A stretch of DNA of 33,111 nucleotides from Candidatus Troglogloeales bacterium (GTDB taxonomy: Bacteria; Nitrospirota; Nitrospiria; SBBL01): positions 1 through 33,111 of the forward strand of contig SBBL01000095.1 in assembly GCA_005239745.1 (NCBI GenBank), read 5' to 3'. Under the pieces are notes generated by a model. That model worked only from the letters and a program-made list of their open reading frames with translations, made no database searches and had not been told where the DNA came from. The stretch's first letter is position 1. Every line of letters starts with the position of its first letter. The position numbers were made by a program, and so were the translations under genes. Positions 1-33,111 of the stretch are shown here, one piece after another.

Positions 1-2
1 AA

Positions 3-173
3 GGTGTTCATTGGCCTGATCTTGACGAGGACATTAGCGTCGAGGGGATGCTTCATGGAACTCCGGCGCGCTGCCCGAAACAGAAAGTCGAGACCTCTGG
101 GTTACGCACACGCCGCCACGATTCTCCCAACCAACGTATGCGGCCGACGCGAAAGAAGGCCGAACGCGGCTGA
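3..173 (+). CDS. DUF2442-like protein, C-terminal end (5' end outside window)
   Basis: The reading frame open at the left edge begins with residues GVHWPDLDEDISVEGML and runs to a TGA at 171-173. The 'HWPDLDEDISVEGLL' block is the characteristic C-terminus of small DUF2442 proteins, which often sit beside toxin-antitoxin-like genes. In the family the protein normally stops shortly after this block. Here about 38 further residues follow, rich in Arg and Lys and without recognisable similarity, so the end may be frameshifted or altered by recombination. The antitoxin gene follows 43 bases downstream. The molecular role of DUF2442 is not established. Identification rests on one motif remembered from the family, so it is moderate in confidence. 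Confidence 0.5.
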   Translation, partial: GVHWPDLDEDISVEGMLHGTPARCPKQKVETSGLRTRRHDSPNQRMRPTRKKAERG

Positions 174-216
174 TGCTTTTCGTTGGTGCCATTGTCATGT
201 ACTGAAGGGGGATCCG

Positions 217-399
217 ATGAGAGGCATTGAGTTTGTCGTCGACGAGGCTGGCGAGCGCAAGGCGGTCATGATCGATCTAAGCAAACACCGCGAGCTCTGG
301 GAGGACTTCTATGATACGGTGCTCGCTAAAGAGCGTCAGAGAGAACCCCGCGAGACCCTGGCTGAGGTGAAGAAGAAGCTAGGCTTCTCTGGTGGTTGA
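217..399 (+). CDS. Small antitoxin of a RelE/ParE-type toxin-antitoxin pair
   Basis: This 60-aa protein begins MRGIEFVVDEAGERKAVMID and ends in a basic stretch (EVKKKLGFSGG). It resembles the short antitoxins that precede RelE/ParE toxins: an N-terminal strand-rich half with an 'IDLSKHRELWEDFYD' segment, then a helical 'RQREPRETLAEVKKKL' tail likely to bind the toxin. The start chosen has a purine-rich Shine-Dalgarno (AAGGGGGA) just upstream. The same frame is open back to base 4, but that extension lacks family similarity and overlaps the DUF2442-like frame. The toxin gene overlaps its last 8 bases, as expected for translational coupling. Because the toxin is broken, the antitoxin may be a leftover with no partner here. 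Confidence 0.7.
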   Translation: MRGIEFVVDEAGERKAVMIDLSKHRELWEDFYDTVLAKERQREPRETLAEVKKKLGFSGG

Positions 400-625
400 G
401 TACGCTATCACTTTTGCCCACTCGGTATGCCAGGAGATGGAGAAACTCGACCGCCTGGTGGCACGCCGGATATTGACCAAGATAGAGGCACTCTCGCCGG
501 AGCCACGCCCTGCGAGCTGCCAAAAATTGCGAGGTGAGAGCGGCCTGCTGCGCAACCCAATTGCTGCCCACCCAAAAACATTCAAATATTGTTTTGGGGG
601 CCCCGGTGCGTTGTGCGGTGCTTAA
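392..625 (+). pseudogene. RelE/ParE-family toxin, 3' truncated at a repeat element
   Basis: From a GTG overlapping the antitoxin stop the frame reads VEYAITFAHSVCQEMEKLDR and continues to KLRGESGL, a clear match to the first ~51 residues of RelE/ParE ribosome-dependent mRNA interferases. Family members continue with 'W-R-I-R-x-G-D-Y-R-V-I-Y' and a basic C-terminus carrying the catalytic residues. Here the sequence changes at about base 544 into a repeat that recurs at the right end of the window, and the frame ends with 26 unrelated residues. The catalytic C-terminal third is therefore missing and the toxin should be inactive. The cause appears to be insertion of, or recombination at, the repeat. 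Confidence 0.7.
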
Positions 626-716
626 GAATCCTCATGTACACCGCGTACATTGCGGTTCCTCCGCGTAGTAGCCCTTGTACTTCAAGCCGCCTCGTGACGG
701 TTTTTAGAGGTGCCCT
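544..716. repeat. MITE-like repeat, copy 1 (left terminus lost, internal insert)
   Basis: This non-coding element is homologous to the sequence at 33014-33111. Shared blocks are CCTxCTGCGCxACCCAATTGCTGC (about 544-567) and GTTGxGCGGTGCT..ATCCTCATGTACA..GTACATTGCGGTTCCT (about 610-660). The right end (699-715, GGTTTTTAGAGGTGCCC) is the exact inverted complement of the left end of the other copy, so the intact element would have 17-bp terminal inverted repeats. This copy lacks the left terminus. It also carries about 42 extra bases (568-609) containing a small hairpin of CCCAAAA and TTTTGGG arms. No transposase is encoded. It forms the breakpoint of the truncated toxin. Confidence 0.75.
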
Positions 717-730
717 ATTGCGGGTACGCG

Positions 731-886
731 TTATGGGGAGTTAACGTTCGGCGATCTTGATCCTCTGCCAGCACCGATTAGAAAAACACCGTTCGCCACG
801 ATCAGCGAAAAGAGAAGGATCAAGGACATAATCAGATAATACTTCATCCGATATCGGCGCCATCTTTTTCGGTATCCGACGGACAT
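731..886 (-). CDS. Small single-helix membrane protein, possibly respiratory
   Basis: A 51-aa frame on the minus strand reads a basic N-terminus (MSVGYRKRWRRYRMKYY) followed by one hydrophobic helix (LIMSLILLFSLIVANGVFLIG) and a short polar tail. A second in-frame ATG lies at 847. Basic residues before the helix predict a cytoplasmic N-terminus. It lies 67 bases downstream of the cytochrome c gene on the same strand, so it may be the last gene of the respiratory cluster, comparable in layout to tiny single-helix subunits of oxidases and bc complexes. No Shine-Dalgarno is convincing and I recognise no family. It is called from composition and position only. Confidence 0.4.
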   Translation of the reverse strand: MSVGYRKRWRRYRMKYYLIMSLILLFSLIVANGVFLIGAGRGSRSPNVNSP

Positions 887-953
887 TATCTCATATCAAA
901 TGTGGGAGCCAGAACACGCCCGGCGCTTAGAATTTGCCTATGGAACTCTCGTT

Positions 954-1415
954 TCATAACGACCGTAGATAATGAATAACACGCCATGCTTGCTCTTCTG
1001 AAATCATCCGCGGCACATATGAAAACATCCCCGTTTGTGGAATCCCCTCCCTCATAACCCAGAAAATCTCTCCATCGCTACGCGAGTTTTGGAATACCTT
1101 GTTTGTAAAATCGGTGGGCGGAGGGACGATCATTGCCCCGCCTGGGCCATCGCCCTTTCCTTTCTCTCCGTGACAGACCGCACACTGCTTTAGGTATAGG
1201 ACCTTCCCCTCCGCCATGACAGTATCAGACATAGGCACTGGGTTTATCAAGGCGGTTATTTCTTCCAAGATCGGCGGTTTTATGCCCCTATCGGCCGTAA
1301 CTTCCGTCGAAGTAGAGGTTGAAGGGGGGACGATGGCGGTTGTAAAAAGGTGGGAAAGACCCGCAAAAAGGCCGATAATGACCATGAGCCCAACGGCAAT
1401 CTTCAGTGGGTGCAT
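954..1415 (-). CDS. Membrane-anchored class I cytochrome c
   Basis: The protein has 153 residues. An uncleaved-looking hydrophobic helix (IAVGLMVIIGLFAGLSHLF, residues 6-24) is followed by a Ser/Thr/Pro-rich linker and then a cytochrome c fold. The haem attachment site is CAVCH (CxxCH) near residue 78. A later TGMF segment around residue 128 can supply the axial Met, and the fold ends with the usual C-terminal helix (EEQAWRVIHYLRSL). It should carry electrons on the outer face of the cytoplasmic membrane, probably accepting them from the quinol-oxidising complex encoded just upstream. Neither the ATG used nor any alternative has a good Shine-Dalgarno. The frame is open upstream to the stop of the 39-aa gene, so a non-ATG start adding about 11 residues (LKTAFGVFLYL) is possible. 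Confidence 0.85.
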   Translation of the reverse strand: MHPLKIAVGLMVIIGLFAGLSHLFTTAIVPPSTSTSTEVTADRGIKPPILEEITALINPVPMSDTVMAEGKVLYLKQCAVCHGEKGKGDGPGGAMIVPPPTDFTNKVFQNSRSDGEIFWVMREGIPQTGMFSYVPRMISEEQAWRVIHYLRSL

Positions 1416-1454
1416 GAGGTAGAGAAAAACACCAAACGCCGTCTTCAGAGAGGT

Positions 1455-1574
1455 TTATTTCTTGCTCCGTTCATTCTTGAAGACACGTTCGAGCCAGATG
1501 ACCATGACAACGAAGCCGGCCGCAATGCCGAGGGTTGCGACGGTGACAAAAAGCCCGATTTTTAATTCTTCCAT
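1455..1574 (-). CDS. 39-aa single-helix protein between cytochrome genes
   Basis: The ATG overlaps the stop of the cytochrome b-like gene in a TAATG arrangement, which is strong evidence of translation and of an operon. The product reads MEELKIGLFVTVATLGIAAG then FVVMVIWLERVFKNERSKK: an acidic N-terminus, one transmembrane helix (about residues 7-28) and a basic tail that should stay in the cytoplasm. Size and position resemble the tiny structural subunits of cytochrome b6f/bc complexes and of cbb3 oxidases (CcoQ-like), but I see no diagnostic motif. A role in stabilising the quinol-oxidising complex is an inference from context. Confidence 0.6.
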   Translation of the reverse strand: MEELKIGLFVTVATLGIAAGFVVMVIWLERVFKNERSKK

Positions 1575-2425
1575 TAGATTTTAAACCACGGGGTAATCAA
1601 GACATACTTGATATTGAAAAGAAGCCGACAATAAATCTTTAATGGAACGCCGATCATTGAAAGCAGAAAGAACATTGTGACATTGTAACGAACAAACCCC
1701 AATTGTGTGTAGAAGCGGCGCATCAATAGGAAGGGAATCGTAAACCCTATCGCGTAGTATCCCAAGAAAACTATCCACGTGAGAAGGTTCGACGGAGTCA
1801 CGTCATAGCGGCCTAATTTTATCAAAGGGTTCTCGCTCAACCCTAACGTATTTTGAAGGAGCACCTCCAAATCTACCAGGTTGGATGATGGAAGCTTATG
1901 CGCCTCCCAGTTGTCCCAGGGCCAGTACCATGCCCAGTCAAGCCCCCGAAACGCAACGCCAATGATAATGAGGATGTACCACAGTCCCAGTCCAAAACAG
2001 AATCCCAAAATGGCAAACTTTCGTTCGGAATAGGTGTAGTATCCTTTACCACGCGGGTTCATATCAATATACGGAACGGCGATTAATCCAACAATAATAA
2101 GAGAAGGCAGCACCACGCCCGCAAGCCACGGGTCAAAATAGACAAGCAACTCCTGAAGGCCCAAGAAATACCACGGTGCCTTAGTGGGATTGGGGGTGGT
2201 ATCCGCGCTTGCCATTTCCTCAAGGGGCGCGGGGGAGACAAGCGAAAGCCAAAGCAAACAGGCCGTCGCAAACAGGATGGAAATGAGCTCGACATAGACC
2301 AGGTGAGGCCAAACCAAGACCGAATCTTCCGGTCCCATATTTTCTGCCGACGCCTTTTTGATTCGATCCGCCAGTGCCCCTTTGCTACCCGGCAGTGCTA
2401 CGGGAAACCCCTCGCCCAAACTCAA
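1574..2425 (-). CDS. Cytochrome b C-terminal-domain protein (subunit IV / QcrC-like)
   Basis: The 283-aa membrane protein resembles the C-terminal half of cytochrome b (PetD/subunit IV), in the variant seen in menaquinol:cytochrome c reductases. About residues 80-100 read PNPTKAPWYFLGLQELLVYF, in which the canonical PEWY of the quinol-oxidation loop is replaced by APWY. Helices occur near residues 42-65, 103-120, 137-160 and further on. The haem b ligands reside in the N-terminal half of cytochrome b, which is not encoded here, so a partner subunit must lie elsewhere. Translation probably starts at TTG 2425, because a perfect AGGAGG (2433-2438) stands 7 bases upstream. It heads a cluster with a 39-aa helix protein and a cytochrome c. 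Confidence 0.8.
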   Translation of the reverse strand: MSLGEGFPVALPGSKGALADRIKKASAENMGPEDSVLVWPHLVYVELISILFATACLLWLSLVSPAPLEEMASADTTPNPTKAPWYFLGLQELLVYFDPWLAGVVLPSLIIVGLIAVPYIDMNPRGKGYYTYSERKFAILGFCFGLGLWYILIIIGVAFRGLDWAWYWPWDNWEAHKLPSSNLVDLEVLLQNTLGLSENPLIKLGRYDVTPSNLLTWIVFLGYYAIGFTIPFLLMRRFYTQLGFVRYNVTMFFLLSMIGVPLKIYCRLLFNIKYVLITPWFKI

Positions 2426-2718
2426 TATCGCCCCTCCTAGAGACTAACGCTGCCTACTACCTTAATTCCGACGAACGTGGACCAACCCGACGCCCGTCCA
2501 ATGCGAGGCCGAACTGTAAACCAACCTTACGTAAAAACACAAGTGTCCGCATTGTCTCTATCCCCATAACCCCACGAGGGTACACTATCCCATAGAGAAT
2601 GGCCCATCAGGGACAGAAACATTGATTTGGGGCTCTGGCAGACGATACGATTACCGGATGGAACCCTTATCTCGGCCCTCTCCCGCAAAGCGGGCAAGGA
2701 GGATTTCGTAGGCATCGG
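2426..2718. other. Divergent intergenic region between cytochrome and ABC-F operons
   Basis: These 293 bases separate two divergent operons and should hold both promoters, but no convincing -35/-10 pair could be picked on either strand. Visible structures are the AGGAGG serving the cytochrome b-like gene (2433-2438), a short TTACGTAA palindrome near 2527, and a CCCGC-AAA-GCGGG hairpin (2682-2694) just ahead of an AAGGAGG (2696-2702). That AAGGAGG is 16 bases from the ABC-F ATG, longer than usual. A minus-strand frame of 73 codons covers part of the region but resembles nothing and overlaps the ABC-F start, so it is not called as a gene. Confidence 0.4.
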
Positions 2719-4662
2719 ATGATTTCTATTTTGAAAGTTAAAAAGCAATTTGGCGCAAGGGTACTCTTTGCAGATGCGACCCTTCAGGTGGACTGGCAGG
2801 ATCGCATCGCCCTTGTGGGGAGAAATGGCGTCGGTAAGACGACCTTGCTGGAGATGATTGCGAACCGGATAGGGGCGGATGAAGGAGAGATCGTTATCTC
2901 AAAAGGAGCCAAGATCGGCTACCTTCAACAGAGCGTCGAGCCCTCCAACGATCAGAGCGTTTTGCAAGAGGTGATGTCGGCCTCTGAGGCGTTTGGCCGA
3001 ATTGCAGGTCACTTAGGACAGCTTGAATTAAAAATGCGGCAGGCCACGGGCGCCGAAAAGGAGGCATTAGGCTTCCAGGTGGCCGACCTGCACGCCCAGT
3101 TTGAGATGCACGGCGGTTATCAGCTTGAATCAGAAGCATACAAAATATTGGCGGGGCTTGGGTTTTCCGAGGCGCGTATTACAGGCTCTGTCCTAGGCTT
3201 AAGCGGCGGCTGGCAGATGCGCGTTTCCTTAGCCAAACTTCTCTTCGCGGCGCCACAGATTCTTCTTTTAGATGAGCCTACGAATCATCTTGACCTGGAA
3301 GCGGTCATTTGGTTGGAGGGCTTTTTGAAACGCTACCCAGGGGCGATATTGCTGATCTCGCACGATCGCTCGTTCATTAACGGGATCGCCACACGTATTG
3401 TCGAGATTGAACAAGCCAGGCTCGAATCTTACACGGGCAATTACGACCGCTATCTATTGGCAAAGGCAGAGGCGGCGACGATCAGGGAAGCGACCGCAAA
3501 AAATCAGCAGAAACGGATTGAACAAACGGAACAGTTTATCAACCGCTTTCGGTACCAGGCCACGAAGGCGCGACAGGTACAAAGTCGCATTAAGCAACTT
3601 GAAAAACTGGACAAACCGGCGGCCGTCGAGGCGGTCAAAACGGTTCGCTTTTCCTTCCCCCAGCCGCAGAGGTGTCCCACTCATGTCATTACCCTTGAGA
3701 ACGTTTCGCAATCCTACGGCGCTACCAGTATTTATCAAGGATTGGACTTAACCATTCGCCGCGGCGAAAAAGTTGCCCTGGTTGGACAAAACGGCGCGGG
3801 GAAATCTACCCTTATTAAAATTTTAGCGGGGATGCTCCCGATTCAAGCAGGGAAACGGCAATTAGGTTCAGGGGTCACGGTCACATATTTTAGCCAACAT
3901 CAGTGGGAGACGCTTGACCCCCGCGCTACGCTTTTGGAAGAAATGGAAAAGTCGGATCCCCTGGGGGCACAGCCTTTCTTACGAGGTATACTCGGAACGT
4001 TTCTATTTATAGGCGACGATGTCTTTAAGCGTGTATCGGTACTGAGCGGCGGGGAAAAAAGCCGGTTGGCACTGGCTAAAATGCTGGTCAAGCCCGCGCC
4101 CCTCTTGCTGCTTGATGAGCCGACCAACCACCTAGATATCCCATCGCGCGATGTTTTAGAGGAGGCCCTCCTAGCCTATACGGGATCCCTTTGCCTCATT
4201 ACACACGACCGGCATCTCATCCGCGCCGTTGCCAATACCATTATCGAAGTGCATCATGGCCGGGTGACCCACTGTCATGGAACCTATGATGATTACCTCT
4301 ACAAAAAGGCCCAAACCGAAGCTACGGGGACACCCTCTCGACATGACTTCGCAAAACCACCCATACAAACCAAACCGAAAAAGCGCACAGAGGCAAGCCG
4401 GCAAGGTGAGCGACGGAAGGCAAATCTTAAGCGCACGATTGAAAAGGTCGAGGGCTTCATTGCAGAAGCCACACAGGAATACGACGCCTGTGTGGCTTCC
4501 CTGGCCAATCCAGAGCTATACGCTGTAAAGGAGCGATTCTATCCGTTAATGGAGCGCCACCGTATGCTGCAGGAAGAAATTGCCCTAAAAACGCAAGAGT
4601 GGGAACGGTTGTCAACGGAATATGAGGCGATACAGGCTACGTCTTCCCCTAATACCCCATGA
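2719..4662 (+). CDS. ABC-F family ATPase (Uup/YheS-like)
   Basis: The 647-aa protein has two ABC nucleotide-binding domains in tandem and no membrane segment, the hallmark of ABC-F translation factors. Domain 1 has Walker [10 protein letters not shown] (about 34-42), signature [15 protein letters not shown] (about 160) and Walker [12 protein letters not shown] (about 182-192). A charged linker rich in Gln, Arg and Glu follows (about 250-310). Domain 2 has GQNGAGKST (about 355), [14 protein letters not shown] (about 441) and [11 protein letters not shown] (about 465). The C-terminal 100 residues form a charged coiled coil, as in Uup and YheS. Members bind ribosomes and relieve stalling or confer antibiotic protection; the subgroup cannot be fixed here. 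Its stop overlaps the next gene by 4 bases (ATGA). Confidence 0.9.
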
Positions 4663-5453
4663 ACCCGTCTCGCATTGCCGCCATTATCCAGCGCCATCTC
4701 TATCTTTATGGGCGGAGTGTCCCGCGGTGTGCGGAGATTTTCTTCTGGCCGTTGCTTGATCTGTTGGTTTGGGGGTTTGTCACCCTTTATCTTAGGGCAT
4801 ATCAGCAGGCCTTACCCAACTTTGTTGCCTTTTTCTTAGGTGCGCTTATTCTGTGGGACATTCTATTCCGTGCACAGCAGGGCATCTCAATCTCCTTTTT
4901 GGAGGAAATCTGGTCAAGAAATCTCTTGAACCTGTTTGTTAGCCCCATGCGCACCGGTGAATTGCTGGCAGCGCTGATGTGTATGAGTGTGGTGAAACTC
5001 ATTGCTGCCGGCACCGTGGCCACCTTACTTGCGTGGTGGCTTTACTCCTTCAACCTTTTTTTACTGGGGGTTTCTCTCATTCCGTTTGTTTTGAACTTAC
5101 TAATGATGGGTTGGTCGATCGGTATTGTCACTATTGCCGCGATTTTGCGCTATGGCCAATCCGCGGAGATACTGGCATGGGGACTGGCACTGTTCATTCA
5201 GCCCATCTCTGCGGTTTTCTATCCCGTCTCGGTGTTGCCAACATGGCTACAACCGATTGCACTCGCCATTCCTTCATCGCACATCTTTGAAGGTATGCGA
5301 GAGGTCATCCATGCCGGTGCGATCCCCGTTTCTCACTTAGTCGTTGCATTTTTGTTGAATGTCTTCTATCTTTTGTCTGCTATTACCTTCTTCTACTGGA
5401 ACTTGCGTGTGGTTCGGGAACGAGGACTGCTCATACGGAGTGGAACGGAGTAG
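4659..5453 (+). CDS. ABC-2 type transporter permease
   Basis: The 264-aa protein has about six hydrophobic segments and the layout of ABC-2 permeases of the NodJ/YadH type. A short amphipathic N-terminus ([20 protein letters not shown]) is followed by helices, a conserved region around '[15 protein letters not shown]', and a late '[20 protein letters not shown]' loop with a final helix. Such permeases usually dimerise and work with a separate export ATPase to move polysaccharide, lipid or drug substrates. No transport-type ATPase gene is adjacent. The gene overlaps the ABC-F gene by 4 bases and ends 10 bases before uvrC. The substrate cannot be inferred. Confidence 0.85.
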
Positions 5454-5463
5454 TACCTACACC

Positions 5464-7320
5464 ATGAAGCACGCCATTGATTCAGAAACCCTTGCCCTGT
5501 TGCCGCACCTGCCCGGGGTTTATCTCATGAGGGGAGGTGCCGAGGAGGTCCTTTACGTCGGCAAGGCGAAGGTGCTTGCCCATCGTGTCCGCAGTTATTT
5601 TCAGGCAGGGGCTAGACTGTCTGTTAAGACAAGTGCCCTGCTCTCTCGAACTACCCACATTGAAACCATGGTCACCCAGTCAGAGATGGAAGCCCTCGTG
5701 CTTGAAAATAATCTCATCAAAAAATATCGCCCTAAATATAACGTCGTTTTGCGTGATGACAAAAACTATCCTATGCTTCGTCTCTCTACCCATGAGGCCT
5801 ATCCGCGCCTAAGCCTTGTGCGGCGCATGGAAAACGATGGCGCGCTTTACTTCGGCCCCTATGTGCCCGCCGGGAATCTCTACGAACTCCTGCACTTGCT
5901 TCATCGGCTGTTTCCCGTCCCCAACTGTTCTATCGTCATTGACGGGACGGCCCCCCGCCCTTGTGTGGAATTTGAGATTGGGCGTTGCTTAGCTCCCTGC
6001 ACCGGATATCAATCTGAAGCGTCTTATCGGAAGATGATACAACAGGTTATTCTTTTTTTACGGGGACAAAATAAAACGCTTATGGTAAAGCTGCGCAAAG
6101 AAATGGCAGCGGCGTCGCTGGCGTTACGCTTTGAGGAAGCGGCCTCCCTCCGAGACCGCATTGGTAGAATTGAAGGGGCGCTTGAGCGGCAACGGGTCAC
6201 GTCCACGCGAATGAAAGATCAGGATGTTTTGGGTGTGGTACGGGCACAAAAGGCAATGGAGGAATGGGCGACCTTGCAAGTCCTATTTGTTCGCGGTGGG
6301 CGGGTAACGGGTCAAAAGGCCTTCCACTTTACCGACATAGCAGGACTGTCCGACAACGAGCTTTGTGCTTCCTTTCTGCAACAGTTTTATGAAAAAAATT
6401 GCATCATTCCTAAAGAGATCTTACTTCCCGCAATGCCAGACGAACAAGCCGTGCTGGTCAATTGGCTCTCGAGACTGGCCGGCACGCAGGTGCGCCTGAT
6501 CGTGCCCGCACGTGGGGAAAATGCCGCTTTGATACAATTGGCCTGTGAAAACGCGAAAATGTCCCTCGACACCCGCCTTCATCAATTGAAGAACGATCCC
6601 GATCATCGTCTATCGGTACTTAAACAGCTTCAAGAAATGCTACAATTGGCCACGCTGCCGCGCTTTATCGAAGGCTATGACATTTCAAATATTATGGGAA
6701 CGAACGCCGTGGGTTCGATGGTCGTCTTTAAAGATGGCCTGCCCAACAAAACACTGTATCGTAGGTTCCGTATTAAAACAGTGGAAGGGGTAAACGATTT
6801 CGCCATGATGGGAGAAGTGCTGGGAAGGCGCATGACCCACCGAGACGAACTTCCTCTTCCCAACCTTATGCTCATTGATGGTGGCCCCGGACAACTTCAG
6901 TTTGCAATGGATGCAGTGGCGCCGTTTTGTCAGCCGGGGACCCATCAGACAATAGACATCATTGGGCTTGCCAAGGCTAAGGGTGACGAAGGTGAACGGG
7001 TGTACCGTTCGCCTTCGTCAGAGCCGATACCCTTAACTCGAGGGCATCAGACAACCTACCTACTGCAAAACATTCGCGATGAAGCCCACCGTTTTGCCGT
7101 TACCTATCACCGTAAACGACGGGATGTTAATCTATACCTGTCACAGCTTGACCAGGTGAAAGGGATTGGCAAGCAACGCAAGGTTGCCCTCCTAAAACAC
7201 TTTGGAAGTCTTGCAAAAGTACGAACGGCAACCATGGAAGAACTTGAGGTTGCCCCTTTAATGAACCGAAAGATCGCAGAGGCGTGTTACCAAGCACTCC
7301 ATGATGGGAGCCTGACCTGA
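5464..7320 (+). CDS. uvrC: Excinuclease ABC subunit C
   Basis: UvrC makes the two incisions in nucleotide excision repair after UvrAB recognise damage. The 618-aa product shows all domains: GIY-YIG nuclease (about residues 14-95, LPGVYLMRG...LYVGKAK); a four-cysteine cluster at 155, 167, 175 and 179 fitting the UvrC iron-sulfur site; a UVR motif (about 210-243); an RNase H-like 3'... 5'-incision domain with Asp406, Asp445, Asp472 and His542 as likely catalytic residues; and a C-terminal helix-hairpin-helix pair (about 562-610, VKGIGKQRKVALLKHFG). The frame is open further upstream, but that part overlaps the permease gene. ATG 5464 gives the expected N-terminus and lies just after the permease stop. 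Confidence 0.97.
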   Translation: MKHAIDSETLALLPHLPGVYLMRGGAEEVLYVGKAKVLAHRVRSYFQAGARLSVKTSALLSRTTHIETMVTQSEMEALVLENNLIKKYRPKYNVVLRDDKNYPMLRLSTHEAYPRLSLVRRMENDGALYFGPYVPAGNLYELLHLLHRLFPVPNCSIVIDGTAPRPCVEFEIGRCLAPCTGYQSEASYRKMIQQVILFLRGQNKTLMVKLRKEMAAASLALRFEEAASLRDRIGRIEGALERQRVTSTRMKDQDVLGVVRAQKAMEEWATLQVLFVRGGRVTGQKAFHFTDIAGLSDNELCASFLQQFYEKNCIIPKEILLPAMPDEQAVLVNWLSRLAGTQVRLIVPARGENAALIQLACENAKMSLDTRLHQLKNDPDHRLSVLKQLQEMLQLATLPRFIEGYDISNIMGTNAVGSMVVFKDGLPNKTLYRRFRIKTVEGVNDFAMMGEVLGRRMTHRDELPLPNLMLIDGGPGQLQFAMDAVAPFCQPGTHQTIDIIGLAKAKGDEGERVYRSPSSEPIPLTRGHQTTYLLQNIRDEAHRFAVTYHRKRRDVNLYLSQLDQVKGIGKQRKVALLKHFGSLAKVRTATMEELEVAPLMNRKIAEACYQALHDGSLT

Positions 7321-7345
7321 GCGAACCCTTACTCTAAACGTGCCC

Positions 7346-7906
7346 ATGCCTACCTCGAATATGAGTCTTGCCAACCTTTTGACGCTTGCGCGCGTCCTTC
7401 TCATTCCTTTTTTTGTCTTTTTTTTCTATCAGGCAGGCGGAGCCCCCGTTGCCGCCGTTATTTTTCTGATTGCGTCGTTGACGGATACGCTTGACGGCTA
7501 CTTGGCAAGGAGACGGCTAGAGGTAACCCAGTTGGGAAAGTTTATGGACCCCATTGCCGATAAGCTACTCATATTGTCTGCCTTGTTTCTCTTAGTGGGC
7601 AGTGGCGATGTGCCGGCATGGATGGCCATTATTATTATTGGGCGGGAACTTGCCATCACGGGACTCCGGGCTATCGCCGCCGTTGACGGCATCGTCATGG
7701 CTGCCGAGAAAGCGGGCAAGTACAAGGTTGTCCTGCAAAGTATTAGCATCCTTTGCCTATTGATGGGTGGCCCCATCGGCGTACAGGGCCTCAGGCTACA
7801 TGAGGTCGGCCTGCTGCTGCTTACCCTCTCTATGGTCGTGGCCGTGGTATCGGCGTGGCAATACTTCATCAAATTCGGTCAGCAAATTCAGTGGGGGAAC
7901 CCCTAG
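7346..7906 (+). CDS. pgsA: CDP-diacylglycerol--glycerol-3-phosphate phosphatidyltransferase
   Basis: The enzyme makes phosphatidylglycerol phosphate, the first committed step to phosphatidylglycerol and cardiolipin, in the cytoplasmic membrane. The CDP-alcohol phosphatidyltransferase signature D-x2-DG-x2-AR-x8-G-x3-D-x3-D is present in full as DTLDGYLARRRLEVTQLG then KFMDPIAD. The chain has about 186 residues and five to six helices, the normal size. GTG 7340, ATG 7346 and ATG 7361 are all possible starts and none has a clear ribosome binding site; the conserved 'NLLTLARVLLIPFFV' begins right after. It follows uvrC by 25 bases; the uvrC-pgsA order is common in bacteria. It ends the plus-strand operon and converges on livM. 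Confidence 0.93.
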   Translation: MPTSNMSLANLLTLARVLLIPFFVFFFYQAGGAPVAAVIFLIASLTDTLDGYLARRRLEVTQLGKFMDPIADKLLILSALFLLVGSGDVPAWMAIIIIGRELAITGLRAIAAVDGIVMAAEKAGKYKVVLQSISILCLLMGGPIGVQGLRLHEVGLLLLTLSMVVAVVSAWQYFIKFGQQIQWGNP

Positions 7907-7982
7907 AGCGTCGGGTGCGCGACCGTGGGGTAAGAACGTTTTGGGCTAACCGGGTAATGCCGCCAGATAATCTAGGGCACCT

Positions 7983-9098
7983 CTAGCCCCTTCGCCCAAG
8001 TAACCCCTGCGGACGGAAGACCATCACCAAAACAAGTGCTGCCCCAAAGATGAGCGTGCGGTAATGTTCAAACTCACGGAGCATTTCCGGAAGGAGTGTC
8101 ATGAGACAAGCCCCCAGTATGACCCCCGGTAGGCTTCCCATGCCGCCAATCACCACCATAGAAAGGATACGGATTGACTCCGCAAAGTTGAAACTCTCCG
8201 GCGAGATAAAGGAATACCGTGCGGCAAAAAAAACGCCCGCCATCCCCGCCACCCCGGCCCCCAGGACGAAAGCAAGGATTTTTAACTGCGTGCTGTGAAT
8301 ACCGACACTCTCTGCCGCAAGCTCGTCCTCCCGAATCGCTACCCACCCACGACCAATGTGCGTGCTCGCTAAACGATATACCACCAGGAGGGTCATCCCC
8401 AGTAAGGCAAGTCCTAAATAGTAAAAATGGGCTGGTTGATAAAGCGCGAATCCGGCAATGGAAGGTGGCGCGATTTGTAATATGCCGTTTGGACCATTGG
8501 TGACGGAATCCCAGCTATTTAGAACCAAATAAGTAATTTGGACCAATCCCAGTGTTACAATGGCGGTATAGTCGCCTCGAAGGCGCAGGGTGATAATTCC
8601 CAGCAACAATCCCAATACCGCGGCCATACAGGCCCCCAAGGGAAGGCCAACCCAAAACGTAACGCCCGCCTGTGTGGATAAAATGGCGTAGGTGTAAGCA
8701 CCAACGCCGTAGAAGGCGGCATAGCCTAAATCGAGTATGCCCACATATCCAACGGTAATGTTTAACCCGACAGCCAATATCGCGTATAACCAGATAAGAC
8801 CGGCGATGTCCAGCGCGTAATTATTCATAAAAAACGGCATCACGAGCAGCAGGACAACAACCAGCGCACCAACCCTCAGACGAATGTGCGGGGCGATCTG
8901 TAGGTGAGAGCTGATGCCCTCAAGGAGGGGCAGGGTGCCCCGGCCCGTCAGTCGTAGTCGGCGAATGATATGAACCAGTATCTTTCCAACCGCAACGGTT
9001 ACGGCGATTAAAACCGCACTCTGGAGTCCTGCAAAAGGCCATACCAAAAGTCCAACGAAGAGCGGTGTCCACAGATTATTCATGGAACGGTTTTCCAT
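7983..9098 (-). CDS. livM: Branched-chain amino acid ABC transporter permease LivM (orphan)
   Basis: The 371-aa membrane protein matches LivM, one of the two permeases of the high-affinity Leu/Ile/Val (or urea and other amide) ABC importers. The motif region 'YAILAVGLNITVGYVGILDL' (about residues 125-145), 'LRLRGDYTAIVTLG' and the cytoplasmic 'GRGWVAIREDELAAESVGI' coupling loop are typical. The C-terminus 'VIGGMGSLPGVILGA...FRPQGLLG' is also diagnostic. An extra N-terminal stretch of about 75 residues holds two further hydrophobic segments. livH, livG, livF and the binding protein are not in the window. The gene instead follows a GAF protein by 40 bases at the end of the cell-shape operon, so its partners must be unlinked. 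Confidence 0.9.
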   Translation of the reverse strand: MENRSMNNLWTPLFVGLLVWPFAGLQSAVLIAVTVAVGKILVHIIRRLRLTGRGTLPLLEGISSHLQIAPHIRLRVGALVVVLLLVMPFFMNNYALDIAGLIWLYAILAVGLNITVGYVGILDLGYAAFYGVGAYTYAILSTQAGVTFWVGLPLGACMAAVLGLLLGIITLRLRGDYTAIVTLGLVQITYLVLNSWDSVTNGPNGILQIAPPSIAGFALYQPAHFYYLGLALLGMTLLVVYRLASTHIGRGWVAIREDELAAESVGIHSTQLKILAFVLGAGVAGMAGVFFAARYSFISPESFNFAESIRILSMVVIGGMGSLPGVILGACLMTLLPEMLREFEHYRTLIFGAALVLVMVFRPQGLLGRRG

Positions 9099-9138
9099 CC
9101 CCTGGTATGTTAGGCATCCTTCTGCGACTCATAGTCCC

Positions 9139-10209
9139 CTACATAGCCGTCTCGTCTTTTAGAGGGCGCTTTAGAAGTGCGGTGTTTTCAATGGCGACGG
9201 CTGCCTGGTTGGCGACGGTTTGCAAGAGGGCCACTTCTTCCTGGGTAAAATGGTGCACCGCTTCGGTATAGACATTAATGACCCCAATGGCATGGTCTTT
9301 CACCATCATTGGGACGGAGAGTAACGAACAAAGACCTTCTTTTTTGGCAAGATCGGTAAAACGATAGTATGGATCACGTCTCACATCCTTCACCATTATG
9401 GGACGTCTCTCCAGTACAACGCGTCCGGAAATGCTATCCCCGACCGTGACATTGGCCTTTTTCCGATAGTCATCGGAGAGGCTCTGCGTGGCGGCAATAC
9501 GTAATTCAGTGCCGTCAAGTACCATGATAGAGCATATCGTGGAATTCATCATGCCGGCCGTTACCGTAACGATCAGATGAAGAATCTCTTCTAGGTACTG
9601 ATTAGAGGCAACCGTCTGGCTCACACGTGCGAGGGTTGAGATTTGAAGTGCCTTTTTTTTCGTTTCTTCATAAAGCAGGGCGTTTCGGATGGCGCCGCCC
9701 ACTTGGCACCCAATGGTCAGAAGCAGTGAAATCTCGGAGGCTGTGTGTGCATGAGGGGCTTGATGTTGCGCGTTAATGACGCCAATGACCTCTCCCTGGG
9801 CAATAATGGGAACGGACAAGAAAGCCTGGTAGCGGTCCTCTCGAAGTTTATGAAAAAAGGCAAAGCGTGGGTCATCATAGGCCCTCTTTGAGATAGCTAC
9901 CGGTTGCTTTTCCCGGGCCACCCATCCGGTGATGCCTTCCCCCACCTCTAAGTGAATGCGCCCTACCAGGGTAGGATGTGGGTTCTTAGAGGCGCTGAGC
10001 ACCAGCTCATTCTTGGCGTCATCCAACAGATAGACCATACAAGCGTCGGCCCGTGTGATGTCCACCACCATTCCAACGATTTCATCCAGTAAAAGAGCGA
10101 GGTCTAGTCCCGTGCTGATCACCTCGGTCACACGCTGAAGGGTGGCAAGCTCCCGGGTCTTTTCTTTTAGTATCCGGCGTAGCTTAGTGCTTGGCGATGG
10201 CGTCGTCAT
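9139..10209 (-). CDS. Tandem GAF-domain protein
   Basis: The 356-aa soluble protein starts with a short coiled-coil helix (LRRILKEKTRELATLQRVTE) and contains two GAF domains, about residues 28-180 and 205-345. Each ends with the characteristic 'LSVPI/M-M....GVINV/A' strand pair and a helix of the 'LLQTVANQAAVAIENTALL' type. GAF domains bind small molecules such as cyclic nucleotides, haem or bilins, or act as redox or dimerisation modules. No histidine kinase, GGDEF, phosphodiesterase or DNA-binding output domain follows, so it may act through a partner. It sits 13 bases after rng and 40 bases before livM on the same strand. The ligand is unknown. Confidence 0.88.
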   Translation of the reverse strand: MTTPSPSTKLRRILKEKTRELATLQRVTEVISTGLDLALLLDEIVGMVVDITRADACMVYLLDDAKNELVLSASKNPHPTLVGRIHLEVGEGITGWVAREKQPVAISKRAYDDPRFAFFHKLREDRYQAFLSVPIIAQGEVIGVINAQHQAPHAHTASEISLLLTIGCQVGGAIRNALLYEETKKKALQISTLARVSQTVASNQYLEEILHLIVTVTAGMMNSTICSIMVLDGTELRIAATQSLSDDYRKKANVTVGDSISGRVVLERRPIMVKDVRRDPYYRFTDLAKKEGLCSLLSVPMMVKDHAIGVINVYTEAVHHFTQEEVALLQTVANQAAVAIENTALLKRPLKDETAM

Positions 10210-10222
10210 ATCTTAAGCCCGC

Positions 10223-11869
10223 TTAAAGCAGGGCAATGTCGTATTGCGCCATGTGGATATTGAGATCGCCTTTCACAATAATACGGGCCTGGTAGCGCTG
10301 TCCCAGATGCTTGATGCCTTCCTGTTCCTCCTTGGCAAGAAGGGACGCAACGGAGGGGTGGGTATTGATAAAAACCCGCTTGTTTCGTATTGCAGACCCC
10401 ATCCGTCGTACTTCTCGAAAGATCTCGTGACAGACGGTCGTGGGGGACTTCACATAGCCGATGCCATCACAATGCCAGCAGGGTTCTGAAAAGGTACGGA
10501 ATAAGTCTTCACGGGTCCGCTCGCGCGACAGTTGGACCAACCCCAATTCCGACATCTTTACCACATGTGTTTTGGCGCGATCCTTAGACAAGGCGTCTTG
10601 AAGGGCACGAACCACTTCCTGCCGATCTTTCTCCTTCTCCATGTCAATAAAGTCAATAACGATAATTCCCCCCACATTCCGCAGTCGCAACTGGTGGGCA
10701 ATGGCGCGCGCCGCTTCCAGATTGGTCTTAAGGATGGTTTCGTCTATATTGCGCTTACCCACATACCGGCCGGTATTGACGTCAATAACGCTCAAGGCTT
10801 CCGCCCGGTCCATCACCAAATATCCACCTGATTTTAACGCCACACGGCGGCTACACGCCTTTGCAATCTCCTTTTCAATGCCGTATTTCTCGAAGAGCGG
10901 TTCCTGATCGTCTACCACCTGTATCTTGGAGGAGAAGACGGGAAGATACTTTTCAACAAATTCCTTAATGCGTGTGTACTCAGACCTTGAATCGATGACA
11001 AAGCGGTCTACGTCTTTGGTTAAAAGGTCACGGACGGTACGAAACGTTAAATCCAGATCTGCGTGCAGCAAGGCGGGGGCCGGTTGCCTGTCCTTAATAT
11101 TGAGGATCTCCTGCCACAGACCGCTTAGAAATTCGACATCTTGTTTGAAATCATCCTCCATGGTCCCGTCACTGACGGTCCTCACAATATATCCGTCTCC
11201 GGGTCGCCGCAAGCGCAGAATCATTCCTTTCAGACGTCGCCGCTCCTCGTCATGAAGAATACGTTTAGAGACCCCGACATGATTGACATTGGGCATGTAA
11301 ACCAGATGTCGGCCGGGGAGAGAAACATAGGTGGTCACCCGAGCCCCCTTGGTTCCGATGGGCTCTTTTGAGGTCTGGACAATGATCTCTTGTCCTTCTT
11401 TCAGTAACGACTCGATCGAGCGGCTGGCGCGCTTTGTACGGGCGGGTACCTGTGCGGGGACAAGCGCAGGCGCTGCCACACCGGGGTCTTCCATCGGAGC
11501 GTTATCTTCCACCTCTGCCATCGCCTCCACGCGATCCTCATAGGAATCAGCTTCATTCAGGCCGTCCATGTCGGCCACATCTGCGGAGGCATCTGCAGGC
11601 GCGTCCGATCCATTCCCCACGGCCTTTGGACGAGACACGGTTTCATCCATCACGTCAACAACATAGAGGAAAGCCGCCTTATCCAGGCCGATGTCAACAA
11701 AAGCTGCCTGTATGCCGGGCAATACCCGAATGACTTTGCCCTTATAAATATTTCCTTTAACCCCCCTGTTGGTCTTGCGGTCTATATACAACTCTGTAAC
11801 GACTCCGCCTTCAAGGACAGCTACCCGTGTCCCTTCATGCGCGCTGTTGACAATAATTTCAGTTGACAT
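10223..11869 (-). CDS. rng: Ribonuclease G/E family endoribonuclease
   Basis: The 548-aa product matches the catalytic core of RNase E/G, which cleaves single-stranded RNA with a preference for 5'-monophosphate ends and matures rRNA. It begins with an S1 RNA-binding domain (about residues 38-180) interrupted by an acidic, Ala/Pro-rich, low-complexity insert at about 80-150. The catalytic Mg-binding aspartates are visible in VIDVNTGR (Asp363) and IDFIDME (Asp406). The Zn-link CWHC lies at 464-467. It ends after the small domain without the long RNase E scaffold, hence RNase G-like. The start has a good Shine-Dalgarno (GAAGGAG) in the 11-base gap after rodA. Linkage of rng to mre/rod genes is widely seen. 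Confidence 0.93.
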   Translation of the reverse strand: MSTEIIVNSAHEGTRVAVLEGGVVTELYIDRKTNRGVKGNIYKGKVIRVLPGIQAAFVDIGLDKAAFLYVVDVMDETVSRPKAVGNGSDAPADASADVADMDGLNEADSYEDRVEAMAEVEDNAPMEDPGVAAPALVPAQVPARTKRASRSIESLLKEGQEIIVQTSKEPIGTKGARVTTYVSLPGRHLVYMPNVNHVGVSKRILHDEERRRLKGMILRLRRPGDGYIVRTVSDGTMEDDFKQDVEFLSGLWQEILNIKDRQPAPALLHADLDLTFRTVRDLLTKDVDRFVIDSRSEYTRIKEFVEKYLPVFSSKIQVVDDQEPLFEKYGIEKEIAKACSRRVALKSGGYLVMDRAEALSVIDVNTGRYVGKRNIDETILKTNLEAARAIAHQLRLRNVGGIIVIDFIDMEKEKDRQEVVRALQDALSKDRAKTHVVKMSELGLVQLSRERTREDLFRTFSEPCWHCDGIGYVKSPTTVCHEIFREVRRMGSAIRNKRVFINTHPSVASLLAKEEQEGIKHLGQRYQARIIVKGDLNIHMAQYDIALL

Positions 11870-11880
11870 CTTTCTCCTTC

Positions 11881-12993
11881 CTAAAAAGATTTAGACCGCC
11901 GCAGTGATACATTAAAAAGCAGTCCAAGTAATCCAAGCATGGTTACCATTGCACTCCCTCCATAACTGATGAAGGGAAGGGGAATGCCAACGACCGGCAT
12001 CACCCCCAGGGTCATTCCAATATTGACAAGAAAATAAGACATAATAAGGCCGATGATACCCACCGCGATCAGGGTCCCCAACAAGTCCTTGGCCCGGTAA
12101 GCGATATGGATGCCGAAGAGGATCAATATAAAGAACAAACCAAATAAGACAGACACACCGACAAATCCCCATTCTTCCGCGAACACGGAAAAGATAAAGT
12201 CGGTATGACTTGCCGGAAGAAACCGCAATTGACTCTGGGTGTTGCCCAGAAGTCCTTTGCCGAAAAGGCCGCCAGACCCGATAGCGATCTTTGATTGCGC
12301 AATGTGATAGCCGGTGCCCATGGGGTCGCTGGACGGGTCAAAAAATGTTAGTATCCGTTCCCTTTGGTATTCCTTGAGTCCATCCCAAACCACCTTCCAG
12401 AGAAACGGCAGTGTCACCGTCGCGGTTGCCGCGAGAGTGAGGAAAAGCCACCTGCGCAACCCGAGCACTAAGAGCATGCTCCAGTAAAGGGAAGTGGTGG
12501 CAACCGCCGTTCCCATATCTGGTTGTTTCAGGATTAGCAGTATTGGCACCAGCAGCAGAAACGTGCCTACCACGAATGGCCGCCAGTCCAACGCTCCGGA
12601 GGAACGGCTAGAGAAGTACCGGGCCAGTACAAGAATAAGGCTGACCTTAGCCATCTCGGAGGGTTGAAAAGTCAAAGGGCCAACCACCATCCATCGCCTA
12701 GCCCCCATGCTACTGTGTCCTACAACCAGTACGGCAACAAGGAAACAAATGCTGGCGCCATAGAACAGATAGGCGAGTTTACTGATTTGGTGGTAATCAA
12801 CGGAAGCCGCACACCAAAAAACGATAGTGCCAATGCCGATCCAATAGAGCTGTTTAATATAAAAGGGTGTGGTGTGGGTTGTGCGCACGGATGAAAAAGT
12901 GATGCTGTAGAGCAAGAGAACCCCAATGGCCAAAATTAAAAGAATAATCATCAGAAAAAAACCGTGATAGGCTTTGAGAGCAAACTTTCCCAT
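11881..12993 (-). CDS. rodA: Rod-shape SEDS peptidoglycan glycosyltransferase RodA
   Basis: RodA polymerises lipid II into glycan strands for lateral wall growth, paired with PBP2. The 370-aa protein has about ten hydrophobic segments, the usual SEDS layout. Diagnostic segments are 'MGARRWMVVGPLTFQPSEMAK', 'GYHIAQSKIAIGSGGLFGKG', the catalytic-loop 'FLPASHTDFIFSVFAEEWGF' with the conserved Asp, and 'GMTLGVMPVVGIPLPFISYG'. Its ATG overlaps the mrdA stop (TAATG), showing translational coupling to its partner enzyme. Confidence 0.96.
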   Translation of the reverse strand: MGKFALKAYHGFFLMIILLILAIGVLLLYSITFSSVRTTHTTPFYIKQLYWIGIGTIVFWCAASVDYHQISKLAYLFYGASICFLVAVLVVGHSSMGARRWMVVGPLTFQPSEMAKVSLILVLARYFSSRSSGALDWRPFVVGTFLLLVPILLILKQPDMGTAVATTSLYWSMLLVLGLRRWLFLTLAATATVTLPFLWKVVWDGLKEYQRERILTFFDPSSDPMGTGYHIAQSKIAIGSGGLFGKGLLGNTQSQLRFLPASHTDFIFSVFAEEWGFVGVSVLFGLFFILILFGIHIAYRAKDLLGTLIAVGIIGLIMSYFLVNIGMTLGVMPVVGIPLPFISYGGSAMVTMLGLLGLLFNVSLRRSKSF

Positions 12994-14825
12994 TATGTGG
13001 AAGGTACCCCTCGTTTTAGGGGAGTGGGACCTCCTCCCCTAAAATATTGCTCGACCACCGATCGTGCGAGGGGGGCGGCGGCGGAGCCCCCGTGCCCCCC
13101 ATGTTCCACCAAAACCGCCACCGCAATCGTGGGGGCCTCGGAGGGCGCGTAGGCAACGAACCAGGCGTGATCATTTATCTTAGGGGGCGTATCCCGCGAT
13201 TCCCCTGCTCGCATGGCAATCACCTGGGCGGTGCCCGTCTTCCCTGCCATGGAAACCATTTGTGATTGTGAGCGAAAAGCCGTTCCGCTCGGCTCGGAGA
13301 CGACCCCCGTAAGGGCATCTCGAATCGTCCGAAGGGTGTGCGGCGAGAGATTTAACGATTGTCCCGGCGGAGGCGTTAGTTTGTCCGTTGTTTTCGTTTG
13401 TGGGTCGTACACCCGGTGAAGCAGTCTGGCCGGATAGCGTACCCCATTGTTCGCAACCGCGCTAATCATCCGAACCATCTGTAAAGGAGTGACCGAAACA
13501 TATCCTTGACCAATCGCAACCGACAGGGTCTCTCCCGGATACCAGGGTTGCTTAAGAACCGATCGTTTCCACTGTCTGGAAGGTATCAGCCCTATCTTCT
13601 CGGCACCTAAATCAATACCCGTCGGCTCTCCCAGCCCAAAGCGATGCGCGTATTCAGAGATGGTATCTATCTTAAGCCGCCGTCCCATTTTGTAGAAATA
13701 GACGTCACACGATTCAACCAGGGCGCGGTGCAGGGCAACCATGCCGTGGCCTTCTTCCTTCCAATCTCGAAAGACGCGGTTTCCAAATGGAAATGATCCT
13801 GGACAGTCCACCGTGTCCAAGGGAGAAGCCGTGCCATCTTCCAACAATGCGGTGCTCATTACAATTTTAAAGACGGAACCCGGAGGATATTGTCCCTGGA
13901 TAGCTCGATTGATCAGTGGGCGCCGTTTATCTTGGACCAGGTCATCCCATGCCGCGGCGCCACTTGAGAGAAGCGTGGGATCGAAGGCGGGGTGACTTAC
14001 CATAGCCAACACCTCTCCACTCCTTGGGTTCATTGCGATGATCGCCCCAGCCCGATCCCCTAGGGCCTTCTCTGCCGCTTGTTGAAGCGGCCAGTGAAGG
14101 GTAAGGTAGAGGTCCTTTCCGCGAACGGGCTGAACCACTTTTAGTTGGCGCAGCTCTTGGCCCAAAGCATCCACTTCAATCTCTTTTCGTCCAGAGCTTC
14201 CCTGAATGAGGCGATCATACATCTGTTCGATCCCGTACTTGCCGATCATATCGCCTTGTTTGGCCCCCGCATATTTCTCTAACTTTAGATCGTCCGAGGA
14301 AATTTCCCCCACATAGCCCAGAAGATGAGCGGCCATGCTTCCATAAACCGTGGTGCGTTTGAATTCCGGTTCAATTTTTACCCCTGGCAATTCCAGACGA
14401 TGCCCTTCGACACGGGCAATCTCCCCCATAGAAAGACCGCTTTTAACCTTAATGTTTTGGTAAGGAACCCTCTTTTTATGGGTAATGCGACGTTCCATTT
14501 CATTTCTGTCCATGCCGATTAGCTGGGCCAATCGGTCAAGAACAGCGATTCGCTTGGGCATGTCCTCCAGCACCACGTAGAGGCTGAGGCTTAGGGTATT
14601 GTGAACCAGTAATGTCCCGTTGCGGTCATAGATCAGGCCGCGCAAGGGCGGAATGCCAACGGCACGCAACCGGTTATTATCGGATAGTTCCAGATAATCG
14701 TCTCCCTTAACGATTTGCAGATACCACGCGTTATACAAAAGCCACAGCATAAACAGGCCGACGACAACTGCCAACCAGTAAACCCGGCCCGGGACAGCCC
14801 CTTCTTTGGAAGCGGTATATGCCAT
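12993..14825 (-). CDS. mrdA: Penicillin-binding protein 2 (elongasome transpeptidase)
   Basis: This DD-transpeptidase crosslinks the peptidoglycan made by RodA. The 610-aa product has one N-terminal membrane anchor (about residues 15-35), a dimerisation/pedestal region containing 'RGLIYDRNGTLL' (62-73), and a transpeptidase domain with all three active-site motifs: SVFK (Ser317 nucleophile, Lys320), SCD (372-374) and KTGT (529-532). Length and order match MrdA rather than division-specific PBP3. It overlaps mreD at its start and rodA at its end by the TAATG arrangement, so the genes are tightly coupled. Confidence 0.96.
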   Translation of the reverse strand: MAYTASKEGAVPGRVYWLAVVVGLFMLWLLYNAWYLQIVKGDDYLELSDNNRLRAVGIPPLRGLIYDRNGTLLVHNTLSLSLYVVLEDMPKRIAVLDRLAQLIGMDRNEMERRITHKKRVPYQNIKVKSGLSMGEIARVEGHRLELPGVKIEPEFKRTTVYGSMAAHLLGYVGEISSDDLKLEKYAGAKQGDMIGKYGIEQMYDRLIQGSSGRKEIEVDALGQELRQLKVVQPVRGKDLYLTLHWPLQQAAEKALGDRAGAIIAMNPRSGEVLAMVSHPAFDPTLLSSGAAAWDDLVQDKRRPLINRAIQGQYPPGSVFKIVMSTALLEDGTASPLDTVDCPGSFPFGNRVFRDWKEEGHGMVALHRALVESCDVYFYKMGRRLKIDTISEYAHRFGLGEPTGIDLGAEKIGLIPSRQWKRSVLKQPWYPGETLSVAIGQGYVSVTPLQMVRMISAVANNGVRYPARLLHRVYDPQTKTTDKLTPPPGQSLNLSPHTLRTIRDALTGVVSEPSGTAFRSQSQMVSMAGKTGTAQVIAMRAGESRDTPPKINDHAWFVAYAPSEAPTIAVAVLVEHGGHGGSAAAPLARSVVEQYFRGGGPTPLKRGVPST

Positions 14826-15334
14826 TAGTTTCGTACCCGCTCAACACGTAACTTTCGCCGATAGAACGGCTTGGAGATTACCCATCCTAATATCCAGAGG
14901 ATAGCGGTAAAAGCGCTGCTGTAGATTGCCCTTAACAAATACTCCATCAGTTTCATGGGCGCCAGACTCTGCCCAATGCCTGCTAAAAAGATATTTCCTG
15001 ACAGATCATTTAAAAAGGCCATAGCGACGAACATGGCACATGGGATGATGATTGACCGTCCGCTTACCGAAGTACCCAGCGCGCCCGCAATAGCCCCGGT
15101 TACCGTGCCCAGCACAAAATTGACCCCCAGCACGCCCACTAAAAAAAAGTCGAGCAGACCCCCTAGACCGGCCCCGAGCAGAAGTCCTTCCAGCATGCCG
15201 CGAGTCCACCCGGTTATAAAAACCATAATAAAAGCTAAGTCCGGTTTAATGGCATTTATTTCGATGGCTTCCAAGCCGACTGCCTGTAGAGGGATAATCA
15301 GAAGTAATCCGAGCCCGTAGTAAAACCACCTCAT
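14825..15334 (-). CDS. mreD: Rod-shape-determining protein MreD
   Basis: The 169-aa protein is almost wholly hydrophobic, with about five or six membrane helices, including one rich in Gly and Leu (GLLLGAGLGGLLDFFLVGVLG). Sequence conservation in MreD is low, so the call rests on size, the 'GxxxGLLxDFF' type segment and above all on position between mreC and mrdA. MreD is a membrane component of the elongasome that works with MreC to control PBP2-RodA. It overlaps mreC by 4 bases (ATGA). Confidence 0.88.
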   Translation of the reverse strand: MRWFYYGLGLLLIIPLQAVGLEAIEINAIKPDLAFIMVFITGWTRGMLEGLLLGAGLGGLLDFFLVGVLGVNFVLGTVTGAIAGALGTSVSGRSIIIPCAMFVAMAFLNDLSGNIFLAGIGQSLAPMKLMEYLLRAIYSSAFTAILWILGWVISKPFYRRKLRVERVRN

Positions 15335-16149
15335 GTCTTGTTTCCTGCAATAATCAACACTTCCTCTAATCTGGTAAGATCGGCCGACGGTGTAATCGTT
15401 ATCTGAAGCAGTGCGGTGTCTGTTTGTTTCTTTACCTCTGTAATTCGTCCCACCGTTAAGCCTTTGGTAAAACCCCCTTCTAAGCCTGAGGTAATGACGG
15501 TATCATTTGGCTTGGCATCTGAAAAGTGAGAAAGATACTTCAGGCGAACGCTCCCGTTAGAAATCCCTTGCACAATACCCTCGTCCCGGGTGCGTTGCAC
15601 AATAACGGCAACCGCGCTGTTCCGATCAGTAATCAAGAGCACCTGCGCATAAGATGGCCCGGTCTTGCTCACTCGGCCGACGATGCCTTCGGGCGAAACC
15701 ACCCCCATACCCACGGCAATACCGTCCGCCTCTCCCTTATCGAGGGTGAGCGTTTCGTACCAGTGACTGGCTTCTCGACCGATTACCGAAGCGATAACCA
15801 GTGGGGAAGGTGAGCGTGTCTTATAGCCAAGCAGCGATTTCAAACGTTTCACGGAAGCAGCCTCTTCCGTTAGCCTCTCCTGAGTTTTTTTCATCTGTGC
15901 AATTGTTAGGCGAAGCCGCCTGTTTTCATCGGCGACATCCGAAGAAAACAGGGACTGAGGAAAGAGACCGCGAAACCATTGGGCAACCCTGTCCGGGGCA
16001 GTCTCGATGCGATAGACAACTTCCAGCAGGGTAGGCTCAATCCGAAACAGGAGTATCCGTTGGAGACGGGGGGAGAGGTAGAGGACGGTTAGACCGGCAA
16101 GTGTCGCAAAGAATACAAGCCGCCCATAACCACTAACGCGCTTCGCCAT
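15331..16149 (-). CDS. mreC: Rod-shape-determining protein MreC
   Basis: The 272-aa protein has an N-terminal helix (LVFFATLAGLTVLYLSPRLQ), a coiled coil (about residues 70-105, ENRRLRLTIAQMKKTQERLT), and a periplasmic beta-domain with conserved 'VIGREASHWYETLTLDKGEADGI' and 'GVVSPEGIVGRVSKTGPSYA' segments. These are standard for MreC, which activates PBP2 and links MreB to the wall synthases. It lies 24 bases after the mreB stop. Confidence 0.95.
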   Translation of the reverse strand: MAKRVSGYGRLVFFATLAGLTVLYLSPRLQRILLFRIEPTLLEVVYRIETAPDRVAQWFRGLFPQSLFSSDVADENRRLRLTIAQMKKTQERLTEEAASVKRLKSLLGYKTRSPSPLVIASVIGREASHWYETLTLDKGEADGIAVGMGVVSPEGIVGRVSKTGPSYAQVLLITDRNSAVAVIVQRTRDEGIVQGISNGSVRLKYLSHFSDAKPNDTVITSGLEGGFTKGLTVGRITEVKKQTDTALLQITITPSADLTRLEEVLIIAGNKT

Positions 16150-16173
16150 TTTATAGCCCGGGCCGATGGCCGT

Positions 16174-17205
16174 TTAATTGGGATAGGCGATTTTGCGAAG
16201 TAAGTCCAGATCATCGAGCGCTTTTCCTGTCCCCTGAACAACCGTGGTCAGGGGGTTTTCGACAGTAATGATCGGTAGACCCGTCTCTTCCTTTACCCGA
16301 ACATCAAGCCCGCGAAGCAGTGCTCCGCCGCCGGTTAAGACGATGCCTCGATCAATGATATCGCCTGCCAATTCTGGAGGCGTATTCTCTAACGCAACCT
16401 TAATGGCATTGATGATGGCTGAAACAGGCTCCATAAGTGCTTCATGGATTTCCTCGCTGTGGACTACCAATGTTTTTGGTATGCCAAAAACCAAATCCCG
16501 TCCCTTAATCGCAAAAGTTTTTCGCTCAGGCAGGGGACAGGCCGAGCCGATCTGCTTTTTGATCTGTTCGGCCATGTGGTCCCCAATCAGCAAATTGTAT
16601 TTTTTCTTGATATAGCTAACAATAACATCGTCCATATTGTTGCCGGCGACCTTTACCGATTCGGAGTACACAATACCGGATAGCGAAATAACGGCAACGT
16701 CGGTTGTTCCTCCGCCGATATCTACTACCATATTGCCGGCCGGTTCACAGATAGGTAACCCCGCCCCGACGGCGGCTGCCACTGGTTCCTCAATGAGATA
16801 GATCTCTCGCCCCCCCGCGAGCTCCACCGATTCGCGCACTGCGCGTTGTTCCACTTGCGTAATTCTGGAAGGAACACAGACGACCACCCGTGGCCCCACA
16901 AACGTCCTCCGATTTTGGGCTTTCTTAATGAAATACCCAAGCATTTTTTCTGCGATTTCAAAATCCGCAATAACCCCTTCTTTCATCGGACGAATGGCAT
17001 GGATCCCCTCAGGCGTTCGCCCCAACATCTTTTTGGCTTCAATGCCGACGGCAATGACTGCACCGGATTTGCGCTCGATTGCCACAACGGACGGTTCATC
17101 CACCACAATGCCTTGGCCCTTTAGATAGACCAAGGTATTGGCCGTTCCCAAGTCAATGGCTAAATCCGTAGAGAAGAGATTAAGGAAATTGTCTATCAGG
17201 CCCAC
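16174..17205 (-). CDS. mreB: Actin-like cell-shape protein MreB
   Basis: MreB forms membrane-bound antiparallel filaments that guide lateral wall synthesis. The product has the actin phosphate-1 loop DLGTANTLVY, the phosphate-2 motif VVDIGGGTTDVAVISL and the adenosine motif IVLTGGGALLRGLD. I chose GTG 17205, giving 343 residues beginning (M)GLIDNFLNLFSTDLAIDL, because MreB proteins start there. The frame is open for 38 codons more to an ATG at 17319, but that extension is Arg/Cys-rich, unlike MreB, and its ATG would lie at the predicted transcript start. No Shine-Dalgarno is obvious before the GTG. It is the first gene of the mreB-to-livM run. Confidence 0.95.
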   Translation of the reverse strand: MGLIDNFLNLFSTDLAIDLGTANTLVYLKGQGIVVDEPSVVAIERKSGAVIAVGIEAKKMLGRTPEGIHAIRPMKEGVIADFEIAEKMLGYFIKKAQNRRTFVGPRVVVCVPSRITQVEQRAVRESVELAGGREIYLIEEPVAAAVGAGLPICEPAGNMVVDIGGGTTDVAVISLSGIVYSESVKVAGNNMDDVIVSYIKKKYNLLIGDHMAEQIKKQIGSACPLPERKTFAIKGRDLVFGIPKTLVVHSEEIHEALMEPVSAIINAIKVALENTPPELAGDIIDRGIVLTGGGALLRGLDVRVKEETGLPIITVENPLTTVVQGTGKALDDLDLLRKIAYPN

Positions 17206-17326
17206 GAGACGGTCACTATCACAAGTTTGGCAACGCCGCAGGCCACCCCTGGGGCAGAGTCCGGGACGCGGATAGAAGCACCTCTGTGGATAGAAGTACC
17301 ACCTCCGCCACCATCGCACCGCAGGT

Positions 17327-17356
17327 ATTAGAAGTCAAAAAGCAACTTTAAGTCAA
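17327..17356 (-). promoter_or_regulatory. Predicted sigma-70-type promoter of the mre operon
   Basis: On the minus strand a TTGACT (17356-17351, five of six consensus) and a TCTAAT (17332-17327, five of six) are separated by 18 bases. Transcription would start around 17320, leaving a leader of about 115 bases before the mreB GTG at 17205. The leader includes two near-copies of GGATAGAAG-ACC-CTC read on the plus strand (17270-17305). This is a pattern match without experimental support. Confidence 0.45.
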
Positions 17357-17579
17357 GTGCCTTATGCATGGCAGTCATATCTAAAGACCGCCACCTCTCC
17401 CTCTGACATCCAAAGAGACCCAACCACTCCGGAAAATCTCTCTCTGTAACAGTCTATACTTAGACTGACATTTTATGACAGGACGGCGTGGGCGCCTCAT
17501 GCGCCGAAGCCGATCGAAGCTCTTCCACGTTGAGACCGTTATAGATGCGAACGATTCGTGCGCGACGTAACCCTAAACG
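17357..17579. other. Intergenic region with hairpins and a possible glycosyltransferase scrap
   Basis: Between mreB and the cytochrome c lipoprotein there are no intact genes. A perfect 7-bp inverted repeat (CAGTCTA-TACT-TAGACTG, 17450-17467) and a GGCGC/GCGCC hairpin (17491-17505) are visible; neither is followed by a T-run, so terminator function is uncertain. On the minus strand, directly after the cytochrome stop and in its frame, codons 17579-17460 read RLGLRRARIVRIYNGLNVEE and on to a TAA. This looks like the 'RI-x-IYNGID' loop of group 1 glycosyltransferases and may be a gene scrap. Confidence 0.35.
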
Positions 17580-17957
17580 TCAGCCCGAAGGGATCTTTTT
17601 TAACCAATCCATAATCGCAAGCACCTCGGCCTCCGTCAATGCCGATCGGAACGGCGGCATGTTATTGCGTCCATCCAACACGACCTTAATGAAGTCCTCT
17701 GGGGAAAGCGTTTTAGCGGCATGGGTCAGCATCGGGCCGCGTCCCCCTTCTCCAAGATTGCCATGACAGCGATGACACTTTACATCTCCACGCGCGGCCC
17801 CGTGATAAATCTTTGCCCCTAAATGGTCGGGCAACGGATAAGACGGGCCACTGCACCCTGCCATAACCGAGGCGAGCGCGACAAACAGGATGGAGAACAG
17901 ACAAACGACTTTGGATATTCCGCCGGCCTTGACCGATTGACTCCCCTTACCAACCAT
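17580..17957 (-). CDS. Cytochrome c lipoprotein
   Basis: The 125-aa precursor has a signal ending in lipobox VMAGC (Cys35), so the mature protein should be a lipid-anchored periplasmic cytochrome. The haem motif is CHRCH (CxxCH) near residue 62, and the axial Met lies in GRNNMPPF near residue 99. The C-terminal helix is 'LTEAEVLAIMDWLKKIPSG'. This is a standard monohaem class I domain of the kind that shuttles electrons between a quinol oxidase and terminal enzymes. It is transcribed divergently from ffh with only 38 bases between start codons. Confidence 0.88.
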   Translation of the reverse strand: MVGKGSQSVKAGGISKVVCLFSILFVALASVMAGCSGPSYPLPDHLGAKIYHGAARGDVKCHRCHGNLGEGGRGPMLTHAAKTLSPEDFIKVVLDGRNNMPPFRSALTEAEVLAIMDWLKKIPSG

Positions 17958-17995
17958 TATACGATCCCCGCACGTCTTGGAAACACGGAGGCATT

Positions 17996-19324
17996 ATGTT
18001 TGAAGTCCTTACTAAAAAGCTAGAGTCCGTATTTAAGACACTGACCGGGAGAGGAGTTTTGTCGGAGGCGCATCTGACGGAGGCCCTCAAGGGCATCCGC
18101 ATTGCTTTGCTGGAAGCGGACGTCCATTTTTCAGTGGTGAAATCGTTTATTGAAGCTGTGAGGGCAAAGGCCATCGGCAAAGAGGTGTCGGAAAGCCTCT
18201 CTCCCGGACAGCAGGTGATTAAAATTGTCCAGGCGGAGTTGTCCGTTATGATGGGGGCTGAAAGCAAGGGGATCACCCTTGCTCAAATTCCCCCAACCGT
18301 CGTATTACTGGTTGGATTACAAGGCTCCGGAAAGACAACGACGGCGGGGAAATTGGCGCGACTTTACAAGATAAAAGGTAAACGCGTCATGTTGGTTGCT
18401 GCGGACCTCAAACGACCCGCAGCCGTCGCCCAACTACAAACCCTCGGCCGTGCCATTGATGTCCCCGTGATGACAAATGATACGGTGGGCGTGGATGCCG
18501 GGGATGCCGTTGCCGTTGTCAAACAGGCGGCTGCTCAGGCCATCAGGGAAGATAGAGATCTCGTCATCGTTGACACGGCCGGAAGAGTTCATGTTGACGA
18601 CGCATTAATGGAGGAGCTATCTCGAATGAAGTCGGCCGTTTCTCCTCATGAAATTTTATTGGTGGCGGATGCGATGACCGGTCAGACGGCCGTCTCGGTT
18701 GCGACGGTGTTTCATCAACGCATGGGACTTACCGGCATTGTCTTGACGAAGACGGAGGGGGACGCGCGGGGAGGTGCCGTGCTGTCTATGCGGGCGGTGA
18801 CGGGCGCGCCCATCAAGTTTATCGGCACGGGCGAGAAACCGGACGCGATCGAGCCTTTTTATCCCGACCGGATGGCTTCCCGCATCCTAGGCATGGGGGA
18901 CATCCTCTCGCTGATTGAACTGGCTGAACAGAATTACTCCAAAGAACAACAAAAAAAGACGGTCCAAAGCGTTCGGTCCGGACAATTGACCCTTGAAGAT
19001 TTCAGCCTCCAGATCAAGCAGATGAAAAAAATGGGCGGGATAGAGAAGATCCTCGCGATGATCCCCGGCGCGCCTAAGATGCTCCCGGCAATGGACTCCG
19101 CGTCAGTTGAGAGGGAAATTAAACGCACGGAGGCCATTATTTCATCCATGACACCACATGAGCGCAGGAATCCGGCGGTGCTAAATGGCAAAAGGAGACA
19201 ACGTATTGCAAAAGGCAGTGGGACGTCGGTACAGGACATCAATCGGCTGATTAAACAGTTTGATGATGCAAAAAAAATGATGAAGCGCTTTTCCGGTTTT
19301 GGCCGGACTCCCCTCTTCAGTTAG
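17996..19324 (+). CDS. ffh: Signal recognition particle protein Ffh
   Basis: Ffh binds 4.5S RNA and signal sequences and, with FtsY, targets membrane proteins to the translocon. The 442-aa product has an N domain (1-85), a GTPase domain with G1 GLQGSGKT (107-114), DLKRPAA (137-143) and G3 DTAG (193-196), and a Met-rich M domain (about 320-435). The M domain contains the RNA-binding region around ERRNPAVLNGKRRQRIAKGSG. The guanine-specificity motif, usually TKxDGD, reads TKTEGD at 251-256, a Glu in place of the Asp. A CGGAGG lies 5 bases before the ATG. It is monocistronic here, as the next gene lies beyond a repeat element. Confidence 0.96.
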   Translation: MFEVLTKKLESVFKTLTGRGVLSEAHLTEALKGIRIALLEADVHFSVVKSFIEAVRAKAIGKEVSESLSPGQQVIKIVQAELSVMMGAESKGITLAQIPPTVVLLVGLQGSGKTTTAGKLARLYKIKGKRVMLVAADLKRPAAVAQLQTLGRAIDVPVMTNDTVGVDAGDAVAVVKQAAAQAIREDRDLVIVDTAGRVHVDDALMEELSRMKSAVSPHEILLVADAMTGQTAVSVATVFHQRMGLTGIVLTKTEGDARGGAVLSMRAVTGAPIKFIGTGEKPDAIEPFYPDRMASRILGMGDILSLIELAEQNYSKEQQKKTVQSVRSGQLTLEDFSLQIKQMKKMGGIEKILAMIPGAPKMLPAMDSASVEREIKRTEAIISSMTPHERRNPAVLNGKRRQRIAKGSGTSVQDINRLIKQFDDAKKMMKRFSGFGRTPLFS

Positions 19325-19337
19325 GGCGGTACAATAA

Positions 19338-19497
19338 GGGCTTGTCAAGGAATAACTGATACACAAAGGGCGAACGAGTCGCCCTGTTTGCAAGGCGCGA
19401 GGCGCGCGCATACCCTTCTGGCATGTAAGCGACGAGCAACGCAGCAAACGGGGGTGAATCGGCAGCCCGACTGCATAGGTTATTCCTTGACAAGCCC
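19338..19497. mobile_element. 160-bp MITE-like element with 19-bp perfect terminal inverted repeats
   Basis: The ends GGGCTTGTCAAGGAATAAC (19338-19356) and its exact inverted complement (19479-19497) enclose 122 bases of non-coding sequence. The element is flanked on both sides by TAA (19335-19337 and 19498-19500), consistent with a 3-bp TNA target duplication, as known for some IS5-family subgroups (IS427/IS1031). The interior can fold, since GTTTGC (19386-19391) pairs with GCAAAC (19444-19449) around GC-rich arms. It carries no transposase and must be mobilised in trans. It sits between ffh and coaE without disrupting either. Confidence 0.8.
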
Positions 19498-19505
19498 TAA
19501 GCTCA

Positions 19506-19521
19506 CCTCCTTGGAAGGAGG
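19506..19521 (+). promoter_or_regulatory. Short hairpin carrying a buried AAGGAGG upstream of coaE
   Basis: CCTCCTT and AAGGAGG are separated by GG, so the RNA could fold on itself. The AAGGAGG is about 23 bases before the coaE ATG, too far to be its ordinary ribosome binding site. No downstream T-run makes it a terminator. It could equally be chance G/C-rich sequence; its role is unknown. Confidence 0.25.
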
Positions 19522-19544
19522 GGCCGGGGGTGGTTGAATCTTAG

Positions 19545-20195
19545 ATGCTTTATGTGGGACTGACGGGTGGAATCGCCAGCGGCAAAAGCACCGTAGCCTT
19601 TACGCTTTCGGAGGCCGGCGCCATTATCTTAGACGCGGATCAAATCGCCCATGCGGTTATCCAACGCGGTGGCGTCGCTTTTGAGGCCGTCGTTGAAGCG
19701 TTTGGGAAGGGTATTCTTGACGACAACGGCGAGATCAATAGGAAGCGACTGGGGGAAATCGTCTTCCCATCCCAAGACCGACAGCAGCAACTCAATCAAT
19801 TGGTTCATCCGCATGTCTTTGAAGCCGTACGCATTGAAAGGGAACGTCTTTCTAAAACGCACCCGGATGGCGTGGTAGTATGTGACATGCCGCTCCTGAT
19901 CGAGACGGGGGCTTACAAAGAAGTAGACCATGTACTGCTTGTCTATGTTGATTGCGAGACCCAATTGCGCCGTTTGATGCAACGAGATAATCTCTCCGAG
20001 CGGGCAGCACAAGCCAGAATTGCGGCCCAAATGCCTCTGAAAGACAAACTCCCGTTCGCGCATTCCGTGATTGATAATGGACGACTGTTGCCGGACGTAA
20101 TTAAAGACGTGAGAGAGATCTATCAAAAATTGTGTCAACTGGCGGTTAGGATGCCTCAAGGCCAATGGTTAAACACCGATTCAAAAAGCCCTTAG
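19545..20195 (+). CDS. coaE: Dephospho-CoA kinase
   Basis: CoaE phosphorylates the 3' hydroxyl of dephospho-CoA in the last step of coenzyme A synthesis. The 216-aa protein has P-loop GGIASGKST (8-16), the family motif LDADQIAH (about 30-37), 'LNQLVHPHVFEAV', 'VVCDMPLLIETG' and the lid 'RDNLSERAAQARIAAQMPLKDK'. Length and motif order are normal. The ATG begins the conserved LYVGLTGGIASGKST strand, so the start is secure although no close Shine-Dalgarno is seen. Confidence 0.96.
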   Translation: MLYVGLTGGIASGKSTVAFTLSEAGAIILDADQIAHAVIQRGGVAFEAVVEAFGKGILDDNGEINRKRLGEIVFPSQDRQQQLNQLVHPHVFEAVRIERERLSKTHPDGVVVCDMPLLIETGAYKEVDHVLLVYVDCETQLRRLMQRDNLSERAAQARIAAQMPLKDKLPFAHSVIDNGRLLPDVIKDVREIYQKLCQLAVRMPQGQWLNTDSKSP

Positions 20196-20218
20196 TAATA
20201 TATTTGGGTTGCGTTTCG

Positions 20219-20235
20219 CACTAAAAGTTTTAGTG
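20219..20235. promoter_or_regulatory. 17-bp palindrome just before the TauE/SafE gene
   Basis: CACTAAAAGTTTTAGTG is a perfect inverted repeat (8-base arms around a single G), extended by GC-rich flanks. It ends 5 bases before the ATG at 20241, where a ribosome binding site should be, and none is visible. It could be an operator for a repressor or an RNA hairpin that masks initiation. No regulator is known from the sequence. Confidence 0.4.
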
Positions 20236-20240
20236 TGCCT

Positions 20241-20993
20241 ATGGACCTCTTCCTCCTCCCATTATTTTTTGTCTGTGCCATGTTGTACGCATCGGTTGGG
20301 CACGGCGGGGCATCGGCGTATTTAGCGCTTCTTGCACTCATCGGATACACCGGAGGCAGCGTTGTTCCAACCGTGCTGGTCATGAACCTGACGGTGGCAA
20401 GTCGTGCATTCACCCACTATTATCGCGCGGGTCATTTTTCTCTCAAGTGTTTTCTTCCCTTTGCCATGGGTTCCGTCCCTGCCGCGTTTTTGGGGGGACT
20501 GATCGTTGTATCGCCTTCCGTCTACCTATTCCTGCTTTCATTCTCCCTCTGCATTGCAGCACTGAGAATGCTTCTCATTGCCTACGAGATTCGTCCCAAA
20601 GAACTTCCCCCATTCTTTATCTATCTAGCGCCTCTTATCGGGGGAGGGATCGGTCTTTTGTCTGGCATGATCGGGATTGGAGGCGGGATTTTCTTAAGCC
20701 CGTTGCTGTTGGTACTCAAGTGGGCGGATGCAAAAAGGACCAGCGCAATTTCTGCCGCGTTTATTGCCGTGAACTCGGCAGGAGGGTTACTCGGTCACCT
20801 CCTTCGCGGTACCCCAGATTTGACCCTGTGGCCGTTTATGCTCGCTGCCTTCATAGGAGGAGAGTGGGGTGCCCACGTGGGAGCAAGGAAGCTCCTTCCA
20901 TTGCTGGTTCAGCGGGTACTGGGCGTTGTGCTCCTACTGGCAGCCGTCAAACTCGGCATGCAGGCCATGTCCCATCATCAATATACATCTTAA
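20241..20993 (+). CDS. TauE/SafE (TSUP) family membrane transporter
   Basis: The 250-aa protein has about eight hydrophobic segments and the two-repeat layout of the TSUP family: 'YASVGHGGASAYLALLALIG' in the first half and 'GLLSGMIGIGGGIFLSPLLL' in the second, each with the glycine-rich signature. Members export sulfite, sulfoacetate or other sulfur-containing or organic anions. Substrate cannot be assigned because no sulfur-metabolism gene is adjacent. A GTG two codons upstream (20235) is an alternative start. The 3' end overlaps the Omp85 gene tail-to-tail by 4 bases. Confidence 0.88.
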   Translation: MDLFLLPLFFVCAMLYASVGHGGASAYLALLALIGYTGGSVVPTVLVMNLTVASRAFTHYYRAGHFSLKCFLPFAMGSVPAAFLGGLIVVSPSVYLFLLSFSLCIAALRMLLIAYEIRPKELPPFFIYLAPLIGGGIGLLSGMIGIGGGIFLSPLLLVLKWADAKRTSAISAAFIAVNSAGGLLGHLLRGTPDLTLWPFMLAAFIGGEWGAHVGARKLLPLLVQRVLGVVLLLAAVKLGMQAMSHHQYTS

Positions 20994-23242
20994 AAAACGT
21001 TGCCCAGGTCAAAGTGAATGCCCCAGGCGCTTTCCCCTATCTCGCGGTTTAGCTTATATCCAAAATCAACTCGAAATGGGCCGACCGGCGTCTGTCGGCG
21101 CAGTCCAATGCCGACGGTTGACTTAAGCTCTGAAAGGCGAAGTGTTTTATAGGTTCCCCAGACGTTTCCATGATCTAAGAACAAAACAAGTCCGAACAAC
21201 TTTGTCGGAGAGAGCCGAACCTCTTCGTTAAAATTCAGTAATAGGTTGCCTCCCGTCGGCTTTCCTTGGATAATCGTTTCTCCCTCGATTCCGACTTGAT
21301 CGCGTTTATATCCGCGCACGGTACTGCCGCCACCGAGTAAGAAGCGCTCGGAAAAGGGGATCAAGTCCGTTTGTCCAAATCGCTCGGCCACCCCCACTCG
21401 GGCAGACGCACCCAACGTTAGTCCGGGGGTGGGCGAAACATAGTGGCGACTTTGGAGTGTCAGCTTAATCAACTGGACTTCCGACCCCAACACGTGTGCC
21501 CCATTGCGAAGCGTTACCCCGTTTAAGGAACCTGATCGTGGGTTGAAAGGATCGTCCCGGGTATCACGGACGAGTGAGGTATTGAGCGTGGCAATGTTGA
21601 CGCCGCCCAAATCTTCCGGTGCCAAGGGCACATCAGGACTGACATCCAACGCCTCACTGCGTTCATACTCATAAAGAAGCGTTCCCTTTGTCGTGCTCGA
21701 GAAGCTTTTGTCCACACCAAAGGTGCCGCTTAAACGGTGCAAATTAAAAGTCGGTTTTTTGGTGTCCTCTGATTCCAATCCCATACGGGCATCTACCGTG
21801 CCTGTAAAAAACCATGGTTCCCTGTAACCCAGCGTGTATTTTTTCTCGATTTCGCTTGTCTGGATACGCGTGGTAACGCTGCGACCGGTGCCAAAAAGAT
21901 TTTGGTGGGACCATTCAAGGAATTGACGAAACCGGTCTTGATCTCCATACCCTAAACCCACTTCAATGGACATAGGTGATCGTTCGGTTAGAAACAAACG
22001 CAGGTCCTGAATCGCCGGCTTATCGTCCACCGCGATGGGATTAAAACGCACCGCTTGGAAGTACCCCCTTCTATAGAGATTGTGCTGGCTCTGAAGAAGC
22101 AATGCGGGGACATAAGGATCCCCTTCCTTGAGTAATATCTCCCGCCGGATGACACGTTCTTTTGTAAGGAGCCCGTCTGGAAGCAGAATTTTTCCGAGGC
22201 GCACCCTATCCCCTTCGGCGATGCGATAGGTAATATCGGCACGCCCTGGCGCCCCTATTACGGAATTGTCGTGTAAGGTAAAGGTGTCAACATGGGCATG
22301 AATGTACCCATGCTTCGCGGCGTTTGCAAGTATCCATCTGGCACCTGTCTGTATCAGTGTAGGGTGGTAGGGTGCTCCCGGTTTAACCGGCAGGTCCCCA
22401 GCGAGATCGTCGGCGCTTAATTGTTGATGGCCCGTTAGTTGAACGTTGCCCACGCGCGTTCTTGGGCCTTCCTGAACGGTAAACGTAAGCGTGGCATGTG
22501 TTTTGTCCTTATCAAATGAAACTTTCGGGGTTACCACCACCTCTTGAAATCCTTCTCTTTGGTAGAAGGCGGTCAGTGCTTCCTTCTCCTCCTCAAGATA
22601 TTTTTCTATGTACCATCCCGCATTAAGGGGGCCGGTTGTCTGATGTGAAAGTAATGGCACTAGCTCCTCCTCCGGGAAGGTCTCGTTGCCTAAGAATTCA
22701 ATTTTTTGAACTTGTACTCGCTCTCCAGAGACAACAGAGAAGCGGGCTTCTACTGTCTTCTCGGTTCTGGTTGCCGAGACGGAAACCTCAACGAAGGGAT
22801 AGCCCTCTGTTTTATAAAAGTCCTTGATGCGATGCGCACTCTCTTCCAGCAAAAAATCATCATCACTACGCTCCTCCTTAATGAGCAGCAGCGGCCCAAT
22901 CTCTTCTTTGGAGAACGGCCCAAGCCCGTCGAACTGAATGACGGTTCGGTGGGACGACACCACGGGAATCGTCACGTCTATCGTGTCTAATTGGCTTGAA
23001 AAATGGCGTAAGGGAGGGCCGACGGCCGCTCCGTAATATCCCAACCGCTCGAAATATGCCCTCAACTTTTGGAGGTATTGGTCCATCCTCTTTTCCGTAT
23101 AGACCTTGCCTTCGAGCGTTGCCAGAGGGAAAGATTTAATAATCTTGATATCGTCCGTTTCGCCCGTAAACACAACTTGACCAATGCGCACGTCCACGGA
23201 CCGAGGGAACACCGGTGGCGCAATCAGCCATAGAATAAGCAT
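20990..23242 (-). CDS. Omp85 family outer membrane protein, TamA/BamA-like
   Basis: The 750-aa protein has a short N-terminal hydrophobic signal, a periplasmic part of about 390 residues with roughly five POTRA repeats (for example VQKIEFLGNETFPEEELVPL and VGNVQLTGHQQLSADDLAG), and a C-terminal 16-strand barrel. The barrel carries the Omp85 signature VRGY near residue 645 and a terminal Phe. Such proteins insert or assist folding of outer-membrane proteins. The start overlaps the tamB stop (TAATG), so it is the natural partner of TamB and most likely plays the TamA role. The POTRA number is closer to BamA than to E. coli TamA, which has three. Confidence 0.88.
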   Translation of the reverse strand: MLILWLIAPPVFPRSVDVRIGQVVFTGETDDIKIIKSFPLATLEGKVYTEKRMDQYLQKLRAYFERLGYYGAAVGPPLRHFSSQLDTIDVTIPVVSSHRTVIQFDGLGPFSKEEIGPLLLIKEERSDDDFLLEESAHRIKDFYKTEGYPFVEVSVSATRTEKTVEARFSVVSGERVQVQKIEFLGNETFPEEELVPLLSHQTTGPLNAGWYIEKYLEEEKEALTAFYQREGFQEVVVTPKVSFDKDKTHATLTFTVQEGPRTRVGNVQLTGHQQLSADDLAGDLPVKPGAPYHPTLIQTGARWILANAAKHGYIHAHVDTFTLHDNSVIGAPGRADITYRIAEGDRVRLGKILLPDGLLTKERVIRREILLKEGDPYVPALLLQSQHNLYRRGYFQAVRFNPIAVDDKPAIQDLRLFLTERSPMSIEVGLGYGDQDRFRQFLEWSHQNLFGTGRSVTTRIQTSEIEKKYTLGYREPWFFTGTVDARMGLESEDTKKPTFNLHRLSGTFGVDKSFSSTTKGTLLYEYERSEALDVSPDVPLAPEDLGGVNIATLNTSLVRDTRDDPFNPRSGSLNGVTLRNGAHVLGSEVQLIKLTLQSRHYVSPTPGLTLGASARVGVAERFGQTDLIPFSERFLLGGGSTVRGYKRDQVGIEGETIIQGKPTGGNLLLNFNEEVRLSPTKLFGLVLFLDHGNVWGTYKTLRLSELKSTVGIGLRRQTPVGPFRVDFGYKLNREIGESAWGIHFDLGNVF

Positions 23243-26200
23243 TATCGAAACTCTAAGCGAAATCGGACATCTCCACCAATTTGTCCATTTTCATCCCGTT
23301 CGCCGACTAGGGAAAGGTGTTCATTGATATCGTAAAGGGTGCGAATAATATAGGCCCCTGAGGCGTCCGTCGGCACGGAATAAGTCACGAGCATACGATC
23401 GTCCAGAAGGCGCTTTTCAACCGTCAGACGGGCACCAACGGAGGCGTCTTCCGTGGTATGGGGGGATATCTGAATCCGATCAAGTCTGGTAAGTTTCTGT
23501 ATCGGTGCCTCTAAAAATTCTGAGGCCACCAATGCAAGGGTGCCACTGCCGGCTTCACCTCCACGACTTTCCGCAAGTTCCGAGGTGGTTTGGCCGAAAG
23601 CCAAAAGCGCTAGGATATCTGTATCGTCGTTAAGCGGAGGGATGGACGTTAGGCCAAGATCGAGTCTGTTAAGAACCCCGGTCAACGCAAGCTGCACATC
23701 ATAGCGCTGCGTGCTGCTACGGACACGCGTGGTGGCTTGCACATCGAAAACCGGCTCTATGGCACTTGAATTTAGAAACTCTATCGCACCACGGGTAATC
23801 TTGAAATCGTTGTTTTGAAAGCGAAAGGAGCCTTTCTGGAGGGTCAGCCTTCCAACCAAAAGTGGCCGTCTGAACGTTCCCCGAATCGTGAGGTCACTCT
23901 CCAAAGAAACCCGCGCGACGTTGTTTTTAATGCCAATGTCCCCTGTTAGGCGGATGTTAAGCTCTGTCTCTGCAATAGGTAAATTTTCAAACATAGGAGA
24001 TTCTTTTATAATGGGCTCTCTTTTTCGTAACCGTGTGATGAGCGTTTTTAAATTGACACGATTTTCATAAATAGCCCTTCTAATGGCGAGGTCACCTGCC
24101 AGCACCTTTTTCTCCGGGTCCCCATCGAAGGTAAGTTGCCCTCCAATGGTTGCAGGAAGTTTGGGAAAGGGTTCCACCTGAACATCTGTCAGTTGAATCG
24201 TAAAATGAGCGCGCTCAGGGATTAGCCCGGTTAAATCAGCCTTTCCATGAACGTGGACACGCCCCGTTCCCATCCGTCCGTCAAGGGTTTCGACCATAAC
24301 CTGCTGATTGTCAAAGAAGGCAGAGAACCGTTCAATATGCAAAAGCCTCTTGAAACCGGCTATGCCGAGGCTACTGTTTTTTATCTCAACCTCTCCGGTA
24401 ACGGTGGGTTTTGCCCATTGATCCGAAAGGCGCACGTCTACCGTTGCGGTCCCCTGTCCGGCCGTCACTTTTTTTGAAAGCAACCGTGCAAGCGCCATAT
24501 CGGCTTCCCCGTGAACAAAGAGGTTCCATCTGGAAAGTGGAGTGAGATTGCCGGTAACGATCAGCTTTGTATTGTCCCCATGGAATGCGGCTTGATCAAT
24601 AGAAACCACGCCCTTTTTTGCCCGTATGACAACGGCGCCGTCGTTACGAAAAGGGTAACCGGCAATGCGCCCGGAAACGGTTGTCAAGCGGCTAAGCAGA
24701 TCACTCTTTGCCGCTTGTGCCACATTCCCCTCGGCTTCAAAAGAGCCGGTTACCGACAGATCCGTATCGCCGATACCTTTTAAGGTTTTGAAAAAAGGAT
24801 CCACACGCACCTCGGCTAAATGGCCTCTTAAAGAAAAGGGATACGGGGTTGGGGTATCTACCTTGCCATCGAAACTCAGTCTTGGAAAAGTTGCAACCGC
24901 TGTGACCCGCCGATTTTGCCAGTGTGCGTCTATGGTGCCATCCCCTTCGTCTACGACACGACTGAGGTACGTCCACTGTAAACCCTTGACGGCGGCCTGT
25001 ACAGAAAGGGCCGGCGATCTCCACCCCCCCTTGCCCGACACCGTAAATGTAGCCTCACCCGCAATCCCCATCCCCTTTGGAAGACGCGAGGTCAGAAAAG
25101 CAATATCAGACAATGGCGCTTGCATGCCTTGCGCGAATACCTGATATCCTTCACGATATGTAATGGTCACGTTGCCCTTAAGGCGACTTCGGCCTCTGGT
25201 TAAAACAACATCGTCCAGCATGACGTGTTTCCGGGTAACCGTTAAATTAAGCTGCCCGCGATCAAAGGGTTCTCCGTAGAGTGACCCTGCTTCTGCCGTA
25301 ACCGGTCCGGTAATGGAAAACGACGCGGGCGTCCCCCTTGCCCGAATAGTCCCCGTTGTTGCAGCGTAAAGGGGGAGCGGTTTTCCAAAAAAACGTAATA
25401 CTTCGTGTAAGTTGGCATGGGTCACGTGACCGTTAATGTCAAAGTTGAGTCCTTTTCTAAACGTCACTGTGCCACTCCATTGAGCCGTTGTAGGCCGACG
25501 CTGTGGTGATGGGATAACCGCAGTTCCCTGTTTGAGCGTCATGTGTCGGTTTTGGTAGTCAATATGGGAAGAGACCGTTTGATAAGGCTGGTCGCGCAAC
25601 CTACCGTCTGCTAGGGAGGCTCGTCCGCTAAAATGTGGGGAAGATAGGTTTCCGGAGAGGGTCCCATCTAAACGTCCCTGACCGGTGAGTGGTATGTTTT
25701 GAACGTTTGCGACGGGTGCGATTTCCCCATGGGCAGAAAGCGTGAGTGAAAGGCCGGTTTTGCGATCCCAGTGCCCATTGAAATTGGATACGCCCCCTGA
25801 AAATTGCGCGGCACCACCTCGTAAGGTTAAGCGATTGTCTGCCCACCCCCATTTTACCCGTGCCCCTTCAAGTAAGCGTATCCACTTCATGGCCTTTTGT
25901 CCTGGGGCGATGTTCTTAGTCGTGTTCGTTATCTCTTTTTGAACCAAGAGGTGACCCGATCCCCTTTGAGGGGGGCCCTGCTTGCCGGAGAGGATAACAT
26001 CGCCACTAATCAGTATCCCGGTAAGGCGTGGGTCTGCCTCAACATTGAAGAGGTAGGGTTGCAGGCGACCGACGGGGAGACGCTGATATTGGAGTGCTAA
26101 CTTGTATGACCGATCAGCCATATCCCCTTCGATTTCTCCCGTGACCGACCCGGAAAAAAGCGATCCGGATAAATCGTGGACGCGCCCACGTTTTCGTTGA

Positions 26201-27111
26201 TAGGTAAATGCGGCAGAGAGTGTGCCCATCTCCAGAGTCTGTTCTGTCGGTAGCGACGACGGACGAAGGTGGGCAACAGAAAACCGTCCTTCAGCCCGTG
26301 GGTCCGTCAGTGGCCCCGTAATCGTGCCAGTCGCTTGCACCTCTCCGGCGAGAGGTCTCATTGAAGCGGGCATGACTGATAATGGAAGCATTGCAAGAGG
26401 AACCGACAGTCTTGTTCGAAGGTGCAGGGATGCTTTCTCGTATTGTCCTTTCACGGAAAGCTCGGCGCGGCCTGACGGGGTGGGTGGGAGTTGCAAGGAA
26501 GCCGACGGTATCTCAATGCGATCGGGTGAAAGTATTAGATTAGCCTTCCACCTATCAAGCCGATGACGAACGTCATTTAGCCCAAGGGTACCGGTTTTGC
26601 CGTTTATATCAACCGTAAAATGCCGTTTTTCTTGTGAAACTATTTTTGCATTGAGATGTGGCAGTAAAAGGCTCAGCTCCGATGCCTCATAAATAACGGT
26701 TCCCTCATGGATAGAAAGGGTACGCAACTGCACGGCTCCCTTGGGCATGCTTTTCGCTAAACGTACCGCTTCCGTCAGTTTAAGGAAGGGGGCATTTAGT
26801 ATCATCCGTTGAATAACAATCGTGCCGTCAAGAAGCGATGACGGGTGGATAAAGATCCAAGCGCTGTCGGCCTTTATCTCAAGCGGGGCAGGAGCTTCAG
26901 ATCGTATCCCCCCGACAAATATAGCAGGGGGAAAGAGATGAGGTTGCAGATAATCAATGTCAACGTGGACTTGTTGTCCCGTCTGTTGGGTAATAACGCG
27001 TTCCAGGGCCCTCTCTGCAAGCCCTTTTCCATATTGGAGCGACCATTGAAGTAGGGGGACAATCAGGAAAAGGAGTACCGCAATGATCCAGCGCTTTGAC
27101 CTTGCCCACAC
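23242..27111 (-). CDS. tamB: TamB-like translocation/assembly module protein
   Basis: The 1289-aa protein has one N-terminal membrane anchor (IIAVLLFLIVPLLQWSL), a very long region of repeated beta strands, and a C-terminal TamB (DUF490) domain with 'LNRLDLGLTSIPPLNDDTDILALLAFG' features and a terminal Arg/Phe-rich strand. TamB/AsmA-like proteins form hydrophobic grooves spanning the periplasm and move phospholipids to, or help assemble proteins in, the outer membrane with an Omp85 partner. That partner gene follows directly with overlapping stop and start. Size matches E. coli TamB (about 1260). It starts 15 bases after the DUF1844 gene. Confidence 0.92.
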   Translation of the reverse strand: MWARSKRWIIAVLLFLIVPLLQWSLQYGKGLAERALERVITQQTGQQVHVDIDYLQPHLFPPAIFVGGIRSEAPAPLEIKADSAWIFIHPSSLLDGTIVIQRMILNAPFLKLTEAVRLAKSMPKGAVQLRTLSIHEGTVIYEASELSLLLPHLNAKIVSQEKRHFTVDINGKTGTLGLNDVRHRLDRWKANLILSPDRIEIPSASLQLPPTPSGRAELSVKGQYEKASLHLRTRLSVPLAMLPLSVMPASMRPLAGEVQATGTITGPLTDPRAEGRFSVAHLRPSSLPTEQTLEMGTLSAAFTYQRKRGRVHDLSGSLFSGSVTGEIEGDMADRSYKLALQYQRLPVGRLQPYLFNVEADPRLTGILISGDVILSGKQGPPQRGSGHLLVQKEITNTTKNIAPGQKAMKWIRLLEGARVKWGWADNRLTLRGGAAQFSGGVSNFNGHWDRKTGLSLTLSAHGEIAPVANVQNIPLTGQGRLDGTLSGNLSSPHFSGRASLADGRLRDQPYQTVSSHIDYQNRHMTLKQGTAVIPSPQRRPTTAQWSGTVTFRKGLNFDINGHVTHANLHEVLRFFGKPLPLYAATTGTIRARGTPASFSITGPVTAEAGSLYGEPFDRGQLNLTVTRKHVMLDDVVLTRGRSRLKGNVTITYREGYQVFAQGMQAPLSDIAFLTSRLPKGMGIAGEATFTVSGKGGWRSPALSVQAAVKGLQWTYLSRVVDEGDGTIDAHWQNRRVTAVATFPRLSFDGKVDTPTPYPFSLRGHLAEVRVDPFFKTLKGIGDTDLSVTGSFEAEGNVAQAAKSDLLSRLTTVSGRIAGYPFRNDGAVVIRAKKGVVSIDQAAFHGDNTKLIVTGNLTPLSRWNLFVHGEADMALARLLSKKVTAGQGTATVDVRLSDQWAKPTVTGEVEIKNSSLGIAGFKRLLHIERFSAFFDNQQVMVETLDGRMGTGRVHVHGKADLTGLIPERAHFTIQLTDVQVEPFPKLPATIGGQLTFDGDPEKKVLAGDLAIRRAIYENRVNLKTLITRLRKREPIIKESPMFENLPIAETELNIRLTGDIGIKNNVARVSLESDLTIRGTFRRPLLVGRLTLQKGSFRFQNNDFKITRGAIEFLNSSAIEPVFDVQATTRVRSSTQRYDVQLALTGVLNRLDLGLTSIPPLNDDTDILALLAFGQTTSELAESRGGEAGSGTLALVASEFLEAPIQKLTRLDRIQISPHTTEDASVGARLTVEKRLLDDRMLVTYSVPTDASGAYIIRTLYDINEHLSLVGERDENGQIGGDVRFRLEFR

Positions 27112-27126
27112 GCGGGACCTCCTACA

Positions 27127-27549
27127 CTAGTGGATAGCGCGGGTCTTTTCTGCGTCAAGATATTGCACGCGTACCGTATAAAGAATCTGTGAAAAGAGAT
27201 CTTCCTCTTCTTTTGTTAAATTGCCCTTTGTTTTCTCTTGCAAGAGGCCGATTAAGTCAATCGTTTGCCGTGCCAATGGCAGATTGACGGATCTCGTCCC
27301 GGTTTCAGGACGGACATCCACCCCCAGGTGCACCAGCGCGGACGTTGCCAGTGATAGTACAAAAGAAGAAAAATTGACGGGTAATGACGAGTCGGTTGAT
27401 GGCGGCGGCTCTTGTAGAGGCGTCCCCGGGGGGGTGTCAAATGGGGTAGACGGGGTAGATGCCGTAGACGCCGAGGATGCCGGCGACCCCGCTTCTTGAC
27501 CCAGATTCAACCGGCGATCCCGAACCTCAAACGCTTGTTCCTCAGCCAT
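27127..27549 (-). CDS. DUF1844 domain protein
   Basis: About 140 residues: an N-terminal 'EEQAFEVRDRR' typical of the family, a Ser/Thr/Pro-rich linker (about 15-60), and the DUF1844 core 'FSSFVLSLATSALVHLG...RQTIDLIGLLQEKTKGNLTKEEEDLF'. The function of the family is unknown. It often lies near envelope or housekeeping genes. I chose the ATG at 27549 because it gives the family N-terminus and has a G-rich sequence before it; an ATG five codons upstream (27564) is also possible. It probably heads a three-gene unit with tamB and the Omp85 gene. Confidence 0.85.
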   Translation of the reverse strand: MAEEQAFEVRDRRLNLGQEAGSPASSASTASTPSTPFDTPPGTPLQEPPPSTDSSLPVNFSSFVLSLATSALVHLGVDVRPETGTRSVNLPLARQTIDLIGLLQEKTKGNLTKEEEDLFSQILYTVRVQYLDAEKTRAIH

Positions 27550-27646
27550 TACCGCCCCCACCATAATATAGTTTCCCCACCGTCATTACTAACAAAATAT
27601 CTTCATAACGGTCAATCCTGTGCGCCATGCTTCTTCCTGTTCCGGT

Positions 27647-27698
27647 GCCGTTGTAGCCCGATTTTCCCTTAGCAGGGGCAACGGCGCCGCCGTGCCCC
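27647..27698 (-). promoter_or_regulatory. Overlapping alternative hairpins between priA and the DUF1844 gene
   Basis: The segment CAACGGC (27679-27685) can pair either with GCCGTTG (27647-27653) or, as part of GGGGCAACGGC (27675-27685), with GCCGTGCCCC (27689-27698). The two foldings exclude each other, an arrangement seen in attenuators. No uracil run follows on the minus strand, so it is not a standard intrinsic terminator. It may terminate the priA transcript or tune expression of the downstream genes; this is speculative. Confidence 0.3.
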
Positions 27699-27708
27699 CA
27701 CCAAGGCT

Positions 27709-29898
27709 CTATACGAAGTTCTGAGGATTGATATGCACCTCTACTACAACCCCCCGACGCTCAGTCCAACGCTTCATGGCCTGCGCGACTGTCGCCATCA
27801 TCACCCGCCGCGTCTGCCCCTTGAGAAGGATCTGATAACGGTAGAAGCCGCGCAAGCGCGTCAAGGGCGCCGGTACCGGCCCTAAGAGAGCGATGCCTTT
27901 CATGGCCTCTTTTATATAAAGGCCCAGACGTTTGGCCTGGGTAATCACTAAATCCTCGTTCTGATGGCGCAGAACAATCAATATCAACTGAAGAAGCGGA
28001 GGATAACGACCTTCCTCGCGCAGCTTTATCTCGCGTTCATAGAACTCAACATAGTTCTGACGTAAGGCTGCCTGAATATTCTCATTCTGAGGCTGAAAGG
28101 TTTGGATAATGGCCTCTCCCGGTTCTTCTCCGCGTCCGGCGCGACCCGTGACCTGTGTGAGTACCTGAAACATCCGTTCAGACGCGCGGAAATCAGGGAA
28201 GGCAAGCGACAGGTCCGCACACAAAACACCGACCAGTGTCACACCAGGGAAGTCATGCCCTTTTGCAATCATCTGTGTCCCAACTAAAATATCAATCTCT
28301 CCCGCGGCCATCTGCATCAGCAGCGTCTGTTGCTTATCCGTGCCCTGTACCGCATCCCGGTCCATTCGGGCAACACGCGCCGTCGGAAAAAGGGTTTTGA
28401 CCACTTCCTCTACCTGCTCCGTTCCAAGCCCCAGCGGCATCAGACGTATACCGGAACACTTGGGGCATTGGGTGGGAGGAACCACTTGAAACCCGCAATA
28501 ATGACACCCAAGATAGGTGCCACGCCGGTGGTAAGTTAGAGAAACACTGCATTGTACGCATAGGGGGAGGTACCCACAGTCGCCACATACCAGGGACGGT
28601 GAAAAGCCCCGGCGATTGATAAATAGAATGATTTGTTTGCCAAGCTCGAGCCGATTTTTAATCGCCTCCACCAGATGACAGGTAAAATAGGGCTGTACCC
28701 AATCCTCTTTTTTGCGAAGGTCAACCAGGTGTATTTTGGGAAGAGGTCGCGCATCCACGCGCGTAGGGAGAGAAAGGAGGCGATACTTCCCCTTTTTCAC
28801 GTTATGGAACGATTCAAACGACGGTGTGGCCGAGCCCAAAACGGCCACGGCGCCCGATGCCCGCGCAAGTACCAACGCCGCATCTCTTGCGTGATAATAC
28901 AATCGCTCCTCTTGGGCATACGAACCCTCGTGCTCTTCGTCCACAATAATCACGCCCAGGTTGGATATCGGCGAAAAGAGCGCCGAGCGAACACCGATAA
29001 CCAGTCTTGCCGACCGGGCATGCACGCGCCACCACGCATCGTTCCTGGCCCAATCTGACAGGCCGCTATGGAACAGGGCGATGGTATCCCTAAACTGCGC
29101 GTAAAACCGTGCGACGATCTGAGGCGTGAGCGCGATCTCCGGAAGTAACAGCATCGCTCCTCGTCCCTGTTCCAGGGCAGAGGCAATCACCGCGAGATAG
29201 ACCTCCGTTTTCCCGCTCCCCGTGACACCATGCAGCAGGAACGGGGCAAACGTCTGCAGCTTGAGCGCCTGATTAATTTCATCGGCCGCACTTTGTTGTT
29301 GCGGGTTAAGAACGGGTATCTTTTTTTGAACGCTCTCCGCCATCTTGATATAGGGCAAGAGCGCGCCTGGGGCGGGTTTGCGCTGCTTGCGCCATTTAAC
29401 CTCCCATCGCTCTTCTATAAATCCCTGTTGCCTCATGGCAGAAAGTGTACGGGGTGAGACACCCATTTTTTTCAGGGCTTGTTTCAGCAGGGGCTTTTTC
29501 CTTAAGGCAGACGCTAGAGACAAACCGGCCCCTATGTGGTCGGCTTCAGCTCCCAGCGGGGTCAGATGATAAAAGGAGCGGACTACCGGTTTTTGGTGAG
29601 GGCAGCCTACGGAAAGGACTGGCCCCAAGGCCTGTCCATAGTAATCGGCAAGCCACACAAAAAAGGTAAAACGTTCAGGAGTAAAAAGGGAAACCTCATC
29701 AATAAGAGAAAGCACCGGCTTGGTAATGGCCACGTCCGGCCTTGCAATATTTCGGACAAAAAAGGCGATACATTGCCGTCTCCCAAAGGGCACCAATACG
29801 CGCATCCCCGGTGTTAGGGGCGCCCCCAGATGGTCGGGTAGATGGTAATGGAACGCCCCGGCAACCTCCGGGATCACCACTTCAACAAAGTGCATCAT
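27709..29898 (-). CDS. priA: Primosomal replication restart helicase PriA
   Basis: PriA recognises stalled forks and reloads the replicative helicase. The 729-aa protein has the N-terminal 3'-DNA-binding domain (about 1-105, starting HFVEVVIPEVAGAFHYHLP), a winged-helix region, and superfamily 2 helicase motifs: Walker A GVTGSGKT (224-231), DEEH (320-323) and GSATPS (355-360). A zinc-binding insert has eight Cys between 438 and 481 (CGDCGYLPLCVQC...CHYCG...CPKC). The helicase motif 'GTQMIAKGHDFPGVTLV' is intact. MM at the N-terminus leaves a one-codon start ambiguity. It is divergent from the leuS remnant, 77 bases away. Confidence 0.97.
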   Translation of the reverse strand: MMHFVEVVIPEVAGAFHYHLPDHLGAPLTPGMRVLVPFGRRQCIAFFVRNIARPDVAITKPVLSLIDEVSLFTPERFTFFVWLADYYGQALGPVLSVGCPHQKPVVRSFYHLTPLGAEADHIGAGLSLASALRKKPLLKQALKKMGVSPRTLSAMRQQGFIEERWEVKWRKQRKPAPGALLPYIKMAESVQKKIPVLNPQQQSAADEINQALKLQTFAPFLLHGVTGSGKTEVYLAVIASALEQGRGAMLLLPEIALTPQIVARFYAQFRDTIALFHSGLSDWARNDAWWRVHARSARLVIGVRSALFSPISNLGVIIVDEEHEGSYAQEERLYYHARDAALVLARASGAVAVLGSATPSFESFHNVKKGKYRLLSLPTRVDARPLPKIHLVDLRKKEDWVQPYFTCHLVEAIKNRLELGKQIILFINRRGFSPSLVCGDCGYLPLCVQCSVSLTYHRRGTYLGCHYCGFQVVPPTQCPKCSGIRLMPLGLGTEQVEEVVKTLFPTARVARMDRDAVQGTDKQQTLLMQMAAGEIDILVGTQMIAKGHDFPGVTLVGVLCADLSLAFPDFRASERMFQVLTQVTGRAGRGEEPGEAIIQTFQPQNENIQAALRQNYVEFYEREIKLREEGRYPPLLQLILIVLRHQNEDLVITQAKRLGLYIKEAMKGIALLGPVPAPLTRLRGFYRYQILLKGQTRRVMMATVAQAMKRWTERRGVVVEVHINPQNFV

Positions 29899-29975
29899 TC
29901 GCGGCCGCGCGTCCTTCCTATGGTCTTGTCGTGGAAATAGGGCATGTGATAGGTTCAGCCGAGTGAGGGTTGAGA

Positions 29976-30132
29976 ATGGCGTCAGGGTATCACTTTAAGG
30001 AAGTTGAGACAACGTGGCAGCGCTATTGGCGGCGTGATTGCCCGGTCCAAACGGATGCGTGGGTTGGCCGTTTTGCATCCAGATAAAAAGAGCATTGTGG
30101 TTGGTGGAGGGCTGGTTAACTTTGTTATATAA
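29976..30132 (+). pseudogene. leuS: leuS remnant: first and last codons only
   Basis: From ATG 29976 the frame reads MASGYHFKEVETTWQRYW and on to VQTDA, matching the N-terminus of leucyl-tRNA synthetase, then stops at 30084-30086. In another frame the sequence reads VLHPDKKSIVVGGGLVNFVI and ends at TAA 30130-30132, matching the LeuS C-terminus (…KKVIVVPGKLVNIVV). Roughly 2.4 kb between them is absent and the two parts are out of frame. A GAGGG stands about 8 bases before the ATG. The remnant lies where leuS lies in the common leuS-lptE-holA operon. It could be a true deletion, with an active copy elsewhere, or an assembly collapse. Confidence 0.7.
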
Positions 30133-30613
30133 AAACCTGCCATCTATCATACTGTCTGCCTTTTTGCTCGCCGGTTGCACACATCGGTGGGCGCCACATT
30201 CCACCAAAAAAATTGGGGTGACGGTTGCTCCGCTCGAAAATGTAACGGCTGAACCACTCCTCAATCAACGCCTGGATGCCATCGTTGCGGAAGCGATGCT
30301 TAAAGGCGGATTTTCGTCAGAGGAGGCCGGTCGTACGGTGATTTCAGGTGTGTTAACCCGACTTACGGCTCTTCCTCTCGCCATTTCCCGCCTTGAAGGA
30401 GCACGTGAATATCGCGTACAGATCGGTGCAACGGTTACCATTAAGTCGGTAGGAAAAGAGCCCCTCACGCGGCACATCATAGGGGAAGCTGAGTATCTCG
30501 TCCGGCAAGAAAGTTTGGCCGATCGCTCAGCTAAAGATATGGCGATACAAGAGGCCGGCCAAGAGATTGCCGATCAAATGATAGCCATATTGCTGGGTGG
30601 GCCAACCCCATGA
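30122..30613 (+). CDS. lptE: LPS-assembly lipoprotein LptE
   Basis: LptE plugs the LptD barrel and helps deliver lipopolysaccharide to the outer leaflet. The precursor has a signal with lipobox LLAGC and about 145 mature residues, including 'GVTVAPLENVTAEPLLNQRLDAIVAEAM' and the C-terminal 'AIQEAGQEIADQMIAILL' helix usual in LptE. I chose TTG 30122 because it gives a normal-length signal (MLYKNLPSIILSAFLLAGC) and a GGAGGG lies 10 bases before it. The frame is open further upstream, but into the leuS remnant. It overlaps the leuS tail by 11 bases and holA by 4 bases, the standard operon order. Confidence 0.85.
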   Translation: MLYKNLPSIILSAFLLAGCTHRWAPHSTKKIGVTVAPLENVTAEPLLNQRLDAIVAEAMLKGGFSSEEAGRTVISGVLTRLTALPLAISRLEGAREYRVQIGATVTIKSVGKEPLTRHIIGEAEYLVRQESLADRSAKDMAIQEAGQEIADQMIAILLGGPTP

Positions 30614-31638
30614 CTTACCAGGAGGTGATGGATCGTCTTTCAAAAGGCGTGACCGCCCCGTGCTACCTTATTTGCGGAAACGAACCGCTCCTGACACAGC
30701 GATTGCTCAAGCAGTTGAAGTCAGTGATATTGGAGGCCGGCACCGCCGAATGGAATGAGGAGCATTTTTATGGAGAAAATGCCCGCCCTCAGGATATTGT
30801 CGTCTCGGCCCGTACGTTGCCGATGATGGCCCGCCGACGATTGGTCATTGTGTACAACGCAGATTTAATTGAAGATCCGGATGATGAAATGGTGGAGTAT
30901 GTCGGCCGTCCCGTCGAGACCACCGTCATGGTGTTGACCGCGGAAAAGGCGGACATGCGCAAACGTTTCTTTATCGCAATGAAAGACGTCACCCTCACGT
31001 GTTTACCGCTTCGTAGTTACGAGGTTATTGCGTGGATTGCCCAAGAAGGGCGTGGATGCGGAATGGACCTCCCGAAAGAGGTGTTGCAATTTCTCGCGGA
31101 ATATTTGGGCAATGATCGCCTTTTGATCCACCAAGAACTTGATAAGCTGGCGCTTCGGTTTTCTCAAGCACATCCTATCCCATCCGATATTACCCTTGCG
31201 TCTGTGAAGCAGATGGTTGGGCAAGGAAGGCATCACACTGTTTTTGAATTGATCCGGTGTCTTGGAGAGAAGGATATCCAAGGTGCCATGCGGCTGCTTG
31301 TTAAGCTGTATGCGGAAGGAGAGCCTCCCCTAAAGACGTTGTTTATGTTGACGAAGGAGTGGAGGATGATGGCGATGGCCAAGGAGGCGATCCGTGCCGG
31401 GCTATCTCCGTCGGACGTCGCCCAAAAAATTGGCCTGAAACCTTTTCTATTGAAACCGTTTTTCGAGCAGCTTAAAAAGTGGCGTGCGGAAGAGATCCGG
31501 CGGGCATTTGATCTTTCCCTGTCCGCTGATGCACAATTAAAGGGTGGGTGTCAAGCAGAGGCCTTTGTTTTGGAGATGCTTGTGCTTGATCTGTGTGGTA
31601 GAGTGGGGGACATGCCCTATACGGCCTCTGTCCACTAA
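30610..31638 (+). CDS. holA: DNA polymerase III subunit delta
   Basis: HolA is the clamp-loader subunit that opens the beta clamp. The 342-aa product shows the family N-terminus 'CYLICGNEPLLTQRLLKQLK', the 'RRLVIVYNADLIED' strand, the 'LAEYLGNDRLLIHQELDKLAL' region after the AAA-like domain and 'HHTVFELIRCLGEKDIQGAM', which are typical of HolA. There is no functional P-loop, as expected. The ATG overlaps the lptE stop (ATGA). No nadD follows, unlike in E. coli. Confidence 0.92.
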   Translation: MTYQEVMDRLSKGVTAPCYLICGNEPLLTQRLLKQLKSVILEAGTAEWNEEHFYGENARPQDIVVSARTLPMMARRRLVIVYNADLIEDPDDEMVEYVGRPVETTVMVLTAEKADMRKRFFIAMKDVTLTCLPLRSYEVIAWIAQEGRGCGMDLPKEVLQFLAEYLGNDRLLIHQELDKLALRFSQAHPIPSDITLASVKQMVGQGRHHTVFELIRCLGEKDIQGAMRLLVKLYAEGEPPLKTLFMLTKEWRMMAMAKEAIRAGLSPSDVAQKIGLKPFLLKPFFEQLKKWRAEEIRRAFDLSLSADAQLKGGCQAEAFVLEMLVLDLCGRVGDMPYTASVH

Positions 31639-31652
31639 ACAAGGAGGATGCT

Positions 31653-32303
31653 ATGAAAAGGAACGTGAATCGAAAAATGCTTTTAGCAGTTGCTTTAGGT
31701 CTTTTGTTCTCTGCCTGTACCACGGGGGAAAGCATTGTTAAGCCGAACTATAATTTTGGAAAGGTGCGTAAAATAGCGGTGGTTGAAGTTAATGCCCCCG
31801 CCTTAGGGGAAGGGTCACGCAACGCCATTGCCGATCAATTTAACTTTGAACTTTTGAAACGCGGTTTTGATGTAGTTGAACGAACACAAGTACAAAAACT
31901 GACAAGTGAAATAGATTTTCAAGCTTCCGACCTCACCCAAGACGCGGATCGGGCGCGTTTAGGGATGATTCTAAACGTTCCAGCAATTATGGTGGTGAAC
32001 GTTCCGGAAGTTGGCAGCAACTTAGCCATTACCGCAAAGATTGTTGAGCTTGAAACAGGCTCCTTGCTCTGGGTGGGCAATGGCACAAGCAAGATGAAAA
32101 ATGAAGCGCTGGCGCTAGGGGGTGCTGTTATCGGTGGCATCATCGGGGGGGTGGTTGGCCATCAAGGGGATCATGCGCAAGAGGGCGCGATCGGTGGGGC
32201 CGCGGCGGGTGCGGCGACCGGCTACCTTCTTCAACCCCACGAACTCGAAATTGCCAAAAAGGTTATCGTAAAAATCTGCGAGAATCTACCCACTGTCTTT
32301 TAA
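31653..32303 (+). CDS. CsgG-like lipoprotein with glycine-zipper C-terminus
   Basis: The 216-aa precursor starts with a signal ending in lipobox FSAC. The body resembles the CsgG/HfaB domain: 'KIAVVEVNAPALGEGSRNAIADQFNFELLKRGFDVVERTQV' followed by strands and 'AKIVELETGSLLWVGNG'. A Gly/Ala-rich stretch (about 155-190, GGAVIGGIIGGVVG and AIGGAAAGAATGYLL) forms a glycine zipper likely to enter a membrane. CsgG proper makes an outer-membrane secretion pore, but no curli genes are near, so function is unknown. AAGGAGG lies just before the ATG, 14 bases after holA. Confidence 0.8.
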   Translation: MKRNVNRKMLLAVALGLLFSACTTGESIVKPNYNFGKVRKIAVVEVNAPALGEGSRNAIADQFNFELLKRGFDVVERTQVQKLTSEIDFQASDLTQDADRARLGMILNVPAIMVVNVPEVGSNLAITAKIVELETGSLLWVGNGTSKMKNEALALGGAVIGGIIGGVVGHQGDHAQEGAIGGAAAGAATGYLLQPHELEIAKKVIVKICENLPTVF

Positions 32304-32340
32304 TGTCTGAGTTTTTGACGGGAGACATAACGGTGTCTTA

Positions 32341-32425
32341 GCCGAAGTGGCGGAACGGGTAGACGCAAGGGACTTAAAATCCCTCGCTCCCTAGGGGCGT
32401 GCCGGTTCAAGTCCGGCCTTCGGCA
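32341..32425 (+). tRNA. tRNA-Leu (anticodon UAA)
   Basis: The acceptor stem is GCCGAAG/CTTCGGC with discriminator A. The D arm contains GTGGCGGAACGGGTAGAC, and the anticodon stem AGGGA/TCCCT encloses loop CTTAAAA, so the anticodon is UAA and decodes UUA (and UUG). A long variable arm (CGCTCCCTAGGGGCG region) marks a class II tRNA. The T arm is GCCGGTTCAAGTCCGGC. Length is 85 bases and CCA is not encoded. Confidence 0.96.
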
Positions 32426-32530
32426 CAGGGATCAGACTTTTTCCTATTCGACGATTGAAACAGTCAAGAAAATCGCGTAGGAAATATCTGCAAGCATGGC
32501 GCCATCCATCCGATCCAGGCCGAGTGACAG

Positions 32531-33013
32531 ATGAATACTTCTCCTTTGTGGGAAAAAACAGAACCTATCAGTGGTGCCGGATTGCGGTTTGGTATTGTGG
32601 TTAGCCGGTACCACTCCGACATTACAGGCCGCCTGCTTAGCTCTGCGATACGCGTTCTCAAATCCGCCGATGTTTCCAATAAAGACATTGAGGTTGTCTA
32701 TGTGCCAGGAGCGTTTGAGATTCCCTATACGGCTAAGCAGATGGGGCGGCTCAGACGTTTTGACGCGGTCATCTGCCTAGGCGCAGTCATTAAGGGAGAA
32801 ACACCGCATTTTCACTATATCTGTTCGGTGGTTGCCCATGGCGTCGGGCAAGTTGCTCTGGAACTATCTCTACCTGTTATTTTTGGCGTCCTGACAACGA
32901 CAACGCTAGAAGAGGCGGTGGAGCGGGCGAAAGAAGACATGTCAAAAGGGGAAGAAGCGGCCAGGGCCGCCATTGAGATGGCGGCCCTGTACAAAAAACT
33001 CAAAGGGTCTTAA
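32531..33013 (+). CDS. ribH: 6,7-dimethyl-8-ribityllumazine synthase
   Basis: RibH condenses 5-amino-6-ribitylamino-uracil with 3,4-dihydroxy-2-butanone 4-phosphate, the penultimate riboflavin step. The 160-aa product has 'FGIVVSRYHSDITGRLL' at the substrate site, 'VYVPGAFEIPYTAKQM', 'AVICLGAVIKGETPHFHYI' with the catalytic His region, and 'PVIFGVLTTTTLEEAVERA'. The usual position after 'TPHF' is Asp or Glu; here it is His. Length is normal. No other rib gene is in the window. The stop codon's last base directly adjoins the repeat element. Confidence 0.95.
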   Translation: MNTSPLWEKTEPISGAGLRFGIVVSRYHSDITGRLLSSAIRVLKSADVSNKDIEVVYVPGAFEIPYTAKQMGRLRRFDAVICLGAVIKGETPHFHYICSVVAHGVGQVALELSLPVIFGVLTTTTLEEAVERAKEDMSKGEEAARAAIEMAALYKKLKGS

Positions 33014-33111
33014 GGGCACCTCTAAAAACCTACTGCGCGACCCAATTGCTGCGTTGCGCGGTGCTCGGAATCCTCATGTACATTGCGTACATTGCGGTTC
33101 CTGCGCTCCGT
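33014..33111. repeat. MITE-like repeat, copy 2 (runs off the window)
   Basis: It begins with terminal repeat GGGCACCTCTAAAAACC (33014-33030), the exact inverted complement of the right end of the copy at 544-716. It continues with CTGCGCGACCCAATTGCTGC and a hairpin region (GGAATCCTCATGTAC / GTACATTGCGGTTCC). The first base follows the ribH TAA immediately, so TAA may be the target site. The remaining part lies outside the window. Confidence 0.75.

Follow-up and report, generated by a model that had tools for sequence, protein, structure and literature searches.

A miniature element with probable ISAzo13-type ends and a structured core that recurs between other ends

The 160-bp element between ffh and coaE in the window (the whole analysed stretch of 33,111 nucleotides) is very probably a miniature inverted-repeat transposable element (MITE) of the ISAzo13 family, moved in trans into T(A/T)A sites, whose ends and structured core behave as separable modules. 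This separability follows from the occurrence of the same ends around another core in a Caldilineaceae genome and of the same core between other ends, both in the genome of the window and elsewhere. In itself, the element is an ordinary MITE for which a transposase family can now be named.

The element and its copies

The unit occupies positions 19338-19497 and has perfect inverted ends of 19 bp, each flanked by TAA, as the initial annotation had described it, correct to the base. The 19-mer GGGCTTGTCAAGGAATAAC was found at 19338-19356 on the plus strand and at 19479-19497 on the minus strand with zero mismatches, and allowing up to 3 mismatches brought no further match in the window (chance expectation 0.01). 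In a repeat search, the inverted arms reached a length of 27 nt with 89% complementarity. As a single strand, the element folded far more stably than shuffled sequences (0 of 200 shuffles were equally stable), with z-scores of -8.0 (DNA) and -8.5 (RNA) that owe part of their size to the terminal inverted repeats (TIRs) themselves. The element and its neighbours comprise the following features:

17996-19324, plus strand: neighbouring gene ffh (SRP54), ending 13 bp before the element
19335-19337, no strand: left target-site duplication TAA (sequence; flanks match in 11 of 13 copies)
19338-19356, plus strand: left TIR GGGCTTGTCAAGGAATAAC (ISAzo13-end formula; one change from the Caldilineaceae insertion sequence)
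19357-19381, plus strand: left subterminal arm, pairing imperfectly with the right arm (RNAalifold, 13 interiors)
19382-19453, plus strand: whole structured core (model R2, 84.8 bits, with the window copy in the training set)
19382-19391, plus strand: 5' side of stem A (CCCTGTTTGC), covarying helix
19392-19398, plus strand: left bracket word AAGGCGC
19409-19413, plus strand: 5' side of stem B (CATAC), one of five pairs being broken in the window copy
19421-19425, plus strand: 3' side of stem B (GCATG in the window copy)
19436-19445, plus strand: right bracket word GCAACGCAGC, its last GC being the first two bases of the 3' side of stem A
19444-19453, plus strand: 3' side of stem A (GCAAACGGGG), covarying helix
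19454-19478, plus strand: right subterminal arm (RNAalifold, 13 interiors)
19479-19497, minus strand: right TIR (sequence match)
19498-19500, no strand: right target-site duplication TAA (sequence; flanks match in 11 of 13 copies)
19545-20195, plus strand: neighbouring gene coaE (dephospho-CoA kinase), starting 47 bp after the element

The genome to which the window belongs (1.63 Mb in 145 contigs, completeness 94.4) contained 46 sites for the TIR 19-mer at up to 2 mismatches and none for the reversed-pattern control. A search with the whole element returned 54 matching pieces, self-matches of the ends among them. Of the 13 copies with both ends that were read, twelve measure 159-160 bp and one measures 86 bp; matching 3-bp flanks, TAA or TTA, were present in 11 of the 13, and TAA was paired with TTA in the other two. 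A fourteenth copy (L009), with a 1-bp insertion in one end and TAA/TTA flanks, stands outside this count. The mixed flanks of L008, L011 and L009 perhaps reflect recombination between copies or altered duplications. A further 11 pieces stop at contig ends or at most 2 bases from them; the assembly was thus interrupted by the element itself, which makes the copy count a minimum. Pairwise identity among the twelve full copies was 91-98% (mean 95%). The 86-bp copy (L027, 518-603) is a deletion derivative that lost the centre of the core and retains intact ends with TAA/TAA flanks. A 31-bp remnant flanked by TTA was seen at L049.

The copies lie between genes, in most cases 0-55 bp from one. The 5' neighbour runs in the same direction as the element in 11 cases and in the opposite direction in 5, the 3' neighbour in 9 and 10, respectively, so that no clear orientation bias relative to neighbouring genes was detected. 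Reading frames of at least 80 aa that span the element were absent from 24 of the 25 copies for which some flanking sequence was available; a 120-aa frame across copy L004 was put down to chance. Five loci considered as longer elements with the same ends (L033, L049, L052, L028 and L026) turned out to be solitary ends or remnants beside ordinary genes, with no insertion sequence (IS). At L052, L028 and L033, solitary TIRs or short remnants directly precede genes and could serve as a 5' leader; from their translations, we take these genes to be murB-like, purE-like and a DUF507-like frame.

The element was initially annotated as a recently mobile MITE, of which other copies should exist in the genome. 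Its identity as a MITE is borne out by its short length, the lack of coding content, the inverted ends, the 3-bp duplications and the multiple copies, of which 13 are two-ended. Recent mobility is only moderately supported: the copies diverge by about 5% on average, and the ISAzo13 genes of the genome are broken.

The ends and the transposase family

Within the genome collection, the exact 19-mer was present in a single further contig, from a Caldilineaceae MAG, in a search that may omit records very near the window's own genome. The Caldilineaceae genome (G041) contained 81 end sites at up to 3 mismatches, against 0 in the control. One of its loci (L124, 408-1824) is a complete IS of 1,417 bp with GGGCTTGTCAAGAAATAAC at both ends and TAA/TAA flanks, and the end of this IS differs from the 19-bp end in the window by one change. 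Its transposase belongs to the ISAzo13 family (PF07592, 3.9e-114; NF033519, 2.8e-120) and is encoded in two overlapping frames, the break between them being either a programmed frameshift or a mutation. The same genome also has MITEs of about 120 bp with similar ends and a quite different core, which is palindromic as well.

ISAzo13 matches were present in 23 of 345 genomes of the window's phylum. Comparison of 19 of 32 ISAzo13 loci (the 13 left out being mostly fragments) revealed at least one end of the form G-N12-AATAAN preceded by TWA within 450 bp at 15 loci and no such end at 4. Both ends were found at 5 of the 19 loci, and there the flanking triplets agree in 5 of 5. The end of the window element fits the same formula, with AATAAC at positions 14-19 as in the ISAzo13 ends. 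PMC10045372 reports 3-bp duplications for the ISAzo13 family. According to this model, an ISAzo13 transposase supplied in trans would recognize the 19-bp ends and the element would be inserted at T(A/T)A with duplication of 3 bp.

The initial annotation had attributed the mobilization to an IS5-type transposase. IS5 groups making 3-bp TNA duplications exist, and an IS5-family (ISL2/IS1031-like) enzyme with TNA targets would agree with the TAA or TTA flanks of the element. However, the complete IS that shares the ends is an ISAzo13 member, the inner motif AATAAC belongs to ISAzo13 ends, and the sole match in the genome to PF01609 (IS4/IS5-type), the profile covered by this search, is a transposase of the IS1634 family. 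Because of the matching IS and the end formula shared with ISAzo13 loci, an IS5 origin is not supported and appears highly improbable. Of the earlier proposal we retain the supply of a transposase in trans, which is probable, and drop its assignment to IS5.

A matching IS, as sought in the initial annotation, thus exists in Caldilineaceae, but no intact cognate IS was found in the window genome, where two broken and divergent ISAzo13 relics were detected, one a gene with an internal stop and the other a fragment. No facing TIR pair 1-2 kb apart was found among the 46 genome sites. The relic with the internal stop (L070) was considered as the source and rejected, as it has no site within 6 mismatches of the element's TIR. 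This relic (G000:C34) lies beside DNA of a different kind, and its end is unlike that of the MITE. Elsewhere in the class (195 genomes), the end was near background level: allowing up to 2 mismatches, 11 sites were counted, distributed over 10 genomes, and the reversed control gave 6. The source transposase may sit in the missing part of the genome or may have been lost, and the copies may now be stranded, the transposase that spread them being absent from the assembly.

The structured core and its occurrence between other ends

The interior of the element is a structured core and not an internal remnant of the IS. RNAalifold analysis of 13 interiors gave 29 pairs, 11 of them with changes on both sides. 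The core consists of the covarying stem A and the two bracket words AAGGCGC and GCAACGC(A/C)GC, with the small hairpin B inside. In 16 aligned cores, stem A (10 pairs) and stem B (5 pairs) were paired in 92.3% of cells, and 11 of the 15 core pairs showed changes on both sides, a number reached in 0 of 500 shuffles; the structure was read from one of the 16 aligned sequences, which somewhat favours this result. When the structure was slid by 1-3 columns, at most 6 such pairs and 45% pairing were obtained. Arm-to-arm copying in a long palindrome would imitate covariation. The bases outside the bracket, which are free in the search pattern, paired at 6.42 of 8 positions versus 4.45 (sd 0.15) when swapped among loci, in a control of 57 loci that kept three poorly paired ones and included related copies. 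A further contrast, of 8.3 versus 3.1, was not blind, the 17 "chance" places having been labelled after they were seen to lack ends. The window copy had no Rfam match at E up to 10, sX9 included, and plasmid records contained no match to the window element or to the core of G073.

A search of 40 relatives, the nearest of which belong to other families than the window genome, revealed related elements in three genomes of the same order (G001, G002 and G005). In these elements the centre is alike and the ends are different (e.g., GGAGTCGCGTCAAAATAAC, GGGGTTGAGTATAAATAAC, GGGTCTGTAAAAAAATAAC). When 295 genomes of the phylum were searched with a model built from the 13 interiors, 6 contained matches. 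The core elements of G073 and G103 end in TWA followed by GTGCCTCA..., those of G047 and G273 in CTA followed by GTGTC.... In the phylum to which the Caldilineaceae genome belongs, the core model R2 matched one of 301 genomes, G379, at two sites with 57.8 bits, and it did not match the 120-bp Caldilineaceae elements that share the ends of the window element.

Model R2 also found locus L072 in the window genome, with ends GGGCACCTCTAAAAACC (31.3 bits, E 0.00037, 45 sources); this locus had entered the search set for another reason. It belongs to a second MITE family of the window genome (G000) and G001 (L072, L155-L179, L222-L224), which has ends GGGCACCTCTAAAAACC and is mostly 142 bp long. Its duplications, over 21 end pairings that include alternative pairings of one copy (L164), were 4 bp in 12, 3 bp in three, 2 bp in one and none in five. 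The interiors of the two MITE families of the window genome resemble each other in stem A and the bracket words only, so the likeness may be due to convergence. Either an old core acquired new ends, or the bracket arose on more than one occasion.

The pattern AAGGCGC-N28-58-GCAACGCMGC gave 188 matches in 51 of 345 genomes versus 23 in 21 genomes when reversed, both totals having been summed by hand from a table. Two genomes account for 67 of the 188 matches, and chance occurrence in coding sequence appears to be the source of many single ones. The highest number, 42, was observed in G023, a 3.6-Mb genome of the same class. Grouped by eye, the end types around the matches further include, among several, GACGGCTTCGTAAAAAG, TAGTGTCCTGTCAGGCAA, CCGTAAGGGTTCAGCATGC, CGAGCCTGTTCAGGAAGG and GTTGTGCCCCGAACGG. 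In the GACGGC class, whose 21 rows include alternative pairings of the same copies, the direct repeat was 6 bp in four pairings, 5 bp in one and absent in 16. The core bracket occurs in MITEs with duplication lengths of 3, 4 and apparently 6 bp. In the literature searched, mostly outside subscription journals, we found neither ISAzo13 MITEs nor the sharing of one MITE core by elements with different ends described; PMC2817692, which came up through a matching sequence word, concerns REP sequences and was set aside as unrelated.

The core of the second family (L072) scored 37.4 bits (E 0.0014) against the Rfam family sX9 (RF02228) across its 76 positions, and cores on a Comamonas and a Yersinia plasmid matched it at 40.9 and 40.0 bits, all three values lying under the gathering score of 44. 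Among 245 genomes, sX9 matches were found in the window genome (10), in G001 (13) and in G056 and G064 (one each); none attained the gathering score, the cores of the second family scoring 31.5-41.6 bits. At these 25 places, ends of the GGGCACC type were present at 17 and other ends at one; none were found at seven, six of which are short of flank. The window core and eight related-core loci outside the second family had no sX9 match; a repeat of the Rfam search on L001, L063, L139, L136 and L135 likewise gave no sX9. Table 3 of PMC9029176 lists sX9 as one of the 20 most prevalent sRNAs of bacterial genomes and gives no note on its expression. Many of the sX9 sRNAs counted in genomes may be MITE cores, as judged from these 25 sub-threshold places in the phylum.

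Possible roles of the core and comparison with known systems

The core could be historical ballast without function, left by an old MITE lineage in which the ends drifted or were replaced and the stems were kept by arm copying. This is plausible without being probable: the elements lie between genes in either orientation, and the 86-bp derivative without the core centre keeps intact ends and TAA/TAA flanks, but the unpaired words AAGGCGC and GCAACGC(A/C)GC persist where stem and ends are unrelated, for which arm copying offers no explanation, and the excess of bracket matches over the reversed pattern in the 345 genomes likewise argues against mere descent. Stems and ends vary whereas the unpaired words are preserved, and for this reason a selected folded RNA or single strand appears likelier than pure history. 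The core would then have been retained for the use of its fold, be it in a transcript or in a single strand of DNA. Ends appear to have been exchanged around cores in evolution.

How a selected fold might act is a matter of two further readings. Possibly the core is transcribed, as a small RNA or as a processing or attenuation hairpin that makes intergenic insertions tolerable or useful to the host. The resemblance of the cores of the second family and of the plasmids to sX9 and the closeness of most copies to genes are consistent with such a transcript, whereas the missing sX9 match in the window core and the eight related-core loci, the scores of all sX9 matches below the gathering score and the lack of orientation bias speak against it. 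A role at the DNA level, in which the core would form a cruciform or a single-stranded fold during transposition or replication and might, for instance, join the two ends, would suit a structure that forms on either strand, whichever transposase family is involved; such a role is unlikely, given that another core, also palindromic, lies between the same ends in the Caldilineaceae MITEs and that the 86-bp derivative is flanked by TAA/TAA without the core centre. We tentatively suggest that the core is an independently selected module that several unrelated transposon families carry between their ends; sX9 would be one form of this module, and thus a MITE core and no stand-alone sRNA gene. As part of the same tentative proposal, the module would range through the window's phylum and sporadically beyond it (one Chloroflexota-side genome and proteobacterial plasmids).

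If the core is selected, this would explain the inner likeness of MITEs with unrelated ends, give a reason for the success of some MITEs and recast sX9, a prevalent sRNA family according to Table 3 of PMC9029176, as part of mobile elements. The element shares with bacterial MITEs in general its short length, perfect TIRs, target-site duplication, many intergenic copies and the lack of a gene; in contrast to them, its core is conserved across MITEs of other ends and duplication lengths. The Correia elements of Neisseria are likewise short MITE-like repeats with structured interiors. With the ISAzo13 insertion sequences (PF07592, NF033519) it has in common the ends G-N12-AATAAN, the T(A/T)A target and the 3-bp duplication, and it differs from them in lacking a transposase gene and in having an interior that is unrelated to the complete IS beyond the ends. 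To sX9, a Xanthomonas sRNA, the core of the second family is related by matches below the threshold, and the window core is tied via the bracket words only.
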